Assembly (NCBI RefSeq): GCF_001440415.1
Contig: NZ_LLYA01000181.1
Location: forward strand, 62,001-126,000
Direction: 5' to 3'
Origin: Bradyrhizobium retamae
GTDB lineage: Bacteria; Pseudomonadota; Alphaproteobacteria; Rhizobiales; Xanthobacteraceae
Length of the DNA stretch: 64,000 nucleotides
Shown: positions 1 to 64,000 of the stretch, one piece after another
How positions within the stretch are numbered: position 1 is the stretch's first letter
Layout of the letters: each line of letters opens with the position of its first letter
The notes under the pieces: generated by a model
What the model saw: only the letters and a program-made list of their open reading frames with translations
Databases searched by the model: none
What the model was told of the DNA's origin: nothing
Position numbers and translations under genes: made by a program

Positions 1-201
1 CAGCGAGTCGTGCAGCTCCTTCGCGAAGTTGAGATCGTCCGGGCTGGTCGGCGCGTCGAAGGCAAGATCGCCGGTATTGACGACGAGATCGGGACGCGTC
101 GCGTCGATATGCTCGCTGACGCGGTGAAAATTGTCGGTGAGTTTTTGCAGACGGCGGGCGAGGTGGGTATCGGAAATTTGCGTCAGGCGAAATTCGTGCA
201 T
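1..201 (-). CDS. Calcineurin-like metallophosphoesterase, N-terminal part (runs off left edge)
   Basis: The first 67 codons of a minus-strand gene whose 3' part lies outside the window. The start is the ATG at 199-201. The protein begins MHEFRLTQISDTHLA and carries DLVVNTGDLAF about residue 40. The pair D-x-H near the N-terminus and GD about 35 residues later is the metal-binding signature of the calcineurin-like phosphoesterase superfamily, which uses two metal ions to hydrolyse phosphomono- or phosphodiesters. Substrate cannot be told from this fragment. The frame is open to base 1. Confidence 0.85.
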   Translation of the reverse strand, partial: MHEFRLTQISDTHLARRLQKLTDNFHRVSEHIDATRPDLVVNTGDLAFDAPTSPDDLNFAKELHDSL

Positions 202-299
202 GCAGTAGTCCTTTTAGCCCGATCCTAGCCGAGCCTCACGTCGGAAGGATGACGATATCTTGGTCGCCGTCGCCGCCCCACCTTCCGTTGTCGTGCCCC

Positions 300-432
300 C
301 GCCACCGGGTCTCGCCTTCGGTGAGCCCGATGACAGGCTCCGGCGGGGTACCCAGCACGCCGCGGCTTATCGATTCGATCACCAGCGTCTCTGGAATACT
401 GGATCGCCCGCTTTCGCGGATGATGACGACTA
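300..432. repeat. Composite intergenic repeat (two repeat units)
   Basis: The 253-base gap between the phosphoesterase and the hydrolase is mostly repeat. Bases 325-345 are identical over 21 bases to 10464-10484, where they also follow a CGGGTC...GCCCG hairpin. Bases 386-406 are identical over 21 bases to 49687-49707, and similarity extends on both sides (354-429 against 49653-49730), ending in a small hairpin and GATGAC. I recognise these units as typical Bradyrhizobium intergenic repeats from memory. No gene is supported here. Confidence 0.7.
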
Positions 433-454
433 TTTGTATGGTGGATCTCAGGCG

Positions 455-1423
455 TCACCCCAACGTCCGCCGCCAGAACGCCAGCATGTCCGCCCTGAAC
501 AGCTCAGCATCGCCGTCGCGGCTTCCGATCTTCGCGCCCTTGCGGCCATAGCCGGCCTTCAGCGCATAGATCATCAGGTCGCGGTCGGTGAGCTTGCTCT
601 CCGCGACGCCCTGAAGCGGATGGATGAAGGCGCCGTCATTGGCGATATAGGCCGTCGGCGCGGCGGGCGAAACGGACGCTTCCGCGACGTTCTCGATCCC
701 GGTGCCGCGATCAAAACTGTGCTGCGCGCCGCCGATCAGCCGCATCGTCGCCTTGCCGCCGGAGAGGCGGATGGCCTGGCAATGGCCCTGCACCTGCATC
801 GGCGAGCACCATTCATCGGCATCGCCCATGATGACGCGGATTTCGGTTTCATCGACGGACGGATCGAGGAACTGATGACCGCTCCAGGGATAGGCGGCGA
901 GCACGCTTCGAAAACCGGCGCCGGCGCCGACCACCGCATCGGCAAAGCGACGCGCCGCAGCCGTCAGCACGGCCGAGCCGCCGCGGCTGTGGCCCTGCGC
1001 GCCGATCCGGGATGCGTCGATCTCCGGATGGGCTGACAGCACCATCCAGGCCGCCAGCACGTCATAGGCGCTGGCGGCAAAGGAGAACTGCGTCTGGTTG
1101 GCAACCGTCGAGGTCACGTCGCGCGCGCCGAAACTGTCGAGGACAAACGCCGCAAAGCCGTCGCCGACCATCGTTTCGGCATGCGCCAGGTGCGAGGGCG
1201 CAACGCCAAGACTGCCTGGCACCACCATCACCAGCGGGAGTTTCCCGTTACGTTTGCGAGTGTCCGAGGCCGGCAGGAACAGCTTGCCGTCGATCACAAG
1301 TCTGGGCAGCTCGGCCGAATTGCTGATGACGTGGAAGTAGTTGACCGGATTGGCGGTGAGAATGTCGATATTCTGCCCTTTGGCGCCGGTGGCGAAGACG
1401 ATGTCCTGGTCGCGAAATCGCAA
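455..1423 (-). CDS. Dienelactone hydrolase-like alpha/beta hydrolase
   Basis: A serine hydrolase of the alpha/beta fold. From the TTG at 1423 the protein has 322 residues. The nucleophile elbow GHSRGG places the catalytic Ser at about residue 146. MGDADEW at about 201 supplies the acid and GGAQHSFD the His at about 235, in the order typical of dienelactone-hydrolase-like enzymes. I prefer the TTG start because GGGAGGA lies 7 bases upstream and the extension to the ATG at 1576 would overlap the upstream gene by 35 bases and looks non-coding. No signal peptide is visible. Substrate is unknown. It sits immediately downstream of a two-helix membrane protein on the same strand. Confidence 0.75.
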   Translation of the reverse strand: MRFRDQDIVFATGAKGQNIDILTANPVNYFHVISNSAELPRLVIDGKLFLPASDTRKRNGKLPLVMVVPGSLGVAPSHLAHAETMVGDGFAAFVLDSFGARDVTSTVANQTQFSFAASAYDVLAAWMVLSAHPEIDASRIGAQGHSRGGSAVLTAAARRFADAVVGAGAGFRSVLAAYPWSGHQFLDPSVDETEIRVIMGDADEWCSPMQVQGHCQAIRLSGGKATMRLIGGAQHSFDRGTGIENVAEASVSPAAPTAYIANDGAFIHPLQGVAESKLTDRDLMIYALKAGYGRKGAKIGSRDGDAELFRADMLAFWRRTLG

Positions 1424-1541
1424 GTTGCAATCCTCCCGCGGCTGCTCTCTTTCGGCGACCGTCAGGGATACAGTAGAGCGCTGGTTGTGGGCGTCAAAGC
1501 AAATGTGCCCAGCGGTCCGCCATCTTCGTATCTCAATGGCG

Positions 1542-2282
1542 TCAGAGCACGCGGTAGCGGATCGCGAAGGCGTCATGAATCTCCGATGTCACCGTGCCGC
1601 CATTGGCGGGGACGATGCCGTCGGCCAGATGCCACGGCCCGAACTGCTCCGAATGCGACGGGCTTGCCGGCAGCCGCAGGCGGAACGTGCTTTGGGCCCG
1701 GCCGGGCAGGTTCAGCACCATCATGCGCTCGGTGGTGCGGTAATCGAGCGTCACGGTTCCGCGCAAGATGCTGCGGCCGTCGGGCGCGGTGGCCAGCGCC
1801 TCCTGGACCTTCGCCAGTTTCTGGTTCCGGTCAGTGAGCAGCTCGATCTGGACGTCCGCCGCGGTTATCAACGCCGCCTTCGGCAGACGGATCTCAAATT
1901 CCACCGCGGGCTTTGCCGGATTGAGGCCGAGATAGGCCTGCGCCGCGTGCCTGATGTCCGAGATCGCGAAGGCGAGCAGCACCAGCACCGCGGAAGCTGC
2001 AAGCCCGTGTTTGAGCAGATCGTGGCGACTGCGGTGGCCGCTGTGGAAATAGACGGAGAGCATGATCGCGACCGCCAGCGCCGCGGCGATGCCGGCCAAG
2101 GCCGACATGACGATGCCAAGGCCGCCGTCGGGGCCGTCGCTGAATCCGACGGCCCGGAGCAGGGAGGTCACGGAATCGCCGGGCAACTCGGCAGCGCGGC
2201 CGGCGCCGGTCAGGATCGGGGAGGTGATGTTCATCGCCTGCTCGCGGATTGCTTTCCAAGGCCGGTTCGAGACCAGAACCAT
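1542..2282 (-). CDS. Hypothetical two-helix membrane protein
   Basis: No family recognised. Roughly residues 50-80 and 90-115 form two hydrophobic helices (GLGIVMSALAGIAAALAVAI and a second rich in A, V and L). They are followed by a soluble C-terminal region of about 130 residues with alternating hydrophobic residues that suggest a beta-rich domain. The start is unsure: in-frame candidates are the TTG at 2327, ATG at 2282 and ATG at 2234, none with a clean ribosome site. It precedes the hydrolase on the same strand and may be co-transcribed with it. Confidence 0.55.
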   Translation of the reverse strand: MVLVSNRPWKAIREQAMNITSPILTGAGRAAELPGDSVTSLLRAVGFSDGPDGGLGIVMSALAGIAAALAVAIMLSVYFHSGHRSRHDLLKHGLAASAVLVLLAFAISDIRHAAQAYLGLNPAKPAVEFEIRLPKAALITAADVQIELLTDRNQKLAKVQEALATAPDGRSILRGTVTLDYRTTERMMVLNLPGRAQSTFRLRLPASPSHSEQFGPWHLADGIVPANGGTVTSEIHDAFAIRYRVL

Positions 2283-2411
2283 CGGAATTCTCGCTAGTTG
2301 GTCGTCTGGGTTCTCCTTGTGGTTCAAGCGAGCCCGGTTAAGGGCATTTGTCAGGTGAGGGGCGTCTCGTTATTGCTTTAGGACCTCAGGCAGGCTTCGG
2401 GGGAGATCTTC

Positions 2412-2834
2412 ATGTCGGTTCAAATGGTTTTGCTGCCGGTCTTTGTTTTGATCGGGCTCACTTTCTTCTTGCTGCTATGGATGGTGACGGCCCGCACCAA
2501 GGCGGTGAAGGCCCGCGAAACCAGCCTGAAGGACATCGCGCTGGGACAGCCGAAATATCCGGCCCGCGTCGCCCAGATCGGCAATTGCTTCTCGAATCAG
2601 TTCGAAGTACCCCTGCTGTTCTACCTCCTGATCGCGCTGGCGCTGCCGTTGCGCCGGGCCGACCTTTTCATTGTGCTGATGTCCTGGGTGTTCGTGGTGA
2701 CACGATTTGCCCATGCCGGCATTTTCGTCACCTCGAACAACATCCAGCAGCGCAGCCTGGCGTGGTTTGCCGGCGCGCTGGTGCTGCTCGTGATGTGGAT
2801 CTACTTCGCGCTGAAGCTTCTGCTTCTGATCTAA
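2412..2834 (+). CDS. MAPEG family membrane protein
   Basis: A 140-residue integral membrane protein with four hydrophobic segments. Helix 1 begins at residue 5. The conserved stretch RVAQIGNCFSNQFEVPLLFY at about 53-72 contains the N-Q-F-E motif of the MAPEG family (membrane-associated proteins in eicosanoid and glutathione metabolism). Bacterial members are often small, and their substrates are mostly unknown. GGGGGAG seven bases before the ATG supports the start. It lies alone between a minus-strand gene and the downstream methyltransferase gene, which starts 71 bases on. Confidence 0.85.
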   Translation: MSVQMVLLPVFVLIGLTFFLLLWMVTARTKAVKARETSLKDIALGQPKYPARVAQIGNCFSNQFEVPLLFYLLIALALPLRRADLFIVLMSWVFVVTRFAHAGIFVTSNNIQQRSLAWFAGALVLLVMWIYFALKLLLLI

Positions 2835-2905
2835 TCTTTGTTTGACGCGTTTTCTTTACGCGAACCGGTTCCCACTTCGCTTGAAAACGCTATGGAAAGC
2901 CCTGA

Positions 2906-4204
2906 ATGACCCCCGCTGCCCGCCTTTCCGCTGCCATCGAACTGATCGACACCATCGACGCGCAACGCGTTCCGGCGGCAAAGGCGCTGAAGGAGTGGGG
3001 CACCGCGCATCGTTATGCCGGCTCGGGCGATCGCGCAGCGATTTCGGGCCTGATCTGGGACGTGCTGCGGCGGCAGGCATCGAGCGCTTGGCTGATGGCC
3101 GCCGACACGCCGCGGGCGCGCGTGCTCGGCATGATGAAGCTCGAGCGCAAGCTTGATGTCGAGGCGATATCGGCTCTCTGCGACGGCGGGCGTTTTGCGC
3201 CGGAACCGCTGACCGAAGCCGAACGATCAGCGCTCACGTCGCGGACCCTCGACGACGCGCCGCCGCACATCGCCGGCGACTATCCGGAATGGCTGGATGC
3301 GCATCTGGCCGCCGTGTTCGGCGACGACCGCGTGGCGGAGGCGACCGCGATGGCGAGCCGCGCGCCGCTCGATCTGCGCGTCAATACGCTCAAGGCCAAG
3401 CGCGAAAAAGTCCTGGCGTCGCTCGGCTATCTCGGAGCAAAGCCAACGCCCTGGTCGCCGATCGGGCTTCGCATCGAACTTGGCTCCGACGCTCGCAATC
3501 CCGGCATTCATGCGGAAGAGGATTTCATCAAGGGCGCGGTCGAAGTGCAGGACGAGGGCTCGCAGCTTGCGGCGATGTTCACCGCTGCAAAGCCCGGCGA
3601 GCAGGTGATCGATCTCTGCGCCGGCGCCGGCGGCAAGACGCTGGTGCTGGCCGCGATGATGCAAGGCAAGGGGCGATTGATCGCAACGGATCGCGACAAG
3701 CGCCAGCTCGCCCCGATCTACGAGCGCCTCTCACGCGCCGGCGTCCACAACGCCGAAATTCGCGCGCCGAAGGGCGACACTGATCCATTGGCCGACATCA
3801 ATGCATCCGCCGATCTCGTGCTGATCGACGCGCCCTGCACCGGCACCGGCACCTGGCGCCGCAACCCCGACGCCAAATGGCGCATGCGCCCCGGCGCGCT
3901 GGAAGTTCGCTTGAAGGACCAGGCCGAAGCGCTTGATCGCGCAAGCCGCCTGGTCAAGCCCGGCGGCCGCATCGCCTATGTTACCTGCTCGGTGCTGGCA
4001 AGCGAAAACGGCGAACAAGTCCGCGCCTTCGTGGCACGTCATCCCGAGTTTTCGATTCAGCCATTGAACGAGACGGCGAGCGTGCTGGGGGACAGAGCCG
4101 AGGATTTTGCGAAGGCCGCGCTGCGATCGCCGGAGGGTTGGCTGATGACGCCGCGAAGGACGGGCACGGATGGATTTTTTGTGTCGGTGCTGAAGAAGGG
4201 GTGA
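2906..4204 (+). CDS. RsmB-type 5-methylcytosine RNA methyltransferase
   Basis: A class I SAM-dependent RNA m5C methyltransferase of the RsmB/NOP2 family, 432 residues. The N-terminal half (1-220) resembles the NusB-like RNA-binding region, followed by VQDEGSQLAA. The SAM site DLCAGAGGKT begins at about 236. Motif IV is IDAPCTGTGTWRRNPD with Cys311, and motif VI is VTCSVLASENGEQV with Cys361, so both cysteines used in catalysis and product release are present. The likely substrate is rRNA cytosine, but tRNA cannot be excluded. guaA follows after a 207-base gap containing palindromic repeats. Confidence 0.9.
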   Translation: MTPAARLSAAIELIDTIDAQRVPAAKALKEWGTAHRYAGSGDRAAISGLIWDVLRRQASSAWLMAADTPRARVLGMMKLERKLDVEAISALCDGGRFAPEPLTEAERSALTSRTLDDAPPHIAGDYPEWLDAHLAAVFGDDRVAEATAMASRAPLDLRVNTLKAKREKVLASLGYLGAKPTPWSPIGLRIELGSDARNPGIHAEEDFIKGAVEVQDEGSQLAAMFTAAKPGEQVIDLCAGAGGKTLVLAAMMQGKGRLIATDRDKRQLAPIYERLSRAGVHNAEIRAPKGDTDPLADINASADLVLIDAPCTGTGTWRRNPDAKWRMRPGALEVRLKDQAEALDRASRLVKPGGRIAYVTCSVLASENGEQVRAFVARHPEFSIQPLNETASVLGDRAEDFAKAALRSPEGWLMTPRRTGTDGFFVSVLKKG

Positions 4205-4212
4205 CGCAGTAA

Positions 4213-4290
4213 GGTGGGCAAAGCGAAGCGTGCCCACCATCTCTGCGGTTCTCGACAAGAATGGCGGGCACGCTGCGCGTGCCCACGCTA
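4213..4290. repeat. Paired palindromic intergenic repeat
   Basis: Two hairpins sit between the methyltransferase gene and guaA. The first is GGTGGGCA (4213-4220) with TGCCCACC (4231-4238). The second is GGGCACGC (4266-4273) with GCGTGCCC (4277-4284), loop TGC. The same GGTGGGCA/TGCCCACC pair recurs at 11338-11370. They may act as a terminator for the upstream gene or simply be a dispersed element. Confidence 0.75.
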
Positions 4291-4411
4291 CAATTCCGCA
4301 AATTAGGTCAATAATACTTACCTAATATCGATTTGTCCATGCCCGAGAAAGAATGTGGGTCAGCCCGTTGCCGCGGTTGCGAGGCCGCGTCCCGTCGCGT
4401 AATTCCTGTCC

Positions 4412-6007
4412 ATGACAGCAGCACAGAAAGCCCGCGAGTCGACGCCCTCGGTGGCCTCGGCGCATGACAAGATTCTGATTGTCGACTTCGGCAGTCAGGT
4501 GACGCAACTGATCGCCCGCCGGGTGCGCGAGGAAGGCGTCTATTCCGAAATCGTGCCGTTCCAGAAGGCCGAATTAGCCTTCGACGAGATGAAGCCGAAA
4601 GCGGTGATCCTCTCCGGCGGCCCGGAATCGGTGCATGAAAAAGGCTCGCCGCGCGCGCCGCAGAAAATCTTCGATTCCGGCGTCCCCGTACTCGGCATCT
4701 GCTACGGCCAGATGACGCTGGCCGCCCAGCTCGGCGGCGAGGTCGAAGGCGGCCACCACCGCGAATTCGGCCGCGCCGATGTCGAGGTGAAGACGGCGAG
4801 CAAGCTGTTCGACGACACCTGGTCGATGGGCGAGCGCCATCCGGTGTGGATGAGCCATGGCGACCGCATCACCAAAATGCCGCCGGGTTTTACCGTCGCC
4901 GCCGTCTCGCCGAACGCGCCGTTTGCGGTGATCCAGGACGAGAAGCGCAAATATTACGGCCTGATGTTCCACCCCGAAGTGGTGCACACGCCCGACGGCG
5001 CCAAACTGCTGCGCAATTTCGTCCGCAAGGTCGCAGGATTCACCGGCGACTGGACCATGCGCGCCTTCCGCGAGGAGGCGATCGAAAAAATCCGCGCCCA
5101 GGTCGGCAAGGGCAGGGTGATCTGCGGCCTCTCCGGCGGCGTCGATTCCGCGGTCGCCGCGGTGCTGCTCCACGAGGCGATCGGCGACCAGCTCACCTGC
5201 GTGTTCGTCGATCACGGCCTGCTGCGGCTGAACGAAGCCGAGACGGTGGTCGACTTGTTCCGTCATCACTACAATATCCCGCTGGTGCATGTTGATGCCT
5301 CAAAGCTTTTCCTCGGCGAGCTCAAGGGCGTCAGTGATCCCGAGGCAAAGCGCAAGACCATCGGCCGCCTGTTCATCGACGTGTTCGAGCAGGAGGCGAA
5401 GAAGATCGGCGGTGCGGAATTTCTGGCGCAGGGCACGCTCTATCCCGACGTGATCGAAAGCGTCTCCTTCACCGGCGGCCCGTCGGTGACGATCAAGTCG
5501 CACCACAACGTCGGCGGCTTGCCTGATCGCATGAACATGAAGCTGGTCGAACCCTTGCGCGAACTGTTCAAGGACGAAGTCCGCGTGCTCGGGCGCGAAC
5601 TCGGCCTGCCCGAAATCTTTGTCGGCCGCCACCCGTTCCCGGGGCCGGGTCTCGCCATCCGCTGCCCCGGTGACATCACCAAGGAAAAGCTCGACATCCT
5701 CCGCAACGCCGACGCGGTTTACATCGACCAGATCCGCAAAGCCGGCCTCTACGACAAGATCTGGCAGGCCTTTGCCGTGCTGTTGCCAGTGAAAACGGTC
5801 GGCGTGATGGGCGATGGCCGCACCTACGAGTACGTCGTGGGCTTGCGCGCAGTGACCTCCACCGACGGCATGACCGCCGACTTCTATCCCTTCGACATGA
5901 GCTTCCTCGGCGCCACCGCGACGCGGATCATCAACGAGGTGAAGGGGGTCAATAGGGTGGTGTACGACGTGACGAGCAAGCCGCCGGGGACGATTGAGTG
6001 GGAGTAG
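4412..6007 (+). CDS. guaA: GMP synthase (glutamine-hydrolysing)
   Basis: Converts XMP to GMP using glutamine and ATP, the last step of de novo GMP synthesis. The 531-residue protein has the full two-domain layout. The class I glutamine amidotransferase domain (about 20-215) has the nucleophile in GICYGQ (Cys97) and the His/Glu pair in FHPEV (187-189). The ATP-pyrophosphatase domain follows with the PP-loop SGGVDS at 241-246, then the C-terminal dimerisation domain ending PPGTIEWE. The N-terminal extension of about 18 residues before DKILIVDFG is common in alphaproteobacteria. No strong ribosome site precedes the ATG, but a stop codon just upstream excludes a longer protein. It is not in an operon with purF, which lies 57 kb away. 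Confidence 0.97.
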
Positions 6008-6014
6008 GGGGTCG

Positions 6015-6551
6015 TCAGGGTGCGGAGGGCGGAAGTTCGGCCCAACGATAACCTTTCTCGCCAGTCGCATCACCCTGCCATGGAACGGGGTTGCCATTAG
6101 GCCTGAATTGGTCGATTCCGAACGCGGTCTTGGCAACTTGACCTTCAACATATTCCTTTTGCCTGGGAGACTTGCGCCAACCCCGAATTTCACCTTGAAG
6201 ATATGATTGCTCAGACTTGCTGATGTGCAAAGCGACAAGAGAGCCATGAGTTTGGGCGTCGATCGCGTTCTCTTCCGCGACCACCCAAGTACCTGTCCAC
6301 ATCATGCCGTCGGCATCCCGAGTTACGCCTTGCTCCTTAGGGCAGACAAAGTGAAACTCAGAGACGTACTGTCCCTCTCTGCGCTCGCTTCCGTCACCTC
6401 CCGGCTTTGCTCGGATAGGCTTCCGATTTTTAAGTTCGACGTCGCACATCGCGACAATGTCACTGCGGTTACGCTTCGCGGCGTTTTCCCTGATGGTCTT
6501 CACATCATCTGTATTTCGTTTTGCGAGTTCTTCAGGCGTCCAGACGGTCAT
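6015..6551 (-). CDS. Hypothetical protein in inserted two-gene unit
   Basis: 178 residues, no family recognised with confidence. The N-terminal 45 residues are charged and helical (WTPEELAKRNTDDVKTIREN). The middle (60-130) alternates polar and aromatic residues and contains a single FVCPKEQG. No membrane helix or signal peptide is seen. The gene is visibly less G+C-rich than guaA, whose stop lies only 8 bases beyond this gene's own stop, and it is paired with the DUF4238 gene on the same strand 76 bases upstream. The composition and position suggest recent acquisition. Confidence 0.65.
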   Translation of the reverse strand: MTVWTPEELAKRNTDDVKTIRENAAKRNRSDIVAMCDVELKNRKPIRAKPGGDGSERREGQYVSEFHFVCPKEQGVTRDADGMMWTGTWVVAEENAIDAQTHGSLVALHISKSEQSYLQGEIRGWRKSPRQKEYVEGQVAKTAFGIDQFRPNGNPVPWQGDATGEKGYRWAELPPSAP

Positions 6552-6627
6552 GCGTTAGCTCAGCCTTGCGACCCGATAAGTTGTCCTGACAATCTATGAC
6601 ACAATCAAAGACCCGTCTACCGAGTGC

Positions 6628-7557
6628 CTATAGTAGTGCCCTTTTTGGGTGATCGCTCCCTCGTTTTGGCGGCCGGAGGAAAAACTCACGGTCAATGTGA
6701 GCTTCTACCGACATGTGTTTCCGCACAAATTCGAGTTCCCGATCGTCGAGATTCCAAACGTACTTCTGTGCTCTCCGCACCACATGGCGGTTGGCCATCT
6801 TGACTAGCTCGCGCTGCGGGATTGAGCGCAGCTTGTTTTCCTCTTCCTCGGTGTTGGTCGCAGCGAATAGACGCGTCGGGCTGATTGGCATTACCAAGTG
6901 TGAGTTGGGGTAGCCAAGCCCATTGGTTATGATTATTGGACGATCTGATGTAAAGAGTGGTCGGCTTGCCCGTGTGGTGTCTAACGTGAACCAGTTCATC
7001 TGGTTGAAGTGCTTCCCTAAGCGCTCGCTGTCGATCTGGTTCATCACAAAGTGCAGCGTCCCGCGCTCGGTTTGGTGGATGATGAATTCGATGAACTCAG
7101 GATCACCCGGCGCCTTCAGAGAGTTGTATTCGGCCAAGCGCTCATCGTATTTCTCAAGCCAATGGTCTTCGATTGCTCGTTGTGCCTCTGCGACTCGTTC
7201 GGGGACACGAAACAGAAACCCATTCACGAACCGCGACCAAGCGCTACGGGTCTTGAGGGTCCATTCCGCGTGGACGTTACCAAGAAGGATGTCGAGCGCG
7301 TCCTTGGCGAGGTTATCAACCTGCGCCATGAATTTCCGCTCAACCATCTCGGCAGCCTCTCCAGAGACTCCCTTTAGTCGATACAGTCCTCGTCGAAAGC
7401 CCGTGCCCTTTGGACCTGTGCCTCGAGGCTCCACTACCGAGCGTCCAGGTGGGCGGCTGAATTCCGTGAAGCGTCCACCGGCCTTTGCCCACTGCTTTAG
7501 GTAAAGGACGGGAATGTAGTGATGCTTGGGGAGCTTCTGCTCCTCCTCGCTGTCCAT
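6628..7557 (-). CDS. DUF4238 domain-containing protein
   Basis: 309 residues. The N-terminus KHHYIPVLYLKQW (about 10-22) is the hallmark of DUF4238, and the later segments TLHFVMNQI and LFTSDRPIIITN fit the same family. The function is unknown; members are commonly carried in accessory islands. It is soluble, with no signal sequence. The ATG at 7555-7557 has no strong ribosome site. Base composition is lower in G+C than the flanking guaA and hydrolase genes, consistent with horizontal transfer. It probably forms a unit with the hypothetical gene downstream at 6015-6551. Confidence 0.8.
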   Translation of the reverse strand: MDSEEEQKLPKHHYIPVLYLKQWAKAGGRFTEFSRPPGRSVVEPRGTGPKGTGFRRGLYRLKGVSGEAAEMVERKFMAQVDNLAKDALDILLGNVHAEWTLKTRSAWSRFVNGFLFRVPERVAEAQRAIEDHWLEKYDERLAEYNSLKAPGDPEFIEFIIHQTERGTLHFVMNQIDSERLGKHFNQMNWFTLDTTRASRPLFTSDRPIIITNGLGYPNSHLVMPISPTRLFAATNTEEEENKLRSIPQRELVKMANRHVVRRAQKYVWNLDDRELEFVRKHMSVEAHIDREFFLRPPKRGSDHPKRALL

Positions 7558-7649
7558 AGCCGACTCATTTTTAGAGACGGTAGAGATTAGTTGCTGAATT
7601 TAACGGCACAACCTCTGACGCGCCTGTCTCATGCAAGCTATAAGCAAGC

Positions 7650-7717
7650 GTAGCCCGGGTGAGGGCAGCGACACCCGGGACCGCTCCCCCGCATATCGCT
7701 TCGCTCATGCGGGCTAC
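7650..7717. repeat. Nested palindromic intergenic repeat
   Basis: Outer arms GTAGCCCG (7650-7657) and CGGGCTAC (7710-7717) enclose an inner hairpin CCCGGGTG (7654-7661) with CACCCGGG (7672-7679). This fills much of the 261-base gap between the DUF4238 gene and the serine hydrolase. It belongs to the GTAGCCCGG...CCGGGCTAC style of repeat that I recognise from Bradyrhizobium intergenic regions. A 74-codon minus-strand reading frame crossing it is not a credible gene. Confidence 0.7.
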
Positions 7718-7818
7718 AACTCTGCTCGCGGCGCCGATCTCCCCTGCTGAAAACGCCGCCTGCGTATTGCGCGCCAGCATGTTACGACTTCGCAATCATC
7801 CCTCCGGAGTCAGCCTTC

Positions 7819-9078
7819 ATGTCCGTCGCGACCGCCTCCAGCCAGCCCACCCTGACCGCCGCCGAAACCGATCCGGAAACGTTCGGCTGGATGCAAGGCT
7901 TTCCCCCGCCGCCGGACAAGACCATCACCTTCCAGAACGGCTCGTTCCGCAGCTTTCCCGAACTCCGCTGGGCGTGGAGCAATATCCGCCAACTAGTGCC
8001 GACCGTGAATGTCTGGCGCGGGGCAGGGCCCGCGTCGGTGCTGCCGCGCGAGGAGCATGATATCGGCGCGTCCGCTTCGGTCACCATGGACGGACGTCCC
8101 ATGACGTTTGCGCGCATGCTCGAGGAAACCTATGCCGACGGCATCGCCGTGCTGCACCGGGGCAAATTGATCTACGACCGCTATTTCGGTGCGCTGAAGC
8201 CGCACAAGCCGCACATCGCGATGTCGGTCACCAAATCCTTCACCGGCACGCTCGCCGGCATTCTGGTCGCGGAGGGCAAGATCGATCCGCAGGCGCCGAT
8301 CACGGATTATGTGCCGGAGCTTAAGGCAAGCGCGTTCGGCGATGCGCGCGTGCATGAGGCGATGGATATGACCACGGGCCTCGAATACACCGAGGTCTAT
8401 ACCGACAAGAATTCCGGCGTGTTTGGGTTGCGGCGGGCGAACGGCATGGCGCCGATCGAGCCGGGCTACGAGGGCGCGACCAATATTTTCGATTTCCTGT
8501 GCGTGCAGCGCAAGCAGGGCGAGCACGGCAAGGCTTTCGCCTACAAGACCGTCAATTCCGACGTGCTGGCCTGGATTTGCCGGCGGGCGAGCGGAATGAC
8601 GCTGTCCGATCTCCTATCGGAGCGGATCTGGATTCCGATGGGTGCGGAAGAGGACGCGCATTATCACGTCGACCGCATCGGCACCGAAAGCGGCGGCGGC
8701 GGGCTTTCGACCACCCTGCGCGATCTCGCCCGCTTCGGCGAGACGATCCGCAATCACGGCCGCTTCAACGGCCGCCAGATCGTGCCGTCTCAAGTCATCG
8801 AGGACATCGCGCGCGGCGGCGATCCCGAAAAATTCAAGCCGGCCGGCTACACCACATTGCCCGGCGCCTCGTACCGGAACCAGTGGTGGGTGACGCATAA
8901 CGCGCACGGTGCCTTCATGGCGCGCGGCGTTCACGGGCAGGGCATCTATATCGATCCGAAAGCCGAGATGGTGATCGCCCGCTATGCCTCACACCCGGCC
9001 GCCGGCAACGCCGCCAACGACCCGGTGACGCTGCCGGCTTACATGGCGTTGGCGAAGCATTTGATGGCGGGAGGCTGA
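7819..9078 (+). CDS. Serine hydrolase, beta-lactamase/6-aminohexanoate-dimer-hydrolase type
   Basis: A 419-residue enzyme of the penicillin-binding-protein-like serine hydrolase fold. MSVTKSFTGTLAGIL carries the S-x-x-K catalytic motif with Ser136 and Lys139. The second motif Tyr is probably Tyr242 in AYKTVNSDVL, a form seen in NylB-like amide hydrolases and related esterases. GVHGQGIYIDP near the C-terminus corresponds to the third, K/H-S/T-G-like, motif. No signal peptide is seen, so it is probably cytoplasmic, unlike true beta-lactamases. Substrate is unknown: amide, ester or lactone are all possible. It is transcribed alone after a repeat-filled gap. Confidence 0.85.
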   Translation: MSVATASSQPTLTAAETDPETFGWMQGFPPPPDKTITFQNGSFRSFPELRWAWSNIRQLVPTVNVWRGAGPASVLPREEHDIGASASVTMDGRPMTFARMLEETYADGIAVLHRGKLIYDRYFGALKPHKPHIAMSVTKSFTGTLAGILVAEGKIDPQAPITDYVPELKASAFGDARVHEAMDMTTGLEYTEVYTDKNSGVFGLRRANGMAPIEPGYEGATNIFDFLCVQRKQGEHGKAFAYKTVNSDVLAWICRRASGMTLSDLLSERIWIPMGAEEDAHYHVDRIGTESGGGGLSTTLRDLARFGETIRNHGRFNGRQIVPSQVIEDIARGGDPEKFKPAGYTTLPGASYRNQWWVTHNAHGAFMARGVHGQGIYIDPKAEMVIARYASHPAAGNAANDPVTLPAYMALAKHLMAGG

Positions 9079-9138
9079 CGCCGTTGGCACTCACGTCGAT
9101 CCGCGCGCAGAGCGCGCTCTGCGGTGCCTTCAATCGCT

Positions 9139-9693
9139 TCATTGACATCCTGCAATGCGATATCGAGCAGGACGCTGCGGAAGCTCGTAGGCGCGACCCG
9201 ATAACACGCTCCGGCGTAATCCGGCGCATTCAGCAATTACGTGACGCGGTAAATGCGGTACTCGATCTGGTTTTCCGGTGAGACGGCCCTCGGCCAAAAA
9301 TAGATGTTGGTTGAGCCAAGCGTACTTCGGTGCGCCGGCGTCGAAGCGCATCGCCATCCGCATGTAGTGATCTTCAAAGCGCGTGGCGTTGGCCGCCTCG
9401 GCGGCCTTGGTAAATGCGTCATTCATCTGCACGAGGCCGGTGTAGTGCAGCAGAATAACCGCGTCGTCATCTGTGATGAATTGGACGCGGACATCGGGCC
9501 GGCCAAAGCCATCCGCGCCCGGCCGGTACCAGTCACCGCCCGGCATCGCGATACGCGCATTGACACGCGGACCTTCCAGTGTGCCCTCGCTCATCTCCCA
9601 GTAGATGTGCTCGCCGACGGGCGAGCCTTGCGTCGCCGGCATCGGACCGCGCACGCGCAGGCGATAGGTCATCTCGAATTCAAGACCAGCCAT
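9139..9693 (-). CDS. DUF3237 family protein with C-terminal frameshift
   Basis: A DUF3237 protein (LEFEMTYRLRVRGPMPAT at the N-terminus, then GPRVNARI, MPGGDWYRPGADG and APKYAWLNQHLFLAEG). The ATG at 9693 is preferred because GAAGG lies 8 bases upstream; another ATG is at 9720. Near 9271-9278 the expected family ending moves to another frame, where ENQIEYRIYRVT followed by a stop at 9237 can be read. One base appears to be missing after LTG. As it stands the protein replaces its last residues with a foreign tail of about 40 residues read through a repeat element (9190-9230). It may still fold. A sequencing error is the alternative explanation. Confidence 0.65.
   Translation of the reverse strand: MAGLEFEMTYRLRVRGPMPATQGSPVGEHIYWEMSEGTLEGPRVNARIAMPGGDWYRPGADGFGRPDVRVQFITDDDAVILLHYTGLVQMNDAFTKAAEAANATRFEDHYMRMAMRFDAGAPKYAWLNQHLFLAEGRLTGKPDRVPHLPRHVIAECAGLRRSVLSGRAYELPQRPARYRIAGCQ
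9190..9230. repeat. Intergenic repeat copy
   Basis: The segment GACCCGATAACACGCTCCGG followed by CGTAATCC closely matches 10465-10490 and, more loosely, 326-345. It lies under the read-through tail of the frameshifted DUF3237 gene, which supports the view that this tail was not originally coding. Confidence 0.55.
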
Positions 9694-9778
9694 TGGATCG
9701 GCCTTCGTATTCGGCAACATCGGTCAACGGCGGCGCAGGCGCGCCGTTCCCGGCGAAGGGCTGCCTGGCTGGCCAGGA

Positions 9779-9829
9779 TCACCGAGGATTTCCGGTTCCA
9801 GACATGCCCGTGATCAAGACGCGCTTCAT
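9779..9829 (-). pseudogene. AAA-type ATPase remnant (P-loop stub)
   Basis: Starting at the ATG at 9829 with AAGAAG upstream, the frame reads MKRVLITGMSGTG, the start of a P-loop ATPase or kinase. It then breaks exactly at the Walker A lysine codon: NPR and a stop are read, whereas restoring one base gives GKSSV. Nothing recognisable of the rest of such a protein follows before the DUF3237 gene begins about 130 bases downstream. This is the 5' stub of a deleted gene. Confidence 0.6.
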
Positions 9830-9971
9830 GCACTTCTTTGCATTACGCCCGATCGGCACGGATCCATCTTTCGACATCGGCTTTCCAGTCCTATCTGCTC
9901 CTCGTTGCGAAGGGGGAGTGCGATAGCCGAATGCGCTAGACATCACGGTGACAGCCGAAAAGGAGCAACGC

Positions 9972-10472
9972 ATGAGCGCGACAGCACTGGCCGTCCAAGG
10001 GCACCGGCTGATTCAGATCGGCGTGGCCCTGTTCCTCTTCACGAGCTTCCAGGGATTTGCGGTGCCGTATTTCGCCGCACCCAATCTCGGCCGTTCGGTT
10101 CACACGCTCAGCGGATTCACTGGTGTGTTGCTTGTGGCCGTGGGTCTGGTCTGGCCGAAGCTGAAACTCACATCGATGCCGTCACGGCTGGCATTCTGGT
10201 TTCTCATCTATTCCGCACTTGCAACGATCGCCGGTTTCGTGATCGCGGCTCTCCTGGGAGCCGGCGGTTCGATCATTCCGATCGCGGCGGCCGGCGCTCG
10301 TGGGAGCGACTCTCAGGAGATGCTGATCCAACTCGTCATGTACCCAGCCGCCCCGACGGGAATCATATCCTTTGCGCTGATCCTCTGGGGGCTTCGCGGC
10401 AGCGCGGTTCATGAGAACGCCGCTCGAAGGGCGGATGAGCCCAACGGGTCCGCGCAAGGCGCGGCCCGATGA
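9972..10472 (+). CDS. Four-helix membrane protein resembling hydroxylaminobenzene mutase HabB
   Basis: 166 residues from the ATG at 9972, chosen because AAGGAG lies 7 bases upstream. Four hydrophobic segments are visible: LIQIGVALFLFTSFQGFAVP, a second ending VLLVAVGLVWPKL, a third FWFLIYSALATIAGFVIAAL, and a last ISFALILWGL. The pattern HRLIQIGVALFL, GLVWPKLKL, PIAAAGARGSDSQE and LILWGLRG is like the HabA/HabB hydroxylaminobenzene mutases, which rearrange hydroxylaminobenzene to aminophenol in nitroarene breakdown. No other nitroarene gene is nearby, so the substrate is open. The C-terminal 25 residues run into a repeat element. Confidence 0.65.
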   Translation: MSATALAVQGHRLIQIGVALFLFTSFQGFAVPYFAAPNLGRSVHTLSGFTGVLLVAVGLVWPKLKLTSMPSRLAFWFLIYSALATIAGFVIAALLGAGGSIIPIAAAGARGSDSQEMLIQLVMYPAAPTGIISFALILWGLRGSAVHENAARRADEPNGSAQGAAR

Positions 10473-10549
10473 CAGGCTCCGGCGTAATCCACCGCATTGT
10501 CACATCGTGACGAACGCGTGAACGGCGGGTTACGCTTTCGCGAACCCGC
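10444..10549. repeat. Composite palindromic repeat
   Basis: Starts inside the 3' end of the preceding membrane protein gene. It holds a CGGGTC...GCCCG hairpin, the 21-base block shared with 325-345, and a second hairpin GCGGGTT (10525-10531) with AACCCGC (10543-10549). It fills most of the gap before the methyltransferase gene and may work as a terminator. Confidence 0.65.
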
Positions 10550-10627
10550 TCCTCGCGGGCCCGCGCTGCCGTTAGCATTTCCATTTTCCTCACATATGCT
10601 AGAAGTCGCCGCGCAGGGGGAGCCGCC

Positions 10628-11263
10628 ATGTTTCGTGTTGCAAATGATGCTCAGTTCTGGGATCGCGCTGCGCGCAAATATGCCGCCGACCCGATCGCCG
10701 ACATGGCGGGCTATGAGCGCACGCTCGAGCGGACGCGACATTACCTCAAGGGGGACGAAGCGGCATTCGAGTTCGGATGCGGAACGGGAACGACGGCGCT
10801 AAAGCTCGCGCCATCAGTCGGACGCATTGTGGCGACCGACTTATCGGGCGAAATGATCGCGATCGCGCGCGAGAAGGCGAAGGCCGCGGGCTGCAGCAAC
10901 GCCACGTTCGAAGTGGTGCGGCCTGAGGCGGCGCCGTGGCCGGACGGGACCTTCGATATCGCTTTCGGCTTCAATGTTCTGCATCTGGTGGCGGAGCGCG
11001 AAGCGGCGCTCCGAGGCGTCCATCGGCTGCTGCGGCCCGGCGGGATCTTCATTTCCAAGACGCCGTGCCTGAAGGAAATGAATCCGCTGCTGCGCATCGC
11101 GCTGCCCTTGATGCAGCTTGTTGGCAAGGCGCCCTATGTGGCGTACCTGTCAGCGGAAGATCTGGAGCACGAGATTTCGGCGGCGGGATTCAAGATCATC
11201 GAGCGCGCCCGCCATGCCTCACATGGCAAGGACGCGCGGCCGTTCGTTGTGGCAAGGAAATAA
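10628..11263 (+). CDS. Class I SAM-dependent methyltransferase
   Basis: 211 residues. The SAM site FEFGCGTGTTAL begins at about residue 47, the acidic residue that ends beta 2 is in ATDLSGEM (about 70), and the post-motif FNVLHLVAER and LLRPGGIFISKTP follow at about 115-142. This is the usual UbiE/Methyltransf_11 layout for small-molecule methylation. GGGGGAG lies upstream of the ATG. No specific substrate can be given. It is flanked on both sides by repeat sequence and has no co-directional partner. Confidence 0.85.
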   Translation: MFRVANDAQFWDRAARKYAADPIADMAGYERTLERTRHYLKGDEAAFEFGCGTGTTALKLAPSVGRIVATDLSGEMIAIAREKAKAAGCSNATFEVVRPEAAPWPDGTFDIAFGFNVLHLVAEREAALRGVHRLLRPGGIFISKTPCLKEMNPLLRIALPLMQLVGKAPYVAYLSAEDLEHEISAAGFKIIERARHASHGKDARPFVVARK

Positions 11264-11337
11264 TTATCGATAGCCGCTTGGTGTTCTCATCGTGACGGAC
11301 TGGTGAACAGTGCGCAGGGGCGTACGTGACGATAGAT

Positions 11338-11788
11338 GGTGGGCACGGCGTAAGAGCGCCTTTGCCCACCCTCCGGCTGCAAACTGATTTGTCTGTCCTG
11401 CAAGCGCGATCTCGCTTGCGCGCGTGCGACAAACTGGCACGACGGGCAAACCACCAAAAGTCTGTCCAGCCCTTTGCGCAAAAATATTCTGCTTTCGTTC
11501 TCACCCAAGTCAGTCGCATAACTCCGCCCGTCTCACGGCAGATGAGGGGCGTTGGCCATCGTCACGAACGTGCAGTGAGATGCGGTGGACGCTGAATGCG
11601 CGTTCGACGTACGCGCAGGAAGCGTACGGCGAAGTCGTGTGGTTCGGGCGCCGCGGTGCTGGCGCTAAGTCCCAGAGAAGCGAAGCTTTCTCAGGGGTGA
11701 CGGAGGCAAAAGAGCCGTTCTCCGGGAAGAAAGTAAGCCGTAAGCCACTGCGCAGGGAAGGCCGGAGTGTTTCCGCTGTACCTGTATG
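11338..11788. repeat. Eroded long dispersed repeat, 5' and middle part
   Basis: Most of the 781-base gene-free stretch at 11264-12044 is this element. It starts with the GGTGGGCA/TGCCCACC inverted pair (11338-11370). Then come a CAAGCGCGATCTCGCTTG palindrome (11400-11417), a run around CGTGCGACAAACTGGCACGACGGGC, and blocks such as GATGCGGTGGACGC and GACGGAGGCAAAAGA. From memory these blocks occur in this order in a repeat found many times in Bradyrhizobium genomes, though here with deletions. Several reading frames of about 100-150 codons cross it on both strands, but none has a ribosome site or a protein family. Confidence 0.55.
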
Positions 11789-11881
11789 CTCGTGTGCGCT
11801 TGTTGCTATGCGCAACCGCACACGAGACCACGGGTGCAGCAAGCACCCGGTCTTCTCTGCGCCCTCTATTGATTGAGAGGG
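11789..11881 (+). other. Three-hairpin structured end of the dispersed repeat (possible RNA element)
   Basis: Three perfect stems in a row: CTCGTGTGCG/CGCACACGAG (11789-11826, with an inner GTTGC/GCAAC), CGGGTGC/GCACCCG (11831-11849, loop AGCAA), and CCCTCT/AGAGGG (11862-11881). Such density of perfect pairing in an otherwise eroded repeat suggests that the structure matters either for mobility or as a transcript. Strand cannot be decided; plus is given because it reads away from the repeat body. Confidence 0.45.
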
Positions 11882-12044
11882 TCCTTAGATGACGCAAAGC
11901 TCGGGCGCTTCTCGCCGCGAGAATGCGGACGCATATCCTCATGCTGTTTGAAATGTAGATCAGACACAAGCGGAATGGGCATTCCGCCAGGTCGGATGTC
12001 GCCGTCGCAACAGCCTTCGCTATGCGGCCGACGAGCTCGAAAAA

Positions 12045-12395
12045 CTACTGCCGAGGCGTGTTAAACTGCGGACATCGATGGACGTAATCCCAGGGAATAT
12101 CGTACACGCACGTGAAGCGGATATCGTCCGATGTTTTGAGTGGCGGAGTCTCCACGACGACCGGTCGGTCGACCTCATTCGACAGACCATAGACAACGCC
12201 GCCGGTCGGCCAGAAACCACCTACTCCCCGGTGATGATGGTGATGGTGCCCCGATTTGGGGAATGCCGGGAAAGCCGGACGCGACGGCGCAACGCCTGCG
12301 CCGCGCGCCACGCCGGGATCGGCAAATGCCTCGCCCGCGGCAAGGACAAGCGCGACTGCACTGAGAGACGCGATAAACGTCGATCTATAGGTCAT
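12045..12395 (-). CDS. Small secreted histidine-rich protein, unknown function
   Basis: About 116 residues from the ATG at 12395. It starts with a signal peptide (MTYRSTFIASLSAVALVLAA, predicted cleavage after AFA). The mature part is short, contains GHHHHHHRG at about residue 50, and ends with a region rich in Asp, Tyr and Pro with two cysteines. A run of six histidines suggests metal binding in the periplasm, but that is inference. The frame is open for 25 more codons upstream, where no signal peptide would be formed. It is unlinked to any metal gene. Confidence 0.6.
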   Translation of the reverse strand: MTYRSTFIASLSAVALVLAAGEAFADPGVARGAGVAPSRPAFPAFPKSGHHHHHHRGVGGFWPTGGVVYGLSNEVDRPVVVETPPLKTSDDIRFTCVYDIPWDYVHRCPQFNTPRQ

Positions 12396-12565
12396 GGCAC
12401 TCACCCATCGTAGGTTACTGAGCAGCATTGCCAAAACGCTAAGCTGAGCCTTTCGTGCCCGCAAAGCCATAATTAATTATTGGTTAAGGCGTAAGCTTAA
12501 TGCGGGGGACGCTCGCTTCGCCGGTGGCGTGGATGCCCGGGCGCTACCGGCGCTCTCCGAGCTAG

Positions 12566-13042
12566 CTACCTCCCATAAAGCCTCTCATCCCACCACACCG
12601 GCTCGGGCAGGGTGTGCGTGATGTTCTTGGTTTCCGGATGAGCCGGGTTGATCAGAAAGTTGCGCTCCAGCCGCGCCGGGATTGAGGGGACGATCAGGAG
12701 CGCCGAACGCTTCGCCTCGCACCATTTCTGGCCGAAGCTCTTGCAGATGGTTTCGTTGCGTGAATCCCAGCCGGGATGCGCCGCAGCTTGGAAAACTTCA
12801 TACGACACGCCGTTTGGTATCGTGATCTCGATGAAGTGCTGGTTGGCGGGCATCACCAGATTGGCATGCACCAGCTTCTCGAGCATGGCGGTGGAATAGT
12901 GCTCGGATGCGTAGATCATCGGGCTGGTACGCGTATTCCACCGGCCCGGGTAGAGGCGCGATCCCTCGGCATCGTACACGGGGTAGGCGCCGTCCGGGTC
13001 CCCGATGCGATAGCATGTCAGGACACGATCGCTCTTCGGCAC
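12566..13042 (-). CDS. RES-domain toxin (NAD+ phosphorylase type)
   Basis: 158 residues with the RES-domain pattern: GRWN (33-36), MIYASEHYSTAMLE with Glu55, LLIVPS with Ser120, then NPAHP. The Arg, Glu and Ser that name the family are all present. RES toxins degrade NAD+ and stop growth unless bound by an Xre/ParS antitoxin. The GTG at 13042 lies two bases after the antitoxin's stop, so translation is probably coupled. Confidence 0.85.
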   Translation of the reverse strand: MPKSDRVLTCYRIGDPDGAYPVYDAEGSRLYPGRWNTRTSPMIYASEHYSTAMLEKLVHANLVMPANQHFIEITIPNGVSYEVFQAAAHPGWDSRNETICKSFGQKWCEAKRSALLIVPSIPARLERNFLINPAHPETKNITHTLPEPVWWDERLYGR

Positions 13043-13044
13043 GC

Positions 13045-13479
13045 CTAGACGCCGCCGCTATACGCTGTACGTCCCAGCAGGTTGACGACGGCGTCCGCCC
13101 CGGGGCCTGTTGCCAAGGCCAGCTCGAGCGGGGTCTTGTCTTCAAGCATCGGATGCGGCCGGTTGAGAAAATCGCGCACCTTGGCCTCGTCGCGAAACAC
13201 CTCGACGCCGAAGGCGAACACTTTTGCGACACGCGCGAGCCGGTCGCTCTCTTCGGTCGTCAGATGCTGCTTTTCCTTGCGGCGCCGTTCCAGCGTCGGC
13301 TTCGGCACCACACGATAGGTGAAGTGACGAACGTCCTGCGGCGATACGCGGCCGGCGAATTTATCCAACGCCGATACCGGCAGGCCCTTCTCCACGGAAC
13401 GGGCGAGGGTAAGCGTCGTCTCTGTGTTCTTCGGCTTGACGCCGAGCAGACCGGCCAGGATTGCGGCTTGATGGCTCAC
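13045..13479 (-). CDS. Xre/MbcA/ParS-type antitoxin of RES toxin
   Basis: 144 residues from the GTG at 13479, which has AGAGG six bases upstream. The C-terminal half has FAFGVEVFRDEAKVRDFLNR, then PLELALATGPGADAVVNLLG, the toxin-binding region typical of RES-associated antitoxins (DUF2384). The N-terminal part is the Xre-like half that would bind and autoregulate the operon promoter. A longer frame open to 13740 is rejected because it runs antisense into the LysR gene. Order antitoxin then toxin is the usual one. Confidence 0.85.
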   Translation of the reverse strand: MSHQAAILAGLLGVKPKNTETTLTLARSVEKGLPVSALDKFAGRVSPQDVRHFTYRVVPKPTLERRRKEKQHLTTEESDRLARVAKVFAFGVEVFRDEAKVRDFLNRPHPMLEDKTPLELALATGPGADAVVNLLGRTAYSGGV

Positions 13480-13529
13480 GGGAACCTCTAAATCAGATGA
13501 GACAAAAGTATGCCTCAGATGAGACTCCG

Positions 13530-14420
13530 TCAAGGGCGATATCGCACGTGGTCGATCAGCGCGCGCAGTTTTGGCGGCAGATTTCGTCGGTCCGCGAAAT
13601 AGAGGAAAAAGCCCTGAAAGGGCGGGCAATACTGCTCCAGCAGCGGCACCAGCTCGCCGCGCTGGATGTAGGGGCGGAACGTCTCGTCCATGCCGAACGT
13701 CAGGCCGCCGCCGGCGCAAGCGGTCCGCACCATGACCCACATGTCATTCGTCGTGATCCTGGGATTGACGGCGACGTCGAACTCGCGGCCGTCTTCCTCG
13801 AACTCCCAGCGATAGGGCGCCACGTCAGGCGCAGGACGCCAACCGATGCAACAGTGCTGCGCAAGCTCGGTCGGGTGCGTTGGCGTGCCGAAGCGCGCCA
13901 GATACGACGGCGCAGCCACGACCATCTGGCGCTGGTCGCCCGAAACCGGCACCGCGATCATGTCCTGCTCGATCACTTCGCCAAGGCGAACGCCAGCATC
14001 GTAGCCCTCGGCGACGATATCGAACTCCTCGTCGGTGACTGTGATGTCGATCCGCACGGCTGGATAAGCGTGCGTAAAGCTCGCAAGCAGCGGCCCGCAG
14101 ATGAAGCGCTCGGCGATCGAGGATACCGCGAGCCGTAGCTGTCCTGTCGGCTTGGCGTCGCGATCCTGCGCGGTGTCGAGGGCGAGTTCGACTTCTGCAA
14201 TGGCTGGCGCGACGCGCTGGTGCAGTCGCACGCCGGCCTCGGTCAGGCTCACGCTGCGCGTTGTCCGCTGCACGAGCGCCACGCCCATCCGGTCTTCCAT
14301 TCGCCGGATCGCCTGGCTCACCGCCGAGCGGGTCACGCCCAGCCGCTCGGCCGCGCCGCGAAAGCTTTTCGCGTCGGCGACCGCCAGGAAAACGGAAACG
14401 AGGTTCAGGTCGATCGTCAT
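13530..14420 (-). CDS. LysR-family transcriptional regulator
   Basis: 296 residues. The winged helix-turn-helix at 1-60 (DLNLVSVFLAVADAKSFRGA, then LGVTRSAVSQAIRRME) is followed by a periplasmic-binding-protein-like effector domain starting GQLRLAVSSIAER. It is divergent from the aldo/keto reductase gene across 98 bases, the usual arrangement for a LysR regulator and its target. Since the target is a triply frameshifted pseudogene, the regulator may have lost its role. The effector is unknown. Confidence 0.9.
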   Translation of the reverse strand: MTIDLNLVSVFLAVADAKSFRGAAERLGVTRSAVSQAIRRMEDRMGVALVQRTTRSVSLTEAGVRLHQRVAPAIAEVELALDTAQDRDAKPTGQLRLAVSSIAERFICGPLLASFTHAYPAVRIDITVTDEEFDIVAEGYDAGVRLGEVIEQDMIAVPVSGDQRQMVVAAPSYLARFGTPTHPTELAQHCCIGWRPAPDVAPYRWEFEEDGREFDVAVNPRITTNDMWVMVRTACAGGGLTFGMDETFRPYIQRGELVPLLEQYCPPFQGFFLYFADRRNLPPKLRALIDHVRYRP

Positions 14421-14518
14421 TGGTTAGGCACACTTACCAAGCTGGTCATGATTGAGCAAATTGTTTCACCGATTGTCTCGTCGTATGTGCGTCTCGATAG
14501 AAGTTGGAGGCACCGACA

Positions 14519-15576
14519 ATGACGTCTCTGGATCATTACCGTCTGCTCGGACGGTCCGGACTGCGGGTATCCCCAATCGCGCTCGGCACGATGACCTTTG
14601 GTCCGGACTGGGGCTGGGGCGCCGACGCGGGCGAGGCGCGTCGGATCTTCGATCTTTACGTCGATCGCGGGGGCAACTTCGTCGATATCGCCGTGAACTA
14701 CACCGACGGCGCCTCCGAGCGCATTGTCGGCGAGTTCATCAAGGACACGCGCGAACGTATCGTGCTCGCGACCAAGTTCACCATGGCGCGCGAGCCGGGC
14801 AACCCGAACTCGGGAGGCAACCACCGACTCAATATGGTGCGGTCGGTGGAGCAGAGCCTGCGGCAACTCAACACCGTCCGCATCGACCTATTCTACCTGC
14901 ACGGCTGGGACATGACCACGCAGTGCGACGAGGTGATGCGGGGGCTCGACGATCTGGCGCGATCAGGCAAGGTCCACTACGTCGGCATCTGCAATACGCC
15001 GGCCTGGCGCATCTCCCAGATGCAGACGATCGCCGATCTCCGCGGCTGGTCAGCTTTCGTGGTGCTGCAGATCGAATACAGCCTGGTCGAGCGCACGGTC
15101 GAGCATGAGCTCATTCCGATGGCGGAAGCGCTCGGCATGGGCGTGCTGCCCTGGTCGCCGCTCGGCGGCGGCGTATTGACCGGCAAGTACGCGCCGTCGG
15201 ATATTGCGGACTCGCGCGACGCAAGCATCTCACCGACACGCAAGGGCGTCATTGCGTCGTCCGGCCATCTCAATGAGCGGTCCATCGAAATCGCCGATGT
15301 AGTGCTGTGGCCGAGGAAGTCGGCGCGAGCCCGTCCCAGGTGGCGATCGCCTGGACGCTTGCGAACCCTGCCGTCACGTCGCCTGTCATGGTGTGCGCAC
15401 ATTTGCCCAGGCAGAGGACAATCTCGGTGCCCTCGGGGTCGCACGGTCGCCTGATCATCTCGATCGGCTCAATCAGGCGAGCGCGCCCGACCCGATCTTT
15501 TCCCATCCGCTTCGTCGGCCGTCCCATGGTTCAGCAGCTCATCTTCGGCGGCGCGTCCGTCGCCCCGCGGGATTGA
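14519..15576 (+). pseudogene. Aldo/keto reductase, broken by three frameshifts
   Basis: Starts well: ATG at 14519 with GGAGG eight bases upstream, then RLLGRSGLRVSPIALGTMTFG, the NADPH-dependent aldo/keto reductase N-terminus, and KVHYVGICNTPAW. The reading frame changes near 15300-15306 (VAEEVGASPSQVAIAW continues in another frame), near 15387-15399 (RTFAQAEDNLGAL in the third frame), and at a run of four T at 15498-15501 (GRPMVQQLIFGGASVAPR in the second frame again, to a stop at 15576). The pieces add up to a full-length enzyme of about 350 residues, so decay is by small indels only. Sequencing error at three sites is possible but less likely. Confidence 0.8.
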
Positions 15577-15606
15577 AGAAGAAGTACAGCAGCAAAGGAG
15601 AAATTC

Positions 15607-16122
15607 ATGAGAGCCCTGGCAACTCGCGCGCTCGCATGGTGCCTGTGCGCCGCAATGTTCACCGCTTCCAGCCTGACCACGGCTGCCCCTTGCGGTCAGC
15701 CAAGCACGGCGGAAGGTGACAACAAGCGAGTGGTCGCCGAAGCCTTTCATCGCTGGGTGGCGGGCGGAACGTCCTTCTTCAACGACGTGCTCGCCGAGAA
15801 TGTCGTCTGGAGGATCAAAGGATCGAGTCCAGCCGCCGGGGAGTTCGAGGGACGTGAGGCCTTTCTGGAGCGAGCCGTCCGCCCATTCGCGGCGAGATTG
15901 TCCACGCCCGTCCGTCCAACAGCCGTGCGGGTCTTTGCCGATGGCGATCATGTGATCGCTCACTGGGAGGGGAGTGGGGTCGCCCGCGACGGCCGGGGCT
16001 ACAGCAACAGTTATGCCTGGATCTTTCGCATGCACGACGGAAAGGCAACAGAGGTGACGGCCTATCTCGACCTCGCGCCGTACGAAGATGTCGTGCGGCG
16101 CATTCCCGCGCCTCAGCAGTAA
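15607..16122 (+). CDS. Secreted NTF2-like/SnoaL-like protein
   Basis: 171 residues. The N-terminal 27 residues form a signal peptide (ALAWCLCAAMFTASSLTTAA) and the rest is an NTF2-like cone fold: FHRWVAGGTSFFNDVLAENV, WRIKGSSPAAG, then DHVIAHWEGSG and YAWIFRMHDGKATEV. Family members range from ketosteroid isomerases and polyketide cyclases to binding proteins. Which one this is cannot be said. AAAGGAG precedes the ATG. It sits directly after the broken aldo/keto reductase and before the Atu4866 gene, perhaps a former operon. Confidence 0.75.
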   Translation: MRALATRALAWCLCAAMFTASSLTTAAPCGQPSTAEGDNKRVVAEAFHRWVAGGTSFFNDVLAENVVWRIKGSSPAAGEFEGREAFLERAVRPFAARLSTPVRPTAVRVFADGDHVIAHWEGSGVARDGRGYSNSYAWIFRMHDGKATEVTAYLDLAPYEDVVRRIPAPQQ

Positions 16123-16150
16123 GACGGCCGATCATTTGAGGGAAAACGAG

Positions 16151-16522
16151 ATGACCTGTCGTCTGGCCATAGTAGGTGCGCTGATCGTGGAATCCCTTTG
16201 TGTCCTCGGACTATCGGTGGCTGTCGCTTCCGGTGAGGCCGCAACAACCAGTAAACCCGAACAGCGATCGATGGAGAAAGCAATGACGCAGCATCCCTAT
16301 GTTGGCATGTGGGTGACCGATGGCGGCCACATTCGCCATGAGCTTCTTCCGAACGGCCGCTACGACGAAGCCCGCGGCACGCGCAAGAGCGCCTATCAAG
16401 GCCGCTACGAGATCAAGGGCAATCACATCGATTATTGGGACGACACCGGTTTTACCGCTGACGGCAACTTCGTCGACAAGGATACCCTCCATCACGGCGG
16501 GATGATCTTTCGACGCCAGTAA
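16151..16522 (+). CDS. Atu4866-domain protein with signal peptide
   Basis: 123 residues from the ATG at 16151 (GAGGGA upstream). The first 25-30 residues are hydrophobic and look like a signal peptide. The mature part YVGMWVTDGGHIRHELLPNG, then YQGRYEIKGNHIDYWDDTGF and DTLHHGGMIF is the small beta-barrel-like Atu4866 domain of unknown function. It starts 28 bases after the NTF2-like gene and is probably co-transcribed with it. Confidence 0.8.
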   Translation: MTCRLAIVGALIVESLCVLGLSVAVASGEAATTSKPEQRSMEKAMTQHPYVGMWVTDGGHIRHELLPNGRYDEARGTRKSAYQGRYEIKGNHIDYWDDTGFTADGNFVDKDTLHHGGMIFRRQ

Positions 16523-16554
16523 TATCGCTTGCCTCGAATAGAGTCGCTGCAGCC

Positions 16555-16965
16555 CTAAGTCTTTCTCGGCAGCAGTTGGTCAAGCGTGATCTTCGAAAGA
16601 GACTGCTCAAAACGGGCCGCGGCTTCGGACAATGCAAGCGACAAAGCGCGGTTGGCGGCGCGCTCGACGACGCATTTCGGATGATCATCGCTGGTTGCGA
16701 TGGTGAAGGGCGAGCCCGGGTCGAATGCCCTGTAGATGTTCAAAAACGTGATCTCACGGAGCGGCCGTTCCAGCCGCCATCCGCCGTTCGGCCCACGCTC
16801 CGATGACACATAGCCACCTTCGCGCAGCGCTCCCATGATGCGCCTGACGACGACCGGGTTGGTATCGAGCATCGCCGCGATCGTCTCGGATGTTGCTGTG
16901 CCCTCGTTGAAGCTCATGTGAACCAGGACATGCGCAACACGGGCGAGCCTTGTGTCCTTGCTCAC
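16555..16965 (-). CDS. Rrf2-family transcriptional regulator
   Basis: 136 residues. RLARVAHVLVHM, then TSETIAAMLDTNPVVVRRIM and GYVSSERGPNGGWRL form the Rrf2 winged helix. Only one cysteine is present (KCVVERAA, about residue 95), not the three of an iron-sulfur cluster binder, so redox sensing by a single thiol or no sensing is more likely. It is divergent from the flavoprotein gene at 17096 across 130 bases containing an inverted repeat, a classic regulator-target pair. Confidence 0.88.
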   Translation of the reverse strand: MSKDTRLARVAHVLVHMSFNEGTATSETIAAMLDTNPVVVRRIMGALREGGYVSSERGPNGGWRLERPLREITFLNIYRAFDPGSPFTIATSDDHPKCVVERAANRALSLALSEAAARFEQSLSKITLDQLLPRKT

Positions 16966-17055
16966 GGCGGAACCTCGCTTGACGTCATCGCAATTTAGAC
17001 CGCTTCCATCGGTTCCGCAACTGACACAGTGACAAATTTCGTTGATGCCTACAAT

Positions 17056-17078
17056 ATCGTACTAGTAATAGTTACGAT
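17056..17078. promoter_or_regulatory. Inverted repeat, candidate Rrf2 operator
   Basis: ATCGTA (17056-17061) and TACGAT (17073-17078) are perfect complements separated by 11 bases. They lie 18 bases before the flavoprotein start in the A+T-rich divergent spacer (around ACTAGTAATAGT). Placement over the probable core promoter suits a repressor site. Confidence 0.5.
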
Positions 17079-17095
17079 TAGGATGGGAGATCACC

Positions 17096-17974
17096 ATGAA
17101 CTTCGATGTCATTGTTGTCGGCGGCAGTTTCGCCGGCCTCTCGGCGGCGCTTCAACTGGGGCGGGCGCGGCGGACCGTACTCGTCATTGATGCGGGTCAG
17201 CGACGCAACCGCTTTGCATCGGCCTCTCATGGCTTTCTCGGGAGAGACGGCGCTGCGCCGGGTGAGATCATCGCTGAGGCAGCAAGCCAGTTGGCGCGCT
17301 ATGTCACCGTCGCGACGCTGAAGGGATCTGCGTCAAAGGTGGGACGCACGGAGGCGGGATTTTACGTCGAGACGCATAACGACACCTTCCACGGCAAGCG
17401 GCTGATTCTCGCCGGTGGTGTCGTCGATGTCCTGCCTGATATCCCTGGTCTCGCCGAGCGGTGGGGCAGTTCGATTTTCCACTGCCCTTATTGTCATGGT
17501 TACGAACTCGAACGAGGCCCGATCGGCGTCTTGGCGGTCGGTGCGATCTCCATGCATCATGCCATGATGCTGCCCGACTGGGGGCCAACCACGCTGCTGA
17601 TCAACGACAGCTTTGTACCCGACGAAGCGCAACTGTCCGCTTTGGCCAGGCGTGGAGCCTCGGTGGAGGAGGAGCGCGTTCAGCGGATATTCGGAGAGCG
17701 TCCGACCGTTGAACTCGCAAATGGCCGCATGATTGAGTTCGCCGGCATCTTTACAGCTAGCCGGACGATAGGAGGGCCGTTGACCGAACAGCTTGGCTGC
17801 GACTTGAAGGACGGGCCGGTCGGAAAATTCATCGGGGTTGACGAGCAGCAGCAAACTTCAGTTCCCGGCGTATTTGCCTGCGGTGATGTTGCGCGCGCCG
17901 CCGGATCGATCGCGCTCGCCGTATCAGACGGAAGCATGGCCGGCGTGGCCGCCCATCGATCCCTCATCTTCTAG
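17096..17974 (+). CDS. FAD-dependent oxidoreductase, thioredoxin-reductase-like
   Basis: 292 residues. The FAD-binding VIVVGGSFAGLSAALQLGRA is at 5-24, and a redox pair CPYC is at Cys130/Cys133, as in thioredoxin reductases. The NAD(P)-binding part (IGVLAVGAISMHHA) lacks a clean GxGxxA motif. The C-terminal FAD motif GVFACGDVARAAGSIALAVS is intact. The likely role is a thiol or small-molecule disulfide reductase rather than the housekeeping TrxB. Regulation by the divergent Rrf2 protein is expected. Confidence 0.85.
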   Translation: MNFDVIVVGGSFAGLSAALQLGRARRTVLVIDAGQRRNRFASASHGFLGRDGAAPGEIIAEAASQLARYVTVATLKGSASKVGRTEAGFYVETHNDTFHGKRLILAGGVVDVLPDIPGLAERWGSSIFHCPYCHGYELERGPIGVLAVGAISMHHAMMLPDWGPTTLLINDSFVPDEAQLSALARRGASVEEERVQRIFGERPTVELANGRMIEFAGIFTASRTIGGPLTEQLGCDLKDGPVGKFIGVDEQQQTSVPGVFACGDVARAAGSIALAVSDGSMAGVAAHRSLIF

Positions 17975-18051
17975 TCTCAGGACGGAGGGCGAGGCGCCGA
18001 GCGGGACCAAATCGCGCGCCTGTGCGTTAGCCGGTAGACCCGGATAACGCC

Positions 18052-19500
18052 ATGACCGCCATGTTTGCCAAAGGCTTTGCTGATCTCGACCGCGAGGTTG
18101 CGGTCGAGAGCCTTCCCGTCATCGGCACCGGACCGACATGGCTGTCGGGCGCGTTGCTCCGGACAGCGCCGGCCAAATTCGACCTCGACAAGCAAACCGT
18201 GAACCACTGGTTCGACGGTCTCGCCATGCTGCACCGGTTTGCCTTCGTCGACGGCAAGGTCTCCTATGCGAACCGGTTCATCCGTTCGGCGAACTATCGG
18301 GAACAGCGGCGATCCGGACGCTTGAGCCGCGGCGAGTTCGCAAGCGACCCCTGTCGGACGCTGTTCGGCAGAGTGCTCTCCAGATTTTTCGATAAGCCGA
18401 CCGACAATTGCAACGTCAGCGTCAACGCTCTTGGTGGATCGTTGGTGGCGCTCACGGAAACGACCCTGCCAGTGCGGTTCGATTCCGAAACTCTCCAAAC
18501 ATGGGGACATTACGAATACGGCAAGCAGCTTGGCGGCCAGATCTCGATTGCTCATCCGCACCATGACGCCACCCGCCGCTGCCAGTTCAGCTATGTGGTG
18601 GAATTCGGCCGGCGAAGTCGGTACCGGCTGTTTCGCGTGGCCGACGAGGACGGCGCTGAAACCACGATCGCCGATTTACCCGTGGATCGGCCGGCGTACA
18701 TGCATAGTTTCGCGATGACCAGGCGCTATCTCGTCCTGGCGGAGTTCCCGCTGGTGGTCAGCCCGCTGCGGTTGCTCCTAAGCGGCGAACCCTTCATCAA
18801 GAATTATCGGTGGCAACCGGAGCGCGGGCTGCGCTTCCAGGTCGTCGAGAAGGATACTGGCCGACGGATCGCCACTGCGGAAGCCGAAGCAATCTTCGCG
18901 TTTCATCATGTCAATGCCTATGAGCGAGGCGGCGAGCTCGTGCTCGACCTCGTCACTTACCCCGACGCCGGTATCATCGATCAGCTCTACCTCTCGCGTT
19001 TGCGCGCCGGTAAGCCGGTCGACGCGGTGGGCTCGCTTTCTCGCTATGTCGTTCCGCTCGGCACGGCAAATTGCGCCGCGCAGAAACGTCAGATCACCAC
19101 CACGGCAATCGAACTGCCTCGGGTCGACTATGGCAGGGTCGCGGGAGAGTCCTACCGTGTGGTCTGGGGCACGGGAAATCGACAGCCGGGCAACTTCCTC
19201 GACAGCCTTGTCCGGATCGACGTGGAGACGGGCGAGTGCTCCGTCTGGGCAGAGCCTGGATGCTATCCGGGAGAGCCCGTGTTCGTCGCCGCGCCGGATG
19301 CTGGCAACGAAGCTGAGGGCGTGTTGCTTTCGGTCGTTCTGGACGGGCGGAACGACAGGTCGTTTCTCCTCGTTCTCGATGCAACTCGCATGACCGAGAT
19401 CGCTCGGGCGGAATGCCCCCATAAAATCCCTTTTGGCTTCCACGGCAATTTCTTCCCGACCAGCAATGGTGGATTGAGCTTGCAAAATGCTCACCGTTGA
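18052..19500 (+). CDS. Carotenoid oxygenase family protein
   Basis: 482 residues. The four iron-ligand histidines of this non-haem Fe(II) seven-bladed propeller family can be placed at about His168 (AHPHHD), His218 (MHSFAMTRRYLVL), His285 (FHHVNAYE) and His464 (GFHGNFF). Their spacings (50, 67, 179) closely match characterised apocarotenoid oxygenases. FDGLAMLHRF near residue 64 is also typical. The enzyme cleaves a polyene or stilbene double bond; the substrate is unknown and no carotenoid synthesis gene is in the window. It starts 77 bases after the flavoprotein and may share its Rrf2-controlled transcript. Confidence 0.88.
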   Translation: MTAMFAKGFADLDREVAVESLPVIGTGPTWLSGALLRTAPAKFDLDKQTVNHWFDGLAMLHRFAFVDGKVSYANRFIRSANYREQRRSGRLSRGEFASDPCRTLFGRVLSRFFDKPTDNCNVSVNALGGSLVALTETTLPVRFDSETLQTWGHYEYGKQLGGQISIAHPHHDATRRCQFSYVVEFGRRSRYRLFRVADEDGAETTIADLPVDRPAYMHSFAMTRRYLVLAEFPLVVSPLRLLLSGEPFIKNYRWQPERGLRFQVVEKDTGRRIATAEAEAIFAFHHVNAYERGGELVLDLVTYPDAGIIDQLYLSRLRAGKPVDAVGSLSRYVVPLGTANCAAQKRQITTTAIELPRVDYGRVAGESYRVVWGTGNRQPGNFLDSLVRIDVETGECSVWAEPGCYPGEPVFVAAPDAGNEAEGVLLSVVLDGRNDRSFLLVLDATRMTEIARAECPHKIPFGFHGNFFPTSNGGLSLQNAHR

Positions 19501-19558
19501 GAAAGCTTGGGTCACGGATACACGGGGCGGCCTGGCACATACTCCGATCGCGTAGTTC

Positions 19559-20484
19559 CTACCTATCAGCGGCTGCAACGGGTGCGAGTGCCTGCGTCAG
19601 CATAGCAATGAGGCTGCCAAATGCGGCGGTCTCATCAGGTGCGTGATCTGGATTCAACTCGGCTATGGTAAGTGCACGCCAGTTCGGTGCTGCCAGGAGG
19701 ATATCGAGTATCTTACCAAGCTCCTCCAATTCGAGCCCGGTGCCGCGCGCTCCGTAGCGGACGTTCTCGGCAATCGGAAACGACGTGAACGCAAGCACAT
19801 CAATGTCGATATGGACAAGCAGACGATCAAACCGGCGTCCCCACGCCCTTGCTTGTTCGGCTGCAGACGCCGGGTCTGCTTTGATCTCCGCCAAAGCGAT
19901 GTGTCTAACGTTATTGCTCGCGATCGTTCTTGACTCGGGCGCTGTGATTTCATGAGCGCCGAATAGCAGCACCTCGGAGGGACGAAGCATTGGCCGTCTC
20001 GATGCGAGACCGCTCAGATCAGGAAGCGCGCCGGGTAGGTCAAGCATGTGGGCGATACCAGTCCAGTCAAGTGAACCTTCGGCGGTTTCTGGCACGTTGA
20101 GATCTGCGTCACCATCGATATAGATCAACCCAACCGAAGCATTGTCGATCAGCGTGCCGGCAACGACTCCTAGTTCGATGGTGCAGTCGCCGCCAAGGAC
20201 GAGTGCCGCCTCGCTATCCGCCATAGCGCGCGCGACGCGCTGGGAGACGGCTCCCGCGGCGTCGCGCACAGCTCCCAGGTTCATCGCCTTCGGATTGCCG
20301 GGGTCCGGACGCCAACGAAAATAAGGAATGTCGCCCATATCGCGAACTTGCCATCCGACCCGCTCCAAGGCGGGAATCATCCATGGCGTCGAAATGTTTC
20401 GGGTGCTTTCTCCTGTCCAGGGGCATATGCCCCGGCGCTTGTCGGCGCTCCAATGACGGTTAGGCGGTTGCTCGTAGCTCGCAC
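19559..20484 (-). pseudogene. Arginase/agmatinase-family gene with N-terminal frameshift
   Basis: The main frame from about 20380 down reads LIPALERVGWQVRDMGDIPY, GGDCTIELGVVAG, YIDGDADLNVP and VHIDIDVLAF, which is an arginase-fold ureohydrolase. The expected N-terminus TVIGAPTSAGAYAPGQEKAP is present but in another frame, beginning at a GTG at 20484 with GGAGAAGG upstream. The two frames meet near 20378-20382, where one base seems lost. The metal motifs are unusual: GGDC instead of GGDH and D-G-D-A-D instead of D-A-H-x-D. Even the ancestral protein may therefore not have been a standard Mn-dependent ureohydrolase. If the shift is a sequencing error, this is a 308-residue CDS. Confidence 0.7.
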
Positions 20485-20734
20485 GCTGCCTTCTCCGGAC
20501 GTTTTGAGCTTGGGCGTAGCCCCGTCGCAGATAATAAAGCCTTATCCTCGCGCAAGAAAAACGTCCGTGATGTTCCGCAGGGCTCGCTGGCAAGCGGTAA
20601 GATATGGAAGGCCAGATGTGTCAGCAGAACGAATCCACCTCGCTCGCAAAAAAGTGAGCTGCGGCGGCCCTCGGCCTGTCGGCTCCGGCACGTTCCGTTC
20701 GTCTTTCAGCCGAAGAGGCTGTCAGGAGATCAGA

Positions 20735-21946
20735 ATGACCAATTCGCGCTATCGCTGGGTGATTGTCGCGGCCGGGGGCCTGCTTGGCTGTGTCGCGATC
20801 GGGGGCATGTTTTCGCTGCCGGTGTTTTTGCAGCCGATCGCGCGGGATACCGGCTGGTCGGTAACCGGCGTATCCAGCGCGATGACGATCGGCTTTCTCG
20901 CGATGGCCTTCACCAGCATGATCTGGGGCAACCTGTCCGACCGGCTGGGGCCGCTGCCGGTGGTGCTGACCGGTTCGGTCGTGCTCGCGGCTAGCCTGGG
21001 GCTAGCGAGCCTTGCGACCTCGCTCGTCGTATTTCAGTTCGTCTTCGGGCTGATGGTCGGCGGCGCCACCGCCGCGATCTTCGCGCCGATGATGGCTTGC
21101 GTGACCGGCTGGTTCGATACCCACCGCAGCCTGGCAGTGTCGCTGGTCTCCGCCGGCATGGGGATGGCGCCGATGACAATGTCGCCGCTCGCCGCCTGGC
21201 TGGTCTCGAATCATGACTGGCGCACCTCGATGCAGATCGTGGCGCTCGTCGTCGCAGTGATCATGATCCCGGTTTCATTGCTGGTGCGCCGCGCGCCGAC
21301 GCTCGAGAGCGGAGCGTCCGCGCCATCAAGCGCGGCGGCGGAACCGGAGATGACGCTGGCGCAGGCGCTGCGCTCGCCGCAATTCATCATTCTGTTGCTG
21401 ACGAATTTCTTCTGCTGCGCCACGCATTCGGGCCCGATCATCCATACCGTAAGCTACGCCATCAGTTGCGGCATCCCGATGATCGCCGCCGTCACCATCT
21501 ACAGCATTGAAGGCCTGGCGGGGATGGGTGGCCGTATCGCCTTCGGCCTACTCGGCGATCGCTTTGGCGCCAAGCGCGTGCTCGTCTTTGGCTTGCTGGC
21601 GCAGGCGTTCGGCGCACTCGGTTATGTCTTCGTGCGCGATCTCGCGGCGTTCTACGCGGTCGCCGCGCTGTTCGGCTTCCTCTATGCCGGCACCATGCCG
21701 CTCTATGCCGTGCTCGTGCGCGAAAACTTTCCATTGCGGATGATGGGCACCGTGATCGGCGGCACCGCGATGGCCGGCAGCCTCGGCATGGCGACTGGAC
21801 CCTTGGCCGGCGGTTTGATCTACGACACGTTCGCCAGCTACGCCTGGCTCTATATCGGCTCGTGGATCATGGGACTCGGCGCATTCCTGATCATGATGAC
21901 GTTCAGGCCGATGATGGTGGCGCGGCCCGTGCCGATGCCAGCGTAG
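20735..21946 (+). CDS. MFS transporter
   Basis: 403 residues from the ATG at 20735, chosen for AGGAGA upstream; the open frame extends to 20348 but that part overlaps the arginase gene antisense. Twelve hydrophobic segments are visible. The loop 2-3 motif is GNLSDRLGPLPVVL, the N-domain has FVFGLMVGGATAAIFAPM, and the second half has GRIAFGLLGDRFGAKRVLV. The pattern fits the monocarboxylate/oxalate-formate-type MFS group, which exchange organic acids with protons. Substrate cannot be assigned. Confidence 0.85.
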   Translation: MTNSRYRWVIVAAGGLLGCVAIGGMFSLPVFLQPIARDTGWSVTGVSSAMTIGFLAMAFTSMIWGNLSDRLGPLPVVLTGSVVLAASLGLASLATSLVVFQFVFGLMVGGATAAIFAPMMACVTGWFDTHRSLAVSLVSAGMGMAPMTMSPLAAWLVSNHDWRTSMQIVALVVAVIMIPVSLLVRRAPTLESGASAPSSAAAEPEMTLAQALRSPQFIILLLTNFFCCATHSGPIIHTVSYAISCGIPMIAAVTIYSIEGLAGMGGRIAFGLLGDRFGAKRVLVFGLLAQAFGALGYVFVRDLAAFYAVAALFGFLYAGTMPLYAVLVRENFPLRMMGTVIGGTAMAGSLGMATGPLAGGLIYDTFASYAWLYIGSWIMGLGAFLIMMTFRPMMVARPVPMPA

Positions 21947-21989
21947 AGGCAGGGCAGGGCGTAATAGCAGAGCATATTCCGCCCGATCT

Positions 21990-22487
21990 TCAGCCCCGCG
22001 AGATCTTCTCGAAACGCTTGATCAACCGCTCGCGCTTCAGGCGGGACAGGCGCTGAATCCAGAACAGGCCATTGAGCTGATCGATCTCATGCTGGTGGCA
22101 GACGGCGCGGAGCCCATCGGATTCTTCGGTGTGTGAATTGCCGTCGATGTCGTGATAGCTGATCCGAATGCGCGCGTGACGCCGCACTTCGTCATTAACC
22201 CCCGGCATCGAGACGCTGCCTTCCTGATGCACGATCATTTCGGGCGAGGCCCAAATGATCTCGGGATTGACGTAGATGCGTGCACCGTCGATGGGGTCGA
22301 GGTCGAGCACCACGACCCGCAGGGATACGCCGATATGCGGTGCAGTGATCCCGATGCCGGGCGCGGCGTGCATCGTCTCGAGCAGATCGCTGGCCAGCTC
22401 GCGCAGCGCGTCGTCAAACACCGTCACTGGCAGCGCTGCGAGCGCAAGCCGAGGGTCGGGATATCGGACAATCGGACGGATGGTCAT
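21990..22487 (-). CDS. Peptide-deformylase-like protein with substituted metal ligands
   Basis: 165 residues with overall deformylase architecture, starting MTIRPIVRYPDPRLALAALP. However, all three signature motifs are changed. GIGITAPHIG has His for the usual Gln in G-x-G-x-A-A-x-Q, EGSVSMPG has Ser where EGCLS has its metal-binding Cys, and HEIDQLNG has Gln for the second His of HExDH. The catalytic Glu and first His remain. True deformylases remove N-formyl from nascent proteins using Fe or Zn held by Cys-His-His, so two of three ligands are missing. It is probably an inactive or repurposed paralogue. The start is either this ATG or one 16 codons upstream; neither has a clear ribosome site. 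Confidence 0.75.
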   Translation of the reverse strand: MTIRPIVRYPDPRLALAALPVTVFDDALRELASDLLETMHAAPGIGITAPHIGVSLRVVVLDLDPIDGARIYVNPEIIWASPEMIVHQEGSVSMPGVNDEVRRHARIRISYHDIDGNSHTEESDGLRAVCHQHEIDQLNGLFWIQRLSRLKRERLIKRFEKISRG

Positions 22488-22531
22488 GATTGGTTGTTGG
22501 GCAACGGAACCAAGATTCAGACTATCCCGCT

Positions 22532-23233
22532 TCACGCATACGCAATCCAGCCGCGCCAGGTAAAGGCGGCGTAGAACAACTCCACGTCCCGGAACCCGGC
22601 CTCACGCAGAATTTGTGCATCCTGCTCTGGACTGAGCACGGGCAAGCGCGCCTCGACCGCCGCACGCGCCGTGTTGGCCTGGTTCGGATCGGCGCCGGAG
22701 GCGATCGCATAGGCGGCATAGCGCGATAGCCATCGCGTCCGCTCGCTGCCCTGCTGCGGAAAACTGGAATGGGCGGCCACAAACGGCGCTCCGGATCTGA
22801 GACGGCGGTGGATTTCTCTGGCCGTCCGCCGCCGTTCGTCGACATCGAGGAAATGCAGCGTGAGCAGACAGGTGGCGGCATCGAACGGTCCATCGGGCGC
22901 ATCGTCGATATAGCCCTGCTGCAACTGCACGCGCGCATTGAAGGCCCCAAGCGTCTGCTCGGCCAGCTTCAGCATCTCGGAGGCGGGATCGACGCCAACG
23001 AACCTCCAGCGCGGCTCTGCCTCGGCCAATGCCTTCAACTCCAGGCCGCCACCCGCGCCGAGCACCAGCACCCGCGCGTCTGGCGCGGCCTGCTCCGTCA
23101 GCAGGATACGGGTCATGCGATGAAGGTCCGCAAAGCCGGGCACGAATCGCGGCGGCCCATCCGCATATCGCGTGACCGCCTCTGGATCGGAGAAGTGAGC
23201 CAACATGGCGTTGGCGACCGCGTCATGATGCAT
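22532..23233 (-). CDS. Class I SAM-dependent methyltransferase paired with Rrf2 regulator
   Basis: 233 residues. [14 protein letters not shown] (about 56-69) is the SAM-binding loop, [11 protein letters not shown] gives the acidic residue, and [15 protein letters not shown] follows. Small-molecule or protein substrate unknown. Its ATG lies inside the end of the Rrf2 gene (11-base overlap), so the two are translationally coupled and this enzyme is probably a target or partner of that regulator. Confidence 0.85.
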
Positions 23234-23687
23234 GGGCGATCTCCAGACGATGACGGTTGCGCCGGTCGCCCAGGCGCTTCTGAAAATCGGCGCTCAACAT
23301 TGCAAGCGTCACGGCAGTCAGGCGCGAAAGCAACAGCGCCTCCGCCTCGTCGAACGCCCGGTCGAGCGCAGCATTCACGGCCTGCTCGACAAGACAGCCG
23401 GGCGCTTCCGTTCTGTTCCCGATGGCGAACAGCGAAGGCTGGCCGAGCGCCTGATAGACATCCCGCAGCGATATCGTCGCGAGGTCGCGGGCGAGGGTCC
23501 ATCCGCCGCCGTGGCCTTTCTCCGATCGCACATAGCCCTGATCGCGCAGGCCGGACATGATCCGCCGGATTACAACGGGATTGGTGTCCATTGCCCGTGC
23601 GAGCGCTTCGGAAGTCACCGGCTCCCTCCGCTCGGCCATGTGTAGCAGCACGTGGAGTACGCCTGAAAGTCTACTGTCTCGTTTCAT
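23223..23687 (-). CDS. Rrf2-family transcriptional regulator
   Basis: About 154 residues from the ATG at 23687. [32 protein letters not shown] and [18 protein letters not shown] make the winged helix, very like the Rrf2 protein at 16555-16965. One cysteine ([10 protein letters not shown]) lies at the same place as in that protein, so both may be single-thiol sensors rather than Fe-S proteins. It is followed, overlapping, by a methyltransferase gene. The upstream region contains a CAATTG-centred A+T-rich palindrome. Confidence 0.85.
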
Positions 23688-23820
23688 GTAACAATTGATA
23701 TTGCATGAGGACTGACAGGTCAAGTCACGGGTTGCCACGTCTCCACAGGCTGCGGCCCCGTACGCCCGCGCTGTTTTGACAGCTGAATCAGAAGTCGCGG
23801 CACCGCACGCGCGGTCGCGT

Positions 23821-24807
23821 TCATCCGAACGTAAAGGTGTACGCGCTCAGGCCAGGCTTGGGCGCTTTCAGCCGCAACACGTGCTCGCCACCGGGGCCGG
23901 CGTAGAGGGGATAAAGCCTGCTTCCATCGACGGTGACTGGCGGCTGGGGCGTTCCGTCGACAGTCACGGACAATGTCTGCGGCGAGACGCTGCCAGCGAC
24001 CAGATTGACTTTGGGCGCGTTGAAGCGAAGCAGGATTTCGTCGCCGTCTGCCGAGGAGGTGGCGCGATCGCCCGTCACGTTCCAGAGGCCGGAGAGGGCG
24101 AACCGGTTCGGCGGCACGTTGTCCGGCAGCGTGTAGGCCCGTTCGCCGCGCGTAGCGTCTTGCGACTCGACGATGGCGCCATCGTTCTTCTCGGAACCGA
24201 AATACAGCTCAGGCGTCGCGACCGCGCTCAAATCCGGATCGGTTGTTTGCGCCGTGGGCATGGCTTCGCCGACAAGACGCGCGATGGCGTCTTCCATTTG
24301 CTGATAGCCGCCCTCGCCGAACTGCGTCGCAACGATCGTTCCGGACCCGTCGATCAGATACGCGGCTGGCCAGTACTGATTTCCGAAGGCGCGCCAAGTG
24401 CGATACTGATTGTCTTGCGCCACAGGATAATGAATGCCCAGGCGCTTGATGGCAGTCTCGACATTCGCGCGTTCCTTCTCGAATGCGAATTCGGGCGTGT
24501 GCACGCCGACTACGACAAGGCCTTTGTCCTTGTATTGCTCATGCCATTTGGTGACGTAGGGCAACGTGCGAAGGCAGTTGATGCAGGAGTAGGTCCAGAA
24601 CTGAACCAGCACGACCTTGCCGCGGAGGCTCTCCACCGTCAGCGGCGGCGAATTCAGCCAGGCGGAAATCCCGGAAAACTCCGGCGCGGGCCGGGAGTCC
24701 TGCCGCGTGGTTTCGCTGCTGAGCAGCGCGGAGGGGCCAAATTGTGCGATGGCAAGAACGGCAACAAAAGCGAGGACGATCAGGCTGAGAAGCTTGCGCA
24801 TTGTCAT
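23821..24807 (-). CDS. Thioredoxin-like redoxin with C-terminal DipZ-type domain
   Basis: 328 residues. An N-terminal hydrophobic anchor or signal ([20 protein letters not shown]) leads to a periplasmic thioredoxin fold with WTYSCINC (Cys75, Cys78). A C-terminal beta domain of about 130 residues ends [19 protein letters not shown], as in the C-terminal part of mycobacterial DipZ, where CcdA and these two domains form one polypeptide. Here they are split: the CcdA gene overlaps this one by 4 bases. The likely role is transfer of reducing power to periplasmic thiols, for example in cytochrome c maturation or disulfide repair. Confidence 0.87.
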
Positions 24808-25505
24808 AATCCCAGTTGAAGATTCGGATAGAGCACCGAAAACCAGACAGCGATGATGCTGTCGTATTGCGTGTAGAATGCCAGCGCGACCAAGAGCACC
24901 GCCGCACCAAATGCTCGCTGCAAGGCGACAGTGTGGGGCGCAAGCCTACGCACTTGCGTAGTCGCGTATTGTCCGCCGTAGGCGATCAGCAGAATCGGAA
25001 TGCCGGCTCCAACAGCGTAGATGACAAGCAGCAGCGCGGCGCGGGCCAGGTTTTCCGCTGTTGCGATCAGCGTGAGAATGGAGCCGAGCACCGGCCCGGC
25101 GCACGGCGTCCAGAGCACGCCGAGCGCCAGTCCAACAACGAGGCCCCCTGCATTCCCTGATCCGGCGCGCGCGACGATGTTGTCGGCGAACGAGAGCAGG
25201 CCGTGAAACCTCGTCATGAGTTGCTCGTATGGCTGCGGCCACAACAGCAATACGCCGAAGCTGCCAAGCAGGATGACGGAGACGGTCCGCAGCGTGTCGT
25301 GCGACAAGCCAAGCACGGTCGAGAAAGAGCCGAACAGGATCGCGAAACCGGAGAAGGCGATGATGAACCCGACCGCGAGAAAGAGCGGCCGCCACCGGTC
25401 CTCCCGGCCGATGGAGGCGCCCAGCAAGACCGGAAGCAGTGGCAGGATGCAGGGGGCCGCCGCTGTCAGGAGGCCAGCCGCAAATGCCAACGCAATCTCG
25501 ATCAT
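24804..25505 (-). CDS. CcdA/DsbD-type membrane electron transporter
   Basis: 233 residues with six hydrophobic segments. The two redox cysteines are in helix 1 (TAAAPCILPLLPVLLGASIG) and helix 4 (GVLWTPCAGPVLGS), the signature of CcdA-family proteins that carry electrons from cytoplasmic thioredoxin across the inner membrane. The 4-base overlap with the downstream redoxin gene indicates a two-gene operon, equivalent to a split DipZ. Confidence 0.9.
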   Translation of the reverse strand: MIEIALAFAAGLLTAAAPCILPLLPVLLGASIGREDRWRPLFLAVGFIIAFSGFAILFGSFSTVLGLSHDTLRTVSVILLGSFGVLLLWPQPYEQLMTRFHGLLSFADNIVARAGSGNAGGLVVGLALGVLWTPCAGPVLGSILTLIATAENLARAALLLVIYAVGAGIPILLIAYGGQYATTQVRRLAPHTVALQRAFGAAVLLVALAFYTQYDSIIAVWFSVLYPNLQLGL

Positions 25506-25539
25506 GTCGGGCTCTCCTCGTAGGTGCAGGCTGCTACGG

Positions 25540-25950
25540 TCACTTCAGCATCGTGAGCAACGGCTTGCCTTTTTCGACGATGTAGGTGGCGAGCTCGCTG
25601 CCGGTGACGCTGCCGGGATTCCTGGCTGAATGGGGTGTGCCGGCTGGAATGAACAGGACGTCGCCGGATTTGAGTGTGACCGGCGGTTTGTCCCCGACCT
25701 GATACTCGAGCTGGCCCTCAAGGACATAGATGATCTCCTCGCCGGGATGCGTGTGCTTGCCGAACGCCACGCCGGGGGCGAGGTCGACGCGGACCTGAAT
25801 GGCCTCGCGTCCGGATGCGCTGAGATCGTGCCGCTGCAGATCGGTACGCGTGACCCCCGCCTGCTGCGCCTGAGCGCCAAACGGCGTCAGTACGGCTCCG
25901 GCAACGATCGCCGCCATCGCCATGAGTTGCATCTTATTCATCCTAGTCAT
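25540..25950 (-). CDS. Secreted cupin-domain protein
   Basis: 136 residues from an ATG with AAGGAG upstream. The signal peptide covers about residues 1-28 (AMAAIVAGAVLTPFGAQA). The cupin barrel has the metal-binding motif KHTHPGEEIIYVLEG, with two His and a Glu, and the second motif PHSARNPG. It lies 34 bases upstream of the CcdA gene on the same strand, so it may be co-transcribed with the periplasmic redox pair. Substrate unknown. Confidence 0.85.
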   Translation of the reverse strand: MTRMNKMQLMAMAAIVAGAVLTPFGAQAQQAGVTRTDLQRHDLSASGREAIQVRVDLAPGVAFGKHTHPGEEIIYVLEGQLEYQVGDKPPVTLKSGDVLFIPAGTPHSARNPGSVTGSELATYIVEKGKPLLTMLK

Positions 25951-26010
25951 GTTGATCTCCTTTGGTTTTGGGAATTCATCGAACTTGCGTGCAATGATCG
26001 CTTCGCCTGC

Positions 26011-26697
26011 TCATGCCGCCTGATCCCGGCCGCTCTGCTCGCGCACGATGTATTCGGCGTACCAGTCCGGCCAGTTCTCATCGTGCTGGCCGCCGTTGCG
26101 CTTCTCGTATTCGCCATGGGCAGCCGCCGCACTGCGCAGTGCGCTCGCGAGATCAGCCGACGAATTGAAGGCCGTCGCGTTAGCGTCGACGCGCCCGGGC
26201 AATCGCGTAGTGACTTCCTGCAGCAGCCAGCCATTGCCGTCGGGATCGCTGAACGAGGCATAGGAGCGGTAGCTGCCGCGTTCCGGATCCGGGCCGCTTA
26301 GCCGGACCCGTCCGAACAGATAGGGCTCATCCGAACCGACATGCACGTTGCCGCCGGCGTGAAACGCTTCACTGACCGCAACACCGCGGCCGAGCAACTC
26401 GTTGCGAGCGGCCTCGATGTCGGAGACGATCAGATAGAGGCCCTGCGCGGAGCCGGGCGCGGCAGGGGTGACGTTCTTGCCGAAGATGACCGAGGCGTTG
26501 GAGCCGGGCGGCGTGAACTGGATCACGCGATAATCGTCAGGGCCGGCGAAATCGGCATCGAGCCGCCAGCCGAGGTTTGCATAAAACTGCTTGGCGCGTT
26601 CAACGTCGGAAACCGGGATGACGATGACTTCGAGCTTCAGGTCGACCGCCGAAGCGGCCTTCGAAGTGGTGGCGGTGCGTTCCTTGAGGTCTGACAT
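26011..26697 (-). CDS. VOC-family (glyoxalase/dioxygenase fold) protein
   Basis: 228 residues from the ATG at 26697, which follows GAGGAGAG. The N-terminal two-thirds is a VOC domain: LEVIVIPVSDVERAKQFYAN, VIQFTPPGSNASVIFG, GLYLIVSDIEAARNEL and SFSDPDGNGWLLQEV. The last 60 residues are a hydrophilic extension with WPDWYAEYIVREQ. Members include glyoxalases, fosfomycin-resistance enzymes and extradiol dioxygenases. It is divergent from the OhrR-like regulator and probably its target. Confidence 0.85.
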   Translation of the reverse strand: MSDLKERTATTSKAASAVDLKLEVIVIPVSDVERAKQFYANLGWRLDADFAGPDDYRVIQFTPPGSNASVIFGKNVTPAAPGSAQGLYLIVSDIEAARNELLGRGVAVSEAFHAGGNVHVGSDEPYLFGRVRLSGPDPERGSYRSYASFSDPDGNGWLLQEVTTRLPGRVDANATAFNSSADLASALRSAAAAHGEYEKRNGGQHDENWPDWYAEYIVREQSGRDQAA

Positions 26698-26751
26698 GGT
26701 TCTCTCCTCGATGTTGTGGTGGCGGGAAATGTTCCGGCGCACCGTATTTGT

Positions 26752-26831
26752 ATCGTGTACGAAAAGATCGTATGCGATATAAAGCGCCCGGGGCCCGTCG
26801 TGTCAACCCTTCCGATTTAATCGGATGCGAT
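26752..26831. promoter_or_regulatory. Three ATCG-N4-CGA(T) boxes in VOC/OhrR-like divergent spacer
   Basis: Boxes at 26752-26763 (ATCGTGTACGAA), 26767-26778 (ATCGTATGCGAT) and 26820-26831 (ATCGGATGCGAT) share the ATCG-N4-CGA core. The first two are centred 15 bases apart and the third 53 bases further. They fill the 184-base space between the divergent starts at 26697 and 26882. They are the best candidates for the binding sites of the MarR/OhrR-type protein encoded next door. Confidence 0.55.
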
Positions 26832-26881
26832 ATATATGGATACGAGACTTCACATGTTCGTGTCGGAAAGGACGACTTCCC

Positions 26882-27406
26882 ATGAAACTGAACGACGGTC
26901 CCCGGACCGGCTCCAGGGACGATTCGAGAGATAATTCAAAGGCCAGCCAGAAGCCGAGGCCGTTGGCAGGCGAGCGGCGGCTTGGCGACTTCCTGTGTTT
27001 TGCGATCTATTCGGCCAACCTTGCCTTCGGGCGGGCCTACAAAAAGGGCCTCGATGAACTCGGCCTGACCTACCCGCAATGGATCGCGATCGTGGCGTTG
27101 TGGGAGCAGGACGGCCAGACCGTGAGTGAGCTTGGCGAGAAGATGTTCCTGGAATCCAACACGCTGACGCCGATCCTTAAAAAGCTGGAGCAGATGGGCT
27201 ATCTGCGCCGCCAGCGCGATCCCGCGGACGAGCGGCAGGTGCGCATCAGCCTGACCGAGGCTGGCCGCCGGCTGCGCGAGAAGGGCATGCACATGAAACT
27301 CGTGGCCTCTACCGGACTGAAGCCCGACGAGTTCGCGCGGCTGCAGGAAAACGTCGTCACGCTCCGCGACAATCTTATCAAGGCGACGGCAGAGAAAGCG
27401 GGATGA
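26882..27406 (+). CDS. MarR-family regulator, OhrR-like
   Basis: 174 residues from the ATG at 26882 with AAAGGA upstream. GDFLCFAIYSANLAF places a cysteine at about residue 39, in the position of the peroxide-reactive cysteine of OhrR proteins. LTYPQWIAIVALWEQDGQTV, ESNTLTPILKKLEQMG and DERQVRISLTEAG form the winged helix-turn-helix. OhrR represses organic hydroperoxide resistance genes until its cysteine is oxidised. No ohr gene is present; the divergent VOC gene and the downstream SDR are the likely targets. The N-terminal 30 residues are a charged extension. Confidence 0.87.
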   Translation: MKLNDGPRTGSRDDSRDNSKASQKPRPLAGERRLGDFLCFAIYSANLAFGRAYKKGLDELGLTYPQWIAIVALWEQDGQTVSELGEKMFLESNTLTPILKKLEQMGYLRRQRDPADERQVRISLTEAGRRLREKGMHMKLVASTGLKPDEFARLQENVVTLRDNLIKATAEKAG

Positions 27407-27463
27407 TGCGCGCAGGCGCTTCGATGCAATCGGACTGCATCGGCGCGTGAAGGAGAGGGGAGG

Positions 27464-28441
27464 ATGAGCATGGTCTCACATGAAGGCGCGCTTGCCGGAC
27501 GTGTCGCCGTGGTGGCGGGCGCGACGCGCGGCGCCGGCCGCGGCATTGCCGCCGCGCTGGGAGAGGCGGGCGCGACGGTGATCTGCACGGGGCGTAGCAG
27601 CGCTCGCGCCGGTGCTCCAACGCGATCCGATTATGACCGGCCGGAGACGATCGAGGAGACGGCCGAGCTCGTGACCAGCCTCGGCGGCAAAGGCGTCGCC
27701 ATCGCCGTTGATCATCTCGAACCTTTGCAGGTCGCGACGCTGGCCGAGCGTATTCGCGCCGAGCATGGCCACATCGACGTGCTGGTGAACGACATCTGGG
27801 GCGCCGAACGGCTGAAGGGCGGGCCCGCCGAATGGAATACGCCGATCTGGAAGCTCGACCTGCAAAAGGGATTGCGGATTCTGCGGCTCGGCATCGAGAC
27901 GCATCTGGTGACATCGCATTATCTGCTGCCGCTGCTGATCGCGAAAGCAGGCGGCCTGCTTGTCGAAGTCACCGACGGCACCGCCGACTACAATGCGCAA
28001 CATTACCGGATCTCGGTGTTCTACGACCTCGTCAAGCAGAGCGTGAACCGTCTCGCCTTCTCGCAAGGTCACGAACTCGCACCGCACGGGGCCACGGCGG
28101 TTGCGATCACGCCTGGATGGCTGCGCTCCGAGATGATGCTGGAGAATTTCGGCGTCACCGAAACGAACTGGCGCGATGCGCTGGTAGAGCGGGGAGGCGG
28201 CAGGCACCGGGCGCCGCCCGATTTCGCGCTGTCGGAGTCGCCGCGTTATATCGGCCGCGCCGTGGCTACACTCGCCGCCGATCCCGATCGCGGCAGGTGG
28301 AAGCAGAGATCGGTCAGCTCCGGCGAACTCGCCCGTCACTATGGCTTTACGGATATCGACGGCTCGCGACCGGACATCTGGCGCTACACCGCCGAGGTCC
28401 GGGAGGGCGGCAAGGTGGCCGACGTTAGTGATTACCGCTAA
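27464..28441 (+). CDS. Short-chain dehydrogenase/reductase
   Basis: 325 residues, long for the family. The cofactor motif VAVVAGATRGAGRGIAAALG starts at about 14, CTGRSS follows the second strand, and the catalytic pair is in VFYDLVKQSVNRLA (Y-x-x-x-K). ITPGWLRSEMM is the usual post-catalytic loop. The C-terminal 60 residues (SGELARHYGFTDIDGSRPDI) are an extension common to one subgroup of uncharacterised SDRs. GGGGAGG precedes the ATG. It lies 57 bases after the OhrR-like gene and may be under its control. Confidence 0.85.
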   Translation: MSMVSHEGALAGRVAVVAGATRGAGRGIAAALGEAGATVICTGRSSARAGAPTRSDYDRPETIEETAELVTSLGGKGVAIAVDHLEPLQVATLAERIRAEHGHIDVLVNDIWGAERLKGGPAEWNTPIWKLDLQKGLRILRLGIETHLVTSHYLLPLLIAKAGGLLVEVTDGTADYNAQHYRISVFYDLVKQSVNRLAFSQGHELAPHGATAVAITPGWLRSEMMLENFGVTETNWRDALVERGGGRHRAPPDFALSESPRYIGRAVATLAADPDRGRWKQRSVSSGELARHYGFTDIDGSRPDIWRYTAEVREGGKVADVSDYR

Positions 28442-28478
28442 AGTTGTCGTGCCATTGAGTGAGAACGAAGGTAGTCTG

Positions 28479-29177
28479 ATGTCCGTTCACGACAGCTCCA
28501 GCCACCCCCTCGACTATCCGATCTGGACGGCGCTCACGACCACGCAGCAGGCATTGGCCGAAGGCGATGCCCGCGCGCGCCGCTATCCGACCGAGATCAC
28601 GCCCTTCGCAGCGACGGCGGACATGTCGCCTGAAAGCTTTGCAGCGCTCGCCGGGCTGATGTCGTCGCAGGACATCGCCGTGCTGTTCACGCCGGATCCC
28701 GTGAACCCGCCCGCCGAATTCAAGATCGCGCTGGCGGACACCGGTGAACAGATGATTGGAACGCCGGTTGAAACATCAGCCAATGGCGTCGATATCGTCA
28801 CGCTCGGTGTCGAAGACGTTCCAGCGATGATCGAACTGACCGCGCTCACCAAGCCGGGACCGTTCGGCATGCGGACCCATGAGCTCGGCACCTTTCTCGG
28901 CATCCGCGTCGACGGCCAGCTTGTCGCGATGGCCGGCGAGCGGATGAAGCCGGCTCAATACACCGAGATCACCGCCGTCTGCGTGCATCCATGCCATCGC
29001 GGCCGCGGCTACGGACAGATGCTGCTATCCGCCATCTCGCGCCAGATTGTGTCTCGCGGCGAAATTCCGTTCCTGCACGTCTTCACCAACAATCAATCGG
29101 CCATCGCGCTCTACCGGCGACAGGGGATGGAAATCCGGCGCCGTCTCCACGTGACGGTGTTGAAGAAACAGGACTGA
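28479..29177 (+). CDS. GNAT-family N-acetyltransferase
   Basis: 232 residues from the ATG at 28479. The C-terminal half is a GNAT fold: GVDIVTLGVEDVPAMIELTA, FLGIRVDGQLVAMAGERM, then the acetyl-CoA loop VHPCHRGRGYGQML and FLHVFTNNQSAIALYRRQGM. The N-terminal 90 residues are a family-specific region. The acceptor is unknown. It starts 37 bases after the SDR gene on the same strand, consistent with one transcript. Confidence 0.85.
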   Translation: MSVHDSSSHPLDYPIWTALTTTQQALAEGDARARRYPTEITPFAATADMSPESFAALAGLMSSQDIAVLFTPDPVNPPAEFKIALADTGEQMIGTPVETSANGVDIVTLGVEDVPAMIELTALTKPGPFGMRTHELGTFLGIRVDGQLVAMAGERMKPAQYTEITAVCVHPCHRGRGYGQMLLSAISRQIVSRGEIPFLHVFTNNQSAIALYRRQGMEIRRRLHVTVLKKQD

Positions 29178-29212
29178 TCATCCAGCAATGCACGCCTTTA
29201 CCGACGCCATCC

Positions 29213-29668
29213 TTACGCGTTGCGTGTGCCACTCGGTCCGCGGTCCGGTCCAGGGTCCTGGCCGGCGGCTACCTTGGTCAGCCTGTGGAGATAATGCGCC
29301 CAACCCTTGGAATGGGCGTCGCGGGTTGCCTCGGTGGGCAGGCCGCTATGGGTCATGCGCAACAGCGTGCCGCCGTCCCGTTCGATCAGATCGATCTCGA
29401 TCAGGCCCGATCCCGGCGGCACCTCCTCATTGCCTTCCCAGCCAAAGCTGTAGGCGAGACGGTGAACCGGCACGACTTCGCGGAATGCGCCGCGCGCCGT
29501 GGCGCTGCCGACGCCTTTCAGGAGGTACATGCCGCCCGGATGCATCTCCGTCACTGCCTCGCTGCCCATCCATTGCACGATCTTCTCAGGGTCCGTCAGG
29601 AAAGCGAACACGCTGGCGCGGGGTGCGGCGATGTGGGTCTCGCGCTGGAGCACAAACGATTCAGTCAT
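29213..29668 (-). CDS. SRPBCC/AHA1-like domain protein
   Basis: 151 residues from the ATG at 29668. The fold is START/AHA1-like: ETHIAAPRASVFAFLTDPEK, VQWMGSEAVTEMHPGG, GLIEIDLIERDGGTLLRMTH and GWAHYLHRLTKV. Proteins of this type bind hydrophobic ligands; despite the AHA1 name, a link to Hsp90 is unproven for such small bacterial forms. It is convergent with the GNAT gene and divergent from the cyclase gene. No ArsR gene is adjacent, unlike the SRPBCC gene at 31302. Confidence 0.8.
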   Translation of the reverse strand: MTESFVLQRETHIAAPRASVFAFLTDPEKIVQWMGSEAVTEMHPGGMYLLKGVGSATARGAFREVVPVHRLAYSFGWEGNEEVPPGSGLIEIDLIERDGGTLLRMTHSGLPTEATRDAHSKGWAHYLHRLTKVAAGQDPGPDRGPSGTRNA

Positions 29669-29772
29669 CGAAAGCCTCGTGGGTCGTTGGCAGGACACGC
29701 TGATGCAACCAGCGAGTGCCTAAGGTAAGTGCCGTGGGTGACAATGCAACGTCGCTGCCGCATGATCAATCC

Positions 29773-30861
29773 ATGCAACTAAGTCCGACGCTGACATGGC
29801 TGGTCGATGAAGCCAGCGCTTCGCCGGGCGCCGACCGGTTCCTCGCCGAACTCGGCACGCGCCTGATCGAGGACGGCGTGCCGCTCGCCGGCGGAGCGCT
29901 GACGCTCGCCGTGCCGCATCCGCTCGTCGCCCGCCGGACCTGGTTATGGCGCGCCGAGAATGGGGCGGTGATCGAGGCCGTGGGGTTCGCTCCGGCGGGA
30001 TTCGGCACGGCGGGAGATTTGTCCGGCGACGCTGGCCGGAGCTGGTTGGCCGGGCTCGCAGGCGGAGCGGTGCATGAAGATAAAGTGAGCCCGGCATCTG
30101 ACGGGCCGATGCTTGGCTGGATTGGACCGCGGCCGTTCACGCAATCGGAGTCTGATCGCCTGCGCGATGCCGCCCGCTTCGCTGCAGCGCCGCTCGCCGC
30201 GCTTTCGGCGCGCGCGACCGTGACCGCTGCACTCGAAGCTTATCTCGGCAAGCGGAGCGCTGCGCGCGTGCTGACGGGGCCGCTGCGGCGTGAGGTCGGC
30301 GAGACGATCCGGGCCGCGCTGCTGTTTGCCGATCTGCGCGGCTTCACGGCACTGTCCGAGGCCGAGCCTCCCGCGGCGGTGATTGCCGCGCTCGGCGCCT
30401 GGTTCGATTGCATTGCCGGCGCTGTCCATGCCTTCGGCGGCGAGGTGTTGAAATTCATCGGTGACGGCGTGCTGGCGATCTTTCCGGTCACCGGCCTATC
30501 TCCCCGCGATGCCTGCGACGCTGCGCTCCGGGCCGTCGCTTCCGCGCAGGCCGGAATGGCGCATCTCGGCGACGCACGGAGAGAGCAGGGGCTGCCGCCG
30601 CTGTCGTTCGGCGTGGCATTGCATCTCGGTGAAATTCTGTGGGGCAATGTCGGTGCGGCCGACCGGCTGGATTTCACGGCGATAGGTCCCGCGGTCAATC
30701 TGGTGAGCCGGCTGGAAGGGCTTTGTCGGCCGCTCGGCCGAACGGTGCTGATATCAGGCGCACTCGCCGCCGAAACCACCGCAAATCTGATCCCGCTGGG
30801 AACGCACGTGCTGCGCGGCATTGCGTCTCCCTGCGCCGTGTACACCGTGCCGGACGGCTAG
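29773..30861 (+). CDS. Class III adenylate/guanylate cyclase
   Basis: 362 residues from the ATG at 29773; GTG starts at 29734 and 29716 are also possible, and AAGGT before 29734 keeps it open. The C-terminal half is a class III cyclase domain: LLFADLRGFTALSE (first metal Asp), EVLKFIGDGVLAIFP (second metal Asp), and DFTAIGPAVNLVSRLE with the transition-state Asn/Arg. Asp rather than Lys context favours ATP as substrate, by analogy. The N-terminal 170 residues are an uncharacterised domain, probably sensory. No membrane segments, so it is soluble. Confidence 0.87.
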   Translation: MQLSPTLTWLVDEASASPGADRFLAELGTRLIEDGVPLAGGALTLAVPHPLVARRTWLWRAENGAVIEAVGFAPAGFGTAGDLSGDAGRSWLAGLAGGAVHEDKVSPASDGPMLGWIGPRPFTQSESDRLRDAARFAAAPLAALSARATVTAALEAYLGKRSAARVLTGPLRREVGETIRAALLFADLRGFTALSEAEPPAAVIAALGAWFDCIAGAVHAFGGEVLKFIGDGVLAIFPVTGLSPRDACDAALRAVASAQAGMAHLGDARREQGLPPLSFGVALHLGEILWGNVGAADRLDFTAIGPAVNLVSRLEGLCRPLGRTVLISGALAAETTANLIPLGTHVLRGIASPCAVYTVPDG

Positions 30862-30882
30862 CCCTAACCTGATCACGAAAAC

Positions 30883-30941
30883 GTTAAACCGATTGGTTGA
30901 CAATTAGCGTTGCGCGACTATGTTAAACCACATGGTTGAAC
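30883..30941 (+). promoter_or_regulatory. Promoter with tandem ArsR-type operators
   Basis: Two 20-base boxes of the form GTTAAACC-N4-GGTTGA(A)C, at 30883-30902 and 30922-30941, are centred 39 bases apart, almost four helical turns. Between and over them lies a sigma-70-like promoter: TTGACA (30897-30902), 16 bases, TATGTT (30919-30924). Transcription would start near 30930, so the ATG at 30932 would be essentially leaderless and the ATG at 30920 lies within the -10 box. The second operator overlaps the start codon. Confidence 0.75.
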
Positions 30942-31297
30942 GTAGTGCCCATCTCGACGCCGTTTTTCACGCCCTCGCGGATCCAACGCGGAGGGCGATG
31001 CTTGGTCGTCTGGCAGAACGGGAACTGACGATCGGGGAACTGGCGACGCCGTTTCACATGAGCTTCGCCGGCGCCTCGAAACACGTGCGGGTGCTGGAAA
31101 ACGCCGGCCTCGTCAAACGCACGATTCGTGGCCGCTCCCATCTGTGCCGCCTCGAGGCGGCGCGGCTCGCCGAAGCCGATGCATGGCTGAAGCGCTACGA
31201 ACGTTTCTGGACCGCAAAGCTCGACAGGCTGGAAGCTCTGCTGCGCGAAGAGGACCGGGCGCAAGCAAAATCCAAATCAAAATCGGTGACGGAGTAG
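30932..31297 (+). CDS. ArsR-family transcriptional regulator
   Basis: 121 residues. LDAVFHALADPTRRAMLGRL, LTIGELATPFHMSFAGASKH and LENAGLVKRTIRGRSHLC form the winged helix. There is no cysteine pair for metal sensing: this is the non-metal subgroup usually paired with an SRPBCC protein, as here (4-base gap to the next gene). The start at 30932 rather than 30920 is preferred because 30920 falls inside the -10 element. The tandem palindromes over the promoter imply autorepression of the four-gene operon. Confidence 0.9.
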   Translation: MVERSAHLDAVFHALADPTRRAMLGRLAERELTIGELATPFHMSFAGASKHVRVLENAGLVKRTIRGRSHLCRLEAARLAEADAWLKRYERFWTAKLDRLEALLREEDRAQAKSKSKSVTE

Positions 31298-31301
31298 AGC
31301 G

Positions 31302-31835
31302 ATGAATTCAACGACAAAGCCCGACGCGTACGGCAGCCTGCCCGAGCCCACGACGCTGAAAATCCAGCGGCTGCTGCCCGGCCCGATCGAGCGCATCTGG
31401 GCCTATCTCACCGACAGCGAGTTGCGCCGCAAATGGATGGCGGCAGGCGACATGGACACGAAGGTCGGCGCGCCCTTCGAACTCGTCTGGCGAAACGACG
31501 AATTGACGGATCCGCCCGGCAAGGCCCCGGCCGGCTTTGGCGGCGAGCATCGCATGCAGAGCCGGATTACCGAATTCGATCCACCCCGAAAATTGTCGAT
31601 CACCTGGAACAGTACCGGTGACGTCACGTTCGAACTGGAGCCCAAAGGCAAGGGCGTGCTGCTCACGGTCATCCATCGGCGCTTCCCCGACCGCGCCACG
31701 CTGCTCAAGCACATGGCCGGTTGGCACATGCATCTCGATGTTCTGGTCGCCCGTGCGAGCGGAGAGGAGCCGGCGCCGTTCTGGGATGGCTGGAGCGGCC
31801 TCATGAAGGAATACGACGCGCGTCTGCCGGCCTGA
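31302..31835 (+). CDS. SRPBCC-family protein (ArsR partner)
   Basis: 177 residues with START-like fold: LKIQRLLPGPIERIWAYLTD, LRRKWMAAGDM, RITEFDPPRKLSITWN and HMHLDVLVARASGEEPAPFW. Such proteins are co-encoded with non-metal ArsR regulators across Rhizobiales; a ligand-binding or detoxification role is supposed but unproven. It begins 4 bases after the ArsR stop, so coupling is likely. Confidence 0.87.
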   Translation: MNSTTKPDAYGSLPEPTTLKIQRLLPGPIERIWAYLTDSELRRKWMAAGDMDTKVGAPFELVWRNDELTDPPGKAPAGFGGEHRMQSRITEFDPPRKLSITWNSTGDVTFELEPKGKGVLLTVIHRRFPDRATLLKHMAGWHMHLDVLVARASGEEPAPFWDGWSGLMKEYDARLPA

Positions 31836-31887
31836 CGCTGCAAGTCGAAGCTCAAGTAACAAACGCCCAACAAACAGGAGGTTAGCC

Positions 31888-32637
31888 ATGCAGATTCACA
31901 CCGTTTCGGCACAGGAATGGGAAGCGGCCCGCCAGCAATTGCTCGTGAAGGAAAAGGCCACGACCCGCGCCCGTGACGCGCTCGCCGCCGAGCGCAGGCG
32001 GATGCCGTGGCTGGCCGTAGAGAAGGAGTACAGGTTCGAGGGGCCCAACGGCCAGGCGAGCTTGCGCGACTTGTTCGAAGGCCGTCATCAGTTGATCCTC
32101 TACCGCGCCTTCTTCGAGCCCGGCGTGTTCGGCTGGCCCGACCATGCCTGCCGCGGCTGTTCGATGGTGGCCGATCAGGTCGCCCATGTCGCTCATCTCA
32201 ACGCCCGCGATACCACGCTCGTGTTTGCCTCGCGCGCGCCGCAGCCGGACATCGCGCGCCTGAAGAAGCGAATGGGATGGGAGCTGATCCCCTGGTACAC
32301 CATCACCGACAGCTTCGACGCCGACTTCGATGTCGGCGAATGGCACGGCACCAACGTGTTTTTCCGCGACGGCAACAAGATCTACCGCACCTACTTCATC
32401 AACAACCGCGGTGACGAGCAGATGGGAGGCACCTGGAACTACCTCGACATCACACCGCTCGGTCGCCAGGAGGTCTGGGAGGATTCGCCGGAGGGCTATC
32501 CGCAGACCCCTACCTACAAGTGGTGGAATTGGCACGACAGCTACGTCGAAGGCGCAGCACCCGACAAGAGATGGGTCGAGGTGTCGGACGCCGGAGAGGC
32601 CGCGTTCCGCAAGCAGAGCGCAGGCACGAAGGGATGA
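31888..32637 (+). CDS. DUF899 family (thioredoxin-like) protein
   Basis: 249 residues. LRDLFEGRHQLILYRAFFEP, the cysteine-containing ACRGCSMVADQVAH, and GTWNYLDITPLGRQEVWEDS are the core of DUF899, a thioredoxin-fold family of unknown function. AGGAGG precedes the ATG. It is third in the ArsR operon and overlaps the next small gene by 4 bases. Confidence 0.9.
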   Translation: MQIHTVSAQEWEAARQQLLVKEKATTRARDALAAERRRMPWLAVEKEYRFEGPNGQASLRDLFEGRHQLILYRAFFEPGVFGWPDHACRGCSMVADQVAHVAHLNARDTTLVFASRAPQPDIARLKKRMGWELIPWYTITDSFDADFDVGEWHGTNVFFRDGNKIYRTYFINNRGDEQMGGTWNYLDITPLGRQEVWEDSPEGYPQTPTYKWWNWHDSYVEGAAPDKRWVEVSDAGEAAFRKQSAGTKG

Positions 32638-32906
32638 GCGAGGCCTCTCACAGCAACCTGAGAGGCGCTGCGAGCTGTGACCAAGACGGCGCCGCGGCCG
32701 CGCTTGCCATCGTCAGGTGGCTATCGCTTGCGGCCGCGCCGACCTTCGCAATCATGGCGCTGCTTACCGCAGTGGTTGGCGGTGGCCCGCTGGATCCGCT
32801 TTGCTCGGCTGCAAACGCATCGCCGGTGGGCGGCATGGTACCGATGTACTTGCTGATGAGTGCCTTCCATTCGGCGCCCTGGCTGAAGCTGATCTCGCGT
32901 CGATGA
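32634..32906 (+). CDS. Small membrane protein following DUF899
   Basis: 90 residues from an ATG that overlaps the DUF899 stop by 4 bases, a sign of translational coupling. One strong hydrophobic segment (IVRWLSLAAAPTFAIMALLT) and a weaker one (MVPMYLLMSAFHSAPWLKLI) suggest two membrane helices. Function unknown; similar small proteins follow DUF899 genes in other rhizobia, from memory. It is the last gene of the ArsR operon. Confidence 0.75.
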   Translation: MSEASHSNLRGAASCDQDGAAAALAIVRWLSLAAAPTFAIMALLTAVVGGGPLDPLCSAANASPVGGMVPMYLLMSAFHSAPWLKLISRR

Positions 32907-32997
32907 AGCCCGGCAGCGCGACATCGTCATCGGTGTGCGAAATTAGTCAGCTCGGCATGGGTGGCTTTTTAGTCAGCGATTTATCGCAATGCCTTCG

Positions 32998-33564
32998 TCA
33001 GACAGGTGTCACGCGTTCGAAAAGGTGCTGATAGCGAAGTACCAGACCCCGATCATCCACCTCGAGCTCCGCCTCAAAGCCTGCCGAGACCCCGAGATCC
33101 ACGTAACGCACCCGATCCGGACCGAGACGGTCGTATCGTTGACGGGAGCGCTGTATCGTCATGGCCGCACCGTCCACGAAACAGGTATCGAGTGTGAGAC
33201 TCTGCCGGGCTCCGGCAGGTGTCCGGCGGATAGGGAAGGTGTTGCAGAAGGGAGTGACCGAAAGGTCGGGCTCTTCCGCACCGTCGAGATCAGGACGTTG
33301 TTGGCCGTTAACGCACCACCCGCCATCCGTCCGCTCAAGGGTGAGGTGAGTATGACCGGCCGGGCCCCATCGGTCTACGTCCAGCGATTGAGCTCGCCAG
33401 TCAGGCGTCAGTCTCCATCGGTGGTCGAGGCGAAAACCGCCGTCCTCCAGGCAGGTCACGGTCGATTCTGCCAAAACCGCGTCAGCGGAAATATGGAGCA
33501 TCAATCGCTCCAGGCCGATGACGTCCGTTCGGCGCCAGAATAGAATTTCGGAGTCGCCTTGCAA
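32998..33564 (-). CDS. Putative glycolipid-binding domain protein
   Basis: 188 residues from the TTG at 33564, chosen because CGAGGA lies six bases upstream and the family begins just before ILFWRR. The pattern EILFWRRTDVIGLERL, RLDHRWRLTPDWRAQSLDVD, DLSVTPFCNTFPIRR, DRVRYVDL and EAELEVDDRGLVLRYQHLFE fits the DUF1089/putative glycolipid-binding family. The biological role is unproven. An extension of 20 codons to 33624 is open but unsupported. Confidence 0.75.
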   Translation of the reverse strand: MQGDSEILFWRRTDVIGLERLMLHISADAVLAESTVTCLEDGGFRLDHRWRLTPDWRAQSLDVDRWGPAGHTHLTLERTDGGWCVNGQQRPDLDGAEEPDLSVTPFCNTFPIRRTPAGARQSLTLDTCFVDGAAMTIQRSRQRYDRLGPDRVRYVDLGVSAGFEAELEVDDRGLVLRYQHLFERVTPV

Positions 33565-33736
33565 GATTGATCCTCGAATTGGACGCAGACCGAAAACGAT
33601 TTTAGCCGATATCGGTTCCTGCACGCACCTATCTGTGCGGGCTGCGTTCAGATTAATCTTACCTCGTCTGTCGCTCGCGTGAATCGTCGACGGCTGATAT
33701 GTCTCTCACTCGAACGAAAATAAGATAGGAAATGCC

Positions 33737-34087
33737 ATGGCACGCGTGCGCTGTATCACCGAAATGGGCATGGGCGTCGACGTTCACGGACGCGATGCGA
33801 CCAAAGCCGCCAAGCGCGCCGTCTCGGACGCCATCCGCCACTCCAGCCTCGGCTTCTTCCGGATGCTGGGAAAGACCGCCAACGATATGTTCGTCGACGT
33901 CACGATCGCCGTACCGGACCCGAGCGGGGTGGATACGGCAGCGGTAGCCAAGGAGCTGCCGTACGGGACGGTGTACGTGACGGCCGTCACTGGCGGGCTG
34001 GAAATTCCTGCCGAGAGCGGAAGCGACTCTATCATCATCGCCAATGCTGCTGTGATCGTCAGTTTTGACGACGGCAAGACGGGCTAA
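33737..34087 (+). CDS. Lin0512 family protein
   Basis: 116 residues. [20 protein letters not shown], then [16 protein letters not shown] and [13 protein letters not shown] match the Lin0512 family, small proteins of unknown function that I recall being encoded next to dihydroxy-acid-dehydratase-like genes. AGGAAATGCC precedes the ATG. It lies 68 bases before the IlvD-like gene and is probably co-transcribed with it. Confidence 0.85.
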
Positions 34088-34155
34088 TTCGTTCAGTGTC
34101 AATCAGGCCGGACGCCAACGTCCGTGCAGTCAATCAGAAGACCTGGAGCGCCCCG

Positions 34156-35877
34156 ATGACAACGCAGGACAGCAGCACTTATTGGAAGCGATCGCGTGTC
34201 GAACTGCGCGCCGCCGGATTTGATCCGGATCGTGCTGCGGAGACTAGTGCGGTGGTAACCATCGCCAGCGCCTGGACCAACGCCCATCGCTGCAACAACC
34301 GCGTGCGCGCCATTACCGATCTCCTGGTGGAAATGCTTGCCGAGCGCGGCGGGCAGGGGCTGGTCGTCGGCGCGCCGGCGGTGTCGGATGCGTTGACGCA
34401 GGGCACGCCGACGGCGGGCTACAGCCTCGCCTCACGCGATGTCGTCGCCGACTGTTTTGAGATCGGTCATTACGCGCATCACGGCGATGCAATGATCGTG
34501 ATCTCCGGCTGCGACAAGACCGGCGCTGCCGCGCTGATGCCGCTGGCGCGGACGAATGCTTTTGGCCTCGTGCTCTATCCCGGCACCAGCACGCCGGGCC
34601 GCGTTTCGTTCGGCGTATGGGCGAGCAAGGGTAACAATCTGACGATCATGGATTACGCCGAGGCGCGCGCCGCCAATGAGTCCGGCCGGCTCTCCGGCGA
34701 GGAACTGCTGGAAGTCGAGCGCAACGTCATGCCGGGCAGCGGTACCTGTGGCGCGATGTTTACGGCCAACACCATGAGCACGATCGCAGAATCGATCGGC
34801 ATGATGCTGCCGCGCGGCGCCTCGCATCCCGCTGACTATAATGCCGGCAGCGATATTCACGCCGATGTCCGCGCGCAGGCCCGCGCCTCGGTCGACGCGC
34901 TGTACCGGCTGATGCAGGCGGGCATCCGGCCACGCGACATCATGACCGCGCGCGCCTTCGAAAATGCGATCACGACCGTCTATGCGATGGGCGGCTCGAC
35001 CAACATGTACCTGCATCTGCTCGCGGTCGCGCGCGAGGCCCAGGTGCCGATCACGATCGAGCGCATCCAGGAAGTCGGCGAGCGCGTCCCGCTGCTCGCC
35101 AATTTGCAGCCGCACGGTCCGTTCGCGATGGGCAGCCTGCACGCGATCGGCGGCGTTCCAGTCGTCATGAAGGAGCTGCATCGCGCGGGCCTTTTGCATG
35201 GCGACGTCATGACGGTGACCGGCAAGACGCTTGCAGAAAATCTCGCCGATGTTCCGACGCTGGAGCAGATGCCGCCGCAGGAGATCGTTGCCCCGGTGTC
35301 GAAACCGATCGCGCCGGCGAACAATCACATCAGCGTCTTGAAGGGCAATCTCGCACCGGAGAGCTGCCTGCTCAAATTATCGGGCAAGATCCTCGAGAAG
35401 GAGCAATTTCGCGGCGCCGCGCGCGTATTCGAGTCCGAGGCCGATACGATGGCCGCGATCCGCGCCGGCGAGATCGTGCCGGGCAACGTCATTGTCGTGC
35501 GCAATGTCGGCCCGGTGGGCGGGCCCGGTATGCCGGAAATGGTAATGCTGACCATTCAGTTGCAGGGACAGGGTCTCGGTGAGGATGTCGCGCTGATCAC
35601 CGACGGCCGCTTTTCCGGCGTCTCGCACGGCATCCTGATCGGCCACGTCTCGCCGGAAGCCGCGCGGGGCGGCCCGATCGCTGCGGTGCGCGACGGTGAC
35701 ACCATTGTCATCGACCCAGGCGCCCGCACCGTGAATCTCGAAGTGTCAGCGGACGAGATCGCCCGCCGCATGGCCGACTGGCGCGCGCCGGCCTCGTTGG
35801 CCGCGGTGCGACCGGGATCGGTGCACGACAAATACATCCGGCTGGTGTCGTCGGCGCATTACGGGTGTGTGTTGTAA
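34156..35877 (+). CDS. IlvD/Edd-family dehydratase
   Basis: 573 residues from the ATG at 34156. Cluster-ligand region cysteines are visible in [10 protein letters not shown] (about 40), [16 protein letters not shown] and [14 protein letters not shown], and the C-terminal [20 protein letters not shown] is typical. IlvD enzymes dehydrate dihydroxy acids in branched-chain amino acid synthesis; sugar-acid dehydratases belong to the same family. The early CNNR in place of the longer canonical MTPCN region and the Lin0512 neighbour suggest a paralogue acting on a sugar acid or other dihydroxy acid rather than the biosynthetic IlvD. Confidence 0.85.
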
Positions 35878-35952
35878 GGCTGCGGGAACCTGCCGAAGAG
35901 TTGTGTTAAGGTCTTGCCACAATCTTATGTCCATGATTTGTTCTGCGTTGTC

Positions 35953-36495
35953 ATGGGCGGATTTGCAAGTTCTAGTAGTGGCCGATTATTCCTCGCGGCT
36001 CTCCCCGACGCGGGCACAGCAGAGCGAATTCACCGGCTGGCGGGCGTGCTCAAGCGCGCCCATTGCTTCAACGGCAAGCTCACCGCGCCGGACCGGCTGC
36101 ACGTTTCGCTGTTTTCGCTGGGTGGGCTGCCGGACCGCCAGCTTTGCGCCGCCTGCGAGGCGGCCACGGAATTGCGGACCGAACCGTTCGAGGTCTCGTT
36201 CGATCGAACAGCAAGCTTTCGCGGGCGGAGGGGCAATCGTCCGTTTGTCCTGATTGGCGAGAAGGGATTGCGCCGGCTGCAGTCGTTTCGGCAAATGCTT
36301 GGTGTCGCGATGGCGCGCAGAGGATTAAGGCGGCTCGCCAACACAAATTTCACGCCGCATGTAACGTTGCTGTATGACGCGCGTAGCGTGGATGAGTATC
36401 CGATCGAACCGGTGGCCTGGACCGTGACGGAGTTCGTGCTCGTGCACAGCCAGAGGGGCCATCAGCATCTCGCGCGATGGTGCCTGTGCCGATGA
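35953..36495 (+). CDS. 2'-5' RNA ligase / 2H phosphoesterase family protein
   Basis: 180 residues from the ATG at 35953. The two H-x-T/S motifs of the 2H phosphoesterase fold are HVSLFSLGG (about residue 50) and HVTLLYD (about 136), separated by the expected distance. Members open 2',3'-cyclic phosphates or ligate RNA in vitro. The short hydrophobic N-terminus (RLFLAALPD) is the first strand, not a signal. A TTG start 13 codons upstream is less likely. Confidence 0.87.
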   Translation: MGGFASSSSGRLFLAALPDAGTAERIHRLAGVLKRAHCFNGKLTAPDRLHVSLFSLGGLPDRQLCAACEAATELRTEPFEVSFDRTASFRGRRGNRPFVLIGEKGLRRLQSFRQMLGVAMARRGLRRLANTNFTPHVTLLYDARSVDEYPIEPVAWTVTEFVLVHSQRGHQHLARWCLCR

Positions 36496-36537
36496 TGGCC
36501 ACCGGCAGCGAAAAAGCAGCGGAAGCTCCCAGCGGCG

Positions 36538-37173
36538 TTATTTCGCCGCCGCAAGCCTCTGCGTCATTTCCTCGATCGAGTTGAACAGGATCGTTGGTCC
36601 CGCTGCTTGCAGTGCGGCGGGGGTGGCATAGCCCCACGCCACCGCGCCCGAATCCATGCCGGCCGCCTTGGCGGCTTCGATGTCGCGGATCTCGTCGCCG
36701 ATGCAGATCGTTTCCGCGGGCCTTGCGTCCAGCCGTCCCGCGACCCGTCGAAACTTCCAGTGCTTTCCAAACACTGCGGCGCCACAGTCAAAGCGGCGGA
36801 TCAGTGCGGTGGCGGGACCGAGCACCAGCCGGACGGACGCTTCGCTGTCGGAGCTGACGATCGCGGTCTTGACACCAATGCGCTGAAGGTCGGCGAGCAT
36901 CTCCGGGATGCCGGCAAACAGTGATGTCTCGTTCGCTGCCGTAAGCTTGCGCTTTCGCATGTCGTTCACAATGGCCGGAAGCTGCCACGTTGACACGCCA
37001 AGCCGGGCCATGATTTCCCGCGCGGACAGCCCGCGCATTCCTTCCAGTTCCTCCGGGGTGACCGGCTTGAGATTGAAACGCGCGGTCACGTCCTGAAAGG
37101 AGGCGCGAAACCAGTCGATCGTATCGGCAAGCGTGCCGTCAAAGTCGAAGATGGCGAGGCGATAGCGTGTCAT
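36538..37173 (-). CDS. HAD-family hydrolase, phosphoglycolate-phosphatase-like
   Basis: 211 residues. The HAD motifs are in place: DFDGTLADT at 9-17 (nucleophile Asp), AIVSSDSEASV (motif II Ser), a Lys in GKHWKFRR, and ICIGDEIRDIEAAKAAG (motif IV acidic pair). A helical cap at 18-85 resembles that of phosphoglycolate phosphatase. Substrate not certain. Convergent with the RNA-ligase-like gene; the SDR gene upstream ends 22 bases before its start on the same strand. Confidence 0.88.
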   Translation of the reverse strand: MTRYRLAIFDFDGTLADTIDWFRASFQDVTARFNLKPVTPEELEGMRGLSAREIMARLGVSTWQLPAIVNDMRKRKLTAANETSLFAGIPEMLADLQRIGVKTAIVSSDSEASVRLVLGPATALIRRFDCGAAVFGKHWKFRRVAGRLDARPAETICIGDEIRDIEAAKAAGMDSGAVAWGYATPAALQAAGPTILFNSIEEMTQRLAAAK

Positions 37174-37194
37174 AAGAATCCGGCTTTCAGCGCG

Positions 37195-38067
37195 TCACTT
37201 GTCGTCGCCGCCGAAATACGCCGGCTTGCCGGTGGTCCAGGTTTCGCCCCAGAGCTGACCGCCGCCGTCCACGGTCAGCGTTTCGCCGGTGACGAATTTG
37301 GCCGAAGGACCAGCGAGAAAGACAGTGGCTTCAGCGACGTCCCAAGGCGAGCCGACGCGCATCATCGGGTTCGAGCGCGGGTAGGCGGCGCGAGCCTCCG
37401 GCGAATACACGTTCCAGCCTTCGGTTTCAATCGCGCCAGGTGCCACGCAATTGACCCGGATGTTCAGCGGTGCCCATTCGACTGCGACGGCGCGCGAGAG
37501 CCCGATGACGCCGCTGCGCGCGGCAATCGTGTGCGCGATGCCGTACAGGCCATGCGTCGTCACGACCACGATGTTCACGATGCTGCCGGGATGCTCGTGG
37601 TCGCGCCAGCGTTGCGCGGCGGCCTGCATCATGTACCAGGTGCCGGTCAGATTGGTGTTGATGACGGCGTTCCAGCCCTTCACCGAAAAATCGATCGCAG
37701 CTTGGGGAAATTGCCCGCCGGCGCTGTTGATGAGGCAGTCGAGGCGGCCTTGCGCGGCCCAGATCGTATCGAACAGGGCGTTGACCTGGTCGGGCTCCCT
37801 GATGTCGGCGACATGCGCGGATGCCTTGAGACCTCGGCCCGTCAATTGGGCGACGAGCGCGTCGAGCTTGCTGCCGTCGCGCCCGACCACGGCGACATGC
37901 GTGCCCAGCCGCGCGAACAGCCAGGCGATCGCCCGCCCGATGCCGCCGGCGCCGCCCGTTACGACGACGACCTGATCCTTCAGTGCATCGGCCGCGAACA
38001 GGGTCGGGCGAGCCGCAAGCTCCTCATCAGTGAGGCCGAGCTTCGCCGGAGACGGTTGATCGGTCAT
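37195..38067 (-). CDS. SDR-family protein lacking the catalytic tyrosine motif
   Basis: 290 residues. VVVVTGGAGGIGRAIAWLFA is the cofactor loop, NSAGG is the conserved Asn region, and VNCVAPGAIETEGW follows. The usual Y-x-x-x-K is replaced: the segment reads THGLYGIAHTIAARSGVIGL, where the Tyr/Lys positions hold His and Arg. Such changes occur in 2,4-dienoyl-CoA and enoyl-CoA reductases of the SDR superfamily, so an acyl-CoA substrate is plausible. It ends 21 bases before the HAD gene, likely one operon. Confidence 0.8.
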   Translation of the reverse strand: MTDQPSPAKLGLTDEELAARPTLFAADALKDQVVVVTGGAGGIGRAIAWLFARLGTHVAVVGRDGSKLDALVAQLTGRGLKASAHVADIREPDQVNALFDTIWAAQGRLDCLINSAGGQFPQAAIDFSVKGWNAVINTNLTGTWYMMQAAAQRWRDHEHPGSIVNIVVVTTHGLYGIAHTIAARSGVIGLSRAVAVEWAPLNIRVNCVAPGAIETEGWNVYSPEARAAYPRSNPMMRVGSPWDVAEATVFLAGPSAKFVTGETLTVDGGGQLWGETWTTGKPAYFGGDDK

Positions 38068-38145
38068 GAACGGCGCGAACCCTTGTTATGTGCGGCATTG
38101 GCCGTACATTAGCCACGCAACAACAACCATGCAAAACGAGTTTTG

Positions 38146-38850
38146 ATGTCCGATCTTTCCGCTTTCCCGATCACCAAACGCTGGCCCGCCAAACATCCCG
38201 ACCGCCTTCAGCTCTATTCGCTGCCGACGCCAAACGGCGTGAAGGTTTCGATCATGCTCGAAGAGATTGGCTTGCCCTACGAGGTGCATCTGGTCGACTT
38301 CGACAAGGATGACCAGAAGACGCCGGAATTCATGTCGCTGAATCCGAACGGCAAGATACCGGCCATACTTGATCCGGATGGTCCCGGCGGCAGACCGCTG
38401 CCGCTGTTCGAATCCGGTGCGATCCTGCAATATCTCGCCGAGAAGGCCGGCAAGCTTCTGCCGGCCGATCCGGCGCGACGATACCAGACCATCCAGTGGC
38501 TGCATTTCCAGATGGGTGGGATCGGACCGATGTTCGGGCAGGTCGGCTTCTTCCACAAATTCGCCGGCAAGGACTTTGCCGACCAGCGGCCGCTCGAGCG
38601 TTATGTCGCCGAGTCGAAGCGCCTGCTCGAAGTGGCGGAAACGCGGCTCGCCGGACGGCAATGGATCATGGACGACGAATATACCATCGCCGACATTTCC
38701 ATGCTCGGCTGGGTGCGCAACTTGATCGGCTTCTACGGTGCGCGCGATCTCGTCGCGTTCGATACGCTGAAGCAGGTGCCGGCATGGTTGGAACGCGGGC
38801 TCGCCCGGCCGGCGGTGCAGCGCGGGCTCGACATACCCAAGCGGCCTTAA
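38146..38850 (+). CDS. Glutathione S-transferase, YfcG/YghU type
   Basis: 234 residues from the ATG at 38146. The thioredoxin-like N-domain has LQLYSLPTPNGVKVSIMLEE, where a Thr/Asn pair replaces the usual Ser or Tyr as in Nu-class enzymes, and LFESGAILQYLAE is the glutathione gamma-Glu site. The C-terminal helical domain has QMGGIGPMFGQVGFF and YTIADISMLGWV. Nu-class GSTs reduce disulfides of glutathione. Its stop overlaps the convergent DsbB-like gene by 4 bases. Confidence 0.9.
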   Translation: MSDLSAFPITKRWPAKHPDRLQLYSLPTPNGVKVSIMLEEIGLPYEVHLVDFDKDDQKTPEFMSLNPNGKIPAILDPDGPGGRPLPLFESGAILQYLAEKAGKLLPADPARRYQTIQWLHFQMGGIGPMFGQVGFFHKFAGKDFADQRPLERYVAESKRLLEVAETRLAGRQWIMDDEYTIADISMLGWVRNLIGFYGARDLVAFDTLKQVPAWLERGLARPAVQRGLDIPKRP

Positions 38851-39404
38851 GCGGCGTGCTTGAGCAGTTCGTACACCACCGGGTTATCGGCGCAGGCGCC
38901 GAAGCCGCATTCGAGCAGCGTGGTCACTACATTGGCCGCCGTGAGTGCGATCACGAGCCATACCGCGGTTTGCGCGAAGGCGCCGCCGGTGGCCGGCAGC
39001 ACGGCGCGGTCTTCCTCGAACTGGCGGTCGAACAGCAGGATCGCCGCAAGCAGGACGATGGCCGTAATGAAGCCGATCAGCGCCCAGGTATAATAGTGAT
39101 AGCCGAGCAACGCGGAACCATAGCCGGCGTCGCCGGGCAGGATATGCAGCAGTACCTGGCGGGTCGACGCGACGGCGCCTGCCACTGCCGCCAGCAGCGA
39201 CATCGCATAATGGCTGGGACGGGGACCGAAGCGGATATTGAGGATCGGGCCGACGGCGAGAGCCGCGAACAGAATGCGCTGCAGCAGGCAGAGCGGGCAG
39301 GGCAGCTCATGAAGAATGAACTGCGCCGCATAGGCCGCCGCCAGCACCAGCGCCACCGCGTAGAGGCTGAGTGCATTTAATGTAATGGCACGCGCCTGGG
39401 TCAT
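38847..39404 (-). CDS. DsbB-like disulfide bond formation protein
   Basis: 185 residues, four to five hydrophobic helices. CPLC at 36-39 after helix 1 is the quinone-linked redox pair of DsbB. The second cysteine pair is unusual: instead of lying in the long loop between helices 3 and 4 it is found near the C-terminus as LLECGFGACADNP. It is preceded on the same strand by a DUF5993 gene 7 bases upstream, a pairing I recall from other proteobacteria. It probably oxidises a DsbA-like partner not present in this window. Confidence 0.85.
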   Translation of the reverse strand: MTQARAITLNALSLYAVALVLAAAYAAQFILHELPCPLCLLQRILFAALAVGPILNIRFGPRPSHYAMSLLAAVAGAVASTRQVLLHILPGDAGYGSALLGYHYYTWALIGFITAIVLLAAILLFDRQFEEDRAVLPATGGAFAQTAVWLVIALTAANVVTTLLECGFGACADNPVVYELLKHAA

Positions 39405-39411
39405 GCGTCCC

Positions 39412-39570
39412 TCAGAACGACAGTTTCAGCGTATCGGTCGCGTGATGCAGATAGGTGCCGATGCACGCGATCAGCAGGGCCCCGAACAGGCCGAGCGCCA
39501 GCGGACGCCGACCGCGCCAGGCGATCAGCATCACGATGACTATGGCCAGAAACAATACGGTGAATTCCAT
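39412..39570 (-). CDS. DUF5993 small membrane protein
   Basis: 52 residues from the ATG at 39570. One or two hydrophobic helices (FTVLFLAIVIVMLIAW and GLFGALLIACIGTYLHHATD) around a WRGRRPLALG loop, ending LHHATDTLKLSF. This is the DUF5993 pattern. It ends 7 bases before the DsbB-like gene and is almost certainly co-transcribed; it may be a subunit or stabiliser of that protein. A longer start at 39600 is possible. Confidence 0.8.
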   Translation of the reverse strand: MEFTVLFLAIVIVMLIAWRGRRPLALGLFGALLIACIGTYLHHATDTLKLSF

Positions 39571-39679
39571 CGGATGGTCCGGGCACGAATGATGTATCAA
39601 TCTATGATAGATTCGCCGATCTGCTTAACTCTAATTCTGTCCGGCGGCACCAATAACGACATTTCGGAATGCAACGACA

Positions 39680-40051
39680 ATGCCCATCACCATCTACGGC
39701 ATCAAGAACTGCGATACGATGAAGAAGGCGCGCGCCTGGCTCGACGATCACGGCGTGGCCTACGACTTTCACGACTACAAGCTTGCCGGCATCGGCAAGG
39801 ACAAGCTCAAGCAATGGTCCGACGATGTCGGCTGGGAAACGCTGCTCAACCGCGCCGGCACGACGTTCAAGAAGCTGCCCGACGGCGACAAGGAAGGCCT
39901 CAACGAGCGCAAGGCGTTGGCGCTGATGCTGGCGCAGCCCTCGATGATCAAGCGGCCGGTGCTCGATCTCGGTGGCAAACTGCTGGTCGGGTTCAAGCCG
40001 GATATCTATGCGAGCGAGGTCGCGTCGAAGCCGCGCGGGCGAAAGGCCTAA
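39680..40051 (+). CDS. ArsC/Spx-family (YffB-like) protein
   Basis: 123 residues. TIYGIKNCDTMKKARAWLDD carries the single N-terminal cysteine (Cys10) of the YffB branch of the arsenate reductase/Spx superfamily; FHDYKLAGI and RPVLDLGGKLLVGF complete the fold. Members are thought to use glutathione, but the substrate is unsettled. It overlaps the convergent PAS gene by 4 bases. Confidence 0.9.
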   Translation: MPITIYGIKNCDTMKKARAWLDDHGVAYDFHDYKLAGIGKDKLKQWSDDVGWETLLNRAGTTFKKLPDGDKEGLNERKALALMLAQPSMIKRPVLDLGGKLLVGFKPDIYASEVASKPRGRKA

Positions 40052-40650
40052 TCGGACTCGATTTCATCGCCGGATGGAATGCGGCCGGGCGCGCGATGGA
40101 AGAGATCGCGGTCGATGATGGTGCGAAGCTTCGGCACCGGCAGTTGGTCGTTTCCGCGCATCAGATTCTTGATCTCGAAGCCGCCATCCTCGCTGATGGT
40201 TTTCAGCGAAGCGATGATATGGGTGACGCTGCCGTCATCCGAGAACGGCAACAACAGCCGCTCATAGGCGACGATTCGCCCGTAGATGTCGTCGATATTG
40301 GCGATGGTATAGGCCGGCAGGCGGCGCGCGATGCATTCGTGATAGACGGGCATCACGATCGGAGCGAGCCTTGCGCCAAGATACTCGTCGAGATAGCGGC
40401 CCTTGCCGGTATTCCCATAAGCCGTCGACATCCGCGTGCCGTCGCTCTGGATGATCAGGCGTGGCGGCTGGGTGCTGGCATCGACCGCGTAGAGGACCAG
40501 GTCGGGAAGTTCGTCCTCGATCCGCGCCGGCTGGTATTCCGCCGTGCGCGGTATCGATTGGTCGCGGGCGTATAGCCGCAGCCAAGTGTTCAGCAGGTCG
40601 CGCTGCTTGATAGATTTGATGACTGACGGTCCGGCGCTTTCAAATTTCAA
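40048..40650 (-). CDS. PAS-domain protein
   Basis: About 200 residues, single domain of the alphaproteobacterial PAS_5 type: LLNTWLRLYARDQSIPRTAE, LVLYAVDASTQPPRLIIQSD, YLDEYLGARLAPIVMPVYHE and ERLLLPFSDDGSVTHIIASL. There is no output domain; such proteins may be signalling adaptors or enzymes' sensory subunits. The TTG at 40650 with AGGA upstream is a guess; the frame is open to 40740 and other starts are possible. Confidence 0.75.
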   Translation of the reverse strand: MKFESAGPSVIKSIKQRDLLNTWLRLYARDQSIPRTAEYQPARIEDELPDLVLYAVDASTQPPRLIIQSDGTRMSTAYGNTGKGRYLDEYLGARLAPIVMPVYHECIARRLPAYTIANIDDIYGRIVAYERLLLPFSDDGSVTHIIASLKTISEDGGFEIKNLMRGNDQLPVPKLRTIIDRDLFHRAPGRIPSGDEIESD

Positions 40651-41023
40651 GGCGGCAGTTCCTACGCGATCTAAATCGCAAAATGATGCGCCCCGAGGGG
40701 GAAACATTGTGTGAAAGCGTGCCCGATTGCAGCAGAACACCGTTAACGATGGCTTGCCGGCGCGAGGTTACGGTTGAGCGTGGCTCGTGGCTTGGCCGAG
40801 CCGCGCCGGCGCACCATTCGACTTATGGCGCATCCGGAACCGCAAGCGCGCGGTCGGGCGTGGCAGCATTCCGCCTTGCCTAATCCATCGCGTTGACGGC
40901 ATATTCCGGCCGGAGGCGGCGGGCTCGGGACGGTTTCCAGGACGTCCAGGAGAGCCTGCCCGAACAGGGAAAAATTGGCCGCGCGCGGGCGAACTCGCGG
41001 AGACGGTTGAGGGGGAAATTTGT
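40651..41023. other. Gene-free stretch before the ABC operon
   Basis: 373 bases between the divergent PAS gene and the ABC importer. It is G+C-rich after 40780 and contains no convincing open frame, hairpin or repeat that I can see. The less G+C-rich part (40690-40780, including GTTAACGATGG) is the likeliest place for the promoters of both neighbours. Confidence 0.4.
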
Positions 41024-41779
41024 TTGGCTGATGAGTTCATTCTCGAAACCCACGGATTGACCAAGGAATTCGCGGGTTTCTTCGCCGTTCGCGATGTCGC
41101 CCTCAAGGTACGGCGCGGCAGCATTCATGCGTTGATCGGGCCGAATGGCGCCGGCAAGACGACGTGCTTCAACTTGTTGACCAAGTTTCTGAGGCCGTCT
41201 GCAGGGCAGATCCTGTACAAGGGGCAGGACATCACCGCGATGGCGCCGGCCGATGTGGCCCGCCTCGGGCTGGTGCGCTCGTTCCAGATTTCGGCGGTGT
41301 TTCCGCACCTGACGGCGCTGGAAAACGTTCGTGTCGCGCTACAGCGCCAGCATGGAAGCTCGTTCGATTTCTGGCGCTCCAAGCGCGTGCTTGACCGATT
41401 CAACGGCCGCGCCCTCGACTTGCTGAACGACGTGGGCTTGAGCGAGTTCGCCAATACACCAGCGGTCGAGATGCCCTATGGACGCAAGCGCGCGCTGGAG
41501 ATTGCGACGACGCTGGCGCTCGACCCCGAGATGATGCTGCTCGACGAGCCGATGGCGGGCATGGGTCATGAAGACATCGACAAGATCGCGGCGCTGATCA
41601 AGCGCATCTCGGCGAGGCACACCATCCTGATGGTCGAACATAATCTCTCCGTGGTCGCCAACCTGTCCGACATCATCACGGTGCTGACGCGCGGCCAGGT
41701 GCTGGCGCAAGGCAATTATGCCGAATTGTCCAAGGATGAGCGCGTCAAGGAAGCCTATCTGGGGGCCGGTCATGCCTGA
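41024..41779 (+). CDS. Branched-chain-type ABC transporter ATP-binding protein (LivG-like)
   Basis: 251 residues from the TTG at 41024, chosen because GAGGGGGA lies just upstream and the homologous part begins at ADEFILETHGL. Walker A is IGPNGAGKTT, the ABC signature region reads VEMPYGRKRALEIATTLAL, and Walker B is MMLLDEPMAGMG followed by the switch MVEHNLSVV. The signature has PYGRKR in place of LSGGQ, as is usual in LivG-type subunits. First gene of a five-gene operon; overlaps the LivF-like gene by 8 bases. Confidence 0.9.
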   Translation: MADEFILETHGLTKEFAGFFAVRDVALKVRRGSIHALIGPNGAGKTTCFNLLTKFLRPSAGQILYKGQDITAMAPADVARLGLVRSFQISAVFPHLTALENVRVALQRQHGSSFDFWRSKRVLDRFNGRALDLLNDVGLSEFANTPAVEMPYGRKRALEIATTLALDPEMMLLDEPMAGMGHEDIDKIAALIKRISARHTILMVEHNLSVVANLSDIITVLTRGQVLAQGNYAELSKDERVKEAYLGAGHA

Positions 41780-42515
41780 GTTGAAAATGGCCGAAGCCGC
41801 CGCCAAACCGGCGGGCGCGGAGATCCTTTCCGTTTCCGACCTGCAGGCCTGGTACGGCGAATCCCACATCCTTCACGGCATCAACTTCAATGTGAAGGCG
41901 GGCGAGGTGGTCACGCTGCTCGGCCGCAACGGCGCCGGCAAGACCACGACGCTGAAGTCGGTGATGGGAATTATCGGCAAGCGTACTGGTTCGATCCGTT
42001 TTAACGGTCAGGACATCACGCGTGCCTCGTCCGACAGGATCGCGCGCCTCGGCATCGCATTCTGTCCCGAGGAGCGGGGCATTTTCGCAAGCCTAGACGT
42101 GCGCGAAAACCTGCTGCTGCCGCCGATCGTGCGCAGTGGCGGGCTATCGCTCGACCAGATCTTCGACTTGTTTCCGAACCTGAAGGAGCGCCTCAACAGC
42201 CAGGGCACCAAGCTTTCGGGCGGCGAGCAGCAGATGCTCGCGATCGCCAGAATCCTGCGCACCGGCGCGCGGTTTCTGATGCTGGACGAGCCGACCGAAG
42301 GCCTGGCGCCCGTCATCATCCAGCAGATCGGTCACACCATCGCGCGGCTGAAGTCGGAAGGCTTTACCATCCTGCTCGTCGAGCAGAATTTCCGCTTCGC
42401 CTCCACGGTGGCCGACCGCTACTACATCGTCGAGCACGGCAAGGTCATCGACGGTTTTGCGAATTCGGAGTTGTCGGCCAATATGGACAAGCTCCACACC
42501 TATCTCGGCGTTTAA
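41772..42515 (+). CDS. Branched-chain-type ABC transporter ATP-binding protein (LivF-like)
   Basis: 247 residues. LQAWYGESHILHGINF opens the domain, Walker A is LGRNGAGKTTTL, signature TKLSGGEQQMLAIARIL, Walker B FLMLDEPTEGLAPVI and the switch LLVEQNFRF. This is the second nucleotide-binding subunit of the importer; with the LivG-like protein it forms the heterodimer that powers uptake. The ATG lies inside the end of the preceding gene. Confidence 0.92.
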   Translation: MPELKMAEAAAKPAGAEILSVSDLQAWYGESHILHGINFNVKAGEVVTLLGRNGAGKTTTLKSVMGIIGKRTGSIRFNGQDITRASSDRIARLGIAFCPEERGIFASLDVRENLLLPPIVRSGGLSLDQIFDLFPNLKERLNSQGTKLSGGEQQMLAIARILRTGARFLMLDEPTEGLAPVIIQQIGHTIARLKSEGFTILLVEQNFRFASTVADRYYIVEHGKVIDGFANSELSANMDKLHTYLGV

Positions 42516-42552
42516 TCGGTACTTTGCTGCACTCTGGATTAATGGAGATACT

Positions 42553-43773
42553 ATGAAACATCGGATTTCAGCTCTCTTTCTCGGCACCGCTCTGGCGCTG
42601 GCCGCAGGCGGCGGCGCCATGGCGCAAGACAAGACCGTCAAGGTCGGCGTGCTCACCGACAATTCCGGACTTTACTCCGACCTCGGCGGCGCCGGCTCCA
42701 CGCTCGCCGCCCAGATGGCGATGGAGGATTCGGGCCTCGCGGCCAAGGGTTGGAAGATCGACATCGTTTCCGCCGACCACCAGAACAAGCCCGACATCGC
42801 CACCACCATCGCGCGGCAGTGGATCGACGTCGAGAAGGTCGACATCTTCATGGATGTGCTGAACTCCGGCGTTGCGCTGGCGGTCAACAATCTGGTGAAG
42901 GAAAAGAACGCCGTCATGATCAATACCGGCGCGGCGACGTCGGATCTCACCAATGCGCAGTGCTCGCCGAATACGATTCACTGGGTCTACGACACCTACA
43001 TGCTTGCCAACTCTACCGGGCAGGCGCTGGTGAAGGCCGGTGGCGACACCTGGTATTTCCTGACCGCGGACTATGCCTTCGGCCACGCGTTGGAGCGCGA
43101 CACCACGGCGGTCGTGGTGAAGTCGGGCGGCAAGGTCATCGGCGGTGTCAAGCATCCGCTGAATTCGTCGGACTTCTCGTCCTTCCTGCTGCAGGCACAG
43201 GCGTCCAAGGCCAAGATCATCGGCATGGCCAATGCTGGCGGCGACACCACGAACACGATCAAGCAGGCGTCGGAGTTCGGCATTGTCGCCGGTGGACAGA
43301 AGCTCGCCGGCCTTCTGCTGTTCATTACTGACGTGCATTCGCTCGGCCTGAAGGTGGCGCAGGGCCTGAATTTCACGGAGACCTTCTACTGGGATCTGAA
43401 TGACGGCACCCGCGCGTTCTCCAAGCGTTTCTCCGAGCGCATGAAGAACAAGGCGATGCCTTCGATGGTGCAGGCCGGCGTGTATTCGGGCCTGGTTCAT
43501 TATTTCAAGACGCTCGACGCCATGGGCGGCAATCCGCATGACGGCGTGAAGGTGGTGGCGAAAATGAAGGAAGCGCCGACCGACGATCCGCTGTTCGGCA
43601 AAGGCACGATCCGCGCCGACGGCCGCAAAATCCATCCGGCCTACCTGTTCGAGGTCAAGAAGCCCTCCGAATCCAAGGGACCGTGGGACTATTACAAGCT
43701 GATTGGAACCACCCCGGGCGACCAAGCCTTCCGGCCGCTTTCGGAAAGCGCCTGCCCGCTGGTAAAGAAGTAA
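42553..43773 (+). CDS. ABC transporter substrate-binding protein, HAAT family
   Basis: 406 residues. Signal peptide 1-24 (ALFLGTALALAAGGGAMAQ), then a type I periplasmic binding fold: KVGVLTDNSGLYSDLGG, VSADHQNKPDIATTIARQW, TADYAFGHALERD and DVHSLGLKVAQGLNFTE. Although it is of the leucine-isoleucine-valine binding type, many rhizobial members bind aromatic acids, amides or other amino acids, so the ligand is open. GGAGA precedes the ATG. A long hairpin follows the gene before the permeases, and a close paralogue is encoded at 60049-61275. Confidence 0.93.
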   Translation: MKHRISALFLGTALALAAGGGAMAQDKTVKVGVLTDNSGLYSDLGGAGSTLAAQMAMEDSGLAAKGWKIDIVSADHQNKPDIATTIARQWIDVEKVDIFMDVLNSGVALAVNNLVKEKNAVMINTGAATSDLTNAQCSPNTIHWVYDTYMLANSTGQALVKAGGDTWYFLTADYAFGHALERDTTAVVVKSGGKVIGGVKHPLNSSDFSSFLLQAQASKAKIIGMANAGGDTTNTIKQASEFGIVAGGQKLAGLLLFITDVHSLGLKVAQGLNFTETFYWDLNDGTRAFSKRFSERMKNKAMPSMVQAGVYSGLVHYFKTLDAMGGNPHDGVKVVAKMKEAPTDDPLFGKGTIRADGRKIHPAYLFEVKKPSESKGPWDYYKLIGTTPGDQAFRPLSESACPLVKK

Positions 43774-43780
43774 CAACGAT

Positions 43781-43807
43781 GGCCCGTCGGCCTCATGCCG
43801 GCGGGCC
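43781..43807 (+). terminator. Intra-operon hairpin after the binding-protein gene
   Basis: GGCCCGTCGGC (43781-43791) pairs with GCCGGCGGGCC (43797-43807) over 11 base pairs with one G-U, loop CTCAT. There is no T-run, so it is more likely an mRNA-stabilising or attenuating hairpin than a full terminator. Its place, 8 bases after the binding-protein stop and before the permeases, suits the known need for more binding protein than permease. Confidence 0.7.
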
Positions 43808-43861
43808 TCCCTCTCGCGGCCCAAGCTAACCCGCATCATAACGAGATTGAGTGCGAAACCG

Positions 43862-44725
43862 ATGCAAGCTCTCTACGCCCAGCTTTTGGTGGGATTGATC
43901 AACGGATCGTTCTACGCGCTGCTCAGTCTCGGGCTGGCGGTGATCTTCGGCATGCTCAATATCATCAATTTCGCCCATGGCGCGCTCTACATGATGGGCG
44001 CGTTCTGCGCGTATTTTCTGTTGAACATCGCCGGCATCGGCTATTGGCCGGCGCTGATCATCGCGCCCATCGCGGTCGGCATTTTCGGCATGATCCTGGA
44101 ACGGACCATGCTGCAATGGCTCGCCGGCCTCGATCATCTCTATGGATTGCTGCTGACATTCGGATTGGCGCTGATTATCCAGGGCGTCTTTCAGAATTAT
44201 TTCGGTTCGTCGGGGCTGCCCTATGCGATTCCCAGTGAACTGCAGGGCGGCATGAACCTCGGCTTCATGTTCCTGCCGATTTACCGCGGCTGGGTTGTCG
44301 TCTTCTCGCTCGTGGTCTGCCTTGCCACGTGGTTCCTGATTGAGAAAACCCGGCTCGGCGCCAATCTGCGTGCGGCGACTGAAAATCCGACCCTGGTGCG
44401 CGCGTTCGGCATCAATGTGCCCAGAATGATCACGCTGACCTACGGACTTGGCGTTGGCCTCGCGGCGCTGGCCGGCGTGTTGTCGGCTCCGATCAACCAG
44501 GTGCGGCCGTTGATGGGCGCGGACCTGATCATTGTCGTGTTCGCAGTGGTGGTGATCGGCGGCATGGGATCGATCATGGGATCGATCATCACCGGATTTG
44601 CGCTCGGCGTGATCGAGGGACTGACCAAGTATTTTTATCCCGAAGCTTCCAACACCGTGGTGTTCGTCCTGATGGTGCTGGTGTTGCTGTTGAAGCCGGC
44701 GGGACTGACGGGACGGGCAGCCTGA
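43862..44725 (+). CDS. Branched-chain-type ABC transporter permease (LivH-like)
   Basis: 287 residues from the ATG at 43862. About eight hydrophobic helices. The start ALYAQLLVGLINGSFYALLS and then GMLNIINFAHGALYMMGAF is the conserved LivH N-terminus, and GLAALAGVLSAPINQVRP with the EAA-like loop (AATENPTLVRAFGIN) contacts the ATPases. Its stop is one base before the LivM-like ATG. Confidence 0.92.
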   Translation: MQALYAQLLVGLINGSFYALLSLGLAVIFGMLNIINFAHGALYMMGAFCAYFLLNIAGIGYWPALIIAPIAVGIFGMILERTMLQWLAGLDHLYGLLLTFGLALIIQGVFQNYFGSSGLPYAIPSELQGGMNLGFMFLPIYRGWVVVFSLVVCLATWFLIEKTRLGANLRAATENPTLVRAFGINVPRMITLTYGLGVGLAALAGVLSAPINQVRPLMGADLIIVVFAVVVIGGMGSIMGSIITGFALGVIEGLTKYFYPEASNTVVFVLMVLVLLLKPAGLTGRAA

Positions 44726-44726
44726 C

Positions 44727-45695
44727 ATGAGCGCATTGACTGACGATACACTGCCGGTAACGCCGCGTGCGATGCGCGACGAGATGCTTATGTTCGCGGC
44801 GATGGCGGTGCTGCTGGGTGTTGTGCCGCTGACGGGCATCTACCCGTTCTTCGTGATGCAGGCGCTGTGCTTCGCACTGCTCGCCTGCGCGTTCAACCTC
44901 CTGATCGGCTATGGCGGCCTGCTGTCGTTCGGCCATGCGATGTTCCTGGGAACCGCGGGCTACTGCTCGGCGCATGCGCTCAAGGTCTGGGGCGTTACGC
45001 CCGAGCTCGGCATTGTGATCGGCACCGCCGGCGCTGCCGCGCTCTCCGTCGTCACCGGCTTCATCTCCATTCGGCGGCAGGGTATCTACTTTGCGATGAT
45101 CACACTGGCGCTGTCGCAGCTTCTCTATTTCATCTATCTGCAGGCGCCGTTCACGCATGGCGAGGACGGCATCCAGGGCATTCCGCAGGGCTACCTGTTC
45201 GGAATATTCAATCTCTCCAAGCCCACGGTGCTTTACTACGTGGTGCTCGCCGGATTCCTCGGCGGCTTCCTCCTGATCTACCGCACCATCAACTCGCCGT
45301 TCGGCGAGGTCTTGAAAGCCATTCGCGAAAACGAGCCGCGCGCGATCTCGCTGGGCTACAAGACTGACCAGTACAAGCTGCTCGCTTTCATCCTCTCCGG
45401 AACGATTGCGGGCTTTGCCGGCTCGCTGAAGGTGTTCGTGGCGCAGAACGCTTCGCTCACCGACGTGCACTGGACGATGTCGGGTGAAATCGTGCTAATG
45501 ACGCTGGTCGGCGGCCTCGGCACGGTGTTCGGTCCGGTCGTGGGGGCCTTCGTTATCATCGCCATGCAGCAATATCTGGCCGGCTTCGGCCAATGGGTGA
45601 CGGTGATCCAGGGCGTCATCTTCGTGGCCTGCGTGTTGACGTTCCGCCGTGGCATCATCGGCGAGATCGCGCATTATTTCCGCCGATCCCTCTAA
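44727..45695 (+). CDS. Branched-chain-type ABC transporter permease (LivM-like)
   Basis: 322 residues, about nine to ten helices. CAFNLLIGYGGLLSFGHAMF is the LivM hallmark, and IRENEPRAISLGYKTDQYKL is the cytoplasmic coupling loop. It is last in the operon. The next genes (DUF47-Pit) have their own Pho-box-containing promoter region 100 bases on. Confidence 0.92.
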   Translation: MSALTDDTLPVTPRAMRDEMLMFAAMAVLLGVVPLTGIYPFFVMQALCFALLACAFNLLIGYGGLLSFGHAMFLGTAGYCSAHALKVWGVTPELGIVIGTAGAAALSVVTGFISIRRQGIYFAMITLALSQLLYFIYLQAPFTHGEDGIQGIPQGYLFGIFNLSKPTVLYYVVLAGFLGGFLLIYRTINSPFGEVLKAIRENEPRAISLGYKTDQYKLLAFILSGTIAGFAGSLKVFVAQNASLTDVHWTMSGEIVLMTLVGGLGTVFGPVVGAFVIIAMQQYLAGFGQWVTVIQGVIFVACVLTFRRGIIGEIAHYFRRSL

Positions 45696-45788
45696 AACGG
45701 CGGTTTGGCGCAGTTTTTAGGCTCCACAAAGCGGTGGATGACCCGGTTCCCGGGACCCGACGTCGCGCCCTTTTCCCTCGAATGATCT

Positions 45789-45806
45789 ATGACAGTTTTG
45801 TGACAG
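45789..45806. promoter_or_regulatory. Pho box upstream of the DUF47-pit operon
   Basis: ATGACAGTTTTGTGACAG is the reverse complement of the PhoB consensus CTGTCATAAAACTGTCAT at 17 of 18 positions: two 7-base repeats with a 4-base A/T spacer. It ends 38 bases before the DUF47 ATG. In Sinorhizobium meliloti PhoB represses orfA-pit under phosphate limitation; the same control is inferred here. Confidence 0.8.
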
Positions 45807-45844
45807 ATCGCTCCGCGGCTGTTTCTGAACGACGGAAAATACCC

Positions 45845-46489
45845 ATGCTGCGCTGGTTTCGTGCCTTTTTGCCCAAGGAGGAGCGGTTTTTTGATTTATT
45901 TGCCCGCCACGCCCAGACGGTCGTGCAGGGCGCGCTGGCGTTGCAGGACATGATGCGCGGCGGCGACGAGACGCCGGTATTCTGCCAACGAGTCAATCAG
46001 TTCGAACACGACGCCGACGGCATCACCCGCGAGGTCCTGACCGCGGTCCGCCGCACCTTCATTACCCCGTTCGACCGCGGCGACATCAAGAATCTGATCA
46101 CGTCGATGGACGACGCGATTGACCAGATGCAGCAGACCGCGAAGGCGGTGGTACTGTTCGAGGTCCGAACGTTCGAACCTCCGATGCGCGAAATAGCCAC
46201 GCTGTTGGTCGAGTGCGCCAATCTGGTCAGCCGCGCGCTTCCGCTGATGCAGTCGATCGGCAACAACGTCGCGATGCTGACCGCCATTACTGAGGAAATC
46301 GGAAAACTGGAGGGTCGTATCGACGATCTCCACGACATCGGGTTGAAGGAGCTGTTTCTCAAGCACCGCAACGGCAATTCGATGGATTTCGTGGTCGGCG
46401 CCGAGATCTACAAGCATCTCGAAAAAGTGTCCGACCGCTTCGACGACGTCGCCAACGAGATCAACTCGATCGTGATCGAACAGGTATAG
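45845..46489 (+). CDS. DUF47 (PhoU-like) regulator of Pit transporter
   Basis: 214 residues from the ATG at 45845. All-helical, with FFDLFARHAQTVVQGALALQ, VNQFEHDADGITREV (the conserved E/D metal motif of PhoU-like proteins), TPFDRGDIKNLITSMDDAID and FDDVANEINSIVIEQ. DUF47 proteins accompany Pit permeases and are thought to control their activity. The pit gene follows after 15 bases, matching the orfA-pit arrangement of rhizobia. Confidence 0.92.
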   Translation: MLRWFRAFLPKEERFFDLFARHAQTVVQGALALQDMMRGGDETPVFCQRVNQFEHDADGITREVLTAVRRTFITPFDRGDIKNLITSMDDAIDQMQQTAKAVVLFEVRTFEPPMREIATLLVECANLVSRALPLMQSIGNNVAMLTAITEEIGKLEGRIDDLHDIGLKELFLKHRNGNSMDFVVGAEIYKHLEKVSDRFDDVANEINSIVIEQV

Positions 46490-46504
46490 GGCAGGGCCAA
46501 TTCA

Positions 46505-47500
<996 letters not shown>

Positions 47501-47509
<9 letters not shown>

Positions 47510-47824
47510 TCCGGTGACGAGTTTAAGCCCGACGATGCCGGCCACGATCAGTCCAATGCAGGCGAGGCGGGCGGCCGTCGCAGGCTCGCCGAACAGTGCG
47601 ATGCCTAGGATGGCGGTTCCGACCGCGCCAATGCCGGTCCATACCGCGTAGGCGGTTCCGATCGGCAGCGCTTTCAAGGCAAGGCCAAGCAGGAGGATAC
47701 TGCCTGCCATGCAGGCAAGCGTCAGGACGGATGGGATAAGCCGTGTGAAACCCTCGGTATATTTCAGGCCGATCGCCCAGCCCACTTCCATAAGACCGGC
47801 GACGAACAACACGATCCAGGCCAT
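47501..47824 (-). CDS. sugE: SugE/Gdx small multidrug resistance family exporter (guanidinium)
   Basis: 107 residues from the ATG at 47824, with GGAGG six bases upstream. Four helices: [20 protein letters not shown] with the essential membrane Glu (Glu13), then [40 protein letters not shown] and [31 protein letters not shown] distinguishes the SugE/Gdx branch, which exports guanidinium, from EmrE-type drug pumps. The leader carries two ACGR-loop hairpins that match a guanidine-II riboswitch, which strongly supports this assignment. Confidence 0.9.
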
Positions 47825-47844
47825 GACAACCCTCCGAACCCCGG

Positions 47845-47892
47845 CAGGGTCGTCCCCGCGGATGAGCTGCAAAATTGGAAGGCCGTCCTTCC
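47845..47892 (-). promoter_or_regulatory. Guanidine-II (mini-ykkC) riboswitch
   Basis: Read on the minus strand, the sugE leader holds two hairpins with ACGR tetraloops: GGAAGG-ACGG-CCTTCC (47892-47877) and CGGGG-ACGA-CCCTG (47858-47845), joined by an 18-base linker. Two stem-loops with ACGR loops a short distance before the ribosome site are the definition of the guanidine-II class. The GGAGG of sugE lies 9 bases after the second stem. Ligand-stabilised loop-loop pairing would free the ribosome site and turn on the exporter. Confidence 0.85.
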
Positions 47893-47980
47893 GCTGCCGA
47901 TATGGGACTGGCCAGGAGCCCTCGCAACCACCAAATGAGGCTTGATCAGCCTGGTTTTCCCTGCCAAACGCTCGAGCCTC

Positions 47981-49600
47981 ATGTCCGACATTGCCGTTAC
48001 AGCCGAATCGCCGTCCCGCTCGCCGCTATCAGATGAAGTGGCGCGGCGGCGCACATTTGCGATCATCTCCCATCCGGACGCCGGCAAGACCACGCTGACC
48101 GAGAAGCTCCTGCTGTTCGGCGGCGCCATCAATCTGGCAGGGCAGGTCAAGGCCAAGGGCGAGCGGCGCAATACCCGTTCCGACTGGATGAAGATCGAGC
48201 GCGAGCGCGGCATTTCGGTCGTGACCTCGGTGATGACGTTCGAGTTCCAGGACCTCGTCTTCAACCTCTTGGACACGCCCGGTCACGAAGACTTCTCGGA
48301 AGATACCTACCGGACGCTGACCGCGGTCGATTCCGCCGTCATGGTGATCGACGCCGCCAAGGGCATCGAGGCGCGGACGCGAAAGCTGTTCGAGGTGTGC
48401 CGGCTGCGCGACATTCCGATCATTACCTTCATCAACAAGATGGACCGCGAGAGCCGCGACACGTTCGAACTGCTGGACGAGATCGAAAAGACGCTGGCGC
48501 TCGACACCACGCCGATGACCTGGCCGGTCGGCCGCGGCCGCGACTTCCTCGGCACCTACGACGTCGTCAACGGCGGCGTGCGCCTGCTCGAAGGCGGCGG
48601 CGCCAAGACCGGCGCGACCGAGCAGATCGATATCGCCGATCTTGCCGGCCGCAACCCCAATCTCGACGTCGCCGAGATCAAGGACGAACTCGCGCTGGTG
48701 TCGGAAGCCTGCAAGCCGTTCGAGCTGGACGCGTTTCGCGAGGGCCACCTGACGCCGGTCTATTTCGGCAGCGCGCTGCGCAATTTCGGTGTCGGCGACT
48801 TGCTGGAAGGTCTTGGCAAGTTCGCGCCGGCGCCGCGGGCGCAGGACAGCAATTTGCGCAAGGTTGAAGCAGCCGAGCCGCGCATGAGCGCCTTCGTGTT
48901 CAAGATCCAGGCCAATATGGATCCGAACCACCGCGACCGCATCGCGTTCGCGCGGCTGTGCTCCGGCAAGCTCAGCCGCGGCATGAAAGCGAAGCTGGTG
49001 CGGACCGGCAAGAACATGTCGCTGTCGTCGCCGCAGTTCTTCTTCGCGCAGGATCGCTCGGTGGCCGATGAGGCGTTTGCCGGCGACGTCGTCGGCATTC
49101 CGAACCACGGTACCTTGCGGATCGGCGATACGTTGACGGAAGGCGAGGACATCACCTTCGTCGGCGTCCCCAGTTTTGCGCCGGAAATCGTCCGCCGCGT
49201 GCGGTTGACGGATGCGATGAAGGCCAAGAAGCTGAAAGAGGCGCTGCAGCAGATGTCGGAAGAGGGCGTGGTGCAAGTGTTTCGGCCCCGCGACGGCGCA
49301 CCAGCGCTGGTCGGCGTTGTCGGTCCGCTGCAGCTCGACGTGCTGAAGGCACGGCTCGACGCGGAATATTCGCTGCCGGTGGAATTCGAGGTTTCGGAAT
49401 TCCAGCTCGCCCGCTGGGTCTCGTCCGACGACCGCAAGAGGCTCGACGCCTTCATCGCGGCCAACGGCTCGGGCATCGCCGACGACGTCGACGGCGATCC
49501 CGTGTTCATGGCCAGGAACGAGTTTTACCTGGGCTATACCAGGGAGCGCGCCGAAGGGATCACCTTCTCCAACGTCAAGGACGTGAAGAAGAAGGCGTAG
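47981..49600 (+). CDS. prfC: Peptide chain release factor 3
   Basis: 539 residues from the ATG at 47981. A translational GTPase that recycles RF1/RF2 from the ribosome. G1 is [10 protein letters not shown]2 lies in [13 protein letters not shown]3 is DTPGHEDF and G4 is NKMDRE. The RF3-specific C-terminal domain follows, with EGVVQVFRP and [19 protein letters not shown]. Full length for the family. It is divergent from sugE across about 156 bases containing the riboswitch. Confidence 0.96.
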
Positions 49601-49652
49601 GCGGCCTCGCTTTTGCGCCGGCCTCCGCTGTTGTCCTCTGCGAAGGCGGGGG

Positions 49653-49730
49653 ACACAGTACGCCGCGGCCTCTCCGTCCATCTATCCGTCTCTGGAATAC
49701 TGGATCGTCCGGTCGAGCCGGACGATGACA
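49653..49730. repeat. Intergenic repeat copy (second copy of 354-429)
   Basis: Shares a 21-base identical block (49687-49707) with 386-406 and further similarity on both sides, ending in the hairpin TCCGG-TCGAG-CCGGA and GATGAC. It occupies the 277-base gap between prfC and the crotonase gene; I see no gene in the rest of that gap. Confidence 0.7.
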
Positions 49731-49877
49731 GTTGGGGTGAGGCTGGTTGCTCACCTAAACTTATGCATCCGGTGGATGCCTGCATGCATTCCAAGCCCGA
49801 ATAAATCTCTTGCGTCACCCCGCGCTTCCGTAAAAGTATCCATCGGATGCTTTTGAAACAAAAAAGGGAGACCGCCC

Positions 49878-50603
49878 ATGACTGATCTCGCAACCTATTC
49901 CCGTTCCGGCCCGGTCGGCACCATCGTGATCGACGATGGCAAGGCCAATGTGATGTCGCTTGCCATGCTCAACGCCCTGCATGCGGCATTCGACCAGGCG
50001 GAAAAGGACAAGACGGTGGTGATCCTGAAAGCGCGAGGAAAGCATTTTTCAGGAGGATTCGACCTTAACGTATTCGCCAAGGGCAGCGCCCAGGACCAAT
50101 ATCTGATGGTGAAAGCGGGCGCGGAACTGGCCTTGCGCATCCTCTCGTTCCCGACGCCGGTAGTGGCGGCCTGCCATGGTAACGCCTACCCGATGGGGGC
50201 TTTCCTCATCATGTCCAGCGACCACCGGATTGCCGCCGAGGGCGACTACCGGATCGGCATGAACGAGGTCGCGATCGGGCTCACCGTGCCGCGTTTTGCG
50301 ATCGAGATCGCACGGCAGCGGCTGACGCCGGCCTACTTCAGCAGGGCAGTGATGACCGGGGAGATGTTCGGCCCCATGGAGGCCGTCACCGCCGGCTTCT
50401 TTGACCGCCTCGTCCCGGCGGATGCGCTGGAGCGCAGCGCCGAGGAGACCGCACAGGCGCTTGCCGCGCTCAACATGGCCGCCCATGCCGCCACCAAGGC
50501 GCGGGCGCGCGGGGCGCTGATCAAGATGATCCGCGCCATGATCGACGAGGACATTACGCCGCAGTACGGCGAGGACCGCGTTGCCAAACGGGCATCGGCC
50601 TGA
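49878..50603 (+). CDS. Enoyl-CoA hydratase/isomerase family (crotonase) protein
   Basis: 241 residues. The oxyanion-hole segments are KHFSGGFDLNVFAKG (about 55-69) and CHGNAYPMGAFLIMSSDHRI (about 99-118). The usual catalytic Glu pair is only partly conserved (MNEVAIGLTVPRF has one), so the reaction is not certain: hydratase, isomerase or hydrolase. GGGAGA precedes the ATG. The TetR gene follows after 59 bases and may regulate it. Confidence 0.88.
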   Translation: MTDLATYSRSGPVGTIVIDDGKANVMSLAMLNALHAAFDQAEKDKTVVILKARGKHFSGGFDLNVFAKGSAQDQYLMVKAGAELALRILSFPTPVVAACHGNAYPMGAFLIMSSDHRIAAEGDYRIGMNEVAIGLTVPRFAIEIARQRLTPAYFSRAVMTGEMFGPMEAVTAGFFDRLVPADALERSAEETAQALAALNMAAHAATKARARGALIKMIRAMIDEDITPQYGEDRVAKRASA

Positions 50604-50662
50604 CGGAAAGCTTCGGCCGCCCGGCAGTGGCGTTGCGTCTCATGCCTTTGTATGAAGGCGAC

Positions 50663-51220
50663 ATGACCGCAAAGCCGCGCCGGGCGACCTATCGCCATGG
50701 CAATCTGAAATCCGAAGCGCTGAAGGCCGCCACCCGTTTGGTGGCCGCGGCCGGCCATGAGCAACTGAGCCTGCGCGAGGTCGCGGAGGCCGTCGGCGTC
50801 GCGCATCGCTCGCTGTACAATCATTTCGCTGACCGCGAAGCGCTGCTCGACGCGGTCGCGGCCGAGGCCTACACGAGGCTCGCCGCCATCCTCGTCAAGG
50901 CAGAGACGCCACAGGACTACACCGCGAAATATGTCCGCTTCGCGCTCGCCAACCGCGCGCTGTACGCCCTGATGACCAGCCGCCCGCACGCCACGATGAA
51001 GCACAATCCGCCGCTGCAGGCCGCGGTTCATAAGGTCATCGCCCAGGCCATGCGGATATTCTGCCAGGATATCGAGAGCCCGGCCGAGCGTCGCCGCGCG
51101 GTGATGAAGGTCTACATTACGCTCTATGGCGGCATCTCGCTCTATACCGCCGGCGTCCTCGACCAGCCCAGCGAGAAGGCCCTGATTGCGGAACTGTCCG
51201 CCATGAACGCAGGGATGTGA
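50663..51220 (+). CDS. TetR-family transcriptional regulator
   Basis: 185 residues from the ATG at 50663 with GAAGG upstream. The helix-turn-helix is YRHGNLKSEALKAATRLVAA, LSLREVAEAVGVAHRSLYNH and FADREALLDAVA; the C-terminal ligand domain resembles the WHG subgroup (YVRFALANRALYALMTSR). Co-directional with the crotonase gene, so fatty acyl-CoA-related control is plausible but unproven. Confidence 0.9.
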   Translation: MTAKPRRATYRHGNLKSEALKAATRLVAAAGHEQLSLREVAEAVGVAHRSLYNHFADREALLDAVAAEAYTRLAAILVKAETPQDYTAKYVRFALANRALYALMTSRPHATMKHNPPLQAAVHKVIAQAMRIFCQDIESPAERRRAVMKVYITLYGGISLYTAGVLDQPSEKALIAELSAMNAGM

Positions 51221-51292
51221 ACACCGTCCGCCTTGATGCGGGACGAACCGCGCATCAGCTTAGTTGGGTCGCCTCTTAGGACTTAGGGCCGC

Positions 51293-51895
51293 ATGTTCCG
51301 GTGCATCATCCTATGCCTGATTACCACATTCGTCGGGATGAGCGCCGCCGACGCCCAGTCGCGGCGCCAGATCGACGCCACGCCATTTTCGCACGCGCCC
51401 TGCAGCGTGCTCGACGGCCAGCCGTGCACGCCGTCATTTTGCAGCGTGTTCAACGAAGGTCCCTGTATTCCCGAGATCGATTATCCGTACGGCCAGAATC
51501 TGCAACTCACGATCGAAAGCGTGCCTCCACAGGATCAGGCCGCGAAATACCGGAAGCCGGATCATGATCTCGATACGATCGGCGACCTCTTTGCGGCGTT
51601 GCGCTCCTGTTGGTCGCCACCACCTTCCGACATCGCGCGCCAGGGCATGCAGATGTCGGTTCGGTTCAGCTTCAAGCGCTCGGGCGAGATCATCGCTACG
51701 CCCCGCGTGACCTATGCCACGGCAGGCGTTCCGGCCGACACCCGCGCTATTTATCTCAACGCGATCAATGCGTCGCTGGCGGCCTGTACGCCGTTGAAGT
51801 TTACCGGCGGGCTTGGCGGCGCGCTTGCCGGGCGGCCGATCGCGATCCGCTACGTCGACAACCGCGATCTGCGCAAGCAGGCGGAGAGGCCGTAA
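51293..51895 (+). CDS. Secreted hypothetical protein, TonB-C-like
   Basis: 200 residues. Signal peptide 1-21 (CIILCLITTFVGMSAADA). The mature N-terminal part is cysteine-rich (PCSVLDGQPCTPSFCSVF, then GPCIP). The C-terminal part (SVRFSFKRSGEIIATPRVTY, then LAACTPLKFTGG) looks like a TonB C-terminal-type beta-alpha-beta domain. It is not known to be a TonB because no membrane anchor or Pro-rich spacer is present. Function unknown. Confidence 0.75.
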   Translation: MFRCIILCLITTFVGMSAADAQSRRQIDATPFSHAPCSVLDGQPCTPSFCSVFNEGPCIPEIDYPYGQNLQLTIESVPPQDQAAKYRKPDHDLDTIGDLFAALRSCWSPPPSDIARQGMQMSVRFSFKRSGEIIATPRVTYATAGVPADTRAIYLNAINASLAACTPLKFTGGLGGALAGRPIAIRYVDNRDLRKQAERP

Positions 51896-51979
51896 CGGCC
51901 GCGTGGCGCATTGCGCACCAAGCCCTTAAAATGATACCCGGATAATCCGGAAAACCAGCCGCGCAACGGGAGGCACGTC

Positions 51980-52564
51980 ATGGGACTGCTGGTGTTGATC
52001 CTGGGCCTGATCCTGTTCTTCGGCGTCCACACGCTCACCACGCAGCGCAAGCTGCGCGCGCGGGTGATCTCCGCGACGGGCGAGAGCGGCTACAAGATCG
52101 GCTATGCGCTGGCTTCGATCGCTGGTCTGGCGCTGATCATCTGGGGCTTTGCGCTTTATCGCCAAACGGGCTGGATCGCCCTCTGGAACCCGCCAGTGGC
52201 GCTCAAGCACGTCACTACGGCGCTGATGCTGCCCGCGGTCATCATGGTTGTCGCATCCTACATCCGCGGCCGGATCTATACGACGCTGAAACATCCGATG
52301 CTGACGGGCATCAAGCTGTGGGCGGCGGCGCATCTGCTCGCCAATGGCGATCTCGGCTCGATCATCCTGTTCGGCTCGTTTCTCGCATGGGCGGTGTATG
52401 ATCGCATTTCGCTGAAATATCGTTCCGACGCTGGCGCCCCACCGATTCCCGTCGGCGGTCCCGGCAACGATTTGATCGCGATTGCGGTCGGTCTCGTCGC
52501 CTATCTAGCGCTCGCCTTCGCGTTCCATCCGGTCGTGATCGGCGTCCCCGTGGTTGGAGCCTAA
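51980..52564 (+). CDS. NnrU-family membrane protein
   Basis: 194 residues with five to six hydrophobic helices. [20 protein letters not shown] at the start, [20 protein letters not shown] and [20 protein letters not shown] are the NnrU pattern, related to membrane proteins of nitrogen oxide metabolism and to phytoene-isomerase-like proteins. No denitrification gene is nearby. Its stop codon abuts the panB ATG one base later, so the two are co-transcribed. Confidence 0.9.
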
Positions 52565-52565
52565 T

Positions 52566-53387
52566 ATGTCTGTGCAATCTGCCATCAAGCGCAAAACGGC
52601 GCCGGATATCCGTGCGCGCAAGAACGGCGAGCCAATCGTGATGCTGACGTCCTACCATGCGCATACCGCGGCGCTGGTGGATCGACACTGCGACGTCATC
52701 CTGGTCGGCGATTCCCTCGGTAACGTCATGCACGGTTTCGAGACCACGGTGCCGGTGACGCTCGATATGATGATCCTGCAGGGCCATGCGGTGATGCGCG
52801 GCTCGAAGCATGCCCTCGTCGTGGTCGACATGCCGTTCGGCTCCTATGAGGCCTCGAAGGAGCAGGCGTTTCATTCCGCGGTGCGGATATTGAAGGAGAC
52901 CCATTGCGGCGCGGTAAAGCTCGAAGGCGGCGTGCGCATGGCGGAAACCGTCGCGTTCCTGTCCGAGCGCGGCGTGCCGGTCATGGGTCACATCGGACTG
53001 ACGCCGCAATCGATCAACACGCTCGGCTCGTTTCGCGCGCAGGGCCGCGACGAGGGCAGTTGGGATCCGATCCTGAAGGACGCCCAGGCGATCTCGGATG
53101 CCGGTGCGTTTTCGGTCGTGGTCGAAGCGGTCGCCGAGCCGCTGGCGCGCAAGATCACGGAAACCATCGCCATTCCGACCATCGGAATCGGCGCCAGCGC
53201 GGCCTGCGACGGCCAGGTACTGGTGCTCGAGGACATGCTGGGTTTATCGCCGCGGACGCCGAAATTCGTGCGCCGCTATGGCGATCTCGGCCCCGCGATC
53301 GAAGCGGCGATCCAGGGCTACGCCAGCGACGTGCGCTCGCGCGCTTTCCCGGGACCCGAGCACGTCTACGAGATGAAGAAGAGCTGA
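52566..53387 (+). CDS. panB: 3-methyl-2-oxobutanoate hydroxymethyltransferase
   Basis: 273 residues. Adds a hydroxymethyl group from methylene-tetrahydrofolate to ketoisovalerate in pantothenate and CoA synthesis. [64 protein letters not shown] and the metal and substrate region [20 protein letters not shown] are all conserved, in a complete TIM barrel. panC is not adjacent in this window. It begins immediately after NnrU and 15 bases before the acyl-CoA synthetase gene. Confidence 0.96.
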
Positions 53388-53402
53388 CGGGGCGCGCCAT
53401 CC

Positions 53403-54998
53403 ATGGACTGGTCGCAGCACACTATCCCGGCGATGCGGCTCGAGCCGCGCTTTGGCGACCGAATCGTTCCGGTCTTTTGTGAACGGCCAAAGAGCATTCC
53501 GGCGATGGTGGCCGAAGCGGTTGCGACCAACCCGGACGGCGAGGCGCTGCTCTGCGGCGCCACGCGAATGACATGGCGCGAGGTCGCGCAGCAATTGGCG
53601 CAAATCGCAGCAGGATTTCAAAAACTCGGCCTGCAGCGCGGCGACCGCGTCGCGCTACTGCTCGGCAATAGAATCGAATTCGTGCTGACGATGCTGGGTG
53701 CGGCCCATGCCGGGCTGGTGACAGTGCTGCTTTCGATCCGCCAGCAAAAGCCCGAGATCGCCTATGTGCTCACCGATTGCGGCGCAAAGCTCCTGATCCA
53801 CGAGGCGGCCTTGGCCGATCGTGTGCCCGATGCCGGCGACATTCCCGATGTGATGCGCCGGATTGTTGTCGACGACGACCCGCGAGTTTCGCGTTTTTCC
53901 GAACTCGCTGACAACGCGCCGCTGGCCGCACCAATCGAGGTCGGCGAAGAGGACACTGCCATGATCCTCTATACGTCGGGCACCACGGGGCGGCCAAAGG
54001 GCGCGATGCTCGCCCATTGCACCATCATTCATTCGGCCATGGTGTTCGTCTCGTGCCTGAAGCTCACTGCCGCGGATCGCTCGATCGCCGCGGTGCCGCT
54101 CGGGCATGTCACCGGCGTGGTCGCCAACCTCATGACCATGGTCCGTTGCGCAGGCGCGCTGATCATCATGGCGGAGTTCAAGGCGGCGGAATATTTGAAG
54201 CTGGCCGCGCGCGAGCGAGTCACCTACACCGTGATGGTGCCGGCGATGTACAATCTCTGCCTGCTGCAGCCGGATTTCGACAGCTACGATCTGTCGAGCT
54301 GGCGGATCGGCGGCTTTGGCGGCGCGCCGATGCCGATCGCCACCATTGAGAAACTCGATGCCAAGATTCCCGGCCTGAAGCTGATGAATTGCTACGGCGC
54401 GACTGAGACCACGTCGCCCTCGACCATGATGCCGGGCGAATTGACCGCGAGCCACATCGACAGCGTCGGCTTGCCCTGTCCCGGCGCGCAGATCGCGGTG
54501 ATGGATGCCGAGGGCCGCGAACTGCCGCGCGGCCAGATCGGCGAAATCTGGATTCACGGTGGGTCTGTCATCAAGGGCTACTGGAACAATCCGAAGGCGA
54601 CGGCGGAGAGTTTTACGGCCGGCTTCTGGCATTCCGGCGATCTCGGCTCGATCGACGAAGAGAATTTCGTGCGCGTGTTCGATCGTCAGAAGGACATGAT
54701 CAACCGCGGCGGGCTCAAGATCTATTCCGCCGAGGTCGAGTCGGTGCTTTCAGGCCATTCCGACGTGGTCGAGAGCGCGATCATCGCGAAACCGTGCCCG
54801 GTGCTCGGCGAGCGCGTGCATGCTGTCGTCGTGACGCGGAATGCCGTCAGCGGCGAGGCGCTGCGCGCCTGGTGCGCCGAACGGCTGTCGGACTACAAAG
54901 TGCCGGAAACCATCGATCTGCGGACGGACCCGTTGCCGCGCAACGCCAACGGCAAAGTGATGAAGCGGCAGCTCCGCGAGGCTTTCACGGCGGCTTAG
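53403..54998 (+). CDS. AMP-binding acyl-CoA synthetase
   Basis: 531 residues, adenylate-forming family. Motif A10-equivalents: YTSGTTGRPKGAMLAH (ATP phosphate loop, about 190), NCYGATETTSPS, WHSGDLGSIDEENFVRVFDR and the C-terminal PRNANGKVMKRQL with the catalytic Lys. Likely activates a fatty or aromatic acid to its CoA thioester. It follows panB closely, suggesting one transcript from NnrU onward. Its stop overlaps the convergent gene by 4 bases. Confidence 0.9.
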   Translation: MDWSQHTIPAMRLEPRFGDRIVPVFCERPKSIPAMVAEAVATNPDGEALLCGATRMTWREVAQQLAQIAAGFQKLGLQRGDRVALLLGNRIEFVLTMLGAAHAGLVTVLLSIRQQKPEIAYVLTDCGAKLLIHEAALADRVPDAGDIPDVMRRIVVDDDPRVSRFSELADNAPLAAPIEVGEEDTAMILYTSGTTGRPKGAMLAHCTIIHSAMVFVSCLKLTAADRSIAAVPLGHVTGVVANLMTMVRCAGALIIMAEFKAAEYLKLAARERVTYTVMVPAMYNLCLLQPDFDSYDLSSWRIGGFGGAPMPIATIEKLDAKIPGLKLMNCYGATETTSPSTMMPGELTASHIDSVGLPCPGAQIAVMDAEGRELPRGQIGEIWIHGGSVIKGYWNNPKATAESFTAGFWHSGDLGSIDEENFVRVFDRQKDMINRGGLKIYSAEVESVLSGHSDVVESAIIAKPCPVLGERVHAVVVTRNAVSGEALRAWCAERLSDYKVPETIDLRTDPLPRNANGKVMKRQLREAFTAA

Positions 54999-55852
54999 AG
55001 CTTCGGCGCGCTGCCTTTGGGCATCGCGCTCTCGCTTGGCCCGGCGGCGAGCGCGGCACTGTCGATCGCGGCGGCGCTGACGAGCTGCTTGACGTCCAGC
55101 AGGGTGAATTGGGCGATACCGACGCGGTCGGCCAGCGTGCCCGGAACGAGCTGCACACTCAACACGCCGTCGCAGTTCGCGCCCTTGGCCTCGGTGAGCA
55201 TGGCGCCCAGTTGCTTGGCTTTGGTCTGGGCGCGCTTGACGACCGCCACGCAACTGCCGCGCACGGTGTCGCCGTTGAGCTTGACGGCGACCCTTGGGTC
55301 GAGCGGCTTGCCGATCGCTTCGAGCGCAGTCGCTTCCTTGTACTTGCCGCCGACCGACATGATCGAGCCCTTGCGATAGATGTAGTACAGATGCTGGTCG
55401 CCGACGATGGTCGGCACGCCGTATTTGCCCATGATCTCCTTGATCATGTCGGCCTTCGACGGCTGCTGGTCCGGTGCGAAGGTCAGGTTGCGGGCGACGA
55501 AATAGGCGCGGTTGGCGCTCGCGGGTGAGGAGAAGCTGGTCGAGAGCATCTCGCCGTTCTGTTTCGAGCCGGCAGGAAGGCTGAAATTCAAGGCGGCGAC
55601 GTAGCCGGCACCGCCGAACTTGTGCTGCTGGATGTCGGTCTTGGTGTCGGTCCGGCCCTTGAACAGTGAATCAAAGATGGCGCGCGCGGATTCGGCGTTC
55701 GATTCGGTCGAGATACCCAAAATGTCGGGGCGCAGCTTGCCCGAGAAGGCCGTCTCGGGCGCCTTCGGTTTGAAGTCGTCGGCCAGAGACGCTCCGGCCA
55801 GGGGTACCAGGCCAATGGCAAGCAGCATCGAAACCAGCGCGTGGCGAGGCAT
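54995..55852 (-). CDS. Secreted hypothetical protein
   Basis: 285 residues from the ATG at 55852. Signal peptide about 1-24 (SMLLAIGLVPLAGASLA). The mature protein has FGGAGYVAALNFSLPAGSKQ, an internal region with YYIYRKGSIMSVGGKYKEAT, and two cysteines (GSCVAVVK and GANCDGVLS). No family recognised. Eleven more codons are open upstream to 55885. Convergent with the acyl-CoA synthetase. Confidence 0.75.
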   Translation of the reverse strand: MPRHALVSMLLAIGLVPLAGASLADDFKPKAPETAFSGKLRPDILGISTESNAESARAIFDSLFKGRTDTKTDIQQHKFGGAGYVAALNFSLPAGSKQNGEMLSTSFSSPASANRAYFVARNLTFAPDQQPSKADMIKEIMGKYGVPTIVGDQHLYYIYRKGSIMSVGGKYKEATALEAIGKPLDPRVAVKLNGDTVRGSCVAVVKRAQTKAKQLGAMLTEAKGANCDGVLSVQLVPGTLADRVGIAQFTLLDVKQLVSAAAIDSAALAAGPSESAMPKGSAPKL

Positions 55853-56094
55853 GAAACACCTGAAAAATCGGGTAGGGATCGACAATGGAAGCGGCCGGGA
55901 TTACGCCAAACTTTGAACCGCGATGTCAACATTGCCAGCCGATTTCGAAGGCGATTGCGGCCCACTGTTAACGCTTTGATCCGTCTCGCTTTGCCTTGCC
56001 ACCGCCATATCGATAGGCTACGCCCCGGCCATGCGGGATCGGGCGTGCGATACTGCCGCCGAAGTTGCGGTTCCCCGGGATGGGATATCTTTAA

Positions 56095-56748
56095 GTGTCT
56101 GAATTATTTGATGAAGTAGACGAGGAGGTCCGTCGCGAGCAGCTCAAAAGGCTGTGGGACCGGTATTCGCTTCTGATCATCGCCGGCCTGATTTTGATCA
56201 TCGCCGCCGTGGGTGGCTGGCGCGGCTATCAATATCTGGAGTCCAAGAAGGCGGCCGAGGCAGGGGCGGCGTTCGACAAGGCGGTCGAGCTTTCGGAAGC
56301 CAACAAGCACGCCGAGGCCGAAGCGGCGTTTGCCGATCTCGTTGCGAAGGCGCCGTTCGGCTACCGCGTGCTGGCACGGTTACGCCTGGCGGCGGAAGTC
56401 GCCAACCGCGATCCGCAGGCCGCGGCAAAGCTGTTCGACGAGATTGCCGCTGACCGCAGCGTCGGTGTCGCCGAGCAGGACCTTGCGCGGATTCGCGCGG
56501 CCCAGCTGCTGTTGGACAGCACCAGCTATCCCAACATGAAAGAGCGCCTCGAAGCCGCTGCTGCGCCGGGCGCCACCTTCCGCCATACCGCGCGCGAATT
56601 GCTGGCGCTATCGGCCTGGCGTGCCAATGATGCCGCGGCGACACGGCAATGGCTGGATATGATCGCCAATGACGGCGAAACGCCGCCGAGCATGCGCTCG
56701 CGTGCCGAAGCGCTTCAGGCCTTGCTGCCGCCGGTCGCCAAGAGCTGA
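56095..56748 (+). CDS. YfgM-like TPR membrane protein
   Basis: 217 residues from a GTG at 56095. A short cytoplasmic N-terminus (EEVRREQLKRLWDRYS) is followed by one membrane helix (LLIIAGLILIIAAVGGWRGY) and a periplasmic helical-repeat domain (AEAGAAFDKAVELSEANKHA onward). This is the layout of YfgM, an ancillary protein of the Sec translocon and periplasmic chaperone network. In Escherichia coli yfgM lies upstream of bamB and der; here it is upstream of a lipoprotein and der, so the order is conserved. Confidence 0.87.
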   Translation: MSELFDEVDEEVRREQLKRLWDRYSLLIIAGLILIIAAVGGWRGYQYLESKKAAEAGAAFDKAVELSEANKHAEAEAAFADLVAKAPFGYRVLARLRLAAEVANRDPQAAAKLFDEIAADRSVGVAEQDLARIRAAQLLLDSTSYPNMKERLEAAAAPGATFRHTARELLALSAWRANDAAATRQWLDMIANDGETPPSMRSRAEALQALLPPVAKS

Positions 56749-56776
56749 CGCCAGCAAAACGAGTTGGGAAACCGCT

Positions 56777-57289
56777 ATGCGCCGCCCGCAACGTTTGATC
56801 GCAACCGCCGTCCTTATCGCCCTTTCAGGCGCGCTGGCAGGCTGTGGCAGCATGGGCAATTTCGATCCGTCCGATCTGCTCGACTTCCTCGACACCAAGA
56901 AGAAGCTGCCCGGTGAGCGCAAACCGGTGTTCCCCGAGGGGGTGCCGGGCCTTGAGCAGGGCGTGCCGAAGGATCTCTACAAGGGTGCCAATCAGCAAGT
57001 TGATGATCCTAACGCGGTAGCGGCTGCAGCCCCTCCGCCCGAAGAGCCCAAGTCGAAGCGTGGCGCGAAATCCAGTGGCAAGCAGGCTGCCGCACCCGCC
57101 GCTGCAGACCTCGACGCCGTGCCCGAGGAGGAAGGCAGCACCGCCGCTGCGCCGCCTGCGCCCAAGCCGGCCAGGATCGTGCGCAAGCGCACCACGGCTC
57201 CACCGCCCGACCAATCGGCCGCACCCGCGCAATCCTCGCAACAATCGGCTTTCCCGGCTCCGATGCCGAGCGGCAGTTTCTCGCGCTGA
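56777..57289 (+). CDS. Small lipoprotein at the BamB position
   Basis: 170 residues. The lipobox LAGC ends a signal peptide of about 22 residues (IATAVLIALSGALAGC). After SMGNFDPSDLLDFLDTKKKL the protein is disordered, rich in Pro, Ala, Lys and Ser. It occupies the place of bamB between yfgM and der but has no beta-propeller. It may be a reduced partner of the outer-membrane assembly machine, which is inference from position only. Confidence 0.8.
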   Translation: MRRPQRLIATAVLIALSGALAGCGSMGNFDPSDLLDFLDTKKKLPGERKPVFPEGVPGLEQGVPKDLYKGANQQVDDPNAVAAAAPPPEEPKSKRGAKSSGKQAAAPAAADLDAVPEEEGSTAAAPPAPKPARIVRKRTTAPPPDQSAAPAQSSQQSAFPAPMPSGSFSR

Positions 57290-57312
57290 TTTGTTGTTTT
57301 CGTTCGATTGAC

Positions 57313-57333
57313 ACGCCCTTCAGAAACGGGCGT
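57313..57333 (+). terminator. Hairpin between lipoprotein gene and der
   Basis: ACGCCC (57313-57318) pairs with GGGCGT (57328-57333), loop of 9 bases, followed by TTGG. The T-run is short, so it may only reduce read-through into der, whose ATG is 12 bases on. Confidence 0.5.
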
Positions 57334-57344
57334 TTGGATCATTT

Positions 57345-58727
57345 ATGTCCTTTACGATCGCCATCATCGGCCGACCCAACGTCGGCAAGTCGACGCTGTT
57401 CAACCGGCTGGTCGGGCAGAAGCTTGCGCTGGTGGACGACGAGCCCGGTGTCACCCGCGATCGCCGTGAGGGAAGCGCGCGTCTCGGCGATCTCGAATTC
57501 ACCGTGATCGACACCGCAGGCCTCGACGAGGGCGCCAAGGGCTCGCTCACGGCACGAATGCAGGAGCAGACCGAGGCCGCGATCGGTCTGGCCGATGCGC
57601 TGATGTTCGTGATCGACGCCCGTGCGGGCCTGACGCCGAACGATCGCGCCTTTGCCGATTTCGCACGCCGCGCCAACAAGCCGGTGGTGCTGGTCGCCAA
57701 CAAGAGCGAGGGCAAGCACGGCGAAATCGGCGCGATGGAATCCTACGCGCTGGGGCTCGGCGATCCCGTGCAGATTTCGGCCGAGCATGGCGAGGGCATG
57801 AGCGATCTCTACGACGCGCTCGCCGCACTGATACCGGAGCCGGCTGAAGAGCGGGAGGAGTTCGACGACGACGATATCGTATCGGACGAGGATCTCGCTC
57901 AGCGTCCGATCCGCGTCGCCATCGTCGGCCGTCCCAATGCCGGCAAGTCTACGCTGATCAATCATCTGCTCGGCGAGGAGCGGCTGTTGACCAGCGCCGA
58001 GGCGGGCACCACGCGCGATTCCATTTCGGTGGAGATCACCTGGCAGGGGCGCGACTTTCGCGTGTTCGATACAGCGGGCTTAAGGCGGCGATCGCGGATC
58101 GAGGAGAAGCTGGAAAAATTGTCGGTGGCGGACGCGCTGCGCGCCGTGCGCTTTGCCGAAGTCGTCGTGATGATGATGGATGCGCAGAACCGGTTCGAGG
58201 AACAGGATTTGCGAATCGCCGATCTGATCGAGCGCGAGGGGCGGGCGATCGTGCTGGCGGTCAACAAATGGGATTTGATGGAGCGCAAGCCGCATCTGAT
58301 TTCGGCGCTGCGCAGCGATGCCGATCACTGGTTGCCGCAGGTGAAAGGTGCCCCCATCGTCGCCGTGTCCGGCTTGCTGGGCGAGGGCATCGATCGCCTG
58401 ATGACCGCAATCCAGGATGCCTACGCAGTCTGGAACAAGCGCGTGCCCACGGCCACGCTTAATCGCTGGTTCGAGCAGGCAGTCGATGCCAACCCGCCGC
58501 CCGCAGTGTCGGGCCGCCGGCTGAAGCTGAACTACATCACGCAGACCAAGGGACGCCCGCCGAGCTTCGTGCTGTTCTGCTCGCGTGCGGACGCCGTGCC
58601 GCAATCTTACTTGCGCTATCTCACCAACAGCCTGCGCGAGGCTTTTGACCTGCCGGGCACGCCGATCCGCATCACGCTGCGCGAAAAAGCCAATCCGTTC
58701 GCGCACAAGCGCAAGCGGCCGTCATGA
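57345..58727 (+). CDS. der: Ribosome biogenesis GTPase Der (EngA)
   Basis: 460 residues with two tandem GTPase domains, the mark of Der: GRPNVGKS at about 8 with DTAGLDEG, and GRPNAGKS at about 195 with DTAGLRRRS, then NKWDL and the C-terminal KH-like domain ([20 protein letters not shown]). It acts in 50S subunit assembly and is essential in most bacteria. The MFS gene overlaps its stop by 4 bases. Confidence 0.97.
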
Positions 58728-59965
58728 GCGAACGGGCGTCCACCGCTGCTGCCGACGATAGGCCGCCGGTACGCAGCGGCGCGGCTGCCTTCATCTTCGT
58801 CACCATCCTGCTCGACATGCTCGCGCTCGGCCTGATCCTGCCGATCCTGCCCAAGATCGTGGAGAGTTTTGTCGACAACGACACCGCGACGGCGGCGCGG
58901 ATCTTCGGCCTGTTCGGCACCGCCTGGGCGCTGATGCAGTTCCTGTTCTCGCCGATCCTTGGCGCGCTCTCGGACCGCTTCGGCCGCCGGCCGGTGGTGT
59001 TGCTATCGAATTTCGGGCTGGCGCTGGATTACGTGTTGATGGCGCTGGCGCCGTCGCTGACCTGGCTGTTTATCGGGCGGGTGATCTCAGGCATCACCTC
59101 GGCCAGCATCTCCACGGCCTTTGCCTATATTGCAGATGTTACGCCGCCGGAACGGCGCGCCGCGGTGTTCGGCAAGATCGGCGCGGCCTTTGGCGCCGGA
59201 TTCATTCTCGGCCCCGCCGTCGGCGGCCTGCTCGGCGGTATGGATCCGCGTCTGCCGTTCTGGGTCGCGGCGGGCCTGAGCTTTGCGAACGCGCTCTACG
59301 GCTGGCTGATCCTCCCGGAGTCGCTGCCACAGGACCGGCGCGCGCCGTTCCACTGGAAGAGCGCCAGTCCGCTCGGCGCATTGCATCTGTTGCGCTCGAA
59401 CCGGATTCTCGCTGGCCTGTCGTTGGCGAATTTCTTTGGCCAGGTCGCGCATGTGGTGCTGCCTTCCACCTTCGTGCTCTATGCCACCTATCGGTATGGC
59501 TGGGACACGACAACGGTGGGGCTCACGCTGGCTCTGGTGGGCGTGTGCGCCATGGTGGTGCAGGGCGCGGGCGTCGGGCCGATAGTTACGCGTCTTGGCG
59601 AGCGCCGGGCGCTATTGCTCGGGCTTGCCTGTGGTGCGCTCGGCTTCTTCATCTATGGTACGGCACCGACCGGACCGCTGTTCTGGATCGGCATTCCCGT
59701 GATGGCGCTGTGGGGCGTGGCGGGCGCCGCAATCCAGGCGCTGACCACGCAGCTCGTTGCGCCGGATCAGCAGGGCCAATTGCAGGGAGCGACCAACAGC
59801 GTCAACAGCATCGCGCAGATGGCAGGTCCGTTCCTGTTCACCCTGACCTTCGCCCATTTCATCAGCGATCAGGCGCCGGTGAAATTGCCAGGCGCGCCGT
59901 TCCTGCTGGCGGCGGCACTGTTGGGGCTCGCGCTGTTGATTGCGTGGCGCACGCTGAAAAAGTAG
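58724..59965 (+). CDS. MFS exporter, TCR/Tet type
   Basis: 413 residues, twelve helices. Motif A is [19 protein letters not shown], motif C-like [20 protein letters not shown], and the proline-glycine segment [17 protein letters not shown]. These are drug-proton antiporter features; the closest group by eye is TetA-like. No resistance phenotype can be claimed. The ATG overlaps the der stop, so it is co-transcribed with it. Its stop codon lies inside a 15-base inverted repeat. Confidence 0.9.
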
Positions 59966-60043
59966 GGTGGGTTAGCCGAAGGCGTAACCCACCGCTCGCT
60001 TTGCCTGAAAAGAGGTGGGTTACGCTTCGCTAACCCACCCTAC
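59962..60043. terminator. Bidirectional terminator-like palindromic repeat
   Basis: Outer arms of 15 bases, GTAGGGTGGGTTAGC (59962-59976) and its exact complement (60029-60043), enclose two inner hairpins of GGTGGGTTA/TAACCCACC type. The MFS stop codon TAG is part of the left arm. It separates convergent genes and so could end transcription from both sides. The motif is a known style of Bradyrhizobium intergenic palindrome. Confidence 0.75.
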
Positions 60044-60048
60044 AATTC

Positions 60049-61275
60049 TTACTTCTTCACCAGCGGACACTCGCTGGCTTCGAGCGGCTTGGCGGCATCT
60101 TCCGCCGAGATCGTGGCGATCTGCTTGTAGTAGTCCCACGGTCCCTTCGACTCTTCCGGCTTTTTCACCTCGAACAGATAGGCCGGAATGAGACGGCGGC
60201 CGTCGGCACGCAGCGGGCCTTTGCCGAACAGCGGATCGTCGGTCGGCAATTCCTTCATCTTGGCGACGACCTTGGCGCCGTCATGCGGATTGCCGCCGAG
60301 CGCTTCCATCGCCTTCAGATAATGCAGCACCATGGCGTAGTTGCCGGCTTGGGTCATCGACGGCATCGCGTTCTTGTTGGCCTGTGCAGAGAAGCGTTTC
60401 GACCAGGCGCGCGTCTGCTCGTTCATGTCCCAGTAGAAGGATTCCGTGAACGTCAGACCCTGCGCGGTCTTCAGTCCCAGCGAATGCACGTCGTTGATGA
60501 ACAGGAGCAGCGCGGCGAGCTTCTGGCCGGCCGCGACGATGCCGAATTCGGAAGCCTGCTTGATCGAGTTGGTGGTGTCGCCACCGGCGTTGGCAAGGCC
60601 GACGACCTTGGCCTTGGATGCCTGCGCCTGCAGCAGGAAGGATGAGAAGTCCGACGTGTTCAGCGGATGCCTCACGCCGCCGAGCACCTTGCCGCCGTTG
60701 GCGGTCACGACCGCCGACGTGTCGCGTTCGAGCGCGTGGCCGAAGGCATAGTCGGCGGTCAGGAAGAACCAGCTATCGCCGCCCGCCTTGGTCAGCGCCT
60801 TGCCGGTGCCGGTCGCGAGCATGTAGGTGTCATAGGTAAAGGAAATCGTATTCGGTGTGCAGGCTTTCCCTGTGAGGTCGGCCGTGGCCGCACCCGAGTT
60901 GAGCAGCACCGCGTTCTTTTCCTTAACGAGGTTGCTGATGGCGAGCGCGACGCCGGAGTTCGGCGTATCCGCGATTGCATCGACTTTGTCGTTGTCGATC
61001 CACTGCCTTGCGATGTTGACGCCGACGTCCGGCTTGTTTTGGTGGTCGCCGCTCACCACCTCGATCTTCCAGCCCTTCTTCGTGAGGCCGGAATCTTCTA
61101 CAGCCATCTTGACCGCAACCACCGAGTTTGGTCCGCCAATGTCGGCATAGAGGCTCGACATGTCATTCAGCACGCCGATCTTGACGGTCTTGTCCTGGGC
61201 CAGTGCTGGCGTCGCGAGGGCGAGTGCGGCAAGCGCCACGGAAGCGGCGAAGTGCCGCGCAATTCCAGTCGTCAT
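60049..61275 (-). CDS. ABC transporter substrate-binding protein, orphan paralogue
   Basis: 408 residues from the ATG at 61275 with GGAGGA upstream. Signal peptide 1-26, then KIGVLNDMSSLYADIGG, VSGDHQNKPDVGVNIARQW, TADYAFGHALERD and DVHSLGLKTAQGLTFTE. By eye about two thirds or more of positions are identical to the binding protein at 42553-43773, including the shared ending ECPLVKK/ACPLVKK. No ATPase or permease is next to it, so it may feed the transporter encoded at 41-45.7 kb with a different ligand. Confidence 0.92.
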   Translation of the reverse strand: MTTGIARHFAASVALAALALATPALAQDKTVKIGVLNDMSSLYADIGGPNSVVAVKMAVEDSGLTKKGWKIEVVSGDHQNKPDVGVNIARQWIDNDKVDAIADTPNSGVALAISNLVKEKNAVLLNSGAATADLTGKACTPNTISFTYDTYMLATGTGKALTKAGGDSWFFLTADYAFGHALERDTSAVVTANGGKVLGGVRHPLNTSDFSSFLLQAQASKAKVVGLANAGGDTTNSIKQASEFGIVAAGQKLAALLLFINDVHSLGLKTAQGLTFTESFYWDMNEQTRAWSKRFSAQANKNAMPSMTQAGNYAMVLHYLKAMEALGGNPHDGAKVVAKMKELPTDDPLFGKGPLRADGRRLIPAYLFEVKKPEESKGPWDYYKQIATISAEDAAKPLEASECPLVKK

Positions 61276-61329
61276 GGGTATTCCTCCAGAAATGTTGTTC
61301 GCCGGCTCTCTTTTCGGAACCTGCCAGCA

Positions 61330-61623
61330 GTCCTGCGATAGTCCTTCTCGGAGCCGCGGGCAATGCACCTATCGTCGCGCGCCCGACGTCGGGCCAGATC
61401 GCGATGTCCCACACCGCACCGTTGGCCCCAGGGTATTCTTTTCGCAAAACCATTCCTTAACGAAGGTTCCATCTTTTCTGAGCACGCGGTTGTTGATGCG
61501 ATCGCAGACATAGAGCAACCCGTCATTGGCGAGCTTCACGCAATGCACGGGGATGGCGAATTCATGTCTCAACAAGCGGCGAAATGGATTGCTTTCCCCC
61601 TTCGCTAAAGCTTCGGCGGACAA
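61330..61623 (-). pseudogene. NHL-repeat protein fragment
   Basis: From 61623 the frame reads FAIPVHCVKLANDGLLYVCD, RINNRVLRKDGTFVKEWF, then CEKNTLG, after which the expected ANGAVWDIAIWPD is in the next frame, so one base is missing near 61437. After WPD the similarity fades. This is one blade and a half of an NHL-repeat propeller of the kind that in intact form has several hundred residues; both ends are lost. Confidence 0.65.
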
Positions 61624-61665
61624 CTCGCTCCGCTTAAAATGAAAATGAGAGAGCTCGTAAGATGC

Positions 61666-62406
61666 TCATGCCGGCGGATGAAAACTCATCAGCGTACGTG
61701 TCTTGTAGTCATAGAGCTTGCCGGTCTCGGTCCATTCCGGCGCGCACATCGGCACGATCAATTCCGCGGCCTGTTCCGGCGTATCCAGCGTCATCGGATC
61801 TTCGCCGGGAAAGACGCTGGCGCGCATGCGGGTGCGGATCGGGCCGGGGCTGAACAGGTTGACGCGCAGCTTCGTGCTTACGGTCTCGTTGGCCCATGAG
61901 CGTACCAGCGTATCCAGCGCCGCCTTCGATGCAGCGTAGGGGCCCTGATACGCGTTCGCCTTGCTGGCGGCGCCCGAAGTGACGAACACGGCGCGGCCGG
62001 CGTCTGACACCTTGAGCAGCGGGTCCATGCAGCGGATGAGCTGGAAGTTCGCGGTGACGTTTACGGCGAACACGTCGTTCCACGGCTTCAGCTCGATATG
62101 TCCGAGTGGCGAGGAGGGACCGGCGACCCCGGCATTGCCGACGAGAATGTCGAGCTTGCCATGGCGTTCATGCAGCGCCGCGCCGAGCCGCGCGATGCCG
62201 TCGAAATCGGTGAGATTGAGTGGCACCAGCGTGGCGCTGCCGCCGTTCTTGCTGATCTCGTCATCGAGTTCCTCAAGGCCGCCTTGCGTGCGAGCGACGG
62301 CAATAATGTGCGCGCCGGCGCGGGCGAGCGCGCGCGCCGTGGCATAGCCGATGCCGCGGGAGGCGCCTGTCACGAGCGCGATGCGAGAGGCGAGGGGTTT
62401 GGTCAT
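61666..62406 (-). CDS. Short-chain dehydrogenase/reductase
   Basis: 246 residues, classical SDR. IALVTGASRGIGYATARALA is the cofactor loop, NAGVAG the conserved Asn region, VTSGAAS the catalytic Ser, and YAASKAALDTL gives Tyr and Lys of Y-x-x-x-K. NLFSPGPIRTRM closes the site. Probably uses NADP, substrate unknown. It lies downstream of purF on the same strand, separated by two large hairpins; the purF-SDR order is common in Bradyrhizobium from memory. Confidence 0.92.
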   Translation of the reverse strand: MTKPLASRIALVTGASRGIGYATARALARAGAHIIAVARTQGGLEELDDEISKNGGSATLVPLNLTDFDGIARLGAALHERHGKLDILVGNAGVAGPSSPLGHIELKPWNDVFAVNVTANFQLIRCMDPLLKVSDAGRAVFVTSGAASKANAYQGPYAASKAALDTLVRSWANETVSTKLRVNLFSPGPIRTRMRASVFPGEDPMTLDTPEQAAELIVPMCAPEWTETGKLYDYKTRTLMSFHPPA

Positions 62407-62431
62407 GTCGTGCCACTTTCGTCATGCCCGA

Positions 62432-62551
62432 GCTTGTCCCGGGCATCCACGTCTTCGCGGCGGGTTTTACAGACGTGGATGGCCGGGACAAGCCCGGATG
62501 CAATGAAAAGCATCGTCATTCCGGGATGGCCCGAAGGGCCAGACCCGGAAT
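62432..62551. repeat. Two large palindromes downstream of purF
   Basis: Arms of 23 bases with one mismatch at 62432-62454 and 62471-62493 (starting GCTTGTCCCGG, ending ACGTCT), loop 16 bases. A second, nested hairpin follows: ATTCCGGG/CCCGGAAT (62518-62525, 62544-62551) around GGCCC-GAA-GGGCC. They fill the gap between purF and the SDR gene and may terminate purF transcription. Confidence 0.75.
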
Positions 62552-62652
62552 CTGGAGCTTAGGAAATGTGGTAGTGCCACATCGAGATTCTCAGGTGCGC
62601 AATTGCGCGCCATAGTTTGATGCTGCGCATCGCCACGGAATGACGCTTCGCG

Positions 62653-64000
62653 TCAGCTCGCTTCCGCTAGCAGCGACAATTGTCGGGGCTGCGGTTCGAC
62701 CTGAGTCTGGTCGGTGAGGTGCGTCGGATAGGCACCCGTGAAGCAATGATCGGAGAATTTGGGATTGGCGGGATCGCGCCCAGGTTCGCCCATCGCGCGG
62801 TACAGGCCGTCGATCGACAGGAATGCCAGCGAGTCCGCCCCGATGATGTCGCGCATCTCTTCCAGCGTATGGGTGGCCGCGAGAAGTCCGCCGCGGTCCG
62901 GCAGGTCGATGCCGTAATAATCGGGATAGAGGATCGGGGGCGAGGCGAGCCGGAAATGCACCTCGCGCGCGCCGGCGTCGCGCATCATGCGCACGATCTT
63001 CTTCGACGTGGTACCGCGCACCAGCGAGTCGTCGATCAGGATGATCCGCTTGCCCTCGATCGCGGCGCGATTGGCCGAGTGCTTCATGCGCACGCCGAGC
63101 TCGCGCACGCTCTGCGTCGGCTGGATGAAGGTGCGGCCGACATAGTGGTTGCGGATGATGCCGAGTTCGAACGGCACGCCGGAATGCTGGCTGTAGCCGA
63201 CCGCCGCCGGCACGCCGGAATCCGGCACCGGCACGACGACGTCGACCTCGACATGGCTTTCGCGGGCAAGCTGCGCGCCGAAGGCCTTTCGGACCTCATA
63301 GACCGAACGGCCGCCGACGATCGAATCCGGCCGTGAGAAGTAGATGTATTCGAAAATGCAGGGCCGCGGCGGTTTCGGCGGAAACGGCTTGTGGCTGTGG
63401 GCGCCCTCTTCGTCGAACACGACAATTTCGCCGGGCTCGACGTCGCGCACATATTTCGCGCCGATCATGTCAAGCGCGCAGGTCTCCGAAGTCAGGATCG
63501 GACAGCCGTCAAGATCACCAAGCACCAGCGGACGGATACCGAGCGGATCGCGAGCGCCGACCAGCTTCTTGTTGGTCAGCGATACCAGCGAATAGGCGCC
63601 TTCGATGGCGCGCAGCGCCTCGATAAAGCGATCGATGAAGCGGCTGCGTTTGGACTGTGCGACCAGGTGCAGGATCACTTCGGTGTCCGTGGTCGACTGC
63701 ATCATGGCGCCGTTCCTCACCAGCTCGCGGCGCAGCGTCAGCCCGTTGGTGAGATTGCCATTATGGCCGACCGCAAAACCGCCGGCATTGAGCTCGGCGA
63801 ACAGCGGCTGCACGTTGCGCAGGATGGTCGCGCCGGTCGTGGAATAGCGGACATGGCCGACCGCCACGATGCCGGGCAGGCGCTCGATCACCTCGCGGCG
63901 GGAGAAGGTATCGCCGACGAGGCCAAGGCGGCGTTCGGAATGGAAACGGCTACCGTCGAAGGAGACAATGCCGGCGGCTTCCTGGCCGCGATGCTGGAGG
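62653..64000 (-). CDS. purF: Amidophosphoribosyltransferase (5' end beyond window)
   Basis: First step of de novo purine synthesis: PRPP and glutamine to phosphoribosylamine. At the right edge the frame is still open and reads LQHRGQEAAGIVSFDG, so the N-terminal nucleophile Cys lies outside the window. The amidotransferase domain continues with GHVRYSTTG, NAGGFAVGHNGNLTN and GAYSLVSL. The phosphoribosyltransferase domain has the PRPP motif IILIDDSLVRGTTSKKI. At least 448 residues are present. Confidence 0.96.
   Translation of the reverse strand, partial: LQHRGQEAAGIVSFDGSRFHSERRLGLVGDTFSRREVIERLPGIVAVGHVRYSTTGATILRNVQPLFAELNAGGFAVGHNGNLTNGLTLRRELVRNGAMMQSTTDTEVILHLVAQSKRSRFIDRFIEALRAIEGAYSLVSLTNKKLVGARDPLGIRPLVLGDLDGCPILTSETCALDMIGAKYVRDVEPGEIVVFDEEGAHSHKPFPPKPPRPCIFEYIYFSRPDSIVGGRSVYEVRKAFGAQLARESHVEVDVVVPVPDSGVPAAVGYSQHSGVPFELGIIRNHYVGRTFIQPTQSVRELGVRMKHSANRAAIEGKRIILIDDSLVRGTTSKKIVRMMRDAGAREVHFRLASPPILYPDYYGIDLPDRGGLLAATHTLEEMRDIIGADSLAFLSIDGLYRAMGEPGRDPANPKFSDHCFTGAYPTHLTDQTQVEPQPRQLSLLAEAS

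Follow-up and report, generated by a model that had tools for sequence, protein, structure and literature searches.

Which part of a guanidine-II riboswitch hides the ribosome site of the gene that it would control? The question is raised by a leader on the minus strand of a stretch of Bradyrhizobium retamae DNA of 64,000 nucleotides (hereafter the window). A preliminary description had placed in this leader two minus-strand hairpins with ACGG and ACGA loops ahead of a GGAGG and an ATG, had assigned them to the guanidine-II class and had named a SugE-type exporter as the gene downstream. Both hairpins are present where they had been placed (P1, GGAAGG-ACGG-CCUUCC, loop 47886-47883; P2, GCGGGG-ACGA-CCCUGC, loop 47853-47850; table 1), and 3' of both lie the GGAGG, 8 nt from P2, and the ATG (47824-47822). 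The scan with the Rfam covariance model proposed there as a check (cmscan, gathering thresholds) returned a single match in the window, RF01068 at 47845-47894 (minus strand), which scores 35.4 bits against a gathering score of 32 (E=0.0022) and was repeated in a 1-kb scan (E=3.4e-05). The exporter is likewise borne out, since the 107-aa product of the downstream ORF scores 147.1 bits with the NCBIfam SugE equivalog NF008512 (cut-off 126). The interval given at the time, 47845-47892, omits the sixth P2 pair (C47844) and the likely expression platform. One copy of RF01068 was found in the 8.47-Mb assembly.

Table 1. Features of the sugE leader, with positions in the window and the evidence for each
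Feature	Position	Strand	Basis
P1 hairpin of the guanidine-II aptamer	47877..47892	-	sequence, RF01068 match, genus pairing
P2 hairpin, with G.U wobble at pair 4	47844..47859	-	sequence, RF01068 match, genus pairing
P1-P2 linker; weaker alternative anti-SD at 47860-47870	47860..47876	-	forced P1+P2 fold
Proposed anti-SD: closing G, ACGA loop, P2 3' arm and two next bases	47842..47854	-	MFE, centroid, complementarity
SD GGAGG (47831-47835) and spacer to the start codon, predicted to be sequestered in the OFF state	47825..47836	-	folds, complementarity
sugE/gdx, putative SMR-family guanidinium exporter, 107 aa, ATG 47824	47501..47824	-	NF008512, PF00893, 6wk5 alignment

The element shares with RF01068 (guanidine-II, or mini-ykkC) two G+C-rich stems capped by ACGG and ACGA, a location close to the ribosome site of sugE/gdx, a gene related to guanidine, and a linker of 17-18 nt (18 nt with the 5-bp P2 of the Rfam alignment, 17 nt with the 6-bp P2), the linker range quoted for the class in the available part of one source being 7-40 nt (PMC7544219). 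The aptamer presents no clear difference from the family, and its G.U wobble at pair 4 of P2, counted from the loop, recurs in 42 of 43 Bradyrhizobium leaders. Unusual overall stability of the fold was considered as a further signal and is absent: the 75-nt leader gives z = -1.36, with 17 of 200 shuffles equally stable, and fold energy alone is consequently no evidence. The case for a putative riboswitch rests on the covariance-model match and on conservation.

Could the aptamer have decayed or lost its activity while still resembling the model? Its score exceeds the gathering level by just 3.4 bits, and an ACGR loop is missing in three congeners, where P2 is capped by ACGC (L185) or P1 by ACGC (L196) or AGGC (L197). 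Nevertheless, the window retains both loops, all six P1 pairs and all six P2 pairs, and P1 pairing has been kept through changes on both sides of the stem in the genus, and we regard decay as very improbable. The three congeners themselves may be natural broken switches; the spacers of L196 and L197 are still complementary to P2. Taken as one joint claim, with the regulation predicted, guanidine-II as the class, sugE as the target gene and ON as the direction are in our opinion very likely.

The putative target is a member of the SMR family. Besides the equivalog model, the ORF matches Pfam PF00893, and its best PDB match is 6wk5, an SMR protein which we take to be Gdx-Clo, in an alignment without gaps. 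Residues E13, W16, S42, Y59 and W62 of 6wk5 are all kept in the window SugE, the set used to recognize the Gdx subtype. This alignment and the pocket residues constitute the likeness to Gdx-Clo and to Gdx (SugE) of E. coli, also of the SMR family, and suggest a guanidinium exporter. The roles of the five residues are taken from PMC7695847, in the available text of which W16 is conserved in Gdx proteins and is Gly or Ala in the Qac subtype. The nearest named loci, of Bradyrhizobium sp. CSA112 and B. archetypum, encode proteins with 97% and 98% identity. A single SugE-like match was found in the window genome, and several genomes of the genus have two to four, the second copies being approximately 50-59% identical.

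Upstream of sugE a prfC ORF (47942-49600, plus strand) diverges from it, while a phosphate-permease ORF (46505-47509, plus strand), preceded on its 5' side by a DUF47 protein within 45593-46489 (plus strand), converges on it. A simple consensus scan of 47780-48100 found no sigma-70-like promoter. A terminator-like stem with a T-rich tail lies at 47938-47952 (plus strand), at the start of the listed prfC ORF and ahead of the likely prfC ATG near 47981; it may be due to chance (0.2 expected). Neither a guanidine-I riboswitch nor a TIGR03425 protein has a match at E<=0.001 in this genome, and the window has no match to guanidine-III or -IV riboswitches at the Rfam gathering thresholds.

The distribution of the aptamer was followed in several sets of leaders, with identical ones counted once; because the leaders share ancestry and some belong to more than one set, the counts are not independent. 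At E<=0.001, RF01068 occurs in 40 of 60 genomes of the genus, 90 of 198 of the family and 28 of 289 of the class, tallies made with strict filters by which weak matches are lost. One genome of the genus (G503) has both hairpins, in leader L191, although its tally gave no match. The exporter was found at E<=1e-20 in 56 of the 60 genus genomes. At the sugE loci of named genomes, a gathering-level match is present in 36 of 80 (11, 10, 6 and 9 per 20), and a pair of ACGR hairpins, by a simple rule, in 50 of 80. Thirty leaders of the genus were also fetched through sugE (best exporter matches only, with many genomes shared with the 43 leaders described below): 26 carry both ACGR hairpins, three P2 only and one, by the rule, neither. 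The ACGR loops are thus conserved in orthologous leaders, a point on which the preliminary description had made its assignment depend.

Our source set comprised 139 records: 93 with sugE, 34 in which a guanidine-II RNA precedes a second gene type and 12 others that entered no group. Start codons were picked by rule, and those of L018 and L136 look mis-picked. The second gene type was grouped by a PGGWY-like motif (L005, L014 and L148 are among its records) and yields 29 distinct leaders; when three 70-residue fragments were searched, two had no match and one a weak match to TIGR03425, far below the cut-off. The 43 Bradyrhizobium leaders grouped by origin were required to have an ACGR pair or an Rfam match, the SD being no criterion, and L039, a named Bradyrhizobium locus with no detectable P1, falls outside them. 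In these 43, each of the six P1 pairs is of a standard type in 40-43 leaders, and pairs 2, 3, 4 and 5 have changed on both sides of the stem, while the six P2 pairs are standard in every leader and nearly invariant (in L163, P1 was set to a wrong ACGG in the linker-swap and SD-partner tests and re-picked by best stem for these pair counts).

Folding of the window leader provides a candidate for the hiding element. In the ligand-free fold P1 is kept and P2 is lost, both in the MFE and in the centroid structure. P2 gives way to a predicted helix of 12 bp between the P2 loop and 3' arm with their immediate neighbours (GACGACCCU-G-CCG, G47845 bulged) and the Shine-Dalgarno (SD) sequence with its spacer (CGGAGGGUUGUC), ending at the start codon. 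With a growing 3' end, the MFE structure holds P1 and P2 until the SD emerges, and P2 is gone from 47828 on. The duplex of the P2 loop and 3' arm with the SD reaches -20.2 kcal/mol. For comparison, 46 control GGAGG start sites have a median of -9.2 and no value stronger than -17.4; they were taken from the window and the named loci at open frames of 100 codons or more, which are not proven genes. When 72 GGAGG sites are ranked by duplex strength, the top 11 are all from sugE leaders. The predicted OFF fold lies 7.0 kcal/mol below P1+P2, or 10.6 kcal/mol when the linker is barred from pairing. Such a gap is large when set against the binding of two ligands plus one kissing contact; hence folding is in part kinetic, or else the model overestimates the stability of the helix. 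The U of the P2 wobble is positioned to pair also with the A of GGAGG, and may in this way tune the balance between the two folds. Regarding the claim that guanidine frees the ribosome site, the direction would fit the predicted folds, while the element hiding the site had been left unnamed; the modelled structures and the comparisons below point to the P2 loop and 3' arm.

Such complementarity could also be a by-product of a C-rich arm and a G-rich SD, inherited and unused. The P2 3' arms are indeed C-rich, the control median is already -9.2 kcal/mol, the leaders are all from one genus, and E. coli gdx has some of the same pairing. Nevertheless, the control sites share the GGAGG and peak below the window duplex, and the distribution of the pairing among leaders argues for more than composition. 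According to pairing probabilities, the P2 loop and 3' arm are the main SD partner in 39 of the 43 Bradyrhizobium leaders grouped by origin, in 13 of 49 sugE leaders elsewhere (a group blurred by SD picks that look wrong in some leaders, such as L098, L101 and L112) and in one of 29 leaders of the second gene type. In the remaining four Bradyrhizobium leaders the SD pairs mainly with P1 (two) or with the linker (two). The 3' arm of P1, whose CCUUCC could by eye pair with GGAGGG, was accordingly set aside as the main partner.

The spacer provides a more demanding comparison. When the six bases before the start codon were replaced by random G+C-rich bases (500 and 300 draws), the real spacer beat the random ones at p<=0.01 in 34 of 43 Bradyrhizobium leaders, two of 43 sugE leaders elsewhere and none of the 29 of the second type; leaders with more than 45 nt from P2 to the ATG were omitted, which reduced the sugE leaders elsewhere from 49 to 43, and the replaced stretch includes the base after GGAGG, so that the G run of the SD contributes to the signal. 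At the same threshold, 27 of the 29 gene-fetched leaders with P2 pass. Sequence identity and base substitutions were examined in a further group of 43 genus leaders, chosen partly by P2 and SD, a choice that biases counts at SD positions upward. In this group the five-base spacer has a pairwise identity of 77%, as compared with 47% in the linker and 48% in the gap between P2 and the SD; hence the spacer complementarity has been kept while the linker and the gap diverged. Position -4 of the spacer is C in 30 leaders and T in 13, both of which pair with the loop G, and the variable base of the P2 loop is mismatched in six (G opposite in four, A opposite C in two). Two-sided covariation is undemonstrable within the genus because the anti-SD strand is near-constant, as the aptamer is. 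All in all, with random spacers seldom matching and the pairing mostly absent elsewhere, we find the by-product explanation improbable.

Different P2 arms, each matching a different SD stretch, were observed in L070 (Chelativorans), L088 (Tardiphaga) and L073 (a Bradyrhizobium MAG); in L070, for example, GATGAGG faces CCTCATC. This suggests that SD regions which mimic the 5' arm of P2 may have more than one origin.

The other candidate is the linker which, alone or with the 5' flank, might be the anti-SD and be removed when P1 and P2 kiss, the complementarity of the P2 arm being secondary; this explanation overlaps with the previous one. It has published precedents, as far as the available parts of the sources go. 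In E. coli the anti-SD is proposed to lie in the linker (PMC9094411, PMC9300104), and in P. aeruginosa a P0 helix made from flanking sequences is described along with ligand-dependent ribosome loading and mutants, changes in the anti-SD giving near-maximal, ligand-independent loading in vitro (PMC9561414). Moreover, pairing of the window linker with the SD is compatible with intact P1 and P2 hairpins: in a fold forced to P1+P2, the SD is largely paired, mainly with the linker (47860-47870 with 47826-47835), and the GGAGG is unpaired with a probability of 0.14-0.38. Across the genus, however, the linker behaves otherwise. In the group chosen partly by P2 and SD, the linker:SD duplex has a median of -9.0 kcal/mol, swapped linkers one of -9.1, and the P2 loop/3' arm:SD duplex one of -19.6; linker pairing was neither stronger than that of swapped linkers nor conserved, the linker being far less alike among leaders than the spacer. 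Given also the two leaders of 43 in which it is the main SD partner, the linker is not favoured as the main anti-SD of the genus, and we judge this explanation rather unlikely.

We put forward that the Bradyrhizobium element switches ON the translation of a guanidinium exporter of the Gdx type, and that P2 itself provides the platform. P1 and P2 are predicted to fold first as the RNA is made. Without guanidine, the emerging SD and spacer would invade P2 and pair with its loop and 3' arm, and the resulting 12 bp, predicted from the folds and supported by conservation, would block the ribosome. When guanidine is present, kissing and ligand binding by the two ACGR loops, established in print for the class, would hold P2 closed; the same nucleotides could then not mask the ribosome site, and the exporter would be made. 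The weaker pairing of linker and SD may serve as a second lock. To this whole statement, platform included, we assign a probability of about 0.6. We are equally confident in its form for the genus, namely that Bradyrhizobium has no separate platform and that P2, with its ACGR loop and 3' arm, supplies the anti-SD throughout, an aptamer and platform in one. If so, the complementarity of the P2 anti-SD would extend through the loop and cover the SD as well as the entire spacer as far as the start codon. Guanidine would then be in direct competition with the ribosome site for the same dozen nucleotides.

The leader would thereby offer a testable example of translation control by one of the smallest riboswitches, for which the published answers regarding the platform differ, in the available parts of the sources, between linker, P0 helix and P2 overlap. 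Platforms may also differ by target gene, because the SD of the second gene type pairs mainly with P2 in one of 29 leaders. The retention of the switch suggests that encounters with guanidine are frequent enough for Bradyrhizobium to maintain an exporter that can be induced.

How does this proposal relate to known systems? Guanidine-II is reviewed as a translational switch in the available part of PMC12186494. A full-text search, with two primary papers beyond its reach, returned no paper joining Bradyrhizobium, guanidine, riboswitch and sugE, and no title in the literature listings names a genus-wide P2 platform. With the elements of P. aeruginosa and E. coli the Bradyrhizobium leader would share translational ON control by release of the SD, here predicted; according to the parts of those reports available, their anti-SD lies in the flank or the linker, whereas in Bradyrhizobium it is predicted in the P2 loop and arm. 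The P. aeruginosa element is moreover described as acting thermodynamically (PMC9561414). Pairing of the P2 3' arm with the SD is not unique to the genus, because E. coli K-12 gdx, folded in the same way, shows it partly (0.5), although the duplex is weak (-8.5 kcal/mol). In an E. coli strain that has lost 20 bp over the P2 loop, gdx is reported to be expressed constitutively, and the authors presume the cause to be an exposed SD (PMC13064478, in the part available). The closest likeness is to Gloeobacter, for which a 2017 report, again as available in part, depicts a potential stem-loop that overlaps P2 and the ribosome site and excludes the folded riboswitch (PMC5486947). That is one sequence with a potential stem-loop, whereas the helix predicted in Bradyrhizobium passes through the loop that would bind the ligand, reaches the start codon and recurs across the genus. 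Our proposal elaborates, for one genus, an idea already known and introduces no new kind of platform; what it would add is comparative support, drawn from sequences, for the ligand loop and P2 arm as the probable anti-SD in Bradyrhizobium.
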